Both the position numbers and the translations under genes were made by a program. The notes under the pieces are model-generated. The model ran no database searches, had not been told where the DNA came from, and saw only the letters and a program-made list of their open reading frames with translations. From Pseudomonadota bacterium (GTDB lineage Bacteria; Desulfobacterota; Desulfobulbia; Desulfobulbales; JAGXFP01), in assembly GCA_018814305.1 (NCBI GenBank), contig JAHJAA010000043.1, positions 62,001 through 126,000 on the forward strand: DNA of 64,000 nucleotides, given 5' to 3'. This document shows positions 1 to 64,000 of this stretch, in pieces. The number at the start of each line of letters is the position of its first letter. The stretch's first letter is position 1.

Positions 1-2
1 TG

Positions 3-245
3 GCCCGGTTAGATCTTGGGCACGAGGAGGCCGAGGCCATGACCGGCCAACTGGATCGGATTCTGGCCTATATTGATACCCTCAATGAGTTGGATACCAG
101 CCAGGTTGAGCCGACCACCCATGCCATCTCGGTGATCAATGCTTTTCGCGAGGATGAGTTGCAGGAGTCATTGCCGCGAGAACTGGCCCTGGTCAATGGC
201 CCGGACCAGAACGGTGAGGCTTTTGTGGTGCCGAGGATTATTTGA
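3..245 (+). CDS. gatC: GatC, Asp/Glu-tRNA amidotransferase subunit C (5' partial)
   Basis: Small subunit of the GatCAB amidotransferase, which converts misacylated Glu-tRNAGln/Asp-tRNAAsn to Gln-/Asn-tRNA in the cytoplasm. The reading frame is open from the window edge: codons before the first ATG (39) already read ARLDLGHEEAEA, the conserved N-terminal helix of GatC, so the true start lies upstream and ATG39 is internal. The C-terminal half shows the family pattern, with the LDT-x3-EPTTHA segment and a C-terminal VVPRII. gatA follows after a gap of about 230 bp that holds a terminator-like hairpin, unlike the usual tight gatCA coupling. Confidence 0.9.
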   Translation, partial: ARLDLGHEEAEAMTGQLDRILAYIDTLNELDTSQVEPTTHAISVINAFREDELQESLPRELALVNGPDQNGEAFVVPRII

Positions 246-394
246 TTTCAGCTGAGTGGTCCGTCGGAAGAATAACTGGAAAGCTCCCAACGATGCCCTG
301 CCCCTGATGATCGACAAAGTGGATTAGTCGTATTTGTGATTCCTTGAGTCATACTCACCACTCGTTCTGGGTGGCTCGGTTTTTTATGGATTAA

Positions 395-429
395 AGCGGA
401 TCTCAACTCATTAGGGATCCGCTCTTTTT
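395..429 (+). terminator. Terminator-like hairpin between gatC and gatA
   Basis: Perfect 8-bp inverted repeat AGCGGATC / GATCCGCT (395-402 and 416-423) with a 13-nt loop, followed by CTTTTT. It has the form of an intrinsic terminator but lies inside a normally co-transcribed pair, so it may attenuate gatA or end the gatC transcript. Confidence 0.55.
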
Positions 430-476
430 ATGGTGGCCCGCCTGTATCGTGATCGGTGACGGGAAGGAGAGAGAAT

Positions 477-1937
477 ATGGATTTACATACATTAACCATT
501 CATCAACTCCATGAGAGACTTGATCGGGGTGAGGTGACTTCGGTTGAAGCAACCGAGGCTGTCTTTGGCAGGATTGATCAGGTGGAGGGCAAGGTTGGGG
601 CCTATATTACGTTGAACCGGACTGAGGCCATGGTTCAGGCTGAAGCTGCGGATCAGCGTCGGGCCGCAGGAGACGGGGGGGCACTCTGTGGAATTCCCCT
701 TGGATTGAAGGATATCGTCTGTACCAAGGGATTAAAAACCACCTGTGGCTCAAAAATTCTTGAGTCGTTTGTCCCTCCCTATGATGCCACGGTGGTCAAG
801 AAATTAAAGGATGCGGGGGCGGTGATCATTGGGAAACTCAGCATGGACGAATTCGCCATGGGCTCGTCCAATGAGACCTGTGCCTTCGGTACTCCGAAAA
901 ATCCCTGGGATCTGGCTCATATTTGTGGAGGTTCCAGCGGAGGTTCCGCCGCAGCCTTAGCTGCCGATGAATGTATTGCGGCCATCGGTTCCGATACCGG
1001 AGGCTCTATTCGGCAACCTGCCTCCCACTGCGGAGTTGTGGGGATGAAACCAACCTATGGCCGGGTTTCACGCTATGGGCTCCTCGCCTACGCCTCTTCT
1101 TTGGATCAACTTGGTCCCATGACCAAGGATGTTCGTGATTGCACCTTGATGCTGCAGACGATGAGTGGCTATGATCCCCGTGATTCGACCTCGGTGAACT
1201 GCCCGGTGCCTGATTATTCGGCAGCTCTTACTCAAGGGGTGAAGGGCCTCAAGGTCGGTGTCCCTAAAGAATACTTCGGGGAAGGGTTGGATTCGGAGGT
1301 TGAACAGGCGGTGCGTTCCGGGATCCGTTTATTGGAGGAAGCCGGAGCGGAAATCTGCCAGGTTTCCCTGCCCCATACTGATTACGGCGTGGCTGCCTAT
1401 TACATCATCGCTCCAGCCGAGGCCAGTTCGAATCTGGCGCGGTATGACGGGGTCCGCTTCGGCTATCGGCATCAAGAGGCCGAGTCTTTGCTTGATCTCT
1501 ATTGCAAGTCCAGATCGGGCGGCTTTGGCAGTGAGGTCAAACGGCGTATTATGATCGGGACCTATGCTCTCTCCTCGGGGTATTACGATGCCTATTATAA
1601 AAAGGCGCTCCAGGTCCGCACCCTGATCGTCCAGGATTTTCTTGAGGCCTTTAAGCAGTGTGACGTCCTGGTCTCCCCGGTCTCGCCTTTTCCAGCCTGG
1701 CGGATCGGAGAGAAAATTGATGATCCTCTCAGTATGTATCTTTCCGATGTCCTGACCATCCCTTCCAACCTGGCCGGGGTGCCCTGTATGTCAGTTCCCT
1801 GCGGATTCAGCGGGGCTGGGCTGCCCATCGGCCTGCAAATTCAGGCCGCCCATTTTGCGGAAGAAAAGATCCTGCAAGTGGCCGCAGTCCTGGAGAATGA
1901 ACTTGGCGTCGTAGGAAAAAAACCATCACTTGTTTAA
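477..1937 (+). CDS. gatA: GatA, Asp/Glu-tRNA(Asn/Gln) amidotransferase subunit A
   Basis: Glutaminase subunit of GatCAB; releases ammonia from glutamine for transamidation of misacylated tRNA. The 486-residue length is normal. The amidase signature is intact: catalytic Lys in [10 protein letters not shown] (about residue 76), the Gly/Ser-rich [10 protein letters not shown] (about 151), and the nucleophile Ser in [12 protein letters not shown] (about 175). The ATG at 477 is chosen because GGGAAGGAGAG lies just upstream; a GTG at 456 would add seven residues without a good ribosome site. hisC follows after 12 bp, so gatA, hisC and cmk probably form one transcript. No gatB is seen. Confidence 0.95.
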
Positions 1938-1949
1938 AAGGAAAGTCCC

Positions 1950-3113
1950 ATGAAGCTCCATGTCCCAGATGCTATCCGCACCCTGATCCCTTACCCCCCC
2001 GGGAAACCGCTGGAAGAGTTGGAGCGTGAGTATGGGATTACCGGTTCCATTAAGCTGGCCTCCAACGAAAATGCCCTGGGCCCTTCTCCCAAGGCAGTCA
2101 AGGCCGTTGCTGAAACATTGCAGAAACTCCATCGGTACCCTGATGGTTCCAACTATTATCTGGCCACCCGCCTTGCCGAAGATCTCGGAATCCGAGTGGA
2201 TGAGATTGTTTTTGGGAATGGGTCCAATGAGATCATTGAATTACTCATTGCCACCTTTCTTGAGGCAGGAGACGAGGTTATCACCAGCCATCCCACCTTT
2301 CTGGTTTATCAGAAGATGGTGCAGGCCCGGGGTGGGGTAAATCGGATTGTCCCCTTGACCCAAGGATCGGCCTTGCCGGTTACTATCCCGCCTGGGAGCG
2401 TTCAGCTGGGGGTGAGCCATGATCTTGATGCTATTGTGGCCTTGATCAATAACCGGACCCGTTTGATCTTTCTCGATAATCCCAATAATCCCACCGGTAC
2501 GGTCTTTTCTCCAACCGATTTTGAGTCGTTTCTGGCTCGGGTCCCGGAGGATGTGGTGGTGGTTCTTGATGAGGCCTATGTGGATTTTGTCGATCCAGCG
2601 GTCCGGATCGATGTAAGAAAGTATCTCCATGGATCGGTCCCGGTGGTGGGGCTTCGTACTTTTTCCAAGGCCTATGGCCTGGCTGGGCTCAGGGTTGGGT
2701 ATGGTCTGATGCATCGTGAAATTGCCGATCTGCTCCATCGGGTACGACAACCGTTTAACGTGAATCTGCCCGCCCAGGTTGGCGCTCTGGCCGCCTTGGA
2801 CGATACTGAACATTATCAAAAGACCATGCAATTGACCCGGGATGGGATTACCTGGCTTTCTCGGGAAATTTCTCAGCTGGGCTGCACGGTTTATGCGACT
2901 CAAACCAACTTTTTTCTGGTGGATGTAGGGTTTGAGGCTGCTCGCGTGTATGAATTGCTGCTTGCCCGTGGGGTAATTGTCCGACCGATGAAGGCCTATG
3001 GCTATCCCCATTATATCAGGATCACAGTGGGGCTCCCGGAAGAGAACCAACGGCTGGTCAAGGCTCTGGCAGAGGTTCTGGCCGAGCTCCGGTCGTCCGG
3101 AGAGTCAAAATGA
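1950..3113 (+). CDS. hisC: HisC, histidinol-phosphate aminotransferase
   Basis: PLP enzyme of histidine biosynthesis, transferring an amino group from glutamate to imidazole-acetol phosphate. The 387-residue protein has the class I/II aminotransferase layout: LASNENALGPSP near the N-terminus, DNPNNPTGTVFSP in the middle, DEAYVDFVD, and the PLP lysine in RTFSKAYGLAGLRVGYG (about residue 238). AAGGAAAG precedes the ATG. The stop overlaps the cmk start by 4 bp (ATGA), indicating translational coupling. Broader aromatic aminotransferase activity cannot be excluded from sequence. Confidence 0.93.
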   Translation: MKLHVPDAIRTLIPYPPGKPLEELEREYGITGSIKLASNENALGPSPKAVKAVAETLQKLHRYPDGSNYYLATRLAEDLGIRVDEIVFGNGSNEIIELLIATFLEAGDEVITSHPTFLVYQKMVQARGGVNRIVPLTQGSALPVTIPPGSVQLGVSHDLDAIVALINNRTRLIFLDNPNNPTGTVFSPTDFESFLARVPEDVVVVLDEAYVDFVDPAVRIDVRKYLHGSVPVVGLRTFSKAYGLAGLRVGYGLMHREIADLLHRVRQPFNVNLPAQVGALAALDDTEHYQKTMQLTRDGITWLSREISQLGCTVYATQTNFFLVDVGFEAARVYELLLARGVIVRPMKAYGYPHYIRITVGLPEENQRLVKALAEVLAELRSSGESK

Positions 3114-3781
3114 ATCAAGCGGCAGTGGTGACCATTGACGGCCCCTCGGGTGCCGGAAAGAGCACCATCAGTCGTCGGTTGGCTGTTGCGCTGGGCTATA
3201 CGTATCTTGATACCGGTGCCATGTATCGGGCGGTTGCCTTGCAGGCCAAGCGACAAGGGCTCGGTTCGGAAGCTCAGACCGATGCCCTCCAGTCACTCCT
3301 CGATGGTATCGGTTTGGAACTGTTGCCGGGGGAGGGTGATACCCGAGTGTTGCTCAACGGTTCGGACGTGTCCTTAGAAATTAGAACTCCTGAGATGTCC
3401 TTGTTGGCTTCTAAGATATCCGCTCTACCTGCAGTACGCCAAAAGCTCACCGCCCTCCAGCGGATGCTGGGGAAAAAAGGGGCTATTGTTGCCGAAGGAC
3501 GTGATATGGGCACCGTTGTATTTCCGGAAGCCGCCAATAAATTTTTTCTTGATGCGACTCCGGAAGAAAGGGCTCGGCGGAGGGTTCTACAACTGCAGGA
3601 ACAGGGGCGGCAGGTTGATCCGGCAGAGATTCTTCGGCAGACCATCCTCCGCGACCAGGCCGATTCCAGCCGTGATTTGGCCCCTTTAAAACCAGCCACC
3701 GATGCGATTATTGTTGATTCTTCCGAATTGACCCTTGATGAAGTTGTCTCGCTTATGATGGAATATATCCATGGCAAATGA
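3110..3781 (+). CDS. cmk: Cmk, cytidylate kinase
   Basis: Phosphorylates CMP/dCMP with ATP in pyrimidine nucleotide salvage. 223 residues, normal for the bacterial family. The P-loop GPSGAGKST is at residues 11-19, followed by the YLDTGAMYRAVAL substrate segment, the KKGAIVAEGRDMGTVVFP region and the lid helix ATPEERARRR. The start overlaps the hisC stop by four bases, so expression is probably coupled. A PilZ gene follows after 130 bp. Confidence 0.94.
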   Translation: MNQAAVVTIDGPSGAGKSTISRRLAVALGYTYLDTGAMYRAVALQAKRQGLGSEAQTDALQSLLDGIGLELLPGEGDTRVLLNGSDVSLEIRTPEMSLLASKISALPAVRQKLTALQRMLGKKGAIVAEGRDMGTVVFPEAANKFFLDATPEERARRRVLQLQEQGRQVDPAEILRQTILRDQADSSRDLAPLKPATDAIIVDSSELTLDEVVSLMMEYIHGK

Positions 3782-3911
3782 TGATCTTTGAGGCATATCA
3801 TTTTTTAATAATCGTATTTCGTCGGAACCAATCAGGTGATCTGACAGGAGAACCAGGTAGGGCCGGGTTTTGCCGGTGTATCCAATATTCGTAATGACAA
3901 GGGAGGCTACC

Positions 3912-4259
3912 ATGGCTGATGATCTTAGGCGGATGAAGCGCAGGCATTTGATCTACTATCTCGATGTGTATGAAGTGGGTACTGATAAGCTTTTGGGGCA
4001 TTTGGTGGACATTACCACCAAGGGAATTAAGCTGGTCAGTAAGGATCCATTACCCATCGGCACTGATTACGCCATGAAGATGATCCTCCCGGAGGGATAT
4101 TTTGATGAACGGGAGCTCTTGCTTCAGGGGCGCGCCATGTGGTCTTCCAATGATATTAATCCTGATTTTTATGATACCGGTTTTGAGATCCCGGAAATTG
4201 ACGGGAAAACCATAGATATTATCAAGGAATTAATCGAAGCCATTGGTTTTATGAATTAA
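3912..4259 (+). CDS. PilZ domain protein
   Basis: Predicted cyclic-di-GMP receptor of 115 residues consisting of little more than one PilZ domain. The RxxxR ligand motif is visible near residues 7-11 (RMKRR) and the second motif appears as DITTKG (Ser replaced by Thr of the usual D/NxSxxG). The start at 3912 is preferred over an upstream in-frame ATG (3870) because AAGGGAGG lies at the right distance. It stands alone between cmk and a phosphotransferase gene, so its target is not evident. Binding of c-di-GMP is inferred from the motifs only. Confidence 0.8.
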   Translation: MADDLRRMKRRHLIYYLDVYEVGTDKLLGHLVDITTKGIKLVSKDPLPIGTDYAMKMILPEGYFDERELLLQGRAMWSSNDINPDFYDTGFEIPEIDGKTIDIIKELIEAIGFMN

Positions 4260-4352
4260 AGCAAGGGGTGCTTGGAACTGATTTGCCAGGGCAATTCGCT
4301 CCATCGGCCTTGAGCAAGTGGCTTCTTTCGCCTGCTCAAAAATAAGGAAACA

Positions 4353-5366
4353 ATGAAAAATACAGTACCGAATTTTATCGAATATTTACTGACCCCGGCG
4401 GCGTATCCCCATCCAGCGACTGAGATCAAACTCGTTCAGACCCATATCTCCTATGTCGTACTGGCCGGTGATTTTGTCTATAAGCTAAAGAAGCCGGTGG
4501 ATTTTGGTTTTCTTAATTTCACGACCCTGGACCAACGCCGACATTTCTGTGAACGAGAATTGGTCCTGAATCGAAGACTTTGTCCCGACCTGTATCTTGG
4601 AATGGTGACCATCGCCGAGGAGGAGGGGAGGCTCAATCTCGACGGGCGAGGGTCGGTAGTAGAGTATGGGGTCAAGATGCGGCGGATGCCGGAAGAGAAG
4701 ATGATGGGCCGGATCATCGGCTCCGGGGGGTTGACCCGGGAAATGCTGGATCGGATCGTTGCGATCCTGGTTCCCTTTTACGGGCAGGCTGAGGCAACCT
4801 CTGAGATCAATAGCTTTGGACGTCCCGAGGCCGTTGGAGTTAATGTTCGGGAAAATTTTGACCAAACCGAAGGGTTTATCGGTTGTTCCGCTTTGAGTCG
4901 AGAGCAGTTTGAGATCATTAACCACTATACCTTGGATTTCCTGGCTCGGGAGGGGCTTTTTGCTGTTCGGATGACCGAGGGGCGGATCAGGGATTGCCAT
5001 GGCGATCTTTACTCGGCCAATATCTGTTTGACCGAATCGGTCCAGATTTTTGATTGTATCGAATTTAACGAACGGTTTCGATATTGCGACATTGCCAGTG
5101 ATGTTGCTTTTTTGGCCATGGATCTCGATTTTCATGGGTTGCCTGAGCTGTCCCGGTATTTCATTGACTCTTTTGTTGCTCTTTCCGGGGATTCAGGCCT
5201 TTTGACCATGCTTGATTTTTATAAATGTTACCGGGCCTATGTCCGTGGGAAGATCGGCCTGTTTACCGCCCATGCCCCGGAAGTGGACGAAGAGACCCGT
5301 CAGGGTTGCCTTGATCAGGCGAGCCGGTACTTTGCATTGGCGGAAGGGTATGCCGTTATCGGGTGA
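4353..5366 (+). CDS. COG2187-type aminoglycoside-phosphotransferase-family protein
   Basis: Protein-kinase-like fold of the APH family, 337 residues. The catalytic loop is visible as CHGDLYSANI (about residue 216), followed by the metal-binding FDCIEFNERFRYCDIASD region. An N-terminal segment VYKLKKPVDFGFL carries a likely ATP-site lysine. The family is often fused to a C-terminal P-loop kinase; here that partner is a separate gene starting 17 bp before this stop. The substrate is unknown, and true aminoglycoside resistance is unlikely. Confidence 0.8.
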   Translation: MKNTVPNFIEYLLTPAAYPHPATEIKLVQTHISYVVLAGDFVYKLKKPVDFGFLNFTTLDQRRHFCERELVLNRRLCPDLYLGMVTIAEEEGRLNLDGRGSVVEYGVKMRRMPEEKMMGRIIGSGGLTREMLDRIVAILVPFYGQAEATSEINSFGRPEAVGVNVRENFDQTEGFIGCSALSREQFEIINHYTLDFLAREGLFAVRMTEGRIRDCHGDLYSANICLTESVQIFDCIEFNERFRYCDIASDVAFLAMDLDFHGLPELSRYFIDSFVALSGDSGLLTMLDFYKCYRAYVRGKIGLFTAHAPEVDEETRQGCLDQASRYFALAEGYAVIG

Positions 5367-5916
5367 CAATTGGGTGTTTTTTGGGCTCATCGCTTCAGGA
5401 AAGAGCTTTCTCGCCACGGCCTGGGCCCAGCACCACGGCTTCAGCCTCTATAATTCCGATCGGGTCAGGAAGGAATTGGCCGGGATTGAGCCGACCTCCA
5501 GAAATCCTTCATCCTTGAACCAGGGTATATATTCTTCTGAGTTTTCTCGTCGTACCTACGATGAACTCCTGATCCGGGCCGAAGCGGCTATCCTTCAGGG
5601 TCTTCCGGTGGTCCTTGACGGTTCTTATCAGAGTCGTGGGGAAAGGGACCGGGTCTGTGATCTTGCCCGTCGGTTAAAGGTCCAGGCTCGATTTATTCTA
5701 TGTACTTGTTCCGATGATGAAGTAAAAAAAAGGCTCAGAATCCGAGCTCAGGATCCCACCGCAGTTTCCGATGGGCGCTGGGAGGTCCTGGAGCGGCAGA
5801 AGGAACGTTTTGAGCCACCGGATGAGCTTGCCCCTTCGCAACTGCTCGTCTTGAATACTGAAAGACCCTTGGTTGATTTATTGCGGGAACTCGATCAACG
5901 TTTCCTTGGTCTGTGA
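5350..5916 (+). CDS. P-loop kinase, partner of the COG2187 protein
   Basis: AAA/zeta-toxin-like small-molecule kinase of the COG0645 type, 188 residues. The Walker A motif is near the N-terminus as FFGLIASGKS (residues about 9-18), followed by YNSDRVRKEL, a typical kinase Asp/Arg segment, and a mid-protein VVLDGSY strand. The ATG at 5350 overlaps the previous gene by 17 bp in another frame and has GGCGGAAGGG just upstream. In many bacteria the two domains form one polypeptide; here they are two overlapping genes, suggesting a complex or an old frameshift that was kept. The substrate is unknown. Confidence 0.75.
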   Translation: MPLSGDNWVFFGLIASGKSFLATAWAQHHGFSLYNSDRVRKELAGIEPTSRNPSSLNQGIYSSEFSRRTYDELLIRAEAAILQGLPVVLDGSYQSRGERDRVCDLARRLKVQARFILCTCSDDEVKKRLRIRAQDPTAVSDGRWEVLERQKERFEPPDELAPSQLLVLNTERPLVDLLRELDQRFLGL

Positions 5917-6107
5917 CGGTTGGCCCCAAGGTGTTCCCGATGTGCCCCTGGAATCAAGTTTTATTAAGTGTTTTTGCTCGTGCCCCTGGAGGATAATCCC
6001 CGATTTATCCTCTGTACTTGTTTGGTGAAAGAGGGTAATTAAATCAAAAGTGGTTCTGGGCAAAGGACCTTATTGGTTACGATATTGAAGCGAAGAGGTG
6101 TGAAGAT

Positions 6108-6530
6108 ATGGATAGCAGGATGTATGTTTTAAAATTTCCCAAGGCAACTATTGATCAACCTATTATCTGCAATCTGATGAAATTATACGGGGTTGAATTC
6201 AATATCCTCAAGGCGGATATCAACCGGCAGCAGGAAGGGTTGATGGTCCTTGAACTCCTCGGCCATAAAGCCAAATTGAAAGAAGGTATCCGGTATCTCA
6301 AGGAACTTGGTGTTGGGGTTGAGCGGGTAGCTTCTCGGATCGGTCGAAATGATGATAAATGTTTTCAGTGCGGGGCTTGTACCGGGATATGTCCCACCGG
6401 GGCCCTGGCCCTTGAGCGACCGACCATGGCGGTTCTGTTCGACCGGGAAAAATGCAGTGGTTGTGGGTTGTGCGTGGCGGTATGCCCGGTGCGGGCCATG
6501 ACCGTTACCCTTGATCATTCCGCGTTGTAA
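6108..6530 (+). CDS. NIL-domain ferredoxin, 2[4Fe-4S]
   Basis: A 140-residue protein with an N-terminal NIL domain (about residues 4-75, the ferredoxin-like fold also found at the C-terminus of methionine ABC transporter ATPases) and a C-terminal bacterial ferredoxin with two cluster motifs, CFQCGACTGICPTGA (about 85) and CSGCGLCVAVCPVRA (about 113). Such proteins occur in anaerobes and sulfate reducers and have been linked to sulfur or homocysteine assimilation; that role here is inference. It is a monocistronic gene with an upstream GAGGTGTGAAG ribosome site, convergent with the fdh operon. Confidence 0.85.
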   Translation: MDSRMYVLKFPKATIDQPIICNLMKLYGVEFNILKADINRQQEGLMVLELLGHKAKLKEGIRYLKELGVGVERVASRIGRNDDKCFQCGACTGICPTGALALERPTMAVLFDREKCSGCGLCVAVCPVRAMTVTLDHSAL

Positions 6531-6610
6531 AAGTCTACTCGGTCTTTTGATGAACGGTTGTTATGGATTTGTTTGGATGGCTGCTGAGCCGTGCTGACGG
6601 AAGTATCGGG

Positions 6611-8596
6611 TCAGGTTTTTTTGGGTGTTGTTTGGGTTTTTGTCCGCCAGGCGTTGAGTCGGAGAGCGGTCTGGGGAAAGAGTTCCAGGTCAGTATGGGG
6701 TAGAAACAGCGAGGCGATGTACTGATCCTTGAAATTTGTTACCTCGGATAATTCAAAACTGGTCATACGGTTGACTACTTCCACCACGTCCCTGCGGATA
6801 TGGTTGCTCAGTTCACTCATTCTCCCTCCCATCAACGAGCCGTTCCCCACATAGAGGACCTTTTCCGCGGGGACTTCGGGCAGCAGGCCAACGGTCATGG
6901 CTGCATCGAGATCGATGTAGCTGCCAAAGGCACCGGCCAGGATGATCTGTTCCAGATCGCCGATGGTGAGGCCAACTTCCTCCACCAGAGTTTTGACGCC
7001 GGCAAAGATGGCGGCTTTGGCTCTGATCAGATTTTCTATATCCACCTCATTGATCACAATATCATGATCCGTGCCGTTTTCTTCCTCTTCGGCCAGGACA
7101 TACTCATACCCGCTTCGACCCTGGCGAATTCTGGTGGTGGGCAGGTTCTGATTGAATTTGCCGTTGGGGTCAATGACCCCGTGGTTCAGCAGGGCGGCGA
7201 CGATGATCAGCAGGCCTGACCCACAGATTCCCAAGGCTGGCTGGTTATCGATGGTGATGTTCATCGGTTCGAAGCTTTCTGGATTGATACTGAAATCCTT
7301 GATGGCCCCCTTGGCCGCTCGCATGCCGTGGGTGATACCGCCACCCTCGAAGGCGGGACCGGCGGAACAGGCCGCACAGACCAACCACTCCCTGTTGCCG
7401 ATCACGATTTCAGCATTGGTGCCGATATCGATGTACAGGGTCAAGGCCTGGGTTCTATAGAGTCCGGCACCCATAACGCCCGCGACAATATCCCCGCCCA
7501 CATAACTGGAAATGGCCGGGAAGAAAAGGGCCACGCAGTGGGGGGGGAGGTCGATGCCCAGGTCATTGGCCCGGATGGGCGGGAAAAACGTGGTTACCGG
7601 CACATAGGGGGCGCGGCGGATGGAATGGGGCTCTAATCCCATGAAGAGATGGGTCATGGTGGTGTTGCCGGCCAGGGTGATGGAGGTGATTTCCTCCGGG
7701 CCGATCCCGGTCTCAGCCAAGAGCTGATGGATTAAGGTATTGACCGTGGAGACGGCAAGCTCTGCCATCCGGGCAAGACCTGAGGGGGTCTCGGCGTGGA
7801 TGATCCGGGTGATCACGTCTTCGCCATAGCTGATCTGCCCGTTATAGTCTCCGGCGCCGGCCAGAATTTTTCCAGTATCGGTATTGACCAACTGGGCGTA
7901 GATGGAAGTGGTCCCGATATCAACCACCAGGCCATAGCAGCGATTGGTCCAATTCCCCGACTGGATATTGATCAGAAAATTCTTGCCGAAACCTGGGCGG
8001 ACCGGGCGGGCAATGGTGGCGGTAACCCGGAAATCGTCCTCCCGCAAGACCCGCCGGAGTTTTTTTAAACCGGACAGGCTGATGACCAGATTGCGTTCAT
8101 CGTACTGGTTGTGCAGACCCTGGATCAAGCGTTTGGCATCGGCCATGTTGTCCACTGCTGAGGGCCGGGGGAGTTCCACGAAGAGTTTGATCACCGGTGG
8201 TTGAAAGATCCCTTCCCGGCGGAGTTCCTCGATATCGTCCTTTTTAAGGCGTGCGCGATGGATTTCAGGGACCTGGGTGGAAAGGCCACCGATGAGTTTC
8301 CCTGCTTCCGTGGGAATTTCAATGGTGAGATCAGAGTTCACTATTCCGGTACAGGCCTGGCGAAAACCTGCGGCTATCTGATCCTTGGTGAGTTTTTCGC
8401 TGAGTCCTTGTCCAAGTTCTCCCTGACGGACAATCACCCGGCATTTGCCGCAGACCCCGCTCCCGCCACAGGAGGCGTTGATATGAATTCCCGCCTCCCG
8501 GGCCGATTTAAGGAGCGATTCCCCGGCAGTGGCCTCAAAGGTATGTCCGGAGGGGTGAAGGGTAATCCGGTAACGTTTGTCTTCCGGTGGGGTCAT
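6611..8596 (-). CDS. ASKHA-domain ferredoxin protein (RACo/RamA-like, DUF4445)
   Basis: A 661-residue protein of the COG3894 family, whose characterised members reductively activate corrinoid proteins using ATP. An N-terminal 2Fe-2S ferredoxin has CGGSGVCGKC near residue 40 and a fourth Cys in RQACTG. The C-terminal ASKHA ATPase part shows VVDIGTTSI, TLAGNTTMTHLFMG, YIDIGTNAEI and ILAGAFGSYID. The ATG at 8596 forms an ATGA overlap with the upstream flavin subunit gene, so it is translationally coupled to the formate dehydrogenase operon. A role in activating a corrinoid Fe-S protein or methyltransferase is inferred; no corrinoid partner lies in the window. Confidence 0.85.
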   Translation of the reverse strand: MTPPEDKRYRITLHPSGHTFEATAGESLLKSAREAGIHINASCGGSGVCGKCRVIVRQGELGQGLSEKLTKDQIAAGFRQACTGIVNSDLTIEIPTEAGKLIGGLSTQVPEIHRARLKKDDIEELRREGIFQPPVIKLFVELPRPSAVDNMADAKRLIQGLHNQYDERNLVISLSGLKKLRRVLREDDFRVTATIARPVRPGFGKNFLINIQSGNWTNRCYGLVVDIGTTSIYAQLVNTDTGKILAGAGDYNGQISYGEDVITRIIHAETPSGLARMAELAVSTVNTLIHQLLAETGIGPEEITSITLAGNTTMTHLFMGLEPHSIRRAPYVPVTTFFPPIRANDLGIDLPPHCVALFFPAISSYVGGDIVAGVMGAGLYRTQALTLYIDIGTNAEIVIGNREWLVCAACSAGPAFEGGGITHGMRAAKGAIKDFSINPESFEPMNITIDNQPALGICGSGLLIIVAALLNHGVIDPNGKFNQNLPTTRIRQGRSGYEYVLAEEEENGTDHDIVINEVDIENLIRAKAAIFAGVKTLVEEVGLTIGDLEQIILAGAFGSYIDLDAAMTVGLLPEVPAEKVLYVGNGSLMGGRMSELSNHIRRDVVEVVNRMTSFELSEVTNFKDQYIASLFLPHTDLELFPQTALRLNAWRTKTQTTPKKT

Positions 8597-9444
8597 GTGG
8601 CAAGCTCCATTACTTCGTGTCCCTGTAATTCGGCCAGGGTAAAGACGGGACCATCCCGGCACACCAGCTTGTCATCAAGATGGCAGTGTCGACAGACCCC
8701 GACCCCGCACTTCATATGGCGTTCCAGGGTGGTGATAATGTCATTGGGGTCAAAACCCAGACAAGTGAGTTCGGCCAGGACTGCCCGGATCATTAATCCG
8801 GGACCGCAGACCAGGGCCTTGGTCCGGGTGGGATTAGGGGCAACCGTATCAAGCAGGCTGGTGACCAGCCCCACCGATCCTTTCCAGTCGGGGGTGCCAT
8901 GGTCAACGGTGAGATGACAGTCAACCCGACCGCTTTTTTCCCAGGCAGCAAGATCTGTGCAGAAGGCTATATCGGCAGGGGATCTGCTGCCATAAAGTAA
9001 AGTGATGCGGTTGTCACTAAAGCGGGGATCGGCCAGACAGCTTAAAATGACCGAGCGAAGCGGGGCCAGGCCGATTCCTCCGGCGATAAACAGCAGATCG
9101 GTTCCGACCAGTTTATCCAGCGGAAAGGGCCGGCCGAAGGGACCGCGGATGCCGACGCTGTCACCAGGTTGCAAGGAGTGCATGGCGGAAGTCAGCCGCC
9201 CCGCCAGCCGAACACTGAGATCAAAGGAATCGGTCCGGCTGTTGCTCGAAGCAATGGAGATAGGGGCTTCACCGCAGTGGGGCATGGAAACCATGACAAA
9301 TTGGCCGGGTTGGAATCGAAACACGGTCGGTTGGGCACCCATGCTTAAAGAGAGAGCGAAGGTCTTGATCTGGGAGTTTTCCTCAATCACCGATTGTACT
9401 TTGGCGGTCTTTGGCAGATAGAGACCGGCGGCGTTATGTTCCAT
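8593..9444 (-). CDS. FAD/NAD(P)-binding subunit (sulfhydrogenase gamma / AsrB-like)
   Basis: Ferredoxin-NADP reductase-fold subunit of 283 residues that passes electrons between NAD(P)H, FAD and a 2Fe-2S cluster. FAD region: FQPGQFVMVS and the PISIASSNS segment; NAD region: LLFIAGGIGLAPLRS; C-terminal cluster ligands in MKCGVGVCRHCHL and a later Cys in DKLVCRDGP. The ATG at 9444 overlaps the upstream gene by 11 bp and has GGGAGA before it. Sitting between the 4Fe-4S subunit and the ASKHA protein, it probably links formate dehydrogenase to NAD(P) or to the ASKHA ferredoxin domain. Confidence 0.87.
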   Translation of the reverse strand: MEHNAAGLYLPKTAKVQSVIEENSQIKTFALSLSMGAQPTVFRFQPGQFVMVSMPHCGEAPISIASSNSRTDSFDLSVRLAGRLTSAMHSLQPGDSVGIRGPFGRPFPLDKLVGTDLLFIAGGIGLAPLRSVILSCLADPRFSDNRITLLYGSRSPADIAFCTDLAAWEKSGRVDCHLTVDHGTPDWKGSVGLVTSLLDTVAPNPTRTKALVCGPGLMIRAVLAELTCLGFDPNDIITTLERHMKCGVGVCRHCHLDDKLVCRDGPVFTLAELQGHEVMELAT

Positions 9445-10489
9445 AAAGTTCTCCCTGGCAGGACATATTGATAAAGCGGACAATATCGGTACCCCCAAAA
9501 CATATTCCCACACACCGTCCACATCCCACACAACTGGTTCGACCATGTTGCTTTACATCATAGAGGAGTTTATGGAGAAACCGTTGCCTGATGGCACCGG
9601 TCGCCCGGTGAACCGGATTGTGCCCTCCGGCCATTCGGGTGAACCCTGAAAAGGTACAGGCATCCCAAGAACGGAGGCGTTCTCCATTGGTGGGAGATAG
9701 GGGCTGGTCGCTGATGGTGAAGCAGGTGCAGGTCGGGCAGACGTAGGCACATCCCCCGCAATCCTGACATCGTTCGGAGAGAAAACTCCAGACCGATTCA
9801 TCAACCTCACCTTTGGCCAGTTTTTTTAAAGTTTGATCAAGGTGGACCGGGCGGTGAAAACCTCCTCTGGCTTCCAGGAAGGACTGGTATCGGGCCTGGG
9901 AGTCTTTTTCCGTTGAGGGAGTGAAGAATTGCGGGCGATCTTCGATCAGGCGTTCTCCGGAGGATCGGCCGGTTTCCACCATAAAGCGGTCGCCAAGGTC
10001 GGTGAATTGAAGGTCGAAACCGAACTCTAGAAAGGGACCGCTGTTGGTGGCGTTGCAGAAACAGTTGGCAAAGGGCGCAGTGCAATTGAGCCCGATTAAG
10101 AGGCTGTTGCGTCGTTTGTCGAGGAAGAAGGGATCTTTTTTCCCCTTGAGGAAAATGACATCCATATAAAGGATTGCCGAAAGATCACAGGGTCTGACCC
10201 CGAAAAAGATCGTCGGTGGAAAGGAGGGTTCCGGTTCGGTAAAGGTATAGTCATCCGGGGTGGATGATTGGTAGGTGGCGATTACCTCGGTCTGGGGGAA
10301 CAGAAATGATTTAATGGAGTTTTGGGGTTGGTTGGTGAGGTCGATCTCATCATTATCAAGGTCGGTCACCGGAGTAAACAGGGTGTCCCCATGACGGTTT
10401 TTGACTGGGGCAATGATCCGGTATTCCTTGGCAAGTTTTCGGAGAAATCCAATCAAGTGGTCTTTTTTTAGCAGGTTGAATCGTTCCAT
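9434..10489 (-). CDS. 4Fe-4S dicluster electron-transfer subunit (sulfhydrogenase beta / AsrA-like)
   Basis: Iron-sulfur subunit of 351 residues related to hydrogenase beta (HydB) and anaerobic sulfite reductase A. The N-terminal part has GVRPCDLSAI, a hallmark of this family. Two C-terminal cluster motifs are seen: CQDCGGCAYVCPTC (about 242) and CVGCGRCVGIC (about 322), the latter lacking the usual Pro. The ATG at 10489 follows the fdhA stop with a 1-bp gap (TGAcATG). It is predicted to carry electrons between the molybdenum/tungsten subunit and the flavin subunit. Confidence 0.85.
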   Translation of the reverse strand: MERFNLLKKDHLIGFLRKLAKEYRIIAPVKNRHGDTLFTPVTDLDNDEIDLTNQPQNSIKSFLFPQTEVIATYQSSTPDDYTFTEPEPSFPPTIFFGVRPCDLSAILYMDVIFLKGKKDPFFLDKRRNSLLIGLNCTAPFANCFCNATNSGPFLEFGFDLQFTDLGDRFMVETGRSSGERLIEDRPQFFTPSTEKDSQARYQSFLEARGGFHRPVHLDQTLKKLAKGEVDESVWSFLSERCQDCGGCAYVCPTCTCFTISDQPLSPTNGERLRSWDACTFSGFTRMAGGHNPVHRATGAIRQRFLHKLLYDVKQHGRTSCVGCGRCVGICFGGTDIVRFINMSCQGELYGT

Positions 10490-10490
10490 G

Positions 10491-12533
10491 TCAGGGACCT
10501 TGGCGGATTTTTTCCACCCGGGCCGCACATATCTTGTACTCCGGGCAGTTGGCTTTGGGGTCTCTCGCCCCGGTGGTCAAAAGATTGATCGGGGCCTCGG
10601 AAAAATGGAAAGTTGTATAGAGCGTTCCCGGTGCGACCTGGTCGGATACTTCGGCCTTAACCCTGATTTCGCCACGTCGTGAGGCCAGGATGATCATTTC
10701 GCCGTGGCGGATGTTGTCACGACCGGCATCGTCCGGGTGGATCTGTAGTAGGGCTTCACCGTTTTCCCGGTTGAGTAAGGTCCCTTTTCTGGACATGGTG
10801 CCGGTGTGGTATTGGTGATAAATTCTGCCGGTCATTAACTGGAAGGGATAGGTGGCGTCCATTGGTTCGCTGGGTGACTGATGGCTGGCCGGCACGAAAT
10901 GACCGCGGCCTCTGGTGAAAAAGTATTTATGCAGAAAGGGTGTTCCCGGGTGCTGACGATCCCAGCAGGGCCATTGCAGCCCCCAGGAATTTTCCAGGCG
11001 GTCATGGTGCATTCCCCCGTATATTGGGGTAAGTAGGGCGATTTCTTCCATGACCTCTGCCGGCGAGTCATATTCCATGGGATAGCCCATGCGGCGGGAC
11101 AGGTTCATGATAATCTCAAGGTCGGTCTTACAGCCTGGTATCGGAGGGATGGCCCGGCGGACCATCTGCACGCGACGTTCTGAGTTGGTGAAGGTGCCGG
11201 TTTTTTCCGCAAAAGATGCAGCGGGCAAAACCACATGGGCAAGTTTGGCGGTGTCAGTCATGAAGAGATCGACCACCACCAGAAAATCAAGGCCGGTCAG
11301 GGTTTCTTTGACCTTGGATAGTACCGGATCGCTGAGCATGGGGTTTTCACCCATGATGAAGAGTCCCCGGATAGCCCCGTCGGCTCCGCCATGGGTCATG
11401 TCCAGCAGGGTTAACCCCGGGGTGCCGGAGAGGGAAGTCTGCCAGGCCTTTTCAAATTTTTCGCGGTAGTCTTCATTGCTCACCGGCTGATAGCTCGGAA
11501 AGACATTGGGCAGACTGCCCATGTCACAGGCGCCCTGGACATTGTTTTGCCCCCGAAGCGGGTCGACCCCGGTATCTTCCTTTTCCACATGTCCGGTCAT
11601 CATGGCCAGATTGGCGAGGGTCTGGACATTTTCGGTTCCGCAAATGTGCTGGGTGATGCCGAGGCAATAGCAGATGACGGCTTTCTGGGTTCTGGCATAG
11701 AGCCTGGCCGCCTGACTGATGGTGTCTAGGGGGACGCCGGTGATTCGGACGACCTCATCAAGATCCAACCGAAACAGGAGATCGCGGAGGGCGTGGTAGT
11801 TTTCGGTTCGCATCTCGATGAACAGGTCATCAATCAGATTTTCATCAAGGATGATTCTCATCATTCCGTTCAATAGAGGTATATCTGTTCCTGGATGGAG
11901 GGGGAGGTGGAGATGGGCCATGGCGGCCAATGGGGTCCGTCGTGGATCGATAACAATGAGTTTGGCGCCTCGATCCACGGCATCGAACATTCGTCGGGCG
12001 ACCTGGGGATGGGCCTCTGTGGTATTTGAGCCGGTGACCAGGATGACCTCGGCGTTTTCGATCTCGTTGATCGAGTTGGTCATCGCGCCGCTGCCGAAGG
12101 TGGTGGCAAGACCTGCCACGGTCGGAGCGTGTCAGAGGCGGGCGCAGTGATCGATGTTGTTGGTTTTAAGGACCGCCCTGGTGAATTTCTGAAGGAGATA
12201 ATTTTCTTCATTGGTGCATTTAGCCGAAGCCATCACCCCGAGTCCTTGGTCACCGGTATTCTCCTTGATTCGTAAAAGTTCGGTAGCGGTCAGGTCCAGG
12301 GCCTCATCCCATGAAGATGGAGTGAGTACCCCGTTTTTTCGGATCAGCGGCTGGGTAAGCCTTTCTGCTGAATGGATAAACTCATGGAGATGCCAACCTT
12401 TGACGCAGAGATTCCCCCGGGAGATAGGGTGCTCGCGGCTGGGGGTTGAGCCGGTGATTCTTCCGTTTTCCTCATGCAGGTATAAACCGCAACCGCAACC
12501 GCAATAGACACAGGTGGTCAGAATATCGGGCAT
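10491..12533 (-). CDS. fdhA: Formate dehydrogenase alpha subunit, selenocysteine-containing
   Basis: Molybdopterin oxidoreductase of 680 residues oxidising formate (or reducing CO2). The 4Fe-4S motif CVYCGCGC is near the N-terminus, followed by GNLCVKGW. The coding frame is interrupted by TGA at 12132-12134 within HCARL-TGA-HAPTVAG, exactly where the active-site Cys/Sec of formate dehydrogenases sits; a SECIS hairpin lies directly behind it. The two flanking reading frames are in register and both match the family, so this is one selenoprotein gene rather than two genes. The start at 12533 is favoured by an upstream GGAGA and by the motif position. It is first in a four-gene operon and carries no signal peptide, so it is probably cytoplasmic. 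Confidence 0.95.
12103..12134 (-). promoter_or_regulatory. Bacterial SECIS element of fdhA, with Sec TGA
   Basis: On the minus strand the TGA (12134-12132) is followed after 12 nt by a perfect 6-bp stem GTGGCA / TGCCAC (12119-12103) with the pentaloop GGTCT. The GGTCT apical loop and its distance from the TGA match the SelB-binding element of E. coli fdhF as I remember it. Confidence 0.9.
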
Positions 12534-12690
12534 GGTCTCTCCGTCGAGGTAGGATGGAAAATATCTTTTTTGGATGAAAACATGTAAAGTGTAACGAACG
12601 TCAGGGGATTCCGCCAAGGGTTATTTGTTGCAGGTTGAATATTTAGGTGCTGAACAGAGGTTTTGGATGCCTGGGAGAGAGTATACTTTC

Positions 12691-12793
12691 AGTGAGGAGT
12701 GAGGAGTGAGGAGTGAGGAGTGAGGAGTGAGGAGTGAGGAGTGAGGAGTGAGGAGTGAGGAGTGAGGAGTGAGGAGTGAGGAGTGAGGAGTGA
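12691..12793 (+). repeat. Tandem heptamer repeat (GAGGAGT)n
   Basis: About 14-15 uninterrupted copies of the 7-bp unit GAGGAGT. Each copy carries an AGGAG Shine-Dalgarno-like core, and the last copies sit directly before the ATG of the VTT-domain gene. Since 7 is not a multiple of 3, each plus-strand frame meets a TGA every 21 nt, so the array is non-coding on that strand. Confidence 0.97.
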
Positions 12794-13320
12794 TGTTGGA
12801 AGGTGAGTTGTTTCAGTTGGTTTTGCTGTTTGGTGTGATGATTCTGCAGGTCATTATTCCCCCGATTCCGGCGGAGTTGATCGTGATCAGTGCTGGGCAT
12901 CAGTATGGGGTTGGCTTGACCACAGCTGTTGCCGGCAGTGGTCTTTTTATCGGCTCTGCTATGGTTTTCATGATCGGTCAGACCCTGAATCAGCGATTTG
13001 AACGATTTTTCCACCGGGAAAAGGTCCGACGGATCATGGTCCGGGCCAAGGAGTTTGAAACCATTTTACTGTGGGTCCGGATTCTTCCGTATAACCCATC
13101 CGATCTCATTTCGTATGCCGCAGGCCTCATCCGGGTGGCTCCATGGAAATTTCTTACGATTACTCTCATTGTATCATTTGTTCGCACCCTGATTCTTGCA
13201 GGGCTTGGCAACTGGGTCACCAACATTAAAACTGTGATGTTGGTGATCTCGCTGCTGATTTTTTCCTGGTTTGTCGGGACCTTGATTGTATACGGTCGGA
13301 AAGGAGAGGAGGGAGTTTAG
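12793..13320 (+). CDS. VTT/DedA-family membrane protein
   Basis: Integral membrane protein of 175 residues with a VTT (DedA/SNARE-associated) type core. It has several hydrophobic segments (about 5-30, 40-60, 110-140 and 145-165) and the family-like stretch RILPYNPSDLISYAAGLIR, equivalent to the R-x3-P...G-x-N/R amphipathic region. The ATG at 12793 is preferred to the adjacent GTG (12790). Its ribosome-binding region is formed by the heptamer repeat, giving many possible AGGAG sites. It ends just before a bidirectional terminator. Function is probably membrane lipid handling by analogy only. Confidence 0.7.
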   Translation: MLEGELFQLVLLFGVMILQVIIPPIPAELIVISAGHQYGVGLTTAVAGSGLFIGSAMVFMIGQTLNQRFERFFHREKVRRIMVRAKEFETILLWVRILPYNPSDLISYAAGLIRVAPWKFLTITLIVSFVRTLILAGLGNWVTNIKTVMLVISLLIFSWFVGTLIVYGRKGEEGV

Positions 13321-13331
13321 AGCAAAAAGAT

Positions 13332-13369
13332 AAAACCCCGCGACCAGATAAGTATGGGGCGGGGTTTTT
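13332..13369. terminator. Bidirectional intrinsic terminator
   Basis: Stem AAAACCCCGC / GCGGGGTTTT with T-runs on both strands, placed between the VTT gene (+) and the convergent Cys-rich small gene (-); it can serve both. Confidence 0.9.
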
Positions 13370-13391
13370 ATAGAGCTGTGAGGATTTGTTT

Positions 13392-13538
13392 TTATTTACC
13401 GCAACTGCAACCGCAACCAGATGATTTAGCCTCTTCTTTTTTCACCATGACATCGGCAGCGCCACAGGCAGTACATTTTTTGGGTTTACAGCGTCCTTCG
13501 GCGGTTGCACCGCATTTTTCACATTTAAATTCTGCCAT
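13392..13538 (-). CDS. Small Cys-rich metal-binding protein (48 aa)
   Basis: Short gene read on the minus strand: starts MAEFKCEKCGAT, then CKPKKCTACG, and ends GCGCSCGK. The paired CxxC motifs resemble a rubredoxin-like or zinc-ribbon knuckle, and the C-terminal GCGCSCG tail adds four more candidate metal ligands. AAGGAG lies 7 nt before the ATG, and the gene ends at the bidirectional terminator. Small RCKPKKC-type proteins are common in anaerobic Desulfobacterota, but their function is unknown to me; metal binding is inferred from cysteine spacing. Confidence 0.8.
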   Translation of the reverse strand: MAEFKCEKCGATAEGRCKPKKCTACGAADVMVKKEEAKSSGCGCSCGK

Positions 13539-13839
13539 TGTTTACTCCTTATTGTTAAACTTGAACTGCTTAACCAAAGTCGTTCCATAAAAAACACGAA
13601 AATTGCTGAATAAAGAACTAATAATATCTACTGATAGTCAATTGTTAACCATGGAGTTTCTTGTTGTCAAGCCGGGAGTAAAATGTAATAACGGATCAAG
13701 TCATCGTATCAAGGTTGGCTTTGATCGGTTACACCGGGCGCTGCTCATGGAGATCGGATGATGGAGGTTTGATTGTCGAGGGCTTGGCCCTCGGTGCGAT
13801 CTCTGAATCGATAATTTAATGGAAGAAAAAGGTGGTTTT
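13539..13839. other. Intergenic region between divergent genes
   Basis: About 300 bp between the small Cys-rich gene (-) and the Rossmann-like gene (+). It is AT-rich in its left half, consistent with promoters for both genes, but I see no clear consensus promoter, RNA gene or conserved ORF. Confidence 0.4.
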
Positions 13840-14394
13840 ATGCCGGATAAGGGAAAGTGTATACTGTTCAGTGGCGGTCTTCGCGGCGCGGAAAGCTTTT
13901 TTGGTGAAATGGCTGAAAAATGGGGGGTTAAGGAAGTCGTATATACCTATGAGGGCCACGTTCCCGATCGGGAGCGAGCCGTGGTTACCCTGTCTGCCGA
14001 GGAGTTGATGCGTGGTGATATCAGTATGGAACTCGCTTCACGGATGATGAATCGGTCTTACTACCAAGCCGAAAAGCTTCGAAAAATTCTGCAACTTATC
14101 TTTCATATGGTTAACACCGGCCATCAGATCTTTGTGGTGGGAACCATTCAGGACGACAATACCGTAAAAGGCGGGACCGGTTGGGCGGTTGAGTTGGGTA
14201 AACTGTTCAACCGACCAGTCCATGTCTATGGTCAGGTCCGCAAACATTGGTATACCTGGCGGGACAACCAATGGCAGCAGGATGATCCACGAATCGAACA
14301 TGAAACCTTTGTTGGGACCGGCACCAGGGAGCTGACTGATGACGGTCGCCGGGCCATTGAAAAACTTTTCACCGATTCCTTTGGGTCACCGTAA
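13840..14394 (+). CDS. Conserved hypothetical protein, possible SLOG/Rossmann fold
   Basis: Protein of 184 residues that I do not recognise with certainty. It opens with a strand-loop-helix pattern (CILFSGGLRGAESFFGEMA) and later has TVKGGTGWAVELGKLFNRPVHV and a Trp-rich stretch, a layout that recalls the SLOG nucleotide-binding superfamily, where GGTGW-like loops bind ligand. The ATG at 13840 is chosen over 13819 because AAAGGTGG is directly upstream. It is a single gene followed by strong terminators. No enzymatic role can be assigned. Confidence 0.6.
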   Translation: MPDKGKCILFSGGLRGAESFFGEMAEKWGVKEVVYTYEGHVPDRERAVVTLSAEELMRGDISMELASRMMNRSYYQAEKLRKILQLIFHMVNTGHQIFVVGTIQDDNTVKGGTGWAVELGKLFNRPVHVYGQVRKHWYTWRDNQWQQDDPRIEHETFVGTGTRELTDDGRRAIEKLFTDSFGSP

Positions 14395-14468
14395 ATTGGG
14401 CTAGGCGCCAAACCGCGCTGGTAAATTATTGAGGGAAGGGGGGGATCCCCCCTTCTTCTCTGCTGAAT

Positions 14469-14520
14469 ACTCCCCTCGACTCTGTCTGCTTTCGGCAGGG
14501 TGGGTCGGGGAGTTTTTTTT
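14469..14520 (+). terminator. Intrinsic terminator downstream of the Rossmann-like gene
   Basis: Outer stem ACTCCCC / GGGGAGT enclosing an inner hairpin, followed by eight T residues. Confidence 0.85.
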
Positions 14521-14697
14521 GTGGCTTTATTCTGCTAATTTAGCTTGACAGCATGCGGAGTTACGGTTAAATGTTGCGGTTCTTAAATCAGCCGGTCGGA
14601 TGATTTGGTGAACGAACATGATGTATTTTTCTGTCGATTGCCGCCCCCATAAGGGTTTGTCACTGATCAGCAATGGTTTGATTTTTTTGTTTTCATG

Positions 14698-14729
14698 AAC
14701 AGCCCCTGATCTTTGGGGCTGTTTTGTTT
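14698..14729 (+). terminator. Intrinsic terminator/attenuator upstream of EF-G
   Basis: Perfect stem AACAGCCCC / GGGGCTGTT with an 8-nt loop and a T-rich tail (TTGTTT), about 70 bp before the EF-G start codon. It follows a promoter-like pair and so may end a small RNA or attenuate EF-G transcription. Confidence 0.7.
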
Positions 14730-14800
14730 CATCGGTAGGAATCAGTTGAGGGTCGGTACGAAGACTGCCGGCAATGAAAAGGACGATTGAGGTTGCTGTC

Positions 14801-16882
14801 ATGAGTAATGATATAGAAAAAGTAAGAAATATCGGGATCAGTGCCCACATCGATTCGGGGAAAACTACCCTGACCGAGCGAATTCTTTATTATACCCAAA
14901 GAATTCATGCCATCCATGAGGTCCGGGGCAAAGATGGCGTTGGTGCCAAAATGGATTCCATGGAATTGGAAAAGGAAAGGGGCATCACCATTGCTTCCGC
15001 CGCTACCTATTGCACCTGGAAGGATCACGCGATCAACATTATTGATACTCCGGGCCATGTTGATTTCACCATTGAAGTCGAACGCGCCTTGCGGGTACTG
15101 GATGGTGCCGTTTTGATTCTCTGCTCGGTGGGCGGTGTTCAGTCCCAGTCCATTACCGTGAACCGTCAGATGACCAGGTATAATGTTCCCCGCATTGCCT
15201 TTATCAATAAATGTGACCGGACCGGGGCCAACCCAGCCCGGGTTACCGCCCAGCTTCGTGATAAACTGGCCTTGAATGCCGTGCCGATTCAGCTGCCCAT
15301 CGGTCTTGAGGCGGATATGCTGGGGATTATCGATCTGGTGACCATGAAGGCGGTCTATTTCGAGGGCGATAACGGTGATGACATCCGCATAGAGGAGATT
15401 CCTGCGGATTATAAGGACGCAGTCGATGAGGCCCGGGAAGTGATGCTAGATGCCGTGTCCATGTTCTCCGATGAATTGATGGAGGCGGTGCTTGAGGGAA
15501 CCCCCACTCCTGAGATGATCGGGGAGGCGATCCGGAAAGCTACTCTCTCCCTGGAGCTTACGCCGGTTTTGGTAGGCTCCGCCTATAAGAATAAAGGCGT
15601 TCAGACCTTGCTGGATGCGGTGAATGCCTATCTGCCGTGTCCCACCGAAGTAAATAATTTTGCCCTTGATCTCAAGAACAACGAGGCTGAAGTCAAGGTT
15701 TCAAATGATCCCAAGGATCCTCTGGTGGCTCTGGCCTTCAAACTTGAGGATGGTCGCTATGGCCAGTTGACTTATGTCAGAACCTATCAGGGAACCCTGA
15801 AGAAAGGCGATACCATTTACAACAGCCGGACAGGTAAAAAGGTCAAGGTGGGACGGTTGGTTCGGATGCATTCCGATGAGATGGAGGATATCGATACCTC
15901 CGGGTCCGGTGACATTGTCGCCCTGTTCGGAGTTGATTGTGCTTCCGGTGATACCTTTACCTCCGGTGATGTGAGCTACTCCATGAGTTCCATGCACATT
16001 CCAGCCCCGGTTATCTCATTGGCCATCGTCCCCATTGATAACAAGGCCCAGGGTAATATGTCCAAGGCCTTGAACCGTTTTACCAAGGAAGATCCGACCT
16101 TTAAAACGTATGTTGACGATGAGACGAGTGAAACGATTATTTCCGGGATGGGTGAATTACATCTTGACGTCTATGTCGAGAGAATGAAGCGGGAGTATGG
16201 CGCGGAAGTCACAGTCGGCGCCCCTCAGGTAGCTTACCGTGAAACCATTACCCAGCGGGCTGAGTTTGATTATACCCACAAGAAACAGACCGGTGGTTCC
16301 GGGCAGTTCGGCCGGGTGTCAGGCTTCGTGGAGCCCATGGAAGACGGGGTCTATGAATTTGTTGATGCCATTGTCGGGGGGGTTATCCCGCGGGAGTTCA
16401 TTTCGTCTTGTGATAAGGGCTTTCAGAAGAGCCTGGTTAAGGGTAGTCTGGCCGAGGCCCCAGTGACCGGGGTCAGGGTTACGATTAATGACGGTTCCTT
16501 TCACGCCGTTGACTCGTCGGATGTGGCCTTCCAGTTAGCCGCCATTGGGGCCTTTCGTCAGGGATACCTCAAGGCAAGTCCCGTGTTGATGGAACCCATC
16601 ATGAAGGTTTCTGTTGAAGGTCCTACCGAGTTTCAAGGGGCGATTATGGGTAGCTTGAACCAACGGCGTGGCATGATTCTCGGGACTTCTGAGGAGGCTA
16701 ACTACACGGTGGTTGATGCCGAAGTTCCTCTTTCTGAGATGTTCGGATATTCAACCGTCCTTCGCTCCCTGACCCAGGGTAAGGCGGAGTTCACCATGGA
16801 ATTTGCCACCTACCGTCAGGTGCCGAAGAACGTGGCGGAAGAGATCATTCAGGCCCGCTTGAAGGCTAAGAAGAATAAATAA
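14801..16882 (+). CDS. fusA: Elongation factor G, mitochondrial/spd type
   Basis: Translational GTPase that moves tRNA and mRNA through the ribosome; 693 residues. G1 is read as [10 protein letters not shown]3 as DTPGHVD and G4 as NKCD. The switch region contains [13 protein letters not shown] and the effector loop ERGITI. The GKDGVGA insertion and VGGVQSQ match mitochondrial EF-G1 and the spd-EFG1 lineage, not the standard str-operon fusA, as does the isolated location away from rpsL/rpsG. The start at 14801 is preferred; ATG 14774 would add nine residues. A second, canonical EF-G probably exists elsewhere (inference). Confidence 0.9.
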
Positions 16883-16993
16883 CCAGTTGCCGGGATCGGC
16901 GGAAATTATGTAAGGTCTCTTAGGGGACCGGATGGAAAATCCGTTAGGCCGATCGCGGTTCAATGGTTTGTCATTCATTACAGGAGTTGTGTC

Positions 16994-17698
16994 ATGAAGA
17001 AAAAGGATTTGGTCGAAAAAAATCCATTAAAAATGTTTGTGCAGGACAAGGATGGCAACCCGGTGAATCAGCGGATGAGCCTGCTCATGTCCCGTGCCGG
17101 ACTTGGAAAGACGGCGATTCTGGTTCAGATAGCGCTTGACAGTATTCTCAGGGGGAACAAGGTTCTCCATGTCAGTGTCGGTCAGAGTCTTGATAAGACC
17201 CGGGCCTGGTATGATGATATCTTGCACGATATTGTCGGTGCGATGGGGCTGGAAGATGGGGCCGAGGTCAAGGAACAGGTGATGCGCAATCGCCTGATTA
17301 TGACGTTCAAGGAGGCAGAGTTTAATCGACCGAAGCTTGAAGAGCGCTTAAATGATCTGGTTTATCAGAATGTGTTCCGGCCGGACTGTCTGATCGTTGA
17401 CGGGTTCGACTTTGAACAGACTGAGCGTCAGGGATTGGTTGAGATGCGCGAGTTGGTGGATGCCATGGAACTTCAAGTTTGGTTTTCGGCTCTTCTCCAT
17501 CGTGAAGACCATCGAGAAAGTTCCTCTGGAGTTCCGGCCCCTTGCCATGAAGTCGATGATCTCTTTGACACCGTGGTGTTGATCCAGCCCCAGGGCGAAA
17601 AGCCGAATTTATGCCTGAAGGTGGTCAAGGATAATGGAGGTCAGGCCGGCAAAATCCTGGCCTTGGATCCAGTAACCTATCTGGTGAAAGAGGCCTGA
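16994..17698 (+). CDS. RecA-like P-loop ATPase, unknown function
   Basis: Protein of 234 residues with a clear Walker A motif SRAGLGKTA (about residues 32-40) and a hydrophobic strand ending in Asp, CLIVDGF (about 134), as Walker B. The organisation resembles RecA/KaiC-like ATPases, but no known family signature beyond that is evident. AGGAG lies upstream of the ATG. It stands alone between EF-G and hisA, with two hairpins immediately downstream. The partner or substrate is unknown. Confidence 0.7.
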   Translation: MKKKDLVEKNPLKMFVQDKDGNPVNQRMSLLMSRAGLGKTAILVQIALDSILRGNKVLHVSVGQSLDKTRAWYDDILHDIVGAMGLEDGAEVKEQVMRNRLIMTFKEAEFNRPKLEERLNDLVYQNVFRPDCLIVDGFDFEQTERQGLVEMRELVDAMELQVWFSALLHREDHRESSSGVPAPCHEVDDLFDTVVLIQPQGEKPNLCLKVVKDNGGQAGKILALDPVTYLVKEA

Positions 17699-17716
17699 TC
17701 CTTTTTGTTATAGTTC

Positions 17717-17740
17717 CCGGAAAGGTTGATTCCTTTCCGG
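17717..17740 (+). promoter_or_regulatory. Perfect inverted repeat upstream of hisA
   Basis: Nine-bp inverted repeat CCGGAAAGG / CCTTTCCGG with a 6-nt loop, without a T-run. It lies 30 bp before the terminator that abuts hisA and could be part of a leader or an operator. Confidence 0.5.
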
Positions 17741-17769
17741 TTGCTGATTGTTAAGTTGGTTGGGGAAAA

Positions 17770-17806
17770 GACAGGACGGGGAATCCCCCTCCTGTCTTTT
17801 TTTTTT
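17770..17806 (+). terminator. Intrinsic terminator abutting the hisA ribosome-binding site
   Basis: Stem GACAGGA / TCCTGTC with an inner GGGG/CCCC hairpin, followed by ten T residues that run directly into GGAGG, the Shine-Dalgarno of hisA. It ends the ATPase transcript, or acts as an attenuator for hisA. Confidence 0.9.
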
Positions 17807-17821
17807 GGAGGAATGATTTGG

Positions 17822-18589
17822 ATGAGATTTCGACCCTGTATTGATTTACACGACGGTCGGGTTAAACAGATTGTCGGTTCGACCCTGGCCGGGGACTCAG
17901 TAACGCTCCAAACTAATTTTTCCTCGGAGCATCCGTCATCGTATTTTGCTGAAATGTATCGTCGGGATAATCTGCCCGGTGGGCATGTGATCATGCTGGG
18001 GCCGGGGAATGAGGCGGCTGCACTTGATGCCTTAGCTGCCTGGCCCGGAGGATTACAGGTGGGGGGCGGTATTACCGCTGATAACGCCATGTTCTGGCTG
18101 GACAGGGGAGCTGATGCGGTGATTGTAACCTCATATGTCTTTCGTGACGGCCTGGTTCATGAGGAACGATTGCGTGAGATCGCAGATCTGGTCGGGCGTG
18201 AGCGTCTGATCATCGATTTAAGTTGTCGCCGGAAGGATGGCCGCTATTATGTGGTCACTGACCGGTGGCAAAAATTTACTGAAGTTGAAGTCAACCAGGA
18301 AGCGCTCGCTTTTTTTGCGGGGTTTTGCAAAGAGTTATTGATCCATGCGGCTGATGTGGAAGGCAAGTGTGAAGGAGTCGCGGCGGATCTCGTTGAGGAT
18401 TTGGCCCAATGGGTGACCATACCCACCACCTATGCCGGTGGGGTGAAGGACCTTTCTGACCTTTATCTGGTCCACGAAAAGGGGCGGAATCGTCTGGATA
18501 TTACCGTCGGGAGTGCCCTGGATATTTTTGGCGGTCATGGTGTGACTTACCACGAGGCCGTCAAATTCTGCAGGAACACCGAATTGTAA
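17822..18589 (+). CDS. hisA: HisA, phosphoribosylformimino-AICAR ribotide isomerase, eukaryotic type
   Basis: TIM-barrel isomerase of histidine biosynthesis (ProFAR to PRFAR), 255 residues. The N-terminus MRFRPCIDLHDGRVKQIVG, the segments HVIMLGPGNE and LQVGGGI, and the late TYAGGVKDLSDL match the fungal/plant HIS6 form of HisA, not the usual bacterial form. The ATG at 17822 lies 10 nt after GGAGG; an in-frame ATG at 17813 is too close to it. It is separated from other his genes (hisC is 15 kb away). The eukaryotic-type subgroup is a known but sparse variant in bacteria. Confidence 0.88.
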   Translation: MRFRPCIDLHDGRVKQIVGSTLAGDSVTLQTNFSSEHPSSYFAEMYRRDNLPGGHVIMLGPGNEAAALDALAAWPGGLQVGGGITADNAMFWLDRGADAVIVTSYVFRDGLVHEERLREIADLVGRERLIIDLSCRRKDGRYYVVTDRWQKFTEVEVNQEALAFFAGFCKELLIHAADVEGKCEGVAADLVEDLAQWVTIPTTYAGGVKDLSDLYLVHEKGRNRLDITVGSALDIFGGHGVTYHEAVKFCRNTEL

Positions 18590-18645
18590 AAGATTCAAGA
18601 GGGGGAGGCTAACTCCTTTCTTTGCCCATGATTAAGATCTGGCGG

Positions 18646-18675
18646 TTGATTTTTTTTGTTGGGAAAAGGTACAAT
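18646..18675 (+). promoter_or_regulatory. Candidate sigma70 promoter for the 63-aa protein
   Basis: TTGATT at 18646-18651 and TACAAT at 18670-18675 with an 18-nt spacer. Transcription would start near 18682, leaving a leader of roughly 28 nt before the ATG at 18710. The hexamers match consensus 4/6 and 5/6; there is no experimental support. Confidence 0.4.
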
Positions 18676-18709
18676 ACGCTCATCAGCCAGTGAGAGGAAA
18701 ATCATTTAC

Positions 18710-18901
18710 ATGGAGCAGAAGCAGACAGAGCCTACTGGTCTTGGTAGCGATCCTGATGAAACCTTGAAGATTCGGATTCCCTCCGATCTGTATCGGGCCT
18801 ATCAACGTTGCACCTGGATATTGGTTCATGAGACCGGCCGTAAGCCGCTTGATATTATGCGGGAAATGGTCCATGATTTTCTGGTGAAACATGGTTGCTG
18901 A
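18710..18901 (+). CDS. Small protein, possible ribbon-helix-helix fold (63 aa)
   Basis: Short protein with a charged N-terminus, a single strand-like LKIRIP followed by two predicted helices (SDLYRAYQRCTWILVHETG and KPLDIMREMVHDFLVKHG). That strand-helix-helix order recalls MetJ/Arc DNA-binding proteins, but similarity is only at pattern level. The ATG at 18710 is preferred, with AGAGGAAAA upstream and a plausible promoter. I do not recognise a named family, so a regulatory role is speculative. Confidence 0.5.
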   Translation: MEQKQTEPTGLGSDPDETLKIRIPSDLYRAYQRCTWILVHETGRKPLDIMREMVHDFLVKHGC

Positions 18902-19003
18902 GGTTCAACGAAGCGCTTCCCTCGAATAAGCTCCCATGTTCCACGGGGATACCTCCAGGCTCCCCAAAACTGCCGTAGATGATTAAGGAAGCTGGGACCG
19001 AAA

Positions 19004-19897
19004 ATGGATCAAGTCCTGCCCATCAATGAAGAACGGTTTCGCCGGATTCAGCGCTTCATCGACAGGATGCCAAGCCTGTCGACAACCGTCACCAAGGTGC
19101 TGTCCGTCTGTAATCAACCGAGCACCTCTCCCAGTGATCTGAATCGGGTTGTCTCCCTTGATCCGGTTCTCACCGGGCAGGTCCTTAAGCTCATTAACTC
19201 CGCCTATTACTCACTCCCCAATCAGATCACCTCCTTGACCCGGGCCATTATCATGCTGGGGCTCAATACCGTCAAAAATCTTGCCTTGAGTACGGCGATA
19301 TTAACCTCCTTCAGTCGGGCCGATTCCTTTCGTTCACTTGATATGGATGATTTTTGGACTCACTCGCTGTGTGTCGGGGTCACCGCTAAGAATTTGGCGT
19401 CGCGGCTGGGGGTCCCGGTGGTCCAGTGGGAGGAATATTTTGTAGCGGGGCTTCTGCACGATTTGGGAAAGATCCCCTTAAATGATTGTTTTGATGACCA
19501 GTATGGCCAGGTGTTGGAACTGGCTCGGTTGGATCAGGGCTCCTTGGCCCGGGCCGAAAAGATGATCATCGGACTTGATCATGGCCTGGTTGGCACCTTG
19601 ATTGCCGCAAAGTGGAAGCTCAGCGATGCCATGACCGAAGTCATGGGACACCATCATGATTCGGAAAACAGCAGTGAAGAGCATCGACCGTTGGTAGCGG
19701 TGGTTTCCCTGGCCAACCTTTTCGCCAATCTTTATGCCTATGGTGATGCCGGAGATACTTTTCAGGAAGAATCCGTGGTCGGCTCTCTGCTCGATCAGGT
19801 AGGAATCAGTTGGTCGGAACTATGGCCATTGGTGGAGATTGTCGGGGTAGAGATTAGAAAGGCCCGCATCTTTCTGCAGGTTACCAAGGGAAAGTGA
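19004..19897 (+). CDS. HDOD domain protein
   Basis: Signal-transduction protein of 297 residues built from one HDOD domain. The N-terminal part shows the diagnostic pattern MPSLSTTVTKVL...VSLDPVLTGQVLKLINSAYY and TSLTRAIIMLGLNTVKNL. An HD-like motif HDLGKIP and a later MGHHHD are retained, although HDOD proteins are generally thought to be non-catalytic. It lies 33 bp before a metallo-hydrolase gene and is probably co-transcribed with it. Its target is unknown. Confidence 0.88.
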   Translation: MDQVLPINEERFRRIQRFIDRMPSLSTTVTKVLSVCNQPSTSPSDLNRVVSLDPVLTGQVLKLINSAYYSLPNQITSLTRAIIMLGLNTVKNLALSTAILTSFSRADSFRSLDMDDFWTHSLCVGVTAKNLASRLGVPVVQWEEYFVAGLLHDLGKIPLNDCFDDQYGQVLELARLDQGSLARAEKMIIGLDHGLVGTLIAAKWKLSDAMTEVMGHHHDSENSSEEHRPLVAVVSLANLFANLYAYGDAGDTFQEESVVGSLLDQVGISWSELWPLVEIVGVEIRKARIFLQVTKGK

Positions 19898-19930
19898 GTC
19901 CAGGACTCATGTGATCCGGGAGGCAGGTGC

Positions 19931-20848
19931 ATGTGGATTAAATTCTGGGGGGTTCGTGGATCTATACCTTGTCCCGGGTCAACGACCATCAAGTATGGTG
20001 GGAATACGGCCTGTATTGAACTCTGCTTTCCTGAGCATGATCGACGGATTATTATTGATGCGGGCTCCGGGATCAGGGAATTGGGAAATCAGTTGTTGGC
20101 AATGGAACATCCCAAGGGGGCGATTAAGACTGAGTTGTTTTTGACCCATACCCACTGGGACCATATTATGGGATATCCATTTTTTGCTCCGATTTATCTG
20201 CCAACCACTGAACTCAAGGTTTACGGGCCGGTGAACCACGAGGGAGAGAGTCTGGAAAAGGTGGTCGGCGACCAGATGTCCTATCGATATTTTCCGGTCC
20301 GTCATCTGGAGCTTGCCGCGAAGATCAAATATACCAGTTTAAAGGAAGGACGTTTCAACCTCGGCGATGGTATTATTCTGACCACCAAATACCTTAACCA
20401 CCCGGTGCTCTGTCTGGGGTATCGGTTTGAATACAAGAAAAAAATATTTTGCACTGCATATGATACGGAGCCCTTTCAAAATTTGTTTCAGGTTGATCCG
20501 AAAGATCCCTCATACGATGCGGCCATGGTCCGGGAGGGAGCATTGGTTGCCGAGGAACAGAATAGGGGGGTGGAGGATTTTTATCGGGGGGCTGACCTGC
20601 TGGTCCATGATGCCCAGTACACCCGGGATGAGTATGAAGCCACCAAGGTCGGTTGGGGGCATACCGCCATGGAATACGCAATAGCCGCCGCCAACCGGGG
20701 GCGGGTGAAAAACCTGATCCTTTTTCATCATGAGCCGGTGCGGACGGACCGGGAATTTGATGAACTGGCCGATCAGTTTGAAGACGGGCGGAAATACGGT
20801 GCCACCCGATTGTACTTTGCCAGGGAGGGACTGAAGATCAATCTGTAA
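19931..20848 (+). CDS. Metallo-beta-lactamase-fold hydrolase
   Basis: Predicted phosphodiesterase-type MBL protein of 305 residues. It begins with KFWGVRGSIPCPG, typical of a subgroup of bacterial MBL hydrolases, and carries the HTHWDH metal motif (about residue 73) together with downstream metal-ligand candidates in VHDAQY and HHEPV. GGGAGG precedes the ATG. It follows the HDOD gene closely. A nucleotidyl- or cyclic-nucleotide phosphodiesterase activity is plausible from the family but not shown by the sequence. Confidence 0.8.
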   Translation: MWIKFWGVRGSIPCPGSTTIKYGGNTACIELCFPEHDRRIIIDAGSGIRELGNQLLAMEHPKGAIKTELFLTHTHWDHIMGYPFFAPIYLPTTELKVYGPVNHEGESLEKVVGDQMSYRYFPVRHLELAAKIKYTSLKEGRFNLGDGIILTTKYLNHPVLCLGYRFEYKKKIFCTAYDTEPFQNLFQVDPKDPSYDAAMVREGALVAEEQNRGVEDFYRGADLLVHDAQYTRDEYEATKVGWGHTAMEYAIAAANRGRVKNLILFHHEPVRTDREFDELADQFEDGRKYGATRLYFAREGLKINL

Positions 20849-21001
20849 CACCGGCAGACATCAATGAGCTGACCTCGGGATGGTTTGGCTCTGCTTTCTT
20901 GAAGTATTGCTCTTTCAATTATTTTATCCTTCTCGATCCTAATCATCGCCCGCAGATGGATCATCTCTACCTCATTTTATTTTTCTCGGAACCAGAGAAC
21001 C

Positions 21002-23182
21002 ATGGCCCATCAAGGTAAAGAGAACCACAAGGCTCTCTCCCAAAAGAAACAACTGGTTGGGACCATCGAACGGATTACCTACCAATCCGAAGACGGCGCC
21101 TTTACGGTAGCCCGACTTGCGGCCCAAGATGGCGGGGAACCGGTAACAGTTATCGGTCCCCTGGCCGGGGTTGTGGCCGGGGTAAATCTGGAACTCTTGG
21201 GGACCTGGTTCAAGGATCCGCGGCATGGTCTTCAGTTTCGCGTTGATTCCTATACCACTCGTCAGCCTGACACTTTGAAGGGCATGGAGCGGTACCTTGG
21301 CTCAGGTCTGATTCCCGGGATTGGGCCCGGGTATGCTGCCCGGATCGTCGGTTATTTTGGACTTACTACCCTGGAGATTCTTGATCGAGATCCAGATCGG
21401 CTCGTAGAGGTTGACGGGCTTGGGGGGAACCGGGTGGCGCAGATTAAGGAGGCCTGGCAAGAGCAACGCCATGTTCATGGAATCATGGTTTTTCTCCAAG
21501 CCCATGAGATCTCAGCGACCTATGCTGCAAAAATATTGCAAACCTACGGTCGTGAGGCCCTGCTGGTGGTGAAGGAGAATCCCTATCGCCTGGCGGAAGA
21601 TATCCGGGGGATCGGTTTCCGGAGAGCCGATCGAATTGCCCTCAAAGGAGGGATGCTGAAGAGCGATCCTCGCCGGGTCAGAGCCGGGTTGTTGTTTCTT
21701 TTGGATGACGCTGCCAGCCATGGTCATTGTTTTGTCCCGCAAACGGAACTTCTGACGCGTTGCCGGGAGATGCTCGGGGGAGATGACACAGTATCCGAAG
21801 CGAGTCTGGTGGAGCTGGTTCGTGATGAAAAGGTGGTGCTTGCCGAGGACAAGGTCTATCCCGCGCCTCTTTATTTTGCTGAGCAGGGGGTGGCCAAGGG
21901 ACTTCTCCGAATCAGCGGGCAATCTGGTTGGACGCAGGAGAAGCCGAAGCTGGACTGGATAATGAAAGAACTCGGAATTGAGCTTGCCGAAGAACAGGCT
22001 CAAGCGGTTGCCATGGCTCTAACCAGTCGTCTGGCCGTGATCACCGGTGGGCCAGGGACCGGCAAGAGCACCATTCTTAAGGTTTTGCTCATGCTTCTTG
22101 CAGAGAAAGGCGTTCGTCTTGCTTTGGCCGCTCCCACTGGGCGGGCTGCGAAACGAATGGCCGAGGCCACCGGGATGGAGGCCGTCACCATCCATCGCCT
22201 TCTGGAGTATGATCGGTCGGTTAACGGGTTTAGAAGAAATGCTGATAATCCACTCGAAGTGGATTTGGTGGTGGTGGATGAGGCCTCCATGTTGGATATA
22301 ATCCTGGGAAATGCCCTTATTCGGGCCTTGGCCGCAGGGGGGGGACTTTTATTGGTCGGCGATGCGGACCAGTTACCATCGGTGGGCCCGGGGAACTTAC
22401 TGAGGGATTTAATTGATTGTGGCAAGGTGCCGGTGACCCGGCTGATGCGGATATTTCGTCAGAATATGGGGAGTCTAATCAGCCTCAATGCTGCCCGGAT
22501 CAATAATGGCCAGACCCTTGAGTTGCTGCCCGGGTATCATGGTGATAAGGATTTTTATTATATTTCCAGGGAAAAAGCGGATGAAATAGAGGGAGAAATT
22601 CTGAGCCTTTGCGGGGGGCGACTCTCCCGAAAATATGGTTTCGATCCGCTGCGGGATATTCAGGTGCTGACCCCCATGCGGAAGGGGGGGCTGGGAGTGG
22701 ATCAGCTTAATATCAGACTTCAGGAGATCTTGAATTCATCGGTTGGATCTGCAAACTGTAGGCTTGGACCTTTCCTGATCGGTGATAAAGTCATGCAAAT
22801 TCGTAATAATTATGATAAGGAGGTATTTAATGGTGACCTCGGATTTGTGTCGGCAATCGATCCGGATGAGCAGCAGTTGACCCTCGAGTTTGAGGGACGA
22901 GCCGTGACGTATGGCTCTTCTGAACTGAATGAATTGCAGCTTGCCTATGCCATTACCGTCCACAAGGCCCAGGGGTCGGAATTTCCCTGTGTCATCATGT
23001 CTGTCCACACAAGTCATTATCCGTTATTACAACGGAATTTACTCTATACCGGGATCACCCGGGGACGTCGTTTGATGATTTTGATCGGCAACCGAAAAGC
23101 GCTTGCCATCGCTGTCGCCAATAATCGGGTGATCAACAGAAACTCCGGACTAAAGGGGAGACTTGAGAGTGGTCGTCTATGA
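21002..23182 (+). CDS. recD2: RecD2-type DNA helicase
   Basis: Superfamily 1B 5'-3' helicase of 726 residues acting in DNA repair without RecBC. The N-terminal region contains the OB-like segment and helix-hairpin-helix motifs (GSGLIPGIGPGYAARI and VDGLGGNRVAQI) of RecD2. Walker A is GGPGTGKST (about residue 350), motif Ia TGRAAKRM, DEASM as Walker B, GDADQLPSVGPGN as motif III, and the C-terminal AYAITVHKAQGSE and YTGITRGR. The stop overlaps the next gene by about 20 bp. Confidence 0.93.
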   Translation: MAHQGKENHKALSQKKQLVGTIERITYQSEDGAFTVARLAAQDGGEPVTVIGPLAGVVAGVNLELLGTWFKDPRHGLQFRVDSYTTRQPDTLKGMERYLGSGLIPGIGPGYAARIVGYFGLTTLEILDRDPDRLVEVDGLGGNRVAQIKEAWQEQRHVHGIMVFLQAHEISATYAAKILQTYGREALLVVKENPYRLAEDIRGIGFRRADRIALKGGMLKSDPRRVRAGLLFLLDDAASHGHCFVPQTELLTRCREMLGGDDTVSEASLVELVRDEKVVLAEDKVYPAPLYFAEQGVAKGLLRISGQSGWTQEKPKLDWIMKELGIELAEEQAQAVAMALTSRLAVITGGPGTGKSTILKVLLMLLAEKGVRLALAAPTGRAAKRMAEATGMEAVTIHRLLEYDRSVNGFRRNADNPLEVDLVVVDEASMLDIILGNALIRALAAGGGLLLVGDADQLPSVGPGNLLRDLIDCGKVPVTRLMRIFRQNMGSLISLNAARINNGQTLELLPGYHGDKDFYYISREKADEIEGEILSLCGGRLSRKYGFDPLRDIQVLTPMRKGGLGVDQLNIRLQEILNSSVGSANCRLGPFLIGDKVMQIRNNYDKEVFNGDLGFVSAIDPDEQQLTLEFEGRAVTYGSSELNELQLAYAITVHKAQGSEFPCVIMSVHTSHYPLLQRNLLYTGITRGRRLMILIGNRKALAIAVANNRVINRNSGLKGRLESGRL

Positions 23183-23600
23183 GATCAAAGGTCCCGGACC
23201 TGTGCCCACACCGGGTGGGCCGAAACCGATTAATCGTGATGTCGACCCGGTTTTTGATATCAACGTGGTCTCTCATATTAAACGATTTGAGCGGGTTTGG
23301 GCCTCTTCCCGAGACCAGGGCCGTCGGCAAGATGAGGGACGTCAGTATTCCTATAAAGAGAGTGATGAAACCGTCCGGGAAATGGTTTCCCAGGTTAACC
23401 GGAATCTTGAGCGGCAGGGGATTCTTGTTCATCTCGTCTTAACTCGTGATGAAAACGGTTTCTCTCTTGATGTTTATGATTGTACCAGCAAAGAGGTTTG
23501 TGAGGTCATTCGAGACCTGGTTATCGATTTATCCGACTTGCCCGGCCTGATCCGCAAGTTACAGCAGGAAACAGGTTTTATCATCGACACGATCTCTTGA
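23163..23600 (+). CDS. Conserved hypothetical protein, FlaG-like C-terminus
   Basis: Protein of 145 residues starting from TTG 23163 (GTG 23169 possible) behind AAAGGGGAG and overlapping recD2 by 20 bp. The first 65 residues are low in order and Pro/Arg-rich. The C-terminal part (NRNLERQGILVHLVLTRDE...SKEVCEVIRDL) has the NxxL...VIR pattern of FlaG-family flagellar proteins. No flagellar genes are near, so the FlaG link is tentative. Confidence 0.5.
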   Translation: MRVVVYEIKGPGPVPTPGGPKPINRDVDPVFDINVVSHIKRFERVWASSRDQGRRQDEGRQYSYKESDETVREMVSQVNRNLERQGILVHLVLTRDENGFSLDVYDCTSKEVCEVIRDLVIDLSDLPGLIRKLQQETGFIIDTIS

Positions 23601-23880
23601 TTCTGGCCTTTCATCATAAAAGTCATTTCGCCTTCAGCGGTTCAATCATTTCTTTCCTTTCTTAGCACCTTCCAATAAAAAGCAGATTATATCAGTACGG
23701 CGATATAATTGAGATTCTTTCCTGTTTCCTGGGTAATTTTAATGCTTCTCTGGCGCTTTTTTTTTTTTAATTGAAAAAAGAAAATAAACATGATAGGAAT
23801 TCGAGTCATTCGCTGAGCCATCATTCATAATTTATGCTGGTTGCAGTCGAATCCTCTGGATCCCTTTGTGGCATTGAATA

Positions 23881-24417
23881 ATGAAATTGGTAGAGCTCCT
23901 GGCTCAAAAAGAAGATGTTTTGGTGCAGAAATGGCTGGGACTCGTCCTTGGTGAATATCCGGCCGACGCCGTACGTTTTCTGGGGAAAAAGGCCGATCAA
24001 TTTGCTAATCCGTTGGGGCATAATTACTCGACGGGGGTGTCGGGAATGTTTAGGTCTCTCAGGGTGGGTGAGGAATTTGAGCTTGGCCCGGTTCTTGAGC
24101 AACTGATGAAGGTTCGGGCGGTTCAGGAACAGATTCCCTCCAAGTCATTGGCTTTTTTGTTTGGGATCAAAAGAATAGTTCGGCATGAATGCCGTAAGGA
24201 GTGGACCGCAGAGATCGAACAGGAATGGCCGGAGTTTGAGGCGAGGGTCGATGGGTTGGCCCTGCAGGCGTTTGATTTGTTCATGGCAAGTCGAGAACGC
24301 CTCTTTCAGGTTCGGTTGCGGGAGCTGCAAAGCGGTAGTTATCTTATTACCGATCATATGAAGTGCCCTTCCGCCATGGTGCGGGAGGAAAAAAAGCGGC
24401 AAAAAACGGAGTCGTGA
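23881..24417 (+). CDS. RsbRD N-terminal domain protein, dsr-associated
   Basis: Protein of 178 residues with a single RsbRD-N (RsbR sensor N-terminal type) domain, rich in helices and without cofactor motifs. Such genes commonly precede dsrM in sulfate reducers, and here the stop lies 45 bp before dsrM. The ribosome site is weak. A sensor or assembly role for the DsrMKJOP complex is inferred from this context. Confidence 0.75.
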   Translation: MKLVELLAQKEDVLVQKWLGLVLGEYPADAVRFLGKKADQFANPLGHNYSTGVSGMFRSLRVGEEFELGPVLEQLMKVRAVQEQIPSKSLAFLFGIKRIVRHECRKEWTAEIEQEWPEFEARVDGLALQAFDLFMASRERLFQVRLRELQSGSYLITDHMKCPSAMVREEKKRQKTES

Positions 24418-24462
24418 GAGTTAACCATTATTTCAGTTCAACTAGATGCGAGGTAACAGCAA

Positions 24463-25500
24463 ATGAGAATCCTGAAATCATTGGGAATAGTCCTGGTGCT
24501 GATGCTGGTGGCATATCTGGGTGCGGCAGTACCTGGCGGTCCGGCGTTATTCGGGGTGGTATTTCCTTGGCTGGCGTTTTTAATATTCGTCGGTGGATTC
24601 ATCTCCAAGGTTGTCGGTTGGGCCAAATCACCTGTGCCCTTCAGGATCCCCACCACCTGTGGTCAGGCCAACTCCCTGCCCTGGATTAAGCAGAACAAGC
24701 TTGATTGTCCCTCCACTACCATGGGAGTCATCGGGCGGATGCTCCTTGAGATTTTTGCCTTCAGGTCCCTTTTCAGGAATACCCGGGCGGAAATCCACGA
24801 TGGACCGAAGCTGGTGTACGGCAGCAGCAAATATCTGTGGCTGTTTGGTCTTATGTTCCATTATTCATTCTTGGTAATCGTCGTCCGTCATATGCGGCTG
24901 TTTACCGATCCTGTTCCATTTTTTGTCCAGGCCTTGGAGTTCGGGGATGGGTTCCTGCAGGTTGGGGCACCGGTTCTCTATCAGAGTGATCTCATCTTTT
25001 TGGGGGCGGTAACCTTTCTTTTTGCCCGCCGGGTAGTGTTGCCGGCCATTCGGTACATTTCGCTGCCAGCTGATTACTTCCCTCTGTTTCTGATCTTTGC
25101 CATCGGGGCAACCGGTGTTCTGATGCGTTACTTCCTGAGGGTTGACGTGGTCAGCATTAAGCAGTTAACCCACGGTTTGGCTACCTTTCAGCCAGTCCTT
25201 TCCGGGAACATCAGCGGCATTTTCTTTGTTCATATCTTTCTGGTCTCAATCCTGATGGCATATTTCCCCTTCAGTAAGCTAATGCATCTGGGTGGGGTTT
25301 TCCTGAGTCCGACCCGAAATCTGGCCAACAACAGCCGTATGGTCCGTCATATCAATCCGTGGAACGATCCCTCCATTAAGCCTCACTCTTATGCCTCCTA
25401 TGAGGATGATTTCCGGGAGTTCATGGTGGAGGCCGGTCTCCCGGTGGATAAGGAATTGCCGCCGAAGCCTGCTGCTGAGGATGCGCCGGCCGAGTCTTGA
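24463..25500 (+). CDS. dsrM: DsrM, membrane cytochrome b subunit
   Basis: NarI-like haem b membrane subunit of the DsrMKJOP complex, 345 residues. Several hydrophobic segments are visible (two near the N-terminus, then about 125-145, 175-195, 205-230 and 240-265), with His residues at helix ends (for example MFHYSF, VVRHMRLF, LTHGLA, VHIFL) as haem candidates. It probably exchanges electrons with the menaquinone pool for DsrK. First of five genes with short gaps, ended by the 29631 terminator. Confidence 0.92.
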   Translation: MRILKSLGIVLVLMLVAYLGAAVPGGPALFGVVFPWLAFLIFVGGFISKVVGWAKSPVPFRIPTTCGQANSLPWIKQNKLDCPSTTMGVIGRMLLEIFAFRSLFRNTRAEIHDGPKLVYGSSKYLWLFGLMFHYSFLVIVVRHMRLFTDPVPFFVQALEFGDGFLQVGAPVLYQSDLIFLGAVTFLFARRVVLPAIRYISLPADYFPLFLIFAIGATGVLMRYFLRVDVVSIKQLTHGLATFQPVLSGNISGIFFVHIFLVSILMAYFPFSKLMHLGGVFLSPTRNLANNSRMVRHINPWNDPSIKPHSYASYEDDFREFMVEAGLPVDKELPPKPAAEDAPAES

Positions 25501-25536
25501 TAGAGCCTGAAACACAGCTGATAAGGAAGAGCGAAA

Positions 25537-27183
25537 ATGGCAGATACGAAAGTAGGTCAGATGAGTGAGGATGTGGTCAAGGCGCCGTCAATGATGACGG
25601 GCGCTGTTCCGACCAAGGATTGGATGGATGTGCCGGCCGTCTTTAAACCGGGCAACTATTGTTATCCTGGCAAGGAAGAGATGGCTGCTTATCACAACAA
25701 GAATCTCCCGGGACTGTTTGGTGAATCCAGGACCTGGTTGGTTGAGAGTGATGATTGGCTCCTCCCGGAAAACTGGAAAGAGATCATTATCCAGGGGATC
25801 AAAGAGCGACTCGACAAATTTCGATCGTTTAAGATTTTTATGGACTGTTGTGTCCGTTGCGGGGCCTGTGCCGATAAATGTCACTTTTTTCTCGGTACCG
25901 GGGATCCCAAAAACATGCCGGTTCTGCGGGCCGAGTTGCTTCGGTCGGTATATCGGAATGAGTTTACTAAGGCCGGGAAGATTTTGGGGCGGTTGGCCGG
26001 GGCCCGTGAGATGACCTTTGGGGTGCTGAAGGAATGGTTCATGTATTTCTATCAGTGCACCGAGTGTCGGCGGTGCTCGGTATTCTGTCCCTATGGTATT
26101 GATACTGCAGAAATCACCATGATGGCCCGGGAAATCCTCCATCTGGTCGGGGTGAATACCAACTGGATCCTTGAGCCGGCAGCCAATTCAAATCGAACTG
26201 GGAATCATCTCGGTTTACAACCGCATACTTTCAAAGAGAATGCTGAATTCTTGTTGGATGATATTGAAGAGGTGACCGGGTTACGATTGAACAGCCTGAC
26301 TTTCAACCGCAAGGGAGCCGAGATACTTTTTGTCATTCCGTCGGCTGACGTGTTCGCTGATCCGGGTATCTTCACCTTCATGGGTTATTTGCTCCTTTTC
26401 GATCATATCGGGCTAGATTACACAATTTCGACGTATTCTTCGGAGGGTGGAAATTTCGGGCTCTTTACCAATAACGAGCTGATGAAGAAACTGAACGGCA
26501 AAATGTACGCTGAGGCTAAGCGTCTGGGAGTCAAATGGATCCTGGGTGGCGAATGTGGCCATATGTGGCGGGTTCTCCATCAGTACATGGATACCATGAA
26601 CGGACCAGCCGATTTCCTTGAGGTTCCGAAATCCCCGATTACCGGCACGGTTTTTGAGAATGCCGCATCAACTAAGATGGTTCATATCAGTGAGTTCACT
26701 GCTGACTTGATCAAGCATAATAAGTTGAAATTGGATCCATCTCGAAACAACCATCGTAAGGTCACATTCCATGACTCTTGCAACCCCGCTCGGGGGATGG
26801 GTATGTTGGATGAACCTCGAGAAGTAATCAAAGCTGTATGTAATAATTTTTATGAAATGCCTGAGAATACCATCCGTGAACAGACGTTTTGCTGCGGAAG
26901 CGGCACCGGTTTAAATACCGGCGAGATCATGGATCTTCGAATGAAGGGCGGGCTTCCTCGGGCTAATGCAGTTAAACACGTTCGGGATAAATTTGGGGTA
27001 AATACCCTTTCCTGTGTTTGTGCTATTGACCGGGCAACCTTGCTTGCTTTGATGCAGTACTGGAATCCGGATGTCGAGGTGTGTGGTGTTTCCGAATTGG
27101 TCGGCAATGCCCTGATCATGGAAGGTGAAAAAGAGAGGGAAACAGGACTCCGGTTCGAACCCCTCGAAGGAAGCGAGGGGTGA
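25537..27183 (+). CDS. dsrK: DsrK, HdrD-like Fe-S subunit
   Basis: Cytoplasmic iron-sulfur protein of 548 residues, related to heterodisulfide reductase HdrD and thought to act on the DsrC trisulfide. Two ferredoxin-type motifs are seen: CVRCGACADKC (about 105) and CTECRRCSVFCPYG (about 170). The CCG-domain pattern for a special 4Fe-4S site is present as GGECGHMWR, HDSCNPAR and FCCGSGTG. AAGGAAG precedes the ATG. dsrA, dsrB and dsrC are not in the window. Confidence 0.95.
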   Translation: MADTKVGQMSEDVVKAPSMMTGAVPTKDWMDVPAVFKPGNYCYPGKEEMAAYHNKNLPGLFGESRTWLVESDDWLLPENWKEIIIQGIKERLDKFRSFKIFMDCCVRCGACADKCHFFLGTGDPKNMPVLRAELLRSVYRNEFTKAGKILGRLAGAREMTFGVLKEWFMYFYQCTECRRCSVFCPYGIDTAEITMMAREILHLVGVNTNWILEPAANSNRTGNHLGLQPHTFKENAEFLLDDIEEVTGLRLNSLTFNRKGAEILFVIPSADVFADPGIFTFMGYLLLFDHIGLDYTISTYSSEGGNFGLFTNNELMKKLNGKMYAEAKRLGVKWILGGECGHMWRVLHQYMDTMNGPADFLEVPKSPITGTVFENAASTKMVHISEFTADLIKHNKLKLDPSRNNHRKVTFHDSCNPARGMGMLDEPREVIKAVCNNFYEMPENTIREQTFCCGSGTGLNTGEIMDLRMKGGLPRANAVKHVRDKFGVNTLSCVCAIDRATLLALMQYWNPDVEVCGVSELVGNALIMEGEKERETGLRFEPLEGSEG

Positions 27184-27187
27184 TGCG

Positions 27188-27568
27188 ATGTACGATAATA
27201 ATAAAATCATACCCGGTCTGATTGTTTTCGTCGGCCTGATTACGTTCCCGATTTGGTACGGTTTCGGGAGTGCCGGTCATCTGCCGATTCCTGAAAAATC
27301 AACCAAATCCAAGGAATGTGTTGAGTCTGTTGAATATATGAGGACTTCGCATATGGTGCTTTTGAATACTTGGCGCGACGGTATCGTCAGGATGGGCGAG
27401 ACTCGCCATGGTGAGACCGCGGATGGAACCCCATATGTGCGGAGTTTGCAGAAGGGGTGCATGAACTGTCACACCAGTAAGAAAAAGTTTTGTGACGAGT
27501 GTCATACCTATGCATCGGTGAAACCTTATTGTTGGGATTGCCACCTCCAGCCTAAGGAGACAAACTAA
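27188..27568 (+). CDS. dsrJ: DsrJ, periplasmic tri-haem cytochrome c
   Basis: Periplasmic cytochrome of 126 residues with one N-terminal hydrophobic segment (signal anchor) and three CxxCH haem motifs: CMNCH, CDECH and CWDCH in the C-terminal third. The ATG at 27188 is 4 bp after the dsrK stop and is preferred to an in-frame ATG inside dsrK, because the family starts shortly before the hydrophobic segment. Its stop overlaps the dsrO start by one base (TAATG). Confidence 0.93.
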   Translation: MYDNNKIIPGLIVFVGLITFPIWYGFGSAGHLPIPEKSTKSKECVESVEYMRTSHMVLLNTWRDGIVRMGETRHGETADGTPYVRSLQKGCMNCHTSKKKFCDECHTYASVKPYCWDCHLQPKETN

Positions 27569-28410
27569 TGAATAACAACAGAAGAAAATTTCTGAAGATA
27601 GCCGGTTTGTCTGCCCTTGCCGGCATTGGGGCGCCTTCGGCTTTTAACATGCTGCTGCGAGGCGAGGCTCAGGCCAGCAGTGGCGGTGGTCATGACGCTC
27701 CGAAGCCAGCGGCCCATGGCGAGAAGGAACAACCGGTTGGCAAGCGCTACGGATTTGTTATTGATGTACGGAAGTTTGCTGAGGACAAGGATCTTGCCCA
27801 GGCTTGTGTAAATGCCTGTCATAATATTCATAATGTTCCTGATTTCGGGAATAAGAAGGACGAGATCAAATGGATCTGGACCGAATCTTTCGACCATACC
27901 TTCCCGGATCATAGTCAGTACAAGAAGAATGAAGCACTGGCCGCGATACCCATTCTCACCTTGTGTAACCACTGTGATAACCCTCCTTGCGTTCGGGCCT
28001 GCCCGACCAAGGCGACTTTCAAGAATAAGGATGGTCTTATCATGATGGACTATCACCGTTGCATCGGGTGCCGGTTCTGTATGGCGGCCTGTCCATACGG
28101 TGCTCGGAGTTTTAACTGGCGGAGTCCTCGGGATACTAATCCGGACGGATCCTACAAGTTCATCAAGCATGTCAACAAGGATTATCCGACCAGGATGCGA
28201 GGGGTGGTCGAGAAGTGTACCATGTGTGCTGAGCGGTTGGCCGAAGGTTTGCAGCCTGCCTGTGTGGAAGCGTCCAGGCCTACTGGGGCTATGGTTTTCG
28301 GAGATCTCAATGATCCAACCTCAGAGGTCTCCAGGGTTCTGCGGGAGAATTTTACCATTCAGCGGAAACCCGCACTGGGCACCTATCCTTCGATCTTCTA
28401 TATTATTTAA
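27568..28410 (+). CDS. dsrO: DsrO, periplasmic Fe-S subunit (Tat-exported)
   Basis: Ferredoxin-like subunit of 280 residues with a twin-arginine signal, NNRRKFLKIAGLSAL, cleaved probably after the AQASS region. It contains four-cluster type Cys motifs of the DmsB/NrfC family: CVNACHNIHN, CNHCDNPPCVRACP, CIGCRFCMAACPYG and CTMCAERLAEG. It should pair with DsrP on the periplasmic face and DsrJ. It follows dsrJ with a one-base overlap. Confidence 0.93.
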   Translation: MNNNRRKFLKIAGLSALAGIGAPSAFNMLLRGEAQASSGGGHDAPKPAAHGEKEQPVGKRYGFVIDVRKFAEDKDLAQACVNACHNIHNVPDFGNKKDEIKWIWTESFDHTFPDHSQYKKNEALAAIPILTLCNHCDNPPCVRACPTKATFKNKDGLIMMDYHRCIGCRFCMAACPYGARSFNWRSPRDTNPDGSYKFIKHVNKDYPTRMRGVVEKCTMCAERLAEGLQPACVEASRPTGAMVFGDLNDPTSEVSRVLRENFTIQRKPALGTYPSIFYII

Positions 28411-28421
28411 GGTGAATTATC

Positions 28422-29591
28422 ATGATTGAAAAAGCGCTCAATGGAGATAGAAGATACTGGACCTGGCTCGGATTTTTGGGAATCCTGATGATGGCCGGTG
28501 GCATCAGTTATGCGAAGCAGTTTATGTATGGTCTTGGGTATACCGGGATGAGCAGGGATGTATCCTGGGGGCTCTATATTTCCCAGTTTACCTTCCTGGT
28601 CGGGGTTGCCGCCGGAGGTGTTATGCTGGTTTTGCCCTATTACCTTCATAACTATAAGGTATTCGGGCGGATCACTATTCTCGGTGAATTCATGGCGGTG
28701 GCCGCCGTGGCCATGTGTCTGATGTTCATCCTGGCCGATCTCGGGCAACCGATGCGGGCCTTGAACGTATTACTGCATCCTACCCCAAATTCCATCCTCT
28801 TCTGGGATATGATCGTTCTCAACGGCTATCTGTTCCTGAATATCGTCGGTGGTTGGGTAATCCTCAATGCTGAGAAAAAAGGAGCCCCGCCGCCTAAATG
28901 GGTCAAGGGTCTGATTTATCTTTCCATTCCCTGGGCGATCAGTATCCATACCGTTACCGCCTTTCTATACTGTGGTCTCCCGGGTCGTCATTACTGGTTG
29001 ACCGCCATTCTGGCTCCTCGGTTCCTGGCCTCGGCTTTTGCCGCGGGACCTTCTTTGCTGGTGCTGTGTGCCTTGATTCTTCGCAAGTACACCGCTTTTG
29101 ATGCCGGGAAGGAGGCCATCAATAAACTGTTGACCATTATCACCTATGCGGCGATCTTGAACTTTTTCTTCGTTGGTTTGGAGTTCTTTGTTGCCTATTA
29201 CAGTAATATTCCTGGGCATATGCACACCATTGATTATCTGTTCTTCGGCATAGAGCATGGCGGCCATGTTTATAGTAATCTGGTCCTGCCCATGCGCTTC
29301 TCCTTGGTGATCGGAATTATTGCCACCATTCTTCTGTTGATCCCCAAGATGCGGGAAAATTATAGTACAGTCGGGTGGTTGTGTGGAGCCATCTTCTTAT
29401 CGCTTTGGATTGATAAGGGATTAGGCCTGGTTCTGGGTGGTTTTGTCCCCAGTCCTCTGGATTACGTCACTGAGTACACTCCTTCAGTTGGTGAACTTTT
29501 CATCACGGTCGGGGTTTGGGCCACTGGATTTTTTATTCTGACTATTTTGTATAAGGCTGCGATTTCCGTAAAATTGGAGAAAGAGGCCTGA
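28422..29591 (+). CDS. dsrP: DsrP, NrfD-like quinone-reactive membrane protein
   Basis: Polytopic NrfD/PsrC-family membrane subunit of 389 residues with about ten hydrophobic segments, among them WTWLGFLGILMMAGGISY near the start and the VSWGLYISQFTFLVGVAAGG motif typical of the family. It has no haem and is expected to react with menaquinone, passing electrons to DsrO/DsrJ. AAGGTG precedes the ATG, 11 bp after dsrO. The operon ends at a strong terminator. Confidence 0.93.
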   Translation: MIEKALNGDRRYWTWLGFLGILMMAGGISYAKQFMYGLGYTGMSRDVSWGLYISQFTFLVGVAAGGVMLVLPYYLHNYKVFGRITILGEFMAVAAVAMCLMFILADLGQPMRALNVLLHPTPNSILFWDMIVLNGYLFLNIVGGWVILNAEKKGAPPPKWVKGLIYLSIPWAISIHTVTAFLYCGLPGRHYWLTAILAPRFLASAFAAGPSLLVLCALILRKYTAFDAGKEAINKLLTIITYAAILNFFFVGLEFFVAYYSNIPGHMHTIDYLFFGIEHGGHVYSNLVLPMRFSLVIGIIATILLLIPKMRENYSTVGWLCGAIFLSLWIDKGLGLVLGGFVPSPLDYVTEYTPSVGELFITVGVWATGFFILTILYKAAISVKLEKEA

Positions 29592-29630
29592 TCCATGTAA
29601 GTTTGTTGCACAGTCATTATGATCTACCTC

Positions 29631-29664
29631 AAAGCAAGCTTCCCGGTGGGAAGCTTGCTTTTTT
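29631..29664 (+). terminator. Intrinsic terminator of the dsr operon
   Basis: Perfect stem AAGCAAGCTTCCC / GGGAAGCTTGCTT with a GGT loop, followed by a T-run. Confidence 0.95.
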
Positions 29665-29756
29665 ATTGTGCTACCGGTAAAAGAAAGAGTCCCTTAGTGT
29701 ACAAATCAGCCCATGATGAATTTCATTCAACCACTTGAGATTAGGAAGTATCTTTC

Positions 29757-32090
29757 ATGAATGATTCTGCCAACATTCTCGGCAAAATCGGGAACACTCC
29801 GATTGTGCCCATCACTCGCCTGAACCCCTTTAAAAAAGTAAAGATTTATGCCAAGCTAGAGGCCTTTAATCCTGGTGGTTCGGTCAAGGACCGTATTGCC
29901 CTGAATATGATCGAGGTTGCGGAACGAACCGGGGAATTGACGCCTGACCGGATTGTGCTTGAAGCCACCAGTGGCAACACTGGAATCGGTCTGGCCATGG
30001 TTTGCGCGGTTAAGGGGTATCGCTGTCAATTGGTGATGCCTGAGTCGGCAAGTATAGAGCGGCGAAAGATTATGACCGCCTATGGCGCTGAGATTCTGTT
30101 AACTCCAGCCAAACGGGCCACCGATGGTGCCATCGAGCAGGCCTATGCCATGGCCAGGGAACATCCTGACCGTTATTTTTTGACTGATCAATTCAATAAT
30201 GACGCCAACTGGCAGACCCATGTGGCACATACCGGACCGGAGATCTGGGAGCAGACGGATGGCACGGTCACCGATGTGGTGGCAACTTTGGGGACAACCG
30301 GCACTGTCATGGGGATTTGCCGTTATTTTGCTGAACAGCATCCAGAGGTCAAGGTCACTGCCATGGAACCCTTTTTGGGGCATAAACTCCAGGGCCTCAA
30401 AAATATGAAGGAATCCTATAAGCCCGGGATATTTAATCGGACAGAGCCGTTTCAGATTATCAATGTTCCTGACGAGGAGGCCTTTGCTACCGCTCGAAAG
30501 CTGGCGGCCAAGGAGGGTTTGTTTGTTGGGATGAGCTCCGGGGCCGCCATGTGCGCCGCCTTGATCAGGGCCGAGCAGATTGGAGAAGGGGTCATCGTGG
30601 TCATCTTCCCCGATGGTGGAGAAAAATATTTATCGACCCCACTCTTTGGGATGGAAAAGCCTCAGGAAGAGCCGGAACCGCTCTCAAGACTTCGTTTTTT
30701 TAATACCTTGAGCAAACGGAAAGAACTGTTTCGGCCGATTAAACCGAAAACCGTTACCTTTTACACCTGCGGTCCCACGGCCCATGAACCGACCAATTTG
30801 GAGCATTGTCGGCGTTTTGTTCACTCCGATCTGGTCAACCGGGTGTTGGTCAACCGGGGATATGAAGTCAAATTCTACATGAATTTCACCGATCTGGATG
30901 ACAATACCATCCGGGGAGCGGCTGAATCTGGACAATCGGTTCAGGACTTCACCGAAGGCTACATCAGACAGTTTAAAGATGATATCGCCGCCCTCGGGGT
31001 TCTGCCGGCAACCGGCTATCCCCAGGCCTCGGAACACGTCACCAGAATGATTGAAATGTCTCGTGAACTTGTTAAGAAGGGGTTTGCCTACGAAAAACAT
31101 GGGTCCATTTACTTTGACATTTCAAAATTCAAGGGATATGGGCGTCTTTCCGGGGTGGATGTGGGGATGATTCAGTTCGGCCACACCGTTGACCTGGACG
31201 ATTATGAAAAAGACAGTCCGGTTGATTTTACCCTGTTGAAGAGGTCAGCCTTAACCGAGTTGAAAAGCGGCATCTTCTTTGAAACCGAATGGGGGAAGAT
31301 GCGACCCGGCTGGCATATCGAATGCGCGGCCATGTCCTGCCATTTCCTTGGTGATACCATTGATATTCATTCCAGTAGCCGGGACTTAATTTTTCCCCAT
31401 CATGAAAATGAAATTGCCATTGCCGAATCATTGAGTGGAAAACCACTGGCTAATTATTGGTTACACAGCGGAGTGGTGCTGGTGGACGGCAAAAAGATGA
31501 GTCGTGGAGTAGGCACGGTGACTTTGGCAGCCCTTCAGGAGAAGGGGTATTCTGCCCGGGAAATCCGCTTCTATCTCCTCCGGACCCATTATCGCAAGTC
31601 GGTAGATTTTTCCTTGCGGAAGCTGGATGCAGCGATCAGGAGTTTGAAGCGTCTGGATGAATTTTGCACCAAGCTTTTATGTCTGCCCCCAGACCTGCCC
31701 CACCCCGAAGTGGCCGCGTATCTCTCGGATCTTGAAGATCGTTTCTGTGCAGCCCTGGATGATGATTTAAATGTCTCTCGAGCCTTTGGGGCGTTGTTTG
31801 ATTTTGTAAAAAAGGTCAATCCCATAGTCAATAGCGGACAACTTGACCGGGATCAGAAAGAGTATATTCTGGAAACCCTTCGTCGAATGAACGGGATCAT
31901 CAATGTCCTGAAATTAGATAAATGCCCATTGGCTCCTGAGATTGACCGGTTGATCAGGGATCGGGAAGAGGCGCGACGGCAAGGAGATTGGGTCCGGGCT
32001 GATGGGGTTCGGGATCAGTTGGCCAGCCAGGGGATCGCGGTGATTGATACGGTCAAGGGAACAGCCTGGAAGGAAAATAAAAAAGGCTGA
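29757..32090 (+). CDS. Cysteine synthase fused to a divergent cysteinyl-tRNA synthetase domain
   Basis: Single 777-residue frame. Residues about 1-305 form a PLP cysteine synthase: the PLP lysine in NPGGSVKDR, TSGNTGIGLA, and the phosphate loop GTTGTVMG all look intact. Residues about 313-777 follow cysteinyl-tRNA synthetase over its whole length, from FFNTLSKRKELF to the C-terminal anticodon-binding part. Zn/Cys-site ligands are kept (YTCGPT, WHIECAAMS, FPHHENE), but HIGH reads NLEH and KMSKS reads KMSRG, and TDIDDK reads TDLDDN. So PLP activity is likely, while tRNA charging is doubtful; a cysteine-activating or ligase role is possible. It has AGGAAG upstream, follows the dsr operon behind a terminator, and ends at its own. 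Confidence 0.85.
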   Translation: MNDSANILGKIGNTPIVPITRLNPFKKVKIYAKLEAFNPGGSVKDRIALNMIEVAERTGELTPDRIVLEATSGNTGIGLAMVCAVKGYRCQLVMPESASIERRKIMTAYGAEILLTPAKRATDGAIEQAYAMAREHPDRYFLTDQFNNDANWQTHVAHTGPEIWEQTDGTVTDVVATLGTTGTVMGICRYFAEQHPEVKVTAMEPFLGHKLQGLKNMKESYKPGIFNRTEPFQIINVPDEEAFATARKLAAKEGLFVGMSSGAAMCAALIRAEQIGEGVIVVIFPDGGEKYLSTPLFGMEKPQEEPEPLSRLRFFNTLSKRKELFRPIKPKTVTFYTCGPTAHEPTNLEHCRRFVHSDLVNRVLVNRGYEVKFYMNFTDLDDNTIRGAAESGQSVQDFTEGYIRQFKDDIAALGVLPATGYPQASEHVTRMIEMSRELVKKGFAYEKHGSIYFDISKFKGYGRLSGVDVGMIQFGHTVDLDDYEKDSPVDFTLLKRSALTELKSGIFFETEWGKMRPGWHIECAAMSCHFLGDTIDIHSSSRDLIFPHHENEIAIAESLSGKPLANYWLHSGVVLVDGKKMSRGVGTVTLAALQEKGYSAREIRFYLLRTHYRKSVDFSLRKLDAAIRSLKRLDEFCTKLLCLPPDLPHPEVAAYLSDLEDRFCAALDDDLNVSRAFGALFDFVKKVNPIVNSGQLDRDQKEYILETLRRMNGIINVLKLDKCPLAPEIDRLIRDREEARRQGDWVRADGVRDQLASQGIAVIDTVKGTAWKENKKG

Positions 32091-32185
32091 GCATTTCTTT
32101 CGAAGGTGATAGGCGATTTGGTGGGCAAGGTGTATTTTATATCCGCCAAAGGCCGTCGGGAAGCGTTAACATATTTATGATCAAT

Positions 32186-32222
32186 AAAAAGCCCTGCTTG
32201 GTAGAACCATGCAGGGCTTTTT
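32186..32222. terminator. Bidirectional terminator between convergent genes
   Basis: Stem AAAAAGCCCTGC / GCAGGGCTTTTT with a 13-nt loop; it can end both the cysteine synthase fusion gene (+) and the large lipoprotein gene (-). Confidence 0.92.
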
Positions 32223-32246
32223 GGGATCAAATCAGTGGCTTACCGC

Positions 32247-35200
32247 TCAGGGAGCAGTAACTGTCCAGGTAACGCTGGTGGCATTGGCCGGTAATTGATA
32301 ACTGCCATTATCATACCGGGCTATAATCTGAACGGTGTGACTTCCTAGGCCTAGCCCGCTTAGCGCCAGTGGGGTGGTGATGGCTATATCGCCTGAGAAG
32401 CCGCCTCCATCCAAATTATATTGATAATGGGTAATATGACCGGCACATTCGGCCGGGCAGGCCACAGCCACATTTATTGAAGAATTACTGGTTGAAGATG
32501 AAGGATAGCCAGAAACGACGGGCCGGAAGGCTCGGAAGGCGGTGAGCCCGTCACTGTCTTCAACTGTAATTGGGTTGGCTGATATACTGGTTAAATCAAG
32601 GCCGATGCCATTATTCCCAAGTTGACCGGTAAAGTTTCTGCCACTGGCCTTCAGAGTTCCGTCACTGTTTAAAGTCAGGCTGTGATTGGTGCCGGCTGAA
32701 ATTCCGATAACCGCTGATCCCCATTGTGAAGTAAGGGTCGCAGTGGTTTTGTCGACGGTATTGCCGGTACCCAGAGCGCCACTGTTGTTATAGGTATCGA
32801 GATTTAGGGTTTCAGCATCATTGTCACCCCAGGAATAAACACTGTTCCCTACCTGGGCCAGGGTGTGATAGGAGCCTCCTGAGAGGTGCAGTACACCCGA
32901 TCCGCTGCCTAATCCACTGATACCCACAGGAACGGATTTATCACCGGCTGTGGTACCCAACTGCGAGACAGAATTGTCGCCCCAGGCCCATGAGGTCCCG
33001 TCATTTTGAAGGGCCAGGGAATAATTGCCACCGGCCTCAATGGCCGTAATGGATGCAAGGGTTGTGGGGGCAAGCTGGAACGGGACAAGGTTATTGGTCG
33101 GTTTATTGCCATCACCCAGCTGGCCGCTGTTGTTAAGGCCCCAGGTATGGACCAGGCCGGTGGAATCAAGGGCCAGGGAATGGTCTTGACCAGCGGCGAT
33201 AGCGGTGACCGTAACTCCGGATAAGGATCCGGCAGCCTGAACAGCGGCATAGGACTTGGAGTCACTGCCGCCGTTACCCAACTGTCCGGCCGAATTTTTA
33301 CCAAAACCCCAGACCGTCCCATCATCGAGCAGGGCCATGATATGGTAGCCTCCTGCCGAGGTCATCACGACATTGCCGGTGAGATTGGCTTGGTCGAGAG
33401 CGGATTGACTGCCGCCATCCAGATGATGCCCCAATTGATTCCGTTCGTTGGTACCACAGGTCCATAAGGTCCCGTCAGCCCTGACGATTGCCGTGTCGTT
33501 TTGTCCGGCGGCGATGGCCTTGGCCCTGGTGATATTCAACTGTCGCGGGAGGATTACGGGATCATTGCCGGTGGGAGTAATATCGAGCTGGCCGTAGCTG
33601 TTTGAGCCCCATCCCCAGACGGTCCCGTCATTGGACAGGACAAGGTTGTGGTAGTTGCCGGCCGAAATTTTCGGGGTGACGTAGTATGGGTCAACCAGAT
33701 CGACATTGATGACGCTTACGTCATCAGGATTAAGCCCATTATAATTGATATCAGTTGATAGAGCGGCAGATGTTTGGATCAGAAAGGTCTGATTGCCGTC
33801 AGCTAAGCTATCATCCACCCCGGTGACCGTGACCAATTGGTCGGTATTCCAGTTGGCTGCAGTAAAGGTCAGGGCGGCGGGACTGACCGTCCCTTCTGCG
33901 GTATTCATACTGAACAGCGCGATTGCCACATCGGCAGTGGGTTGGGTATTCAAGCGAACGGTAAAGGTCGCGGTTGTCCCTGCTTCATCGGTATTGCCGC
34001 TGATTGTTCCGACCGTGTATCCTGGGGTTTCATTGTCCACATTGATCACACTGACGTCGTTGGGGTCAAGACCATTATATGAGGCATCAGTGGAAACCGC
34101 TGCGGCGAGCTGGATCAGGAAGGTCTGGTTGCCGTCGGTAACAAGATCATCTACCCCGGTGACCGTGACCAGTTGATTGGTATTCCAGTTGCCTGCCGTA
34201 AAGGTCAGGGAAGAGGGGCTCACCGTTCCCTCGGTGGTATTGGAACTGCTTAACCCGATGGTGACATTTGCGGAGGGTTGGGTATTCAAGCGGACGGTAA
34301 AGGTCGCGGTCGTTCCGGTTTCATTGGTGTTTCCGCTGATTGTTCCCACCGTAAATCCAGGCGTTTCATTGTCCAGATTGGTGACCGTGACATCCGCTGG
34401 ATTTATCCCGTCGAAATTTGGATCGGGTGAAGAGGCCGGAGCCAGGATGATGGTATAGACCTGGCTGCCGTCAAGGACAAAGTCGTCCACCCCGGTAACT
34501 GTTACGACCTGACTGGAGTTCCAATTGGCCGTAGTCAATGTTAAAATTGTCGGAGAAACGGTTCCTTCCGCCAGATTGGAACTGGACAGGGTAATAGTCA
34601 CGTCGGCGGTTGGCTGGGAACCGAGTTTCACCGTGAAGGTGGCCGAGGTGCCGGCCTCACTGGTATTACCACTGATGGCACTGACCAGAATCGAGTAAAC
34701 CGGTGGTGGCGTGTTTACCACATCGAGGTTGAGGACCGATACATCAGCGGGATCCTGGCCGTCGTAGTTGATATCAGTTGAAACCGCGGGCGCAAGAACA
34801 ATGGTAAAGAGTTGGTCCCCATCGGTTATGGAGTCCGCTACCCCTTTAACAGTAACCGTCTGAGGGATGTTCCAGTCGGCTGAGGTGAAGATTAATTCCG
34901 CAGGAGTAACGCTCCCTTCACTGGGATCCGAACTGGAAAGCCCGATGATGACCTCAGCGGACGGCGCAACCGTGAGTTCTACGGTAAAGGTAGCAGTAGT
35001 CCCTGATTCATCGGTGTTACCACTGATCGGGCTGATGTTGAATCCGGCGGCATCGTTATCAATGTTGATCACCGTAACGTCTTCGGGATCCATCCCATTG
35101 TACAAGGGATCCGCCGAGGAGGCGGCTGCCAGGAGAATGGTATAGAGCTGGTTGCCGTCGGTTTGATCGTCATCGATCCCGGTGATGGTTACGGTATGTG

Positions 35201-36533
35201 GTGTTGACCAGTCGGAGCTGGTGAAGGTGAGACTGTCCGGTGCAACCGTCCCCTCGGCAGGATTGGAACTGGTTATTTCGATGGTGACACCGGCTGTGGG
35301 TTCCGAGGTCAGGACCACGGTAAAGACGGCGCTGGCCCCATTTTCATTGGTATTATTGCTGATCTTGCTGACGACTATTCCGACTGTATCATCATCGAGG
35401 TTGGTCAGGGCCAGGTCATTTGGATTGATCCCGTTGTAGTTGGGATCCGCTGAGCTTGCCGTGCCCAGCACGATGGAATAGAGCTGGGCGCCGTCCTGGA
35501 CATAATCATCGACTCCGGAGACGGTGACAGTCTGGGCTGTCCGCCAGGTATCGGCAGTAAAGGTCAGTAGGCTATGGGAAACGGTCCCTTCCGTGATATC
35601 GGAACTGGCCACGGTCAGATTGACCTCGGCGGTGGGTTCTGAGGCCAATCGTACCGTGAATTTCACGGTGGCTCCGGCCTCGCTGGTGTTTCCGATGAGG
35701 GTGGAAACCACAATCCCGGTGGCCTCATCATCTTCATTGATGACCACCACATCGTCGGGATCGAGGCCATTGTAGCGGCTGTCGGCGGAGGTCGTTGCCG
35801 AGAGGACGATGGTATAGGACTGATCCCCGTCGGCCAGATCATCGTCAACCCCGGTCACGGTGACGGTCTGGGCGGTGTCCCAGTTGTCGCTGGTAAAGGT
35901 GAGGGTGTCAGGGGAGGGCGTTCCCTCGGTGGCATCGTCACTGGAAAGACCAATGGTGACATCGGCAGAAGGTTGCGATGAAAGAGAGACAGTGAAGGTG
36001 GCGCTCTCGCCGGTTTCACTGGTTGTCCCGCTTATTTCAGAGACTAGAATTTTAGCAGAATCATTATCTTCATTGATCACGTTGACATCATCTGGGTCAA
36101 GACCATGATAGGCCGGATCCAGGGAAACGGCGATCGACAGAATAATGGTATAAACCTGATTGCCGTCCAGGGCCAGATCGTCGACGCCGGTAACGGTTAC
36201 GGTCTGAGCGGTTGCCCAGGACGTGGTGGTAAAGGTCAGGATGCTGGGACTGACCGTTCCCTCAGCAGTATTAGAACTGCTGAGCGCAATGGTCACATCA
36301 GCTGTGGGCTCGTTGCCCAGATGGATGGTAAAAGTGGCGGTCTTGCCCGATTCGCTGGTATTTCCAGAGAGAACCCCTACAACAAATGAGCCTTCAGAAA
36401 TTGGTGGCGGTAGGGTCGGGTCGTCATCCACTCCCTGTTTGCTCCCCCCTCCACCGCAGGCCGTGAGCAGCGGGATAAGAAAGCAAAGCAACAGCATGGT
36501 TTTAAGGGTTTGACGTGCAATGGTAAGCATCAT
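32247..36533 (-). CDS. Lipoprotein with eight Calx-beta-like repeats and an RCC1-type propeller
   Basis: A 1428-residue secreted protein. The N-terminal signal ends with a lipobox LLTAC, then a low-complexity linker. Eight repeats of about 112 residues follow, each with SGNTSE-like start, ATFTV, an EGTVSP-LTFT segment, TVTVTGVDD and a NGLDPDDV-type end, resembling Calx-beta/adhesin repeats with acidic Asp clusters that may bind calcium. Then about seven RCC1-like blades (for example AAGQDHSLALDSTG with WGxNxxGQLG) build a predicted propeller, and a C-terminal beta domain of about 95 residues ends the protein. The start at M5 (36533) has AGAGGATAT upstream. It is probably a cell-surface adhesin or recognition protein. 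Confidence 0.8.
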   Translation of the reverse strand: MMLTIARQTLKTMLLLCFLIPLLTACGGGGSKQGVDDDPTLPPPISEGSFVVGVLSGNTSESGKTATFTIHLGNEPTADVTIALSSSNTAEGTVSPSILTFTTTSWATAQTVTVTGVDDLALDGNQVYTIILSIAVSLDPAYHGLDPDDVNVINEDNDSAKILVSEISGTTSETGESATFTVSLSSQPSADVTIGLSSDDATEGTPSPDTLTFTSDNWDTAQTVTVTGVDDDLADGDQSYTIVLSATTSADSRYNGLDPDDVVVINEDDEATGIVVSTLIGNTSEAGATVKFTVRLASEPTAEVNLTVASSDITEGTVSHSLLTFTADTWRTAQTVTVSGVDDYVQDGAQLYSIVLGTASSADPNYNGINPNDLALTNLDDDTVGIVVSKISNNTNENGASAVFTVVLTSEPTAGVTIEITSSNPAEGTVAPDSLTFTSSDWSTPHTVTITGIDDDQTDGNQLYTILLAAASSADPLYNGMDPEDVTVINIDNDAAGFNISPISGNTDESGTTATFTVELTVAPSAEVIIGLSSSDPSEGSVTPAELIFTSADWNIPQTVTVKGVADSITDGDQLFTIVLAPAVSTDINYDGQDPADVSVLNLDVVNTPPPVYSILVSAISGNTSEAGTSATFTVKLGSQPTADVTITLSSSNLAEGTVSPTILTLTTANWNSSQVVTVTGVDDFVLDGSQVYTIILAPASSPDPNFDGINPADVTVTNLDNETPGFTVGTISGNTNETGTTATFTVRLNTQPSANVTIGLSSSNTTEGTVSPSSLTFTAGNWNTNQLVTVTGVDDLVTDGNQTFLIQLAAAVSTDASYNGLDPNDVSVINVDNETPGYTVGTISGNTDEAGTTATFTVRLNTQPTADVAIALFSMNTAEGTVSPAALTFTAANWNTDQLVTVTGVDDSLADGNQTFLIQTSAALSTDINYNGLNPDDVSVINVDLVDPYYVTPKISAGNYHNLVLSNDGTVWGWGSNSYGQLDITPTGNDPVILPRQLNITRAKAIAAGQNDTAIVRADGTLWTCGTNERNQLGHHLDGGSQSALDQANLTGNVVMTSAGGYHIMALLDDGTVWGFGKNSAGQLGNGGSDSKSYAAVQAAGSLSGVTVTAIAAGQDHSLALDSTGLVHTWGLNNSGQLGDGNKPTNNLVPFQLAPTTLASITAIEAGGNYSLALQNDGTSWAWGDNSVSQLGTTAGDKSVPVGISGLGSGSGVLHLSGGSYHTLAQVGNSVYSWGDNDAETLNLDTYNNSGALGTGNTVDKTTATLTSQWGSAVIGISAGTNHSLTLNSDGTLKASGRNFTGQLGNNGIGLDLTSISANPITVEDSDGLTAFRAFRPVVSGYPSSSTSNSSINVAVACPAECAGHITHYQYNLDGGGFSGDIAITTPLALSGLGLGSHTVQIIARYDNGSYQLPANATSVTWTVTAP

Positions 36534-36790
36534 ATATCCTCTCATAAAAAGGGCTTGGGATGATTTCGTTATGGGTTAAGACAATAAGTATTGTATCAGA
36601 ATTTGTCTTGAAAAAGCAAGTTGAGTGGCGGGATTCAAGCCACCCTCCTGCCTCGATGGGGAGGAAGAAGAGGACGTTTTTCTTCGCTGGATAGGTCTGA
36701 GGGTAGACCATTTTCTTTATTTGTTGCAAAATAGAGGGGTAAGTGCTAATTAATTTCCTCTTGAAATATTTAATCTATGCCAATAAAAGA

Positions 36791-36867
36791 GTGCCCGTAG
36801 CTCAGTTGGATAGAGCAACGGCCTTCTAAGCCGTTGGCCACAGGTTCGAATCCTGTCGGGCGCACCA
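36791..36867 (+). tRNA. tRNA-Arg (anticodon TCT)
   Basis: A 77-nt cloverleaf including encoded CCA. Acceptor arms GTGCCCG / CGGGCGC pair (one T-G wobble), the D arm holds AGCTCAGTTGGA, the anticodon stem ACGGC / GCCGT encloses CTTCTAA (anticodon TCT), and the T arm carries GGTTCGAATCC. It reads AGA codons. The 3' end is repeated 842 bp downstream around a toxin-antitoxin pair. Confidence 0.97.
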
Positions 36868-36881
36868 GCAAATGAAAAGGG
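36832..36881 (+). repeat. attL-like direct repeat (tRNA 3' end), copy 1
   Basis: Fifty bp covering the 3' half of the tRNA-Arg plus 14 nt downstream, identical to 37674-37723. The tRNA copy is the intact gene; the second copy is an orphan 3' end. Together they resemble the attachment-site repeats left by site-specific insertion into a tRNA gene. Confidence 0.9.
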
Positions 36882-36911
36882 AATCGGCATTTTTGCCGGT
36901 TCCCTTTTTTT
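36875..36911 (+). terminator. Terminator downstream of tRNA-Arg
   Basis: Stem AAAAGGGAA.CGGC / GCCG.TTCCCTTTT with a T-run; its counterpart behind the second repeat has changed stem bases but still pairs. Confidence 0.88.
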
Positions 36912-37056
36912 ATGGTCCCTCTGCGGTCCGTCACCGGGAAATCCGCATGTGCAAACGGGATTTCAGGGTCAGATTCAGGGCCCGACCCGGTCTCATTTAA
37001 GTGATCTCCAGCCCCGAGATGGATCAAAATAAACGGTGCGGGGGCTTCTCCCTTGT

Positions 37057-37350
37057 TCACGCGGGAGAAGGATTCCAGTCTTCATGCCCATGACGAACAC
37101 GGATAATTAAGATGTCTTTGTTCTGTTCAGCACGATAGATAATCAGATGAGCTCCATACGGATGGACCCTGACTGGCGGGGAGATTTCGCGACGTTCGTG
37201 GGCAAGTTCCGGGTTTTGTGTAAGGAGCTGAAAAACCTTTTCCATACCGTCATGATATCGTTCAGCCTGTTCGATCCCAAAAAGCCGAAGCCCTTCGTGA
37301 AAAATAGCAATGATATCATCAGTAGCCTTGTTGGTCAGCCGGTATGCCAT
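37057..37350 (-). CDS. parE: ParE-family toxin
   Basis: Type II toxin of 97 residues with the RelE/ParE fold: N-terminal ATDDIIAIFHEGLRLFG helix, a middle helix pair with KVFQLLTQNPELAHERREI, and the C-terminal strands VHPYGAHLIIYRAEQNKDILIIRVRHGHEDW. ParE toxins generally act on DNA gyrase. It starts 5 bp behind the antitoxin stop, in the usual antitoxin-toxin order, and lies inside the 842-bp repeat-flanked insert. Confidence 0.9.
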   Translation of the reverse strand: MAYRLTNKATDDIIAIFHEGLRLFGIEQAERYHDGMEKVFQLLTQNPELAHERREISPPVRVHPYGAHLIIYRAEQNKDILIIRVRHGHEDWNPSPA

Positions 37351-37355
37351 ATCAT

Positions 37356-37598
37356 TTATTTCGAGTCAAAGACAGAGGGTGCCTCGTGGCGAATGTCATC
37401 CATGGTACGATCGCTTTCCCCGCTTTCCAACCCTGCCGTAACCATCCGCTGCATCACTGCAATTTTGGCCGTCCTTTCCTGATCCTGCCGGATCAAATCC
37501 CGGACATAGTCACTGGCATTGCTGTACCGTCCCGACTTTGTCTGACTTTCGACCCAGATTTTCATTGGGTCGGGCAGGGAAACGTTCATTGTTGCCAT
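37356..37598 (-). CDS. parD: ParD-family antitoxin
   Basis: Antitoxin of 80 residues: an N-terminal ribbon-helix-helix (MNVSLPDPMKIWVESQTKSG, YSNASDYVRDLIRQDQ) and a C-terminal toxin-binding tail. AAGGAGGT precedes the ATG. The 23-bp inverted repeat just upstream (37625-37647) is a plausible autoregulatory operator. Confidence 0.9.
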   Translation of the reverse strand: MATMNVSLPDPMKIWVESQTKSGRYSNASDYVRDLIRQDQERTAKIAVMQRMVTAGLESGESDRTMDDIRHEAPSVFDSK

Positions 37599-37624
37599 GT
37601 TGGACCTCCTTACCTAATGTACCT

Positions 37625-37647
37625 ATTATGACAAAGTTTGCCATAAT
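37625..37647 (-). promoter_or_regulatory. Candidate ParD operator
   Basis: Arms ATTATG / CATAAT separated by 11 nt, located 27-49 bp upstream of parD. This fits the binding site of an RHH repressor, but binding is not shown. Confidence 0.5.
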
Positions 37648-37673
37648 GTCATGGTTAAATTTTTTGACCACGG

Positions 37674-37723
37674 CGTTGGCCACAGGTTCGAATCCTGTCG
37701 GGCGCACCAGCAAATGAAAAGGG
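37674..37723 (+). repeat. attR-like direct repeat (orphan tRNA 3' end), copy 2
   Basis: Fifty bp identical to 36832-36881 but without the 5' part of a tRNA, so it cannot fold as a tRNA. It bounds the ParDE insert on the right and is followed by a diverged copy of the tRNA terminator. Confidence 0.9.
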
Positions 37724-37758
37724 GAGTCGGTTATTTTGCCGAGTCCCCTTTTTTTTTT
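37716..37758 (+). terminator. Terminator behind the orphan tRNA end
   Basis: Stem AAAAGGGGA.TCGG / CCGA.TCCCCTTTT followed by ten or more T residues; a variant of the terminator at 36875-36911, with paired base changes in the stem. Confidence 0.88.
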
Positions 37759-37774
37759 AAGAAAATGGTTTTCG

Positions 37775-38974
37775 CTACTCTTTGCTCATATTTCCGTTTT
37801 CGGCAATAACGACCTGCATTTCGCCATGCTTTTGTTCGAGGGTTTCCCGGTCCGGGGAGAGTCCGTTGAAGGAATTGTAGGCTGTTTCCTCTCGGGCATC
37901 GATCTCCTGGATCTCAGCAAAGATTTTTCTGGCCTTCTCCTTCCCTTTGGTGGGGAGCCATAAGTACTGGTTGCTGGCGATATATTGGGCGTAATCGTTT
38001 GATATGCTCTGACGCAGGAGGAAAAAATCGAAAAATCGAGCATGGACGGAACTGATCTCCTGGTCTATTTCGATTTGCAACTCGGTGAGCTTTTTCTCCA
38101 GAGTGACGATTTTTTTCTGCTGTCTGGCCAGTTCCTGTTGTTTTTTGTCGCCTTCCGGGATTACCCTGTTTCGTTCCAGGTTGAGCTCTTCTTCAATTTT
38201 GGTAACCGTGTTCCGACTATCCTGGATCCCAGACACTACCTTGTCAATGGCCTTGGCCACATCTTTGGCCAGCTCTAAATCCTCCTCATAGCGGGGAGGA
38301 TGCGGGAAACTGAAGCCGAAATCAATTTTCAGCACTTCCGCTGGTTCGTTGATATTAGAGTCGGGTCCCGGGGTGATCAAGGTGCCCTCGAAACCGTATC
38401 TTTTGACGTCGCTTTCTTTATACTCGCCGCCGTTTACGACCAGATAGCGGACTCCCCCCTCGGGAGGGTTGAGCAGATAGATGAAATCAAATTCATGGTC
38501 CGCGCTGCCCACATTATCATAGGCAATGATGGGCCAGAATTCATTTTCTTCACCTTCGTTCGTGGAAATGATTTCAGCCCGACCCATGGAGTAAGTAGTT
38601 TTGTCAGTGTAGAGATCAATGAGAAAAGGGGTGTCCGGAGGGGTGCCTAAGGCCTTGCCTCGTAGCGACAGGGTTGGAACTTCACTATCCGTATCCTTAA
38701 CCGCAGGGCGTTCCTTCCTCGGGAGCAGGCTAAGGTGCTCTTCGGGAAACTCGGTCCGTTTCTCGGTGGTGATTCGGTCCAAGGCGAGTCTATCAACTAC
38801 AGGAATGCCGGCGGCAGTACTTCCGCCCCCCAAAAAGTTGGGGAGATTGGGCAGACCGGTTGCAGCGCATCCTGAGCAGATGATGAGCAAGGTCCCGACC
38901 AGGCCAAGTTGGGTTCGGCGATAATGGTTGATGAAACGAAGGGGATTCCATTGAAAGAAACTGAAATAATTCAT
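37775..38974 (-). CDS. Coiled-coil lipoprotein, unknown function
   Basis: A 399-residue protein with a basic N-terminus, a hydrophobic segment and a lipobox-like IICSGC near residue 34, so membrane-anchored outside the cytoplasm. The mid part (about 110-220) is a beta-rich domain without a known signature. Residues about 230-345 are a charged helical region with heptad-like repeats (AKAIDKVVSGIQDSR, KKIVTLEKKLTELQIEIDQEI) predicted to form a coiled coil. ATG 38974 with GGGAGA upstream is chosen over the start 15 codons earlier. I do not recognise a family. Confidence 0.7.
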   Translation of the reverse strand: MNYFSFFQWNPLRFINHYRRTQLGLVGTLLIICSGCAATGLPNLPNFLGGGSTAAGIPVVDRLALDRITTEKRTEFPEEHLSLLPRKERPAVKDTDSEVPTLSLRGKALGTPPDTPFLIDLYTDKTTYSMGRAEIISTNEGEENEFWPIIAYDNVGSADHEFDFIYLLNPPEGGVRYLVVNGGEYKESDVKRYGFEGTLITPGPDSNINEPAEVLKIDFGFSFPHPPRYEEDLELAKDVAKAIDKVVSGIQDSRNTVTKIEEELNLERNRVIPEGDKKQQELARQQKKIVTLEKKLTELQIEIDQEISSVHARFFDFFLLRQSISNDYAQYIASNQYLWLPTKGKEKARKIFAEIQEIDAREETAYNSFNGLSPDRETLEQKHGEMQVVIAENGNMSKE

Positions 38975-39283
38975 TGAGAGTCTCCCGGGTAGGTTTTTTG
39001 ACGATTTCCCTGCCCCCAAGGGCTTTTATAGGGCAGCGATCATGCCCTTGGCAAGCCCACGGGTGGAAAAGGGAGTCAAGGAGGGAAATAATTTTGAGTA
39101 TCATAGCATATTCGATTGGCAATATGGCAGGTTTTGTCAGGTGAAAAAATGTTTTTCTGGTCGAGGAAAGTTTGAGGTGATGGCCGCTGACTGACCGGGA
39201 GTAATGATAGGTATCGTTCTTGACTCGACATCATGGAACCGATATGATTTTCGGAGAATAGTTTTTTGAAAGGGGTTTTTTGA

Positions 39284-40165
39284 ATGCAACTCTTGATGAT
39301 ACTCCTCATGGTCTGGCTGGTAGGTCTTGCTCCGGCCGTAGCATCGGATGGACCAACCGATCCCCTGGTTGAATCATCGCCGGGACCAGTTATCTCAGCA
39401 GAAAGTGAGTATGCGACCTTGGACTCTCTGTTTGAACTCTATCAACCTTATATTGCCAATATCTCCGCCTATAAATCGATCTATTTTCTGGTCGGCGCCG
39501 ACCCGGCCAAGAGTAAATTTCAGATCAGTTTTAAGTATCGGGTATTTAATCACAAGGGTAAACTGGTCCGGGCCTATCCCTGGTTGGAGGGAACGTATTT
39601 CGGCTTTACCCAGACCTCATACTGGGATCTGAAATCCGATTCGCTGCCCTTTGAAGACACCAGTTATAAACCTGAATTGTTCCATCTGAGTCGTAATCTG
39701 GTTTCCGGGATACCCTGGCTGCAAGGTCTGTTCGTCAAGTCCGGCCTCCAGCATGAGTCCAATGGGCAGGGTGGTGATATGTCCCGGAGCACCAATAATC
39801 TTTCGATTCAGCCCATCTGGGTGCGTTATAATCCGGAGACCAGGTTGGGACTGGCCGTTCTTCTCAAGGTATGGGCATATCTTGAGAATTCGGAATCTAA
39901 CCGGAACCTCCCTGCTTATCGTGGGTATTGCCAGCTTGGTCTCAAGGCTGGAAAGGCCGACAGTGTGGTGGTGGAAACGACTTTGGCTTGGGCGACCGAG
40001 GGTGGTTCCCTTTCCATGGATTTCACCTTTCCCATGGATCGCTATGTTGGGCAGAATCTCCAATTTTATTTTCATGTCCAGTATGTCAATGCCCTGGCGG
40101 AAAGCCTGCTCCATTATCAGGAGCGGACCGAGGCCCTGCGGGTAGGGTTTACCTTTGTTCGATAA
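39284..40165 (+). CDS. pldA: Outer-membrane phospholipase A (OmpLA)
   Basis: Phospholipase A1 of the outer membrane, 293 residues, which hydrolyses outer-leaflet phospholipids when the membrane is perturbed. It has an N-terminal signal peptide ending near VAS (about residue 21). The catalytic pattern is intact: SYKPELF, then the QHESNGQGGDMSRS segment containing the His-Ser pair. The alternating beta-strand C-terminal half fits a 12-strand barrel. AAGGGG precedes the ATG. It lies divergent from the coiled-coil lipoprotein gene. Confidence 0.9.
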   Translation: MQLLMILLMVWLVGLAPAVASDGPTDPLVESSPGPVISAESEYATLDSLFELYQPYIANISAYKSIYFLVGADPAKSKFQISFKYRVFNHKGKLVRAYPWLEGTYFGFTQTSYWDLKSDSLPFEDTSYKPELFHLSRNLVSGIPWLQGLFVKSGLQHESNGQGGDMSRSTNNLSIQPIWVRYNPETRLGLAVLLKVWAYLENSESNRNLPAYRGYCQLGLKAGKADSVVVETTLAWATEGGSLSMDFTFPMDRYVGQNLQFYFHVQYVNALAESLLHYQERTEALRVGFTFVR

Positions 40166-40374
40166 GGATCTTTGAGAGCCCAGCCATCAATTTCCTCTCA
40201 AGTCGTAATCTTTATTCAATCTTTACCTTTCCTTCACACTCTTCTGATCATGACTGCTTATACTCTCACTATGAGAAGAGTATGAGTCGACTCATTGGAT
40301 CGGGTCTTTAAAATGAACAGTCCTCGATCATAAAAATACGGGGGCTGTGAAAGTGCGAAAAGAGAAGGAGGGCT

Positions 40375-41463
40375 GTGACGAAAACAGTACTTTTACTGTT
40401 GATAAGTCTGGTATTGCTCGTTGCTATTTCTGCGGTTATTGCCGGCAATAAAGAGGGAGGTTCGAGGATGGCATCGGAAAATGAACAGGTAATGAACAAT
40501 GAACTTCAAAAGGCAACCTTTGCCGGCGGCTGTTTCTGGTGTATGGAAAAACCCTTTGAGAAACTCGACGGGGTGATTTCGGTGACTTCTGGGTATAGCG
40601 CCGGCAGGACGGAAAATCCCAACTATGATAATTATGCCGCCGGTGGTCATGTGGAGGTGGTTGAGATCCTCTTTGATCCGTCTCGGATCACCTATTCCGA
40701 GTTGCTGCAGGTCTTCTGGCGCCAGGTTGATCCTACAGATGAAGGAGGGCAGTTTGTTGATCGTGGTCATGCCTATACCACGGCAATTTATTATCACGAC
40801 GAGGCGCAGCGGCAGGCGGCTGAAGCGTCCAAGGCGGAATTAACCGCCCGCGGTTTCTTCAATAAACCCCTGGTAACCCCGATTCTCCCGGTCTCGACCT
40901 TCTATCCGGCTGAGGAGTATCATCAGGACTATTATAAAAAGAATCCTCTCCGATATAAGTATTATCGGGGCAACTCCGGGCGAGATCGCTTCCTGGATAC
41001 GGTCTGGGGTGCGGATCGTGAGGCCCATGGGGTTCTGGATAAGGCGGATTTGAAAAAACGTTTGACCGATCTGCAGTATCAGGTCACCCAGGAAGAGGGT
41101 ACTGAGCCACCCTTTCGGAATGAATACTGGGACAATAAGCAGCCTGGGATCTACGTCGATATCGTCTCCGGCGAACCGCTCTTCAGTTCACTGGATAAAT
41201 ATGATTCTAAAACCGGCTGGCCCAGTTTTACCCGGCCGCTGGTCCCGGAAAATATCGTGGAAAAAACAGATCGCCGGTTGTTCTCGGTCCGGACCGAAGT
41301 GAGGAGTAAAAAGGCCGACTCTCACTTGGGGCATGTCTTTAACGATGGTCCTCAACCCACCGGGCTGCGCTACTGTATGAATTCTGCCGCCATGCGGTTT
41401 GTAGCGGTGGCGGATCTGGAGAAAGAGGGTTATGGCGAGTTCGTACTATTATTCAGCGAATAG
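40375..41463 (+). CDS. msrAB: Exported MsrA-MsrB methionine sulfoxide reductase fusion
   Basis: Bifunctional repair enzyme of 362 residues for both S- and R-Met-O. An N-terminal hydrophobic signal ([19 protein letters not shown]) suggests export. MsrA follows with [13 protein letters not shown] (catalytic Cys about 54) and the MsrA domain; MsrB has [17 protein letters not shown] and the catalytic Cys in [11 protein letters not shown]. The paired zinc CxxC motifs of many MsrB proteins are absent. Start GTG 40375 has GGAGGG upstream. The gene is ended by a strong terminator and probably protects envelope proteins. Confidence 0.93.
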
Positions 41464-41483
41464 AATGAGATCTTGCCGGTCAA

Positions 41484-41512
41484 GCCGCCGGGAATCCCCG
41501 GCGGTTTTTTTT
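41484..41512 (+). terminator. Terminator of msrAB
   Basis: Perfect stem CCGCCGGG / CCCGGCGG with a short loop and an eight-T tail. Confidence 0.92.
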
Positions 41513-41596
41513 ATGGAAGGCTTTTGGGGTGTGCGCTACAGTGTCGAGTGAAAAATAGCAGGACCATTCCAGCTCTCTCTTCGCGAGGTTATTTCC

Positions 41597-41986
41597 ATGC
41601 CCCAAACTGCTCTTCCCCGGACCCTCCCGTCCTCGGTTATCAATTTCTTTTTCATTTTGGGGCTGATCTCAGCCTTCTCTTTTCGGGTGCTCATCGTTTT
41701 GACCCATACCCATCAGGAGTGGTTCCGGCCGGTCTGGTACCTCGGTACCCTAGGGTATGTGGGTTTTTTTCTTTATCGATACACCATAACCCAGAAACGC
41801 CGCCGGGCCATCGATGCGTACAATTTGATCGGGAAATTGTCTGAGGATGGCAGCTTAAACGATGAAGACCGTGAAGTTTTGGTCTACCTCCTTTCGTCCA
41901 TCAAAAAGTCTCGGGAAAACTGGAACTATCTTTTTATCTTTATTCTCTCCTTTATCGCCATCTTCATTGATCTGCTGTTAATTTAA
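41597..41986 (+). CDS. Small membrane protein, unknown function
   Basis: 129 residues with two N-terminal hydrophobic segments (about 15-35 and 47-62), a charged cytoplasmic-type middle (KRRRAIDAYNLIGKLSEDG...DREVLVYLLSSIKKSREN) and a C-terminal hydrophobic helix (LFIFILSFIAIFIDLLLI). I do not recognise a family. It is a single gene between terminators, with only a weak GAGG upstream. Confidence 0.6.
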   Translation: MPQTALPRTLPSSVINFFFILGLISAFSFRVLIVLTHTHQEWFRPVWYLGTLGYVGFFLYRYTITQKRRRAIDAYNLIGKLSEDGSLNDEDREVLVYLLSSIKKSRENWNYLFIFILSFIAIFIDLLLI

Positions 41987-42221
41987 ATGGGTTGAGGGTC
42001 TTACCCCCTCAGGAGGAGTTATCCTAAAAACAAATAACGGTAGTGGTTGTGTTTATTGCTTTTCTTGTGGTTACTCTGAAGGAGTCATTGTATACTTTTA
42101 TGGTTCCCAGAGTGTATTTGTGGGTATCAATGTCGGTCAGGTGGAAGTCTCCAGGAAGGAACAAAAGCAGGCTCCTAGTTGGGTACATCCCGGAATACCC
42201 AGGTAAACTGCGGGAAGCGTC

Positions 42222-44357
42222 ATGAGATCGTTTCTTTTGAGAACTGGCGAGGTATTTGAAGGCATGAACCGGAAAACAAAAGGCAACAATCCAACTGCTG
42301 AACGAGGTCGAAAGACCCAGCATACCCTGGAGACGGAGCCGTCGGACTTCACCCAGATGGATTACCAAAGGACCATTCATGACCTGCGGGTGCACCAGAT
42401 CGAGTTGGACCATCAGAATGAAGAATTGCGGGAGACCCAACAGAAACTCGAAGAGTCTCGTTCCCTCTATCGGGTTCTGTATAATCATGCTCCGGTGGGA
42501 TATTTTACCTTCGACGGTACGGGACGAATACTTACTGCAAATATTACAGGCGCCATGCAGTTAGGGGCTGACCGAGTCGCCTTGCACAACAAGCCGTTCC
42601 CCTCTTTTTTGAGCCAGGAAGACGCCGACCTCTTTTACCTGCATCTGAAAAAAGTATTGAGCTCGGACGGGAAACAAACCTGCACCCTGAAGATTCTTCA
42701 GGAAAATGGGCCATCGTTTTTCGCCCAGGTTGACAGCGTTCCCTCTTTTTCCGCAGCCAGCAAAGAGCCTTTCTGCCAGACCACGATCACCGATATCAAC
42801 GATCGGAAGGAATTGGAAGAGAGCCTGAAACTCTCGGAAACCCGCTATCGCCGGCTCTTTGAAGTCACCCGGGAAGGGATCCTGATTCTTGATGCCGAGA
42901 CCGGCCGAATTTCCGATGCCAACCCCTACCTGCTTGAAATGCTGGGGTATGCCCCGGAGGAGCTTCTGGGGAAAAGGCTTTGGGAGATCGGTTGCTTCAA
43001 AGATACCCAAGCCTCGATATCCGAATATAAAAAATTGCGCCAAAAGGGCTATGTTCGCTACGATAACCTGCCGTTGCAGACCAAAAATGGCCGGGTCATC
43101 GCCGTGGAAGTCATCAGTAGTATCTATCTGGTCAATCGTTCCAAGCTTATTATTTGCACCATTCGCGACGTCAGCATCCAAAAACTGACGCAGGCGACAT
43201 CTCGACCGGCTTCCCCCGCCGGAACGAATCGTCGACTCTCGGAACGGCGGGCGGTTCCCCCTCTGCCAAACGGCCATGGGGAACAAAAAAACGACCAGCA
43301 TCAAGGGACCGAGGAATCCCTGCGGAAGGCCCTGGAAGAGATTAAAGAGCTGAAAGACCGCCTGGTGGTCGAGAATATTTTTTTCCGCCGGGAGATCATT
43401 CGGGAACAACGATTCAATCATGTCATCGGTCAGAGTGATGGCCTCAAGTATGTGCTGTATCGCGCTGAGCAGGTTGCCCCCACCGATACCACGGTCCTGG
43501 TTCTCGGTGAGACCGGCACCGGTAAAGAACTGATAGCCGGCGCTATCCACAACTTAAGCCCTCGCAATAAACTCCCGCTCATTACCGTCAACTGCGCCGC
43601 CTTGCCCGCGACTCTATTGGAAAGTGAACTGTTTGGCCGGGAAAAAGGGGCCTTTACCGGGGCGGAGTCCCGCCAGATCGGTCGCTTCGAGATCGCGGAT
43701 GGCTCCACTATCTGTCTGGATGAAATCGGAGAATTACCGCTGGAGATGCAGGCCAAACTACTCCGGGTGATCCAGCATGGTGAGTTTCAGCGTTTGGGTT
43801 CCGCCAAGACCATTAAAGTTGATGTGCGGATCGTGGCAACAACCAACCGGAACCTCGAAGAGGAAATTATCGCCGGTAAATTCCGTAAAGATCTCTACTA
43901 CCGCCTGAACGTCTTTCCCATCACGGTGCCGCCGTTGCGCCAACGGAAGGAAGACATTGCTTTGATGGTCGAGGCCTTTGTCGAGCGCTATGCCCGAAAA
44001 CTTGGCAAAAAGATCACTTCAATCCCGAAGGAAACGATGCAGGCCCTGCAGGACTACCCTTGGCCCGGCAATGTCCGTGAACTGGAAAGCATCATCGAGC
44101 GGTCCGTCATTCTCTGCCCGGGGCCAGGATTTCAGCTCGCGGACAACCTTACTCCCGCGTCCCCCTCCATTCCGGCGACCGGCGGGACCTTGAAAGAGAT
44201 GGAACGCAGTCTCATCCTTGCGACCCTTGCGGAGACCGAATGGCGCATCGAGGGGAAAAACGGCGCCGCCGTCATCCTCGACCTGCATCCGAGCACCCTG
44301 CGGGCCAGGATGCACAAGCTCGAAATTATTCGCCCGGACAAGAAAACGTCTTTTTAA
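42222..44357 (+). CDS. PAS-domain sigma-54-dependent transcriptional activator
   Basis: 711-residue bacterial enhancer-binding protein. Two PAS domains occupy about 85-200 and 205-325 ([12 protein letters not shown] and [18 protein letters not shown]), then a linker, and an AAA+ domain about 405-640: Walker [16 protein letters not shown], sensor-type [14 protein letters not shown] and the arginine-finger region [13 protein letters not shown]. The C-terminal Fis-type helix-turn-helix ends the protein (about 665-705). Start ATG 42222 is followed by an alternative ATG at 42264 with equal plausibility. The sensed signal and targets are unknown. Confidence 0.88.
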
Positions 44358-44743
44358 CCGAAGTTTAACGGATGAAAGCGAATCTGTTGTTTGCAGAGTG
44401 TATCCATGCCCACCGGAAAAGGAACAAAACCCGCTGTCCACAAAGCGCCGGTAATGCGGAACTGGAAAAACGAAAGCGTCAATCACCGGCGACCTCTGAT
44501 GGTGTCCACGGCCCGACGACGGAAGAATGATTCTTGGCAGAACCGAGGCCGGAAGTTTGGTTCAGAAGGTGGATGATTGCTACCCTCAGGAATATGAGGC
44601 TCCACCATATATGGCAGCCGGTTTGATCCGGTAAAGCCATCTGTTGTTTCCACTCCTCCCTGCCATCCCTTGCCACCAGCACTTCTGCCGTTTGATATTG
44701 GCGTATTGCTCCGTTCGGCATGCCAATTGCTTAAACCCAGGGT
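44358..44743. other. Intergenic region, with part of a repeated element
   Basis: 386 bp without a convincing gene. Its right part (about 44580-44735) shares an ordered series of short blocks with about 55862-56015 in the same orientation, including CCACCA-ATATGG, CCCTGCCA, ACTTCT, CGGCAT and TTGCT. The two copies flank the region 44.7-55.9 kb. Confidence 0.4.
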
Positions 44744-45040
44744 ATGATTCTCGTCATCATGTACATGAAGGTGTCGCCGACCAAGAGGCAGGAATTGTCA
44801 CAGACGATCACCTCTCTGCTTGGCCCCATTCGGGCCGAAAAGGGTTGCGGTCGCTGTGATTTCTTCCATGACATGGATGATGAATATGCCCTCTGCCTGC
44901 TCCAGGAGTGGGAAACCCGCCAGGACCTTGAAGCCTATCGCCGGTCGGAGTGTTTCAAGATATTGCGGGGGGCGATGAACCTTCTTGCCGAGCCATGTGA
45001 AACCATCTCCTGTGACAGCCTTCACTCAATGGGGGATTGA
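44744..45040 (+). CDS. Antibiotic biosynthesis monooxygenase (ABM)-fold protein
   Basis: 98-residue ferredoxin-like-fold protein of the ABM superfamily (many are quinol monooxygenases or haem-degrading enzymes). Pattern VIMYMKVSPTKRQELSQT...LLGPIRAEKGC...DDEYALCLLQEWETRQDLEAYRRS is typical. The start at 44744 is uncertain; 44759 is possible. It has no operon partner, and the substrate is unknown. Two GC-rich Cys pairs (CGRC, CDS) are present but unusual for the family. Confidence 0.75.
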   Translation: MILVIMYMKVSPTKRQELSQTITSLLGPIRAEKGCGRCDFFHDMDDEYALCLLQEWETRQDLEAYRRSECFKILRGAMNLLAEPCETISCDSLHSMGD

Positions 45041-45116
45041 TGGGGAAACGTTTGAGAATACTCATATGAGAGTGTACCCTGAATCCTGATCCGACAGCCA
45101 GGGCCAGAGAAAAGCC

Positions 45117-46325
45117 ATGTCCCAAGGGAAACGACATCGTCAAGACCTCTATCATGCACTTCTGCCCCCCAAGGTATCCCGGTTCTTTCCGGACAACCGG
45201 GTCATCCTGCTGCAGAACGGAGCGGAGTATTTTCCTGCCCTCGAAGCGGCCTTCGATCAGGCCAAGCATGAAATATATCTGGAGACCTATATTTATGAAG
45301 ATGATGCCGCCGGCCAGATGATTGCGGCGGCACTGGGGCGGGCCGTCCTGCGGGGGGTCAAGGTCCATCTGCTGATCGATGGCTACGGCTGCAAGGATCT
45401 CTCGTCCGCCATGCTGGAACGTCTGCAGGCGGATGGAGTTCAAACGCTTATCTACCGGCCCAAGATATCCCCCTGGACCTTTCAACGAAAACGGTTGCGC
45501 CGACTCCACCGAAAAATTGTGGTGGTGGATCGGGAGATCGCCTTTGTCGGGGGAATCAACATTGTTGATGACCGGACAACCCTCAGTGATCTGCCTCCCC
45601 GCTTCGACTATGCGGTCTCGGTGCAAGGGCCGCTGGTGGAGGTGATTCGCCTTTCCGCCCAACACCTCTGGTCCCTGGTGGCCTGGACTTCCTTTCGTAA
45701 AGGAACGATCCTGGATCGGACCCCTCCGGTTGCAACCACAACCGGAGGCAGGATGAATGCTGCCTTTTTGGTGCGGGATAATATCCGCCATCGCCGGGAT
45801 ATTGAAGCGGCCTATCTCGCGGCTATCGATGGGGCGGAATCCGAGATCATTCTCGCCAATGCCTATTTCCTGCCGGGATATCATTTTCGTCATGCCCTGA
45901 TCAAGGCAGCCGGGCGCGGCGTGCGGGTGGTTTTGTTGTTGCAGGGGAAATACGATCATTTCCTCCAGCATTATGCCGCCCAGGCCCTCTATGGCAGTTT
46001 TCTCGATGGGGGAATTGAAATTTACGAATTCCACAAGAGCTTTTTGCACGCCAAGGTAGCGGTGATCGACGGCCATTGGGCAACGGTGGGCTCGTCCAAT
46101 ATCGATCCCTTCAGTCTGCTTCTTTCCCGGGAGGCGAATGTGGTCGTTGACGACCGGGAATTCGGGGCGTCTATGGCCGAAAGCCTGCACCGAACCATGG
46201 CCGGCGATGGCCGGCGGATCGTCAGGGATATCTGGAAAACTCAACCCCTGGGTCTGCGATTAATGAGCTGGCTGTGTTTCGGTTTCCTCCGCTTGATGAT
46301 GGGGATCAGCGGCTATGCCAAATGA
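45117..46325 (+). CDS. clsB: Cardiolipin synthase-type phospholipase D protein
   Basis: 402-residue phospholipase D-family enzyme that condenses two phosphatidylglycerols or related lipids. Two HKD motifs are intact: HRKIVVVD in the first half and HAKVAVIDGH in the second, each followed by GG/GS-N. No N-terminal transmembrane helices are visible, which fits the ClsB/YbhO type. The stop lies 11 bp before the glycogen phosphorylase start, so the two may be co-transcribed. Confidence 0.85.
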   Translation: MSQGKRHRQDLYHALLPPKVSRFFPDNRVILLQNGAEYFPALEAAFDQAKHEIYLETYIYEDDAAGQMIAAALGRAVLRGVKVHLLIDGYGCKDLSSAMLERLQADGVQTLIYRPKISPWTFQRKRLRRLHRKIVVVDREIAFVGGINIVDDRTTLSDLPPRFDYAVSVQGPLVEVIRLSAQHLWSLVAWTSFRKGTILDRTPPVATTTGGRMNAAFLVRDNIRHRRDIEAAYLAAIDGAESEIILANAYFLPGYHFRHALIKAAGRGVRVVLLLQGKYDHFLQHYAAQALYGSFLDGGIEIYEFHKSFLHAKVAVIDGHWATVGSSNIDPFSLLLSREANVVVDDREFGASMAESLHRTMAGDGRRIVRDIWKTQPLGLRLMSWLCFGFLRLMMGISGYAK

Positions 46326-46336
46326 GGTCTTCCACC

Positions 46337-48892
46337 ATGAGCAAACAAGCATCGGCGAATCATCATCTCTACAGCCTTCTCGAAGACGATGTCGAGGGTT
46401 TCGAGTCCCTGGTCGAGCTGGCCCTGGATTTGAACTGGACCTGGAATCATGCCACCGACCAGATCTGGCGTGAGCTGGACCCGGTCCTCTGGGATCTGAC
46501 CCATCACCCCTGCGATGTCCTGCAAACGGTCTCCCGGGACACGATCCGCGGCGCCTTGGCCGATCCGGCCTTCCGGCGGAAGATTGATGTCCTGGCCCAG
46601 TCGAAAAACCAGGCGGCAGCGGCGCCTGCCTGGTTTCAACAAACCCACCCGGGCGCACCGCTGCAGGGTGTCGCATATTTCAGTATGGAATTCATGTTAA
46701 GCGAAGCCCTGCCCATCTATTCGGGAGGGCTCGGCAATGTGGCCGGCGATCAGCTTAAGGCCGCCAGCGACCTGGGCGTACCAGTGGTTGGGGTGGGACT
46801 GCTCTACCAGCAGGGGTATTTCCGCCAGATCATCGACCGGCATGGCGCCCAACAGGCCCTTTATCCCTATAACGACCCAGGGCAATTACCGATCACCCCG
46901 TTACGGAAGGCAGACGGAGAGTGGCTGCGTCTGGAGATTATCCTCCCCGGCTACACGGTCTGGTTGCGGGCCTGGCAGGTCCAGGTCGGGCGGGTTAAAC
47001 TCTACCTGCTGGACAGCAATGACGTGGCTAATTCGCCGGTGCATCGAGGGATCACCAGTGAGTTATACGGCGGCGGCCCGGAGTTGCGGCTGCTCCAGGA
47101 GTTGGTCCTTGGGATCGGCGGCTGGCGTCTGCTGCGGGCCTTGGATATCGAGCCGGAAGTCTGTCATTTGAATGAAGGTCATGCCGCTTTCGCCGTCTTG
47201 GAACGGGCGCGGAGCTTCATGGAGGATACCGACCGGACCTTTGCGGAGGCCCTGGCGGTAACCCGCGCCGGCAATCTTTTTACCACCCATACAGCGGTGG
47301 CTGCCGGTTTCGACCGTTTTTCTCCCAACCTCATTGCCCAATACCTGGGGGGCTATGCCGAAAAGATCGGGCTTACCCTCCAAGATCTCCTGGCCCTGGG
47401 TCGCTGCAACCCGGATGATCCGGCGGAGCGTTTCAATATGGCCTACCTGGCGATGCGTGGCAGCGGTGCGGTTAATGGCGTCAGCCTTCTGCATGGTCTG
47501 GTAAGCCGCCGTCTCTTCCAGCCGCTCTTTCCTCACTGGCCGGAGGCGGAGGTGCCCATCGGCTCTGTCACCAACGGTGTCCACATGCCGACCTGGGACT
47601 CAGCTGCGGCGGACGATCTCTGGACCGAGGCCTGCGGCAAGGACCGCTGGCTGGGGACGTTGGATACCCTGGAGCAGGATATGCGCCAGGTATCCGACTC
47701 CAGGCTCTGGCAATTCCGCTTAGACGCCGGCAGGTCTTTCGTGACCTCTGTGCGAGATCGTCTGTCCAGGCAGCTGGCCGCCTCCGGCGCCGGACCGGAA
47801 GTGGTGGCGGAAGCGGCTCATTATTTTGACCCCAACATCCTGACCCTGGGCTTTGCCCGGCGTTTTGCTTCCTACAAGCGACCCAATCTGCTGCTCCACG
47901 ATCCGGAGCGGCTGGTGCGGTTGCTGACCGACCCGCACCGGCCGGTTCAGTTGATCATGGCGGGCAAGGCCCATCCTTCCGACCAGGAAGGGCAGGCCCT
48001 GATCCGGGAGTGGATCCTTTTTATCCGCCGCCCCGAGGTGCATCGTCATGTGATCTTCCTCAGCGACTACAACATGTTGTTGAGCGAGGCCCTGGTGCAG
48101 GGGGTCGATGTCTGGATCAATACGCCCCGGCGACCCTGGGAGGCGTGCGGCACCAGCGGTATGAAGGTGCTGGTCAATGGCGGCCTCAATCTCTCGGAGC
48201 TGGACGGGTGGTGGGCTGAGGCCTACTCCCCGGACATCGGCTGGGCCTTGGGGGATGGTCGTGAACACGATAACGATCCCGCCTGGGACGCCCATGAGGC
48301 CGAGGCCCTCTATGACCTGTTGGAAGGTGAGGTGATCCCTGAGTTCTATACCCGGAACGACCAGGGCATCCCGGTCGCCTGGGTGAACCGGATGCGTGAA
48401 AGCATGGCCCGGTTGACCCCGCGTTTCGGCGCCAATCGGGCGGTGCGCGAGTATACCGAGCAACAGTATCTGCCGGCGGCCGAGGCCTTTCTGTCCCGGG
48501 CCACCGATCAAGGCGCCGACGGCGCGGCCCTGGTGGCGTGGGAGCATGAACTCAGTCAAAAATGGTCCGGACTCCGTTTCGGCGAGGTGAAGATTGAAAG
48601 CAACCCCGAGGAGCATCTGTTCGAGGTGCAGGTCTACTTCGACGACCTCGATCCGGACTCGGTGCGGGTTGAGCTGTATGCCGACCCCATCGACGACGGG
48701 TCGGCAATGCGACCAGCAGAGTGTATTGAACTGCAGCGGGCCCGGCAATTGGTGGGAGCGACCAACGGCCATGTCTTTAGCGGCGGTGTACCTACAGGCC
48801 GTCTACCATCCGACTATACGGCCCGATTGATTCCCCGCCGCGCCGGGGTTGCGGTCCCACTGGAAAATGCGCGTATCCTCTGGCAGCGCTGA
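46337..48892 (+). CDS. glgP: Alpha-glucan (glycogen) phosphorylase
   Basis: 851-residue GT35 enzyme releasing glucose 1-phosphate from alpha-1,4-glucan. The N-terminal part has YFSMEFMLSEALPIYSGGLG and the His/Asn-rich donor-site segments (HLNEGHAAF, NGVHMPTW). The PLP lysine lies in EACGTSGMKVLVNGG (about residue 612). A C-terminal domain of roughly 140 residues follows. It is of the long TIGR02094 type without the mammalian regulatory N-terminus. The ATG at 46337 has GAGGTCTT upstream and is preferred to an earlier start within clsB. With the HAD-GH65 gene downstream it suggests storage-glucan turnover. Confidence 0.93.
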   Translation: MSKQASANHHLYSLLEDDVEGFESLVELALDLNWTWNHATDQIWRELDPVLWDLTHHPCDVLQTVSRDTIRGALADPAFRRKIDVLAQSKNQAAAAPAWFQQTHPGAPLQGVAYFSMEFMLSEALPIYSGGLGNVAGDQLKAASDLGVPVVGVGLLYQQGYFRQIIDRHGAQQALYPYNDPGQLPITPLRKADGEWLRLEIILPGYTVWLRAWQVQVGRVKLYLLDSNDVANSPVHRGITSELYGGGPELRLLQELVLGIGGWRLLRALDIEPEVCHLNEGHAAFAVLERARSFMEDTDRTFAEALAVTRAGNLFTTHTAVAAGFDRFSPNLIAQYLGGYAEKIGLTLQDLLALGRCNPDDPAERFNMAYLAMRGSGAVNGVSLLHGLVSRRLFQPLFPHWPEAEVPIGSVTNGVHMPTWDSAAADDLWTEACGKDRWLGTLDTLEQDMRQVSDSRLWQFRLDAGRSFVTSVRDRLSRQLAASGAGPEVVAEAAHYFDPNILTLGFARRFASYKRPNLLLHDPERLVRLLTDPHRPVQLIMAGKAHPSDQEGQALIREWILFIRRPEVHRHVIFLSDYNMLLSEALVQGVDVWINTPRRPWEACGTSGMKVLVNGGLNLSELDGWWAEAYSPDIGWALGDGREHDNDPAWDAHEAEALYDLLEGEVIPEFYTRNDQGIPVAWVNRMRESMARLTPRFGANRAVREYTEQQYLPAAEAFLSRATDQGADGAALVAWEHELSQKWSGLRFGEVKIESNPEEHLFEVQVYFDDLDPDSVRVELYADPIDDGSAMRPAECIELQRARQLVGATNGHVFSGGVPTGRLPSDYTARLIPRRAGVAVPLENARILWQR

Positions 48893-48916
48893 CCACCATC
48901 CGGCAGGGATGGTGGT
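48892..48916 (+). other. Perfect hairpin downstream of glgP
   Basis: Ten-bp inverted repeat ACCACCATCC / GGATGGTGGT with a 5-nt loop just after the glgP stop. There is no T-run, so it is not a typical intrinsic terminator, but it may stabilise or end the transcript with Rho. Confidence 0.7.
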
Positions 48917-49398
48917 GGGAGGGAGGTCGTCATTTTCGCTGGCGTTGGAGGGGTCCCGAGCCAATAACAGACTTCTCCTAGCAACCTGCTGTTACCATCC
49001 ATGGATCTTCTGGCGATGCCTCAAGCCGTTTGACTCCCTCTGGAGAAACATCGCCGCCTTTCTCTGTAAAATTGGAGACAGACCACTTTTTTCAATTCCT
49101 TTCGACTATAGCGTTTCGTCTCCAGTCATAGAGCAGACCCCGCTACGCTGTTACTCTGCCCCTGAAGCCGCTTCTTGTATCCAGAAAAAATGCCTGCGCG
49201 ATTGACTCCCATTGCATCTTTGCCACGGCACCAGGGCATGGTTTGTACGTATTGTAAATTTTCAAAGAAACAACAAGATAATCGTGGTCTGTCCCTTGTT
49301 TTTTTCACCTTTACTCTTTGCTAGACCAGGACCTATACTAAGTTATACCCTGAAGAAGGGGGCGGGGTGGTTGTTTCTCTGTCTAACCTGAATAGACC
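48893..49398. other. Intergenic region with inverted-repeat element
   Basis: About 500 bp with no convincing gene. It holds the glgP hairpin and, at 49077-49086 and 49284-49293, a perfect 10-bp inverted repeat GACAGACCAC / GTGGTCTGTC enclosing about 200 bp. Its right boundary meets a degenerate receiver-domain fragment. Confidence 0.5.
49077..49293. repeat. MITE-like element bounded by inverted repeats
   Basis: The terminal inverted repeats GACAGACCAC / GTGGTCTGTC delimit a 217-bp segment with no transposase. The repeat sequence resembles the GACAGACCAC ends seen at small mobile elements in environmental bacteria, from memory. No target duplication was identified by eye. Confidence 0.4.
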
Positions 49399-49632
49399 GT
49401 GGGAAAGCTAAGGGATTACTGGATACTGAACGAAAGGATATTGCTAGGGGCTGCTCAGCCTGGGTTCATTCCGTTGGGCTATGATGTTGCACTGGTCTTG
49501 GATGGGAAAGAGGCGCTCCGAAAGGTCAAGGCGGGCGGTATCGCTCTGATTCTTCTTGATATTATGATGCCGGGTAAGGATGGCTACGAGGCCATCAAGA
49601 ATTGTTTGATGCCCTCAATCGAAGGGGAGTAA
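49399..49632 (+). pseudogene. Degenerate response-regulator receiver fragment
   Basis: 77-residue remnant. It contains ALILLDIMMPGKDGYEAIKN, the phospho-Asp core of a receiver domain, but the N-terminal acidic pair is missing and the C-terminal half (K-x-P region) is absent. It stops at TAATG, on the start of the following kinase. It is the first of four damaged signalling genes in succession. Confidence 0.7.
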
Positions 49633-49637
49633 TGGTC

Positions 49638-51185
49638 ATGGAAAAGAAACTGAGGCAATCCCTGGAATTTGCCGAGGATATCATCAATACTGTGCGCGAA
49701 CCCTTGATCGTCCTGGATCAAGATTTACGGGTAGTCTCGGCCAGCCGTTCTTTCTATAAGGTATTCCAAGTCAAGCCGGAGGAAACCGTCGGCCAGCTGA
49801 TCTATGATTTGGGCGATAAACAGTGGGATATCCCCAAGCTGCGGGAACTCCTGGAAACTATTCTGCCCCAGAAGACCAGTTTTGTCGGCTATGAGGTGGA
49901 ACACGATTTCGCTACTATCGGTCGGCGAACCATGCTGTTGAATGCCCGGCAGATTGAACAGGCGTGGGGCAAAGAGCGGATCATCCTGCTGGCCATCGAG
50001 GACATCACCGAGCGCAAGGCGATAGAAACGGGCCTGGAAACAACCCGAAAAGAACTGGAGGTCGTTAAAAAATTAGCCGATGCCGCCCATGAATTCGCCG
50101 AGAGCGTCATCAACACGGTCCGCGAGCCTCTGATTTCTTTGGACCAGGATCTCCGGGTGGTCACCGTCAGCCGCTCTTTCTACGATTTTTTCCAGGTTAA
50201 GCCGGAGGATACCGTCGGGCAGCTGATCTATGACCTGGGCGATAAACAGTGGGATATCCCCAAGCTGCGGGAACTGCTGGAAACCATTCTGCCCGAGAAG
50301 ACCAGCTTTGATAACTATGAGGTCGAACACGATTTCGCCACCATCGGTCGGCGTGTCATGCTGTTGAATGCCCGGCAGATTAAACAAGTGTGGGGCAAGG
50401 AGCGGATCATCCTCTTGGCCATCGAGGACATTACCGAGCGCAGTCGTCTGGAAGACCTGTTGGCAGAGTCTGAATTTCGCTACCGGAGACTTTTTGAGAC
50501 CGCCAGCGACGGGATCGTGCTTCTTGAAAAGAAGGAAGGACGTGTCGCCCATGCCAATTCGGCCTTTGAGAAAATGTTGGGGTATTCCGAAGCGGAGTGC
50601 CTTGGGAAAAATCTCAGTGATATCGGGGTTTCGATCGATACGCGTCATTTCTCCGCCACCATGGGGGATTTGGACAGGGAGGGCATTCTTAATTACGAGG
50701 ATATTTTTTTACAAACCAGATCCGGACAGGGAATCTACACAGATATCTATTTGGTCGACCGGGCTATCTTGGCCCAATGTAATATTCGCGATGTCACTGA
50801 ACGGAAGCTGGTACAAGAGACCTTGAAAGAAGAACAGCTCTTTATTGAAAATGCCCTGAACTCTCTACAGGACGTATTCTTTGTCTTTGATCTTGAGGGG
50901 CGGTTTATCCGCTGGAACAATCCCGTGAGTGGCGTCACCGGCTACACGGACGGGGAAATTGCTCAGCTTACCCCGGTCGATTTATTTCGAGGTGATGACA
51001 TCAACAGGATCGCAACGGCGATTGAGACGGCAACCACGACAGGCAGCGTCAAAGTCGATGCCCTGTTCGTCACCAAAGAGGGGAAGCGGATTCCTTATTC
51101 ATTCAGCGCCTCCCTCCTGCGGGATGCATCCGGTACCCCCATGGCTATCTGTGGTCTCGGCAGAGACATCACCGAGCGCATGTAG
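49638..51185 (+). pseudogene. Multi-PAS hybrid histidine kinase, N-terminal part, ends at an in-frame TAG
   Basis: 515-residue part with at least four PAS units. The first two (about 20-150 and 165-290) are nearly identical, also at DNA level, including VGQLIYDLGDKQWDIPKL in both, indicating a recent tandem duplication. A TAG at 51183-51185 interrupts the frame after DITERM, and the frame continues open as AEQDL, the usual follow-on of PAS/PAC boundaries (ITERKxAEQ), so a single AAG-to-TAG change split one kinase. ATG 49638 is preferred, 9 nt after GGGGAG. Confidence 0.8.
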
Positions 51186-51209
51186 GCGGAGCAAGACTTA
51201 CACTCGGCG

Positions 51210-52715
51210 ATGATAAAAGCCCAGGAGGGAGAAACCAGATGGTCGGCCTTCATGTCCTCAATGGGAGACGGAATCAGCATCCAAGATCCCGCTTATCTCA
51301 TAACCTACCAGAACCAGGCTCTGAAAAATTTAATTGGTGATCATGTCGGCGAGCACTGCTACGCGGCCTATGAGCACCAAGACCACATCTGCGAAGGATG
51401 CCCTGTCGAGAAGGCCTACAATGACGGAGGTATTCATCAGGCCGAAAGGACCGTAATTATCGGCAAGGAGACCAGATATCGCCAGGTTACCGCCTCTCCG
51501 TTAAGGGATTTTCAGGGGAATATTGTGTCGGTGATCGAGGTGATACGAGACGTCACCGAACAAAAGAAGCTTGAATCCCAACTGCTTCATGCCCAGAAGA
51601 TGGAGGCGGTCGGCACCCTGGCCGGAGGAATTGCCCATGATTTCAACAATATCCTCAATGTGATCATGGGGTACAGCAACATGGTTGAGGACACCTTGGC
51701 AGCCGACAGCCCGGCCAGAGAAGATATGCATGAAGTGCTGGTTGCCGCCGACCGGGCTGCGGATCTCACCAAGAGGCTGCTGCTGTTCAGCAGAAAAGAG
51801 CCTGCTGATGTGAAGCCCACGAATATCAATGAGCTGATCCTCGGTCTGCAGAAAATGCTGGTCCGGGTTATCCGAGAGAGTATTGAATTTCATCTGGATC
51901 TTACCGACACCCCCTTGATTGTGTCGGCCGATACCGGGCAAATCGAGCAGGTGCTGATCAACCTTGCCTCCAATGCCAAGGACGTCATGCAGGAAGGCGG
52001 ACGGCTGCTGATCACCACCGGCCTTGAGGAGATCGATGAAGCCTATGTTGCCGCCTACCGATATGGCCGGCCGGGGAGATATGCGCTGATCACGGTTTCT
52101 GATACCGGACAGGGAATGGATAAGGAAACACAGCAGAAGATATTCGAGCCTTTCTTTACCACCAAAGGGGTTGGCAAAGGGACCGGGCTCGGTCTCGCCA
52201 TTTCCTACGGGATCATCAAACAGCATAACGGCTATATCAAGGTCTACAGTGAGCCGGGCGAAGGCACGGTGTTCAAAATATTTCTGCCGCTCTGTGATGA
52301 AGCGGCCTTGGACGAGAAACCTGAGGGTGTCGAGCCTGTCAAGGGCGGGCATGAGACTATTCTGGTTGCTGAGGACGACGCCGCGCTGAGGGAATTGAGC
52401 AGGAGAATACTGGAGGCCTTTGGCTATAGGGTTATCACTGCGGCGGATGGCGAAGAGGCAATCGCCAAATTCCTGGAGAACCGGGAACGAATCAACCTGG
52501 TTCTGCTGGACATGATCATGCCGAAGAAAAACGGCAAAGAGGTCGGTGAGGCGATCCGCACGGTAAGCCCAAAGATCAGAATACTCTTTGCCAGCGGCTA
52601 TACCTCGGAAATTATCAGCAACAAAGAATTACTGGAGGGCAGTTTTGACTTCATCCAGAAACCGTACCAGTCAAAAAGCCTTTTATTGAAAGTAAGGGAG
52701 GTCCTGGACAAATGA
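51210..52715 (+). pseudogene. Hybrid histidine kinase, C-terminal part (PAS-HisKA-HATPase-REC)
   Basis: 501-residue continuation in the same frame beyond the TAG at 51183. It starts with a PAS domain containing a Cys pair (HICEGCPVEKAY), then HisKA with GTLAGGIAHDFNNILN (phospho-His), HATPase with SNAKDVM, DTGQGMD and GTGLGLAISYG, and a receiver with LVAEDD and LVLLDMIMPKKNG. It could still be translated from an internal ATG (51210), giving a short kinase, or as one protein if the TAG is suppressed. It overlaps the downstream regulator by 4 bp. Confidence 0.85.
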
Positions 52716-53458
52716 ATGAGAAAATATTGTTGGTCGACGATGAGGAAGCGAATCTCCGGCTGCTGACCCAGTGGCTGGTGCCGCAAGGCTATGATGTCGA
52801 ATATGCCTCAAACGGTGAGGAAGCGGTGCGGAAGGTTGGTGAAATCCGACCTGATCTGATCATCCTTGATATTATGATGCCGATCATGGATGGCCACGAG
52901 GCCTGTCGGATTTTAAAAGAAGACCCGGAAACCATGAATATCCCGATCATCATCGTGACAGCGCTGCACGACCGGGAATCAAAAATAAAAGGCCTCTCGG
53001 TCTCCGCCAATGATTTTCTTTCCAAGCCTATTGATCAGGGCGAATTACTGATTCGAGTCCGCAACCTGCTGAAGATCAAGGCCTTTGACGACTTCATGCT
53101 CGAACATAATCAAATCCTTGAGCAGAAGGTGCGGGAAAGAACCCGGGACCTTAAAAACATGGGCAACGAGATGATGCGGAAGCTAACCTCCGCCGCGGAA
53201 TTTCGGGACACCGACACTGGCGCGCATATAGCGAGGATCGGCTTTTATGCCGGCAAGATGGCGGAAGCGTTGGATATGTCGATGGACTTTATCGAGACCA
53301 TAACCTTTGCCAGTTCGCTGCATGACATCGGCAAGATCGGCATTTTGGATAACATTCTCCTCAAGCCGGGATCTTTGACCCGGGAGGAATTCGAGAGCAT
53401 GACGACCCATACGGTAATAGGCGCGAAGATCCTCGGGGAATCGACTTATCCCGGATAG
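52712..53458 (+). pseudogene. HD-GYP response regulator, N-terminal part (frameshifted)
   Basis: Receiver domain (ILLVDDEEAN; phospho-Asp in LIILDIMMP; K in LSKPI) plus the first half of an HD-GYP phosphodiesterase domain with HDIGKIGI. The frame ends with TAG at 53456-53458 after ESTYPG. The rest of the domain lies in another frame from 53455 ([19 protein letters not shown]), so a single-base loss in the CCCGG run is the likely cause. Overlaps the kinase stop by four bases, and was probably its partner for c-di-GMP hydrolysis. Confidence 0.85.
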
Positions 53459-53472
53459 CTGCCGCCATTGCC

Positions 53473-53748
53473 TTGACGCATCACGAACGGTGGGACGGCG
53501 GCGGCTATCCGGGTAGGTTAAAAGGAGAAGAAATTCCCCTTGAGGGCAGAATCGCCAATCTCGTCGACCAATATGATGCCCTGCGGGCTCAAAGGCCCTA
53601 TAAATCGGCCTTTGACCATCAAAAAACCTGCAGGATTATCACCGAGGGGGACGGTCGGACCAGGCCGGAACATTTTGATCCAGCGGTCCTTGCGGCCTTC
53701 AAGGAAATTGCCCCGGTATTTCAAGATATATTTGATCAGCACCAATAG
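53473..53748 (+). pseudogene. HD-GYP domain, C-terminal part
   Basis: 91 residues in a shifted frame: [22 protein letters not shown], the GYP motif and the remaining helices to the end of the domain. Homology begins at 53455, before the first start codon in this frame. It has no own receiver and no ribosome site, so it is a remnant of the gene at 52712. Confidence 0.85.
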
Positions 53749-53865
53749 GGATTGAGGTTTCCTCTTGGGAAGCCGTACTGGCCACTTTCAAATTTTTCCT
53801 TTTATTTTCGGTCTGTTGCCAACCCTATGATGGCTTACCTGGCTAGTGTTTCGGACGTGATCATC

Positions 53866-54660
53866 ATGGGTAAGAATGAACAAAATATGAGAAAAGAGAA
53901 TATTCAGGGATCGACTGCGTCATTGCCTGGTTTATCTACTCCTCAGACGCCTGAAGGTGGCACTTCACCGCTTCGCTTCGTTTTTCGGGGTAAATGGATG
54001 GCCTGGACAGTCCTGTTGGCGTCTCTGGTTGTCACTTTTTTCGTCTGGTATCTCGCCAGGGGCGTAATGCTGGCAAGAGCGAATGATCGTTTTGTCTTTC
54101 GAGCCCAGACCATAGAAGCAGCGCTTCATGAGCGACTGCATGACTATGCTTTCCTGCTCCAAAGCGGCGCCGGTCTTTTCGTCGGCTCCGAGGAAGTTAC
54201 CCGTGCGGAATGGCGGACATTTGCAAACGCGTTGCAGATTGATCAACATTATCCAGGGGTGCAAGGGTTCGGTTTTTCCAAAAGAATTCTTCCTTCAGAA
54301 AAGAAGGCTCACATCCGTCAGATTCGCGAGGAGGGTTTCCCCGACTATGATATCTATCCTGATGGGGAGCGCCCGGAATACACCTCCGTTATCTTTCTGG
54401 AGCCCTTTGATTGGCGAAATCAGCGGGCTTTTGGTTACGACATGTTTTCCGAACCCACCCGAAAAGAAGCCATGGTGATGGCCAGGGACACCGGTTTGGC
54501 TGCTTTGAGTGGCAAAATTACCCTGCTTCAGGAAACAGAAAAAGATGTTCAGGCGGGCTTTCTTATGTATCTGCCGGTCTACCGCAATGGAGAAGTCCCG
54601 GAGACCCCGGGCAGAGGATTGAGGCCTTATTGGGATATGTTTACAGTCCCTTCCGCATGA
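53866..54660 (+). pseudogene. CHASE-domain sensor, N-terminal part (frameshifted)
   Basis: 264 residues: a transmembrane helix (WTVLLASLVVTFFVWYLA) followed by a periplasmic CHASE domain (TIEAALHERLHDYAFLLQSGAGLFVGS, YPGVQGFGFSKRI, RAFGYDMFSEPTRKEAM). The frame breaks near 54605-54611 (run CCCCGGG), where the correct CHASE continuation (QRIEALLGYVYSPFRMND) switches to another frame. The ATG at 53866 is one of several weak start choices. Such sensors bind small ligands; which one is unknown. Confidence 0.75.
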
Positions 54661-55331
54661 ATGATTTCATGCAGGGTCTTCTGATGGAGAAGCATGAGGA
54701 TGTTGAACTTCAGGTTTTCGATGGGGATCAACCGCTTAAAGAGGCCTTACTCTATCCCAGTGGGAACATGGATGTCATCTCCCGGTCTGATCACGTCCAT
54801 TTTGCCATCTACCAATCCATTCTGGAATACGCCGGTCGTCGTTGGCTCTTGGTTTTCAAGTCCTCACCGTATTTTGAAGAAACCATCGATACCGGTCAGG
54901 TGAACAGCATCCTGTTGCTTGGCATCATCAGCAGTCTCCTGCTTTTTGCCGTGGTGTTGTCGTTGACAAAGTCGCGCAACCAGGCCCTGTCTCTGGCCAA
55001 GATGACCTTGGACCTGGAAAAGGCTAATCTCGGACTGAGGAGAGAAATTGAGGAGCGTAAGCAGGATGAAGAAACATTACAGCGATATGCCGCTGAACTC
55101 GAAAAGAAAAACCAGGAGTTGCAGGGGGCCCTTGCCAAGGTCAGGCAGTTAACCGGCCTGCTGCCGATCTGCGCATCATGCAAGAAAATACGGGATGACA
55201 CGGGCTATTGGAGCGGTGTCGAGACCTATGTGAGCGAGCATACGGACGCCGTTTTCAGCCATGGCCTTTGCCCGGAATGTGAGAAAAAAGCGCTTGAGGA
55301 TCTGGCTCAATTGATCCGAGAAAACAAATGA
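54657..55331 (+). pseudogene. CHASE sensor, C-terminal part with CxxC-containing output domain
   Basis: 224 residues from an ATG that overlaps the previous stop as ATGA; homology reaches up to about 54605. It contains the end of the CHASE domain, a second transmembrane helix (ILLLGIISSLLLFAVVLSL), a long coiled coil (LEKANLGLRREIEERKQ...ELEKKNQEL), then a C-terminal module LLPICASCKKIRDD...GLCPECEKKAL with two CxxC pairs. It lacks a kinase domain. The module recurs at the ends of PAS and receiver proteins in Geobacter-like bacteria, as I remember it. Confidence 0.75.
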
Positions 55332-55447
55332 CGAACCAGTAATCCAGGCAACCGCCCAACCCTCGCATCCTGACGAGCAATGGCGGTTCGTCGAGCATCA
55401 AGGGTGCCGTGTCCTCGGCCTTGGCTAAAAAAAGGGGAAAAAACAAA

Positions 55448-55753
55448 ATGAAAATTTCAGACTGGTTGGATGAGCAGGAAGCAGCGAAGGTGGATGTATC
55501 TCAAATAGCCTTGCCGACCAATATGTCTTTTGATCAAGCTCCGGATGAAACCATCTTTTTTAAAGAGGTTAATTCGTGCGGGCTTCTCTGCACCGAAAAT
55601 CATCCTTTTTCTACAGTCGAACGCTTTGGCCATTGGTATTGCGGTAGAGGCCAAGACAAGAAAGCCGGCAGTCATTCCGCAAAAATGAAGTGGAGGCTGT
55701 TTACAAAAGATAAGAGCCTGGCGCTGCAAACGGCTCAAGAACATATAGAATAA
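55448..55753 (+). CDS. Conserved hypothetical protein (101 aa)
   Basis: Small soluble protein starting MKISDWLDEQEAAKVD and containing ETIFFKEVNSCGLLC, HPFSTVERFGHWYCG and RGQDKKAGSHSAKMKWRLF; three Cys residues are spread over the middle. AAAAGGGGAA precedes the ATG at 55448. I do not recognise the family. Position between the damaged signalling genes and stress-type proteins offers little on function. Confidence 0.6.
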   Translation: MKISDWLDEQEAAKVDVSQIALPTNMSFDQAPDETIFFKEVNSCGLLCTENHPFSTVERFGHWYCGRGQDKKAGSHSAKMKWRLFTKDKSLALQTAQEHIE

Positions 55754-56159
55754 AAAGGGAAGCGGAAAGTACCAATCTACCACTACGCTTCCTGCTTCAG
55801 GCTATCTTAGTCTGTGGGCCTTAATCGTAGGTAAACGAGGATTTCGGAAGGGGCTGTTCTATCCCCTCAATATTTCGAGGGACCACCAGATATGGAGGTT
55901 CGCTGGGTCCATTCGATTGCTCTGCCTCCATCGTCGCCCTCTCTCATGCCCTGCCAATAAAGACTTCTTCGCTTCTTTCCGTTTGTTTTTATCCTCCGGC
56001 ATACCTCTTGCTCATAAAGGAGTGTACCGATCATGGGTTGGCTGGTGAATGCCGATGGACGCGAGCAATTGTCCGGGACAGATCCCTCTACGATCAGCTT
56101 GCTTGGAACGAAAGGGTAAACAGGGGGCAGCAAGCCTCAAAATACAAAAGGAGAAATCT
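55754..56159. other. Intergenic region, second copy of a repeated element
   Basis: 406 bp. The part from about 55862 to 56015 shares ordered sequence blocks with 44580-44735 (see that entry). A short ORF of 28 codons (56033-56119, MGWLVNADGREQ...) follows an AAGGAG but has no known relative; I do not call it a gene. Confidence 0.4.
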
Positions 56160-56561
56160 ATGAAAACGACCGCTGGTGTATGGATCGATCATCGCAAGGC
56201 CGTGATAGTTGTGTTATCGGACCAGGGAGAAAAAACGAAGGTGATCGAATCCGAGGTGGAAAGGCAGCAAGGGCGGTTTGCGGGAGAACGTTCGCTGGAA
56301 CCCTATGAAGCGCAGAAGGTGCCGGCGGACGACAGCCGCGCGAGAAAGTTTACCGGCCAACTCAATGGTTACTATGATGAGGTCATTTCGGTACTTCGTG
56401 ATGCCGATTCGATCCTGCTGTTTGGCCCTGGTGAGGCAAAAGGCGAACTCAAAAAACGTCTCATGAAAGACAAGCTTGGGGCACGAATCGAGGCGGTGGA
56501 AACGGAAGACTCGATGACGGATCGCCAGATTGCGGCAAAAGTCCGGGAATTTTTCCAGTAA
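56160..56561 (+). CDS. eRF1-domain-3-like / host-attachment-like protein
   Basis: 133-residue protein with MKTTAGVWIDHRKAVIVVLS at the start and SILLFGPGEAKGELKKRLMKDK...TEDSMTDRQIAAKVREFF at the end. The family resembles the third domain of release factor eRF1/Pelota (alpha-beta fold) and occurs beside stress and metal genes. AAAAGGAGAA precedes ATG 56160; an upstream in-frame ATG is less likely. The role in translation rescue is only suggested by fold similarity. Confidence 0.65.
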   Translation: MKTTAGVWIDHRKAVIVVLSDQGEKTKVIESEVERQQGRFAGERSLEPYEAQKVPADDSRARKFTGQLNGYYDEVISVLRDADSILLFGPGEAKGELKKRLMKDKLGARIEAVETEDSMTDRQIAAKVREFFQ

Positions 56562-56601
56562 GGGAGCACCACGCGGCTTTAATTTTATACGAGGTGAAAA
56601 C

Positions 56602-56853
56602 ATGATGTGGGGAAATGGCTTTATGAATGGATGGGGTCCTGGCACCGGAATTGGAGGGATGTTCATGATGCTGCTGTTCTGGGGATTGATTATAGCAGGC
56701 TTGGTTTGGCTATACCGGCTGTTCATGAAAAGTGATCGGACCGAGTTTATCGACAGCCGGGAGACGCCGCTCGATATTCTCAAAAAACGTTATGCCAGGG
56801 GCGAAATTAACAAGGACGATTTTGAGCGGATGAAGAAGGATCTGGAGTCGTAA
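56602..56853 (+). CDS. SHOCT-domain small membrane protein
   Basis: 83 residues: Met/Gly/Trp-rich N-terminus, one transmembrane helix (MFMMLLFWGLIIAGLVWLY), and a C-terminal SHOCT motif ILKKRYARGEINKDDFERMKKDLE. SHOCT proteins of this type often stand next to heavy-metal exporters, as here 190 bp before the copper-type ATPase. GAGGTGAAAAC precedes the ATG. Confidence 0.85.
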   Translation: MMWGNGFMNGWGPGTGIGGMFMMLLFWGLIIAGLVWLYRLFMKSDRTEFIDSRETPLDILKKRYARGEINKDDFERMKKDLES

Positions 56854-56864
56854 CCCTGGCGACG

Positions 56865-56990
56865 GTGGGCACGGCAACAGCTTTGAAGCCCATCACGTTG
56901 CTGGCGATGTTCAACACCCCGAATCTGGCCGGGGTAGCCAAGGAAGTAGAGGTTTTGATTGTCGAAATGATGCAGCAATCGGCAGGTTGA
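56865..56990 (+). pseudogene. Possible gene remnant (41 codons)
   Basis: GTG-started open frame that reads VGTATALKPITLLAM and NTPNLAGVAKEVEVLIVEM, with codon use like its neighbours. It may be the tail of a lost metal-resistance gene or an unrecognised small protein. Evidence is weak. Confidence 0.25.
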
Positions 56991-57041
56991 TTAGTCGCGT
57001 TACTCAATCGCCTGAAATCCGCTTTATGAAGGAGAAATGAT

Positions 57042-59555
57042 ATGGCAATTGACCCCATCTGCGGCATGACCGTGGACGAAGCATCGGCGCTCTCTGCTGA
57101 ACGTGACGGCAAGACCGTCTTCTTTTGCAGCGATGGCTGTCGGGAAAAGTTCATGGCAGAACCTGCAGAGGCAACGCCGGAGGAAAGTGCGGGCGATGAT
57201 CACGATTCTCCTTCACCCGCGCCTGCCCCCGATAAACCTTCGGCAACCAAACCCATTTACACCTGCACGATGCATCTCGAAGTCGAAGAGGATAAACCCG
57301 GTGATTGCCCCAAATGCGGCATGGCCTTGGAACTGAAAACAGGGAACGCCGGTAAGGGTAAGGATGCGAACAAAGCTGAATCCGAAGAAGTTCCTTGCGA
57401 AGAGTGCGAGTTTCATCCGCCCACCGCCGGCTCGAAAGCGGTATACACCTGCCCCATGCACCCCGAAGTGGAAGAGGATAAACCAGGCGCCTGCCCCAAA
57501 TGCGGTATGGCCCTGGAACTGAAGGCGGGGAGTGGGGGCTCGGCTGACGAGGAAAACGCTGAACTGCGCGACATGACCCACCGCTTCTGGATCGGTGGCG
57601 CCCTGGCCCTGCCGGTCTTTCTCCTGGCCATGTCCCACCTGCTCCCGGGCGTGGACAGTGACTCCTGGGTGGCCAGTCCGGCCGCACGCTGGTTGCAGTT
57701 TGCCCTCACCACCCCGGTTGTTTTTTGGGCTGGCTGGCTGTTTTTCCAGCGGGGCTGGCGCTCACTGGTGACCTGGCACCTGAACATGTTCACTCTGATC
57801 TCCATGGGTGTCAGCGCCGCGTATCTGTTCAGCGCGGTGGGCATGCTGCTGCCGGATATATTCCCCGCCACCATGCAACACGGGGGCAGGATCGATATCT
57901 ATTTTGAGGCAGCAGCGGTGATCATTGTCCTGGTCCTGCTCGGTCAGGTGCTCGAACTCCGGGCCCGCAGCCGCACCGGCAGCGCCATCAAGGCCCTGCT
58001 GAATCTGGCGCCGCCCACCGCACGCCAAGTCGCGCCGGGGGGTGATAATGAAGTACCGCTCGAACAGGTAAAGGTCGGCGACTGGTTGCGGGTGGTTCCC
58101 GGCGACAAGGTGCCGGTGGACGGCGAAGTGGTTGAAGGGCATTCCAGTGTTGAAGAGTCAATGGTTACCGGTGAACCCCTGCCGGTGGAAAAAAATGTCG
58201 GCGACAAGGTAACCGGCGGCACCGTCAATGGCTCCGGCAGTTTTGTCATGAAGGCCGAACGAGTCGGCAACGACACCCTGCTCGGGCAGATCGTCAGCAT
58301 GGTGGCCGAGGCCCAGCGCAGCCGGGCGCCTATCCAGGGGCTGGCCGACAAGGTCGCCGGTATTTTTGTGCCCCTGGTCGTGGCAGTGGCGCTCATTACC
58401 TTCGGCATCTGGCTGTGGCTCGGACCCGAGCCCAGGCTGGCCCACGCTATTGTCAACGCCGTGGCGGTACTGATCATCGCCTGCCCCTGCGCCCTGGGGC
58501 TGGCTACGCCCATGTCGATCATGGTCGGGGTCGGGCGCGGCGCCCAGGCTGGTGTGCTGGTGAAAAATGCCGAGGCCCTGGAAAGACTGGAAAAGGTCAC
58601 CACCCTGGTGGTCGACAAGACCGGCACCCTCACCGAGGGAAAACCAAAGCTCATCGATGTCCTGCCGGCGGAGGGTTTCGACGCCAAGGAGTTTCTGCAC
58701 ATCGCTGCCTCCCTGGAGCAGAACAGCGAACACCCGCTGGCCGCCGCCATTGTCAAAGGCGCCAAGGATCAAGAGGTTGATTTGGAGGAGGTCAAAGATT
58801 TTCGCTCGGTGACCGCTGGCGGTGTTGCCGGTAGCGTCGGCGGCCGGACGGCGATGATCGGCAAACCTGATTTTTTGCGGGACGAAAAGATTACCGGTCT
58901 GGAAGCGCTTGAGGCCGCGGCCGCTAAACTGCAGGAAGAGGGTAAGACGGTGATGTATGTCGCCATCGACGGCAAACCGGCCGGGATTCTTTCGGTGGCC
59001 GATCCGATCAAGGACTCCACGGCAGAAGCCATCGCTGAACTTCACGATTTGGGTTTGAAAATCGTCATGCTCACCGGCGACAACCGCCGCACCGCCGCGG
59101 CGGTGGCCAAAAAACTGGGGCTTGATGATCTGGAAGCAGAAATCGAACCGGCCGGCAAGGTCGATCATATCAAGAAGCTGACCGCCGAAGGAAAACATGT
59201 GGCCATGGCCGGCGACGGCATCAACGACGCCCCGGCCTTGAGCGCCGCAGAAGTTGGCATTGCCATGGGCACCGGCACCGACGTGGCCATGCAAAGCGCC
59301 GGTATTACCCTGGTCAAGGGTGATCTGCGCGGCATTGCCAAGGCGATCAAGCTCAGCCGGGCCACCATGTGGAATATCCGCCAAAATTTAATGTTCGCCT
59401 TTCTCTATAACGCCCTGGGTATCCCGGTGGCGGCCGGGGCGCTCTACCCGGTTTTCGGCTGGCTGCTCAGCCCCATTATTGCCGGCGCCGCCATGAGCTT
59501 AAGTTCGGTATCGGTGATTGGCAACGCCTTAAGGCTGCGGAAGGTGAAACTATGA
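57042..59555 (+). CDS. Copper-type P1B-ATPase with YHS and two HMBD motifs
   Basis: 837-residue heavy-metal exporting ATPase. Residues 1-45 are a YHS-like domain ([21 protein letters not shown]). Two heavy-metal-binding motifs follow (about 72-102 and 142-170), [26 protein letters not shown] and a near copy [26 protein letters not shown]; no classic HMA domain is visible. The core shows CPC (ACPCALGLA), DKTGTLTEG with the phospho-Asp, [15 protein letters not shown] and [11 protein letters not shown], plus eight transmembrane segments. Copper or silver specificity is inferred from the CPC and context. It follows an SD-type AAGGAGAAAT. Confidence 0.9.
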
Positions 59556-59588
59556 TGAAAGCCTCTGAACTTTTCACATCCTTAGAGA

Positions 59589-60944
59589 ATGAGTTCCTCC
59601 ATGCATAAGGTGAAGCAATTATATGGCAATCTGCGGTCGAGCTTCTGGTTTATACCTTCGCTGATGGTCATAGGCAGTATTGCCATCGCGGCTGTATTTA
59701 TTGAAGCAGACTCTGCCGGTAGTGACCGATGGCTGAGCCAATGGCCAAGGTTGTTTGGGGTGGAGGCGGAAGGCGCGCGCCAGATGTTGTCAACGCTGGC
59801 CGGTTCGATGGTTACGGTTATGGGTATCACCTTCTCCATGACCCTGCTGGCACTGGTTCTGGCATCGGGACAGTACACCTCCCGCATTCTGAGAAATTTC
59901 ATGCGCAGCCGCATTACGCAAACGACGCTGGGGGTTTTCGCCGGCATTTTTACATATTGCCTGATTGTGTTGCGTACCATTCGCGGCAGTGGTGGCGTAG
60001 ACGAGTTTGTCCCGGGCCTGGCGGTATTCTTTGGATTGGTAATGTCGCTCGGTGGCGTAGTTATCCTTATCTATTTCATTCATCATATTGCCTTGTCGAT
60101 TCAGGCATCCAGTATTATAGCCTCGGTCGCTCAGGAAACCGATGCCTCCATTGACCGGCTATTGCCAATAAAACCGGATCAGGGGACCGATGAAGATAAA
60201 GACCCGAATCAGGTTCTTGAGCTACAGGATAAAAGGACCTGGTATCCCGTGCCGGCAGCATTGAGCGGATATATTCAAAGCGTGAATAGCGATGCGCTGC
60301 TGCGCCTGGCCCGGCAGAGCCGGACCATCGTGCGAATGGAGCACGGCATCGGCGCATTCGTTGTGCAGAATACAACCCTGGTATCGCTTGCCCTGACGTA
60401 CCCGCCGGACCGGGAGACAATTGATGCCCTTAACGGTGCTTTCAGTATTGGCCGTCATCGCACAGTTGATCAGGACCCGGCTTTCGGTATTCGACAGATC
60501 GTAGATATGGCTCTGAAAGCACTTTCTCCCGGGGTCAATGACACCTCAACGGCGGTGATGTGTGTGGATTATCTGACATCGATTCTGGCTCGGCTGGCTG
60601 GTCGACAGTTTCCGCCATCGTACCGTTACGAAGGAGAATCGCTGCGTGTGGTGGCGATTGTTCCGAGCTTTGATGATCTGGCGGCCGAAGCCTTTGATCA
60701 GATTCGGGGGAGTGCCGAAGGGAATGTTGCCGTTTTGCTGCGCATACTCGGCGCCCTCGACACCATCGGCAGTCTGACGATCATCCCCGGCTCCTTACGG
60801 GCACTCGACAAACAGTTGCAGTGGATTGCCGAGCTGGCCGAGCGCTGCACCGAAGCCGGCCATGATCGCGCGGTGATCGAAAGGCGGCTGGCGGAGGTGC
60901 GCAAGACGCTGGCAGCTCAATCTGCATTGGCCGCAGGGGGATAG
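59589..60944 (+). CDS. DUF2254 membrane protein
   Basis: 451-residue protein of the DUF2254 family: four N-terminal hydrophobic segments (about 20-40, 65-95, 110-130 and 140-165) and a cytoplasmic C-terminal part with DPAFGIRQIVDMALKALSPGVNDTSTA, a family hallmark. The function of the family is unknown. It starts 33 bp after the ATPase stop, so the two may be co-transcribed. Confidence 0.85.
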   Translation: MSSSMHKVKQLYGNLRSSFWFIPSLMVIGSIAIAAVFIEADSAGSDRWLSQWPRLFGVEAEGARQMLSTLAGSMVTVMGITFSMTLLALVLASGQYTSRILRNFMRSRITQTTLGVFAGIFTYCLIVLRTIRGSGGVDEFVPGLAVFFGLVMSLGGVVILIYFIHHIALSIQASSIIASVAQETDASIDRLLPIKPDQGTDEDKDPNQVLELQDKRTWYPVPAALSGYIQSVNSDALLRLARQSRTIVRMEHGIGAFVVQNTTLVSLALTYPPDRETIDALNGAFSIGRHRTVDQDPAFGIRQIVDMALKALSPGVNDTSTAVMCVDYLTSILARLAGRQFPPSYRYEGESLRVVAIVPSFDDLAAEAFDQIRGSAEGNVAVLLRILGALDTIGSLTIIPGSLRALDKQLQWIAELAERCTEAGHDRAVIERRLAEVRKTLAAQSALAAGG

Positions 60945-61106
60945 AACATCCGGACGATTCAAAGAACAACTCTGCTACCGGGGCAGAGCTTCACCTCCGT
61001 GCACCTGAACCGAGTGATCAAAAAATATGATCTCGACGTGATCTGCGTCTCCGACACCTATCTCGAAGGCACTTGCAGCGGGATTTATCCCGAGATCAGC
61101 CGGTGA
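60945..61106 (+). pseudogene. Possible gene remnant (53 codons)
   Basis: An open frame directly after the DUF2254 stop reads [20 protein letters not shown] and [20 protein letters not shown] before TGA at 61104. It has no start codon of its own and looks like the 3' end of a lost gene. No family was recognised. Confidence 0.3.
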
Positions 61107-61223
61107 AAGAAGGGGCTGTGCAAAAGTTTCTTCTGCCGTGTTCCTTTTTCGTTGGTTTATTTTCTTTTAGGGTAAAGACCCCGCGGCTTGCCGCGTTTTC
61201 TTAATCAAAACAAAGGAGCCAAA

Positions 61224-61595
61224 ATGCCTATTCGACTGAAGGAAGAAAACGACGGCGGAGTGCTTGTTGTGCATGTCAGCGGCAAGCTGCTCAAGGCGGA
61301 TTACGAACATTTTGTGCCCGAGTTCGAACGACTCGTCCGACAGCACGGCAAGTTGCGTGTGCTGTTCGACATGACCGGTTTCCACGGCTGGGAGGCCAGC
61401 GCGGCCTGGGAGGACTTCAAGTTCGGTGTCGCCCACTTCGCGGACATCGAACGACTCGCAATGGTCGGAGAAAAGCAGTGGCAGCACGGCATGGCGATCT
61501 TCAGCAAGCCGTTCACCAAAGCGGCGGTCCGCTACTTCGATCAGGTCGACGCCATTGCGGCGCGGCAGTGGTTGGACGAGACGGAGTGCACCTGA
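61224..61595 (+). CDS. SpoIIAA/STAS-like domain protein
   Basis: 123-residue single-domain protein of the SpoIIAA-like (STAS/SEC14-type) family: VVHVSGKLLKADYEHFVPEF, LRVLFDMTGFHGWEASAAWEDF and MAIFSKPFTKAAVRYFD. Start ATG 61224 with AAAGGAG upstream is preferred to one 12 codons earlier. Its stop overlaps the next start by 10 bp. Lipid-binding or regulatory functions have been suggested for related proteins; none is shown here. Confidence 0.8.
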   Translation: MPIRLKEENDGGVLVVHVSGKLLKADYEHFVPEFERLVRQHGKLRVLFDMTGFHGWEASAAWEDFKFGVAHFADIERLAMVGEKQWQHGMAIFSKPFTKAAVRYFDQVDAIAARQWLDETECT

Positions 61596-64000
61596 AAGTC
61601 GCTATCACACTTTCCTCGCGAGACTATGACGCGGTGCTCTTTGATCTTGACGGGGTGCTGACCAAGACGGCCCGGGTCCATGCCGCGGCCTGGAAAAAAT
61701 TATTCGACACGTTTCTCGAACAGCGCGCCACTCAAAGTGGCGAACCGTTTGTCCCCTTTGCCATCGACACTGACTACCCGCGCTATGTCGACGGCAAGCC
61801 GCGTTACGACGGCGTGAGAGACTTTCTTGAGTCACGTGGGATTATATTGCCCCTGGGTGCACCCGAAGACGGCCCCGAGGTGCAAAGCGTCCACGCACTC
61901 GGCAATCTGAAGGACCGCTATTTCAAAGAACACCTGGAGCAGCAGGGCGTCGAACCCTATGAATCCGCGATCGCCCTGGTGCGTCAACTCCGGGCCCAGG
62001 AGATCAAGACCGCTGTGGTCTCCTCAAGTAATAACTGCGCGGCGGTGCTTGAGGTCGCGGATATTGCCCAGCTCTTCGAGGCGCGAGTGGACGGCAAGGA
62101 CGTTACCCGTCTTGCGCTCCAGGGCAAGCCGGCTCCGGACGCCTTTCTGGAGGCGGCACGGCGCCTCGGGGTAGAACCTTCACGTGTCGTGGTGGTGGAG
62201 GATGCGGTTGCCGGGGTCGAGGCTGGACGGGCCGGTCAATTCGGCTGTGTTATCGGCGTTGATCGTGGCGGGCACGCCCAGGCGTTGCGCGATGGTGGGG
62301 CCGATGTGGTGGTGACCGATATGGCGCAAGTCCGGGTCGCAGAGGAACCGTCTTCTGCCTGGTCACTGGAGTTTGAGGGCTTTGATCCGGCGAAAGAGGG
62401 TATCCGCGAGGTCTTGTGTACCTTGGGGAATGGCTATTTCGCAACCCGGGGCGCCGCCGCCTGGGTGGTGGCGGATGACATCCACTATCCGGGGACCTAC
62501 CTCGCCGGAGGCTACAATCGGTTGCGTACCGACATCAAGGGCCGCATGGTGGAAAACGAGGATCTGGTGAACTTCCCCAACTGGCTGGCGCTCTCTTTTC
62601 GTATCGCCGATCAGGAGTGGTTCGAGGCCCGAACCGTTACCATCCTGTCGTACCACCAGGAGCTTGATCTACGCCATGGCATGCTTTTGCGAAACATCAG
62701 CTTCGAAGACAAACAGGGGAGGCGCAGTACCTTTACAGAACGACGCCTGGTCTCCATGAGCGAAATGCACCTGAGCGCACTGGAGCTGACCCTGACCGCC
62801 GACAACTGGTCGGAGGTGGTCACGGTGCGTTCGGCAATCGATGGCCGCGTTGTCAATGCGGGGGCCAAGCTCTACCGTAAATTCAACAATAAGCACCTGG
62901 AGCCTTTGGCCGGCAAGGTCATTGGCGAGGACGGCGTATCCCTCTCGACCCGGACCTGCCAGTCGAATATCCAGATCTCGCAGGTGGCCCGGACCCAAGC
63001 CTTTATGAGCGGAGAGCGGTTAGAGGCGCGACGCCGGATTATCGAAGAACCGGGATACATCGGCCAGGAACTCAAAATCGATCTCAAACAAGGCCAGACC
63101 CTGGTCCTGGAGAAGATGGCATCACTGTATACCGGCCGCGATCACGCCATTTCCGAGGGCGGTCTGGAGGCGCAAAAAATGATCGCGCGCACGGGTCGGT
63201 TCGATGACGTGCTGGCGAACCATATCCTGGCCTGGAAACATCTGTGGCGCCGCTTCGATGTCCATGTCCGACCGGGAGACCCTGATTTCAAATTGAACGT
63301 CCCCATGCTGCTCCGCTTGAACATGTTTCACCTGCTGCAGGCCGTATCAAGCAACTCCATTGGACTCGATATCGGCGTGCCGGCGCGGGGCTGGACCGGG
63401 GAGGCCTATCAAGGCCATGTCTTCTGGGATGAACTATTCATCTTCCCGTTTTTCAATTATCGCATGCCCGAAATCACCCGCTCGCTGCTGATGTACCGGT
63501 ATCGACGTCTGGATGAGGCCCGCTGCGCCGCAACTGCTGCCGGGTACCAGGGCGCAATGTTCCCCTGGCAGAGTGGTAGCGATGGCCAGGAAGAGACCCA
63601 GGCGCTCAACCTGAACCCGCGCTCGGAGCGCTGGGTGCCGGACAACTCATACCTGCAACGCCACGTGGGTAGCGCCATCGCCCATAACGTCTGGCAGTAC
63701 TTCCAGGTCACCCACGATATCGAGTTCCTGCACTCCTACGGCGCGGAGTTGGTCCTCGAGATCGCCCGTTTCTGGTCCAGTATCGCCTGCTTTACTGAAG
63801 AGCGAGGGCGGTATGAGATCCACGGCGTCATGGGTCCCGACGAGTTTCATGACCGCTATCCGGATTCGCCGACACCCGGCTTGAATAACAACGCCTATAC
63901 CAACCTCATGGCCGCCTGGGTGCTGTGCCGAGCCTTGGAGGTGCTCGATCTGTTGTCTGACCTCCGTCGGGCCGAACTGACGATTCGGCTGGGCTTGTCG
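61586..64000 (+). CDS. HAD phosphatase / GH65 disaccharide phosphorylase fusion (3' partial)
   Basis: Open from GTG 61586 to the window edge (805 residues seen). Residues about 1-250 are a HAD-IA beta-phosphoglucomutase-like domain: YDAVLFDLDGVLTK, VVSSSNN, GKPAPDAFLEAA and VVVEDAVAGVEAG. From about 265 the GH65 part begins (EGIREVLCTLGNGYFATRGA), with HVFWDELFIFP, PWQSGSDGQEETQALNLNPRS and GPDEFHD carrying the catalytic acid Glu (about 753). The arrangement equals mycobacterial OtsB1-like and cyanobacterial trehalose/kojibiose phosphorylase proteins as I recall. It probably splits trehalose or a similar sugar to beta-glucose 1-phosphate and isomerises it. The start overlaps the SpoIIAA-like gene. 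Confidence 0.88.
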   Translation, partial: MHLKVAITLSSRDYDAVLFDLDGVLTKTARVHAAAWKKLFDTFLEQRATQSGEPFVPFAIDTDYPRYVDGKPRYDGVRDFLESRGIILPLGAPEDGPEVQSVHALGNLKDRYFKEHLEQQGVEPYESAIALVRQLRAQEIKTAVVSSSNNCAAVLEVADIAQLFEARVDGKDVTRLALQGKPAPDAFLEAARRLGVEPSRVVVVEDAVAGVEAGRAGQFGCVIGVDRGGHAQALRDGGADVVVTDMAQVRVAEEPSSAWSLEFEGFDPAKEGIREVLCTLGNGYFATRGAAAWVVADDIHYPGTYLAGGYNRLRTDIKGRMVENEDLVNFPNWLALSFRIADQEWFEARTVTILSYHQELDLRHGMLLRNISFEDKQGRRSTFTERRLVSMSEMHLSALELTLTADNWSEVVTVRSAIDGRVVNAGAKLYRKFNNKHLEPLAGKVIGEDGVSLSTRTCQSNIQISQVARTQAFMSGERLEARRRIIEEPGYIGQELKIDLKQGQTLVLEKMASLYTGRDHAISEGGLEAQKMIARTGRFDDVLANHILAWKHLWRRFDVHVRPGDPDFKLNVPMLLRLNMFHLLQAVSSNSIGLDIGVPARGWTGEAYQGHVFWDELFIFPFFNYRMPEITRSLLMYRYRRLDEARCAATAAGYQGAMFPWQSGSDGQEETQALNLNPRSERWVPDNSYLQRHVGSAIAHNVWQYFQVTHDIEFLHSYGAELVLEIARFWSSIACFTEERGRYEIHGVMGPDEFHDRYPDSPTPGLNNNAYTNLMAAWVLCRALEVLDLLSDLRRAELTIRLGLS

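Follow-up and report, generated by a model that had tools for sequence, protein, structure and literature searches.

How does a perfect copy of the 3′ end of a tRNA gene come to lie downstream of the intact gene, with one pair of genes and little else between the two? The question is posed by tRNA-Arg(TCT) at 36791-36867 (+), the only tRNA gene that ARAGORN identifies in the window, the whole 64,000-nt stretch of DNA analysed here. Its sequence from position 42 up to 14 nt beyond the CCA constitutes the left copy of a direct repeat (36832-36881, +), and the right copy (37674-37723, +), downstream and in the same orientation, is identical to it at all 50 of 50 positions, with 842 bp from start to start. 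Chance is excluded as the origin of a perfect 50-bp repeat of a tRNA 3′ end. Beyond it a weaker similarity extends through both of the terminators that follow the copies (82 columns, 91.5%), and it is to the terminators that the mismatches are confined. The right copy is without tRNA positions 33-41, there being unrelated bases at the place expected for the anticodon loop. The assembly of the source genome, in 92 contigs, is incomplete (96.7% complete), and the genomes with which it is compared are from other genera of the same family, order and class.

Between the repeats parE and parD are the only credible genes. The predicted ParE toxin (97 aa; 37057-37350, −) matches the full Pfam profile PF05016 (ParE_toxin) at 5.2e-18 and also ParE proteins in the PDB, and the predicted ParD antitoxin (80 aa; 37356-37598, −), encoded 5 nt upstream of parE, matches Pfam PF03693 (2.4e-7) and TIGR02606 (5.4e-21, above its cut-off). 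On these matches an antitoxin of the ParD family precedes a toxin of the ParE family in one operon; the gene order, the short gap, the Pfam matches and the solved relatives of ParE are all shared with known ParDE type II toxin-antitoxin (TA) systems, and nothing unusual was seen in this predicted pair. No integrase is encoded between the repeats, every ORF inside being too short for one. The first-pass annotation had described perfect 50-bp repeats of the tRNA 3′ end, 842 bp apart, around parDE with no integrase, and both observations are borne out.

The nearest parDE homologue found in the class is in a genome related at the level of order (G028, locus L009), with identity of 67% for ParE and 70% for ParD. 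Against it dN is about 0.24 and dS about 2.5-2.7, the latter being saturated and the ratio, near 0.1, a rough one. As dN is well under the saturated dS, parDE descends from a functional lineage, and the intact pair is shown, as judged from substitution rates, to have been under purifying selection in the past. A putative parDE promoter and operator (37626-37661, −) aligns with a similar stretch upstream of the L009 homologue. Similarity to L009 stops about 12 bp short of the right repeat, and so parDE, together with its promoter region, directly adjoins the right end. The source genome has no second copy of the unit, and no ParE match was found among phages. In viral contigs the tRNA trailer pattern is absent and none of six ParD relatives has flanking tRNA repeats; the ParE relatives on plasmids are all below 60% identity; and contigs of named genomes searched with ParE and the tRNA trailer yielded no relative. 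None of the other parDE homologues examined is flanked by tRNA-end repeats.

The reading preferred here, to which we give a probability of roughly three in four, is that the locus is the attL-parDE-attR remnant of an element that used a tyrosine integrase to enter tRNA-Arg(TCT) and that was cut down by internal deletion. The integrase would have put the integrative element into the 3′ part of the gene, with the element's copy restoring the tRNA and the native 3′ end being displaced 842 bp downstream. Insertion by a tyrosine integrase has as its standard signature a restored tRNA gene and a 3′ fragment displaced downstream without change of orientation; Islander relies on this signature (PMC4383910), and one of this type is present here. 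The internal deletion would have left the left end (the tRNA 3′ half, a terminator and arm sites), parDE, and a right end comprising the displaced native tRNA 3′ end and the native terminator. The labile ParD would neutralise ParE, the operon probably being autorepressed via 37626-37661, and parDE was most likely kept since, as with addiction modules, its loss would cost the cell. Integrase action, internal deletion and addiction as the reason for survival are what we infer to lie behind the present arrangement.

In relatives the use of tRNA-Arg(TCT) as an insertion hotspot is shown by several arrangements, keeping in mind that relatives were chosen by best match and that the counts are not rates. 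In G008 the gene carries an element of 18 kb whose far end encodes an integrase, an integrase gene adjoins the tRNA in G026 and G020, a tRNA fragment lies about 25 kb downstream in G031, and half-tRNA fragments are on other contigs in G025, G035, G037 and G021, that of G021 having been compared only with a tRNA-Arg(TCG) gene. In relatives, the displaced fragments that were measured begin within the anticodon loop or ahead of it and hold tRNA positions 33-41, and the displaced fragment of an integrase-less island at the source genome's own tRNA-Thr(CGT) starts there as well. Unlike those of the relatives, the fragment here starts at position 42, which leaves the type of crossover unproven and counts against the remnant reading. 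The T-loop is a known crossover sublocation (PMC1762012, PMC4383910), and crossover in its region is common, accounting for 1836 of 3919 islands (PMC4383910). Either the crossover was in the T-loop or the deletion that brought parDE to the right end also took the core, and the second is favoured. Removal of the core in this manner would make excision unlikely, and the site is probably locked, the right copy being without the anticodon-loop core.

The tRNA-Thr(CGT) locus (L132, G000:C7:67500-87400, with the tRNA at 120-194) has a 7-kb interval between the gene and a displaced half-tRNA (92.5%) that has its own terminator; the interval encodes a caspase-domain/TPR protein and a laminin-G-like protein and has a match, though weak, of the IS200 type; among the matches listed for it there is no integrase. 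Behind the tRNA-Arg(TCT) of one relative (L094, G025:C53:1-400) a different tRNA is represented by its truncated 3′ half (AAGGTCAAAGGTTCAAATCCTTTCCCCGCTACCA), which may mark the end of a second island arranged in tandem.

The intrinsic terminator behind the left copy (36874-36909, +; fold −25.7 kcal/mol) would be element-derived and that behind the right copy (37716-37753, +; −25.2 kcal/mol forward and −19.1 kcal/mol in reverse) native. The right one could also serve a convergent gene (37775-39019, −), for which the other genomes of the family gave no match and which was met with outside it in just two genomes, both from other families. The comparison accordingly yields no empty site, a point against the remnant reading. 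The two terminators differ mostly at paired positions with the pairing preserved, just as the first-pass annotation had it, and from this it had gone on to propose that the second site is an old copy held by compensatory changes. The relatives point elsewhere: at distal ends their displaced half-tRNA mostly has its own terminator, unlike in sequence to the one behind the intact tRNA, so that two unlike terminators, one element-borne and one native, are an ordinary outcome of insertion, and the second terminator here would most simply be the displaced native one. A compensated old copy, furthermore, predicts that the half-tRNA decays first, whereas the functionless half-tRNA is unchanged and it is the terminators that differ. 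Trailer and terminator of the two copies are more alike than is usual for such pairs in relatives, and this counts against the remnant reading; the closeness would be explained if the element last lived in a near relative.

Just past the left terminator, at +47 after the tRNA, is an arm-like pair of direct repeats, GGTCCCTC and GGTCCGTC (36914-36932, +), whose starts are 11 apart. A pair as good is found in 0.3% of shuffles and at 0.7% of window positions; taken singly it is a weak motif, to be set against the remnant reading. The same layout, with unrelated sequence, recurs behind the Lys(CTT), Phe(GAA), Thr(CGT), Arg(ACG) and Glu(CTC) tRNAs of the same genome. With this one included, 6 of its 43 tRNAs, read by region (mostly 2-20 kb downstream and less at contig ends), have the layout, against a background of ~2% per site. 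An exact-6-mer test over a wider stretch, with spacings of 10-13, detected a pair at 11 of 21 tRNA-Arg(TCT) loci where about 2 were expected (10% in control windows), the window's own match in that test being TTCAGG and not the GGTCC pair. Position and repetition suggest that the arm-like pairs are integrase arm sites. Among the 258 genomes of the class, the exact GGTCC arm and its flanks are shared by just 2, the source genome (G000) and G004 of the same family, behind tRNA-Arg(TCT) in both, and the G004 contig stops 103 nt past that tRNA. Neither the source genome nor the 258 class genomes yielded a complete parental element with GGTCC arms, which also counts against the remnant reading. The recurrence of a pair at +47 with 11-bp spacing behind tRNA terminators could help in finding erased islands. 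In G000, the direct-repeat pairs behind tRNA-Lys, Phe, Arg(ACG) and Glu (L119, L120, L138 and L141), 11-12 bp apart and at about +47 to +55, are possible scars of lost islands; no clear displaced fragment was seen within 8-20 kb downstream of these four.

The parDE unit might instead be a mini-element, non-autonomous but still mobile, with the integrase of another element moving it in trans at intact att sites. The perfect repeat covers the T-loop, where crossover is known to occur (PMC1762012, PMC4383910), and the genome has several tyrosine recombinases, two of which adjoin tRNA-Ala and tRNA-Leu. It is unlikely, however, given that the unit is present in a single genomic copy, that no tRNA-end repeats flank the other homologues examined, that no integrase is linked to the GGTCC arms and that the anticodon-loop core, held by the fragments of relatives and of the genome's own tRNA-Thr island, is absent from the right copy. 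Quite improbable, too, is the fuller version in which a sub-kilobase parDE element hops between tRNA sites as a unit on borrowed integrases and is a minimal non-autonomous integrative element; if true, such units fall outside any catalogue for which an integrase and a length of 2 kb or more are required. Homology that extends over trailer and terminator is also what would result from tandem duplication of tRNA-Arg(TCT), with decay of the second copy and later insertion of parDE between the copies. Relatives with a second full tRNA-Arg(TCT) at this place were what the first-pass annotation had said would speak against an insertion; in the stretch read downstream none of 20 loci, 19 of them in relatives, has one. 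The absence of a full tandem from every relative read makes duplication highly improbable, as do a functionless half that is unchanged though the terminators differ, an arm-like pair and a hotspot history that it leaves unexplained, and the second event that parDE requires.

Small TA cassettes occur in integrons, and an integron-like cassette had been offered by the earlier annotation next to its other suggestion, an insertion at a tRNA, since reduced to a remnant that has TA genes only and no integrase. The latter is retained here; the former, a gene cassette inserted into the tRNA at a secondary site, is scarcely plausible. The order-level homologue in L009 is near two attC-like repeats, but in the stretch read its parDE is not itself bounded by them. 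A reading of 36868-37673 disclosed no attC-like hairpin beside parDE or at either edge, and the edges consist of tRNA att-type repeats with the arm-like pair, the 50-bp repeats far exceeding an integron core site. The attC-like repeats of G028 (L009:172-258 and 659-745) are upstream of the parDE homologue with a spacing of 487, end in GTCGTTGG, and look like a small integron cassette array.

With the eroded integrative element as the preferred reading, the scar is of a type already known, and what is unusual is mainly its tiny size and a TA pair as its sole content. CIMEs are decayed elements of 1.2-13 kb that keep both att sites and are without recombination or transfer genes, and the gene-free microCIMEs are 130-220 bp (PMC5704250, PMC7563491). 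The locus resembles a CIME in its attL/attR-type flanks, the 50-bp tRNA repeat and the arm-like pair, and in having no integrase or transfer genes. It differs in being about 0.84 kb, between both classes in size, in having exactly one TA operon standing alone and in a right att core that may be damaged, positions 33-41 being absent from it and held by the fragments of relatives. By its flanks and gene content it may be called CIME-like; full membership would also take descent from an ICE or IME and a working att core. With the tDNA islands of Islander it shares a restored tRNA gene followed downstream by a displaced 3′ fragment of like orientation, but it is integrase-less and under 2 kb, and both are grounds for rejection there: the Islander filters require an integrase gene and a length of 2-200 kb (PMC4383910), and such remnants are therefore absent from its catalogue.

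No account of a TA-only, sub-kilobase tRNA island surfaced in the literature searched. The locus offers a clean example of an endpoint in the erosion of integrative elements, att ends with an addiction module, and agrees with the idea of TA pairs as resistant to deletion. It also points to integrase-less islands under 2 kb as a blind spot of island catalogues, and the frequency of TA-only tRNA remnants below 2 kb is of interest as Islander filters them out. Elsewhere in the window, 32247-36545 (−) encodes a lipoprotein-like protein of 1432 aa in which an RCC1 propeller comes after about eight repeats of Calx-beta type, and 40375-41463 (+) encodes, judged by translation only, a probable methionine sulfoxide reductase A-B fusion.
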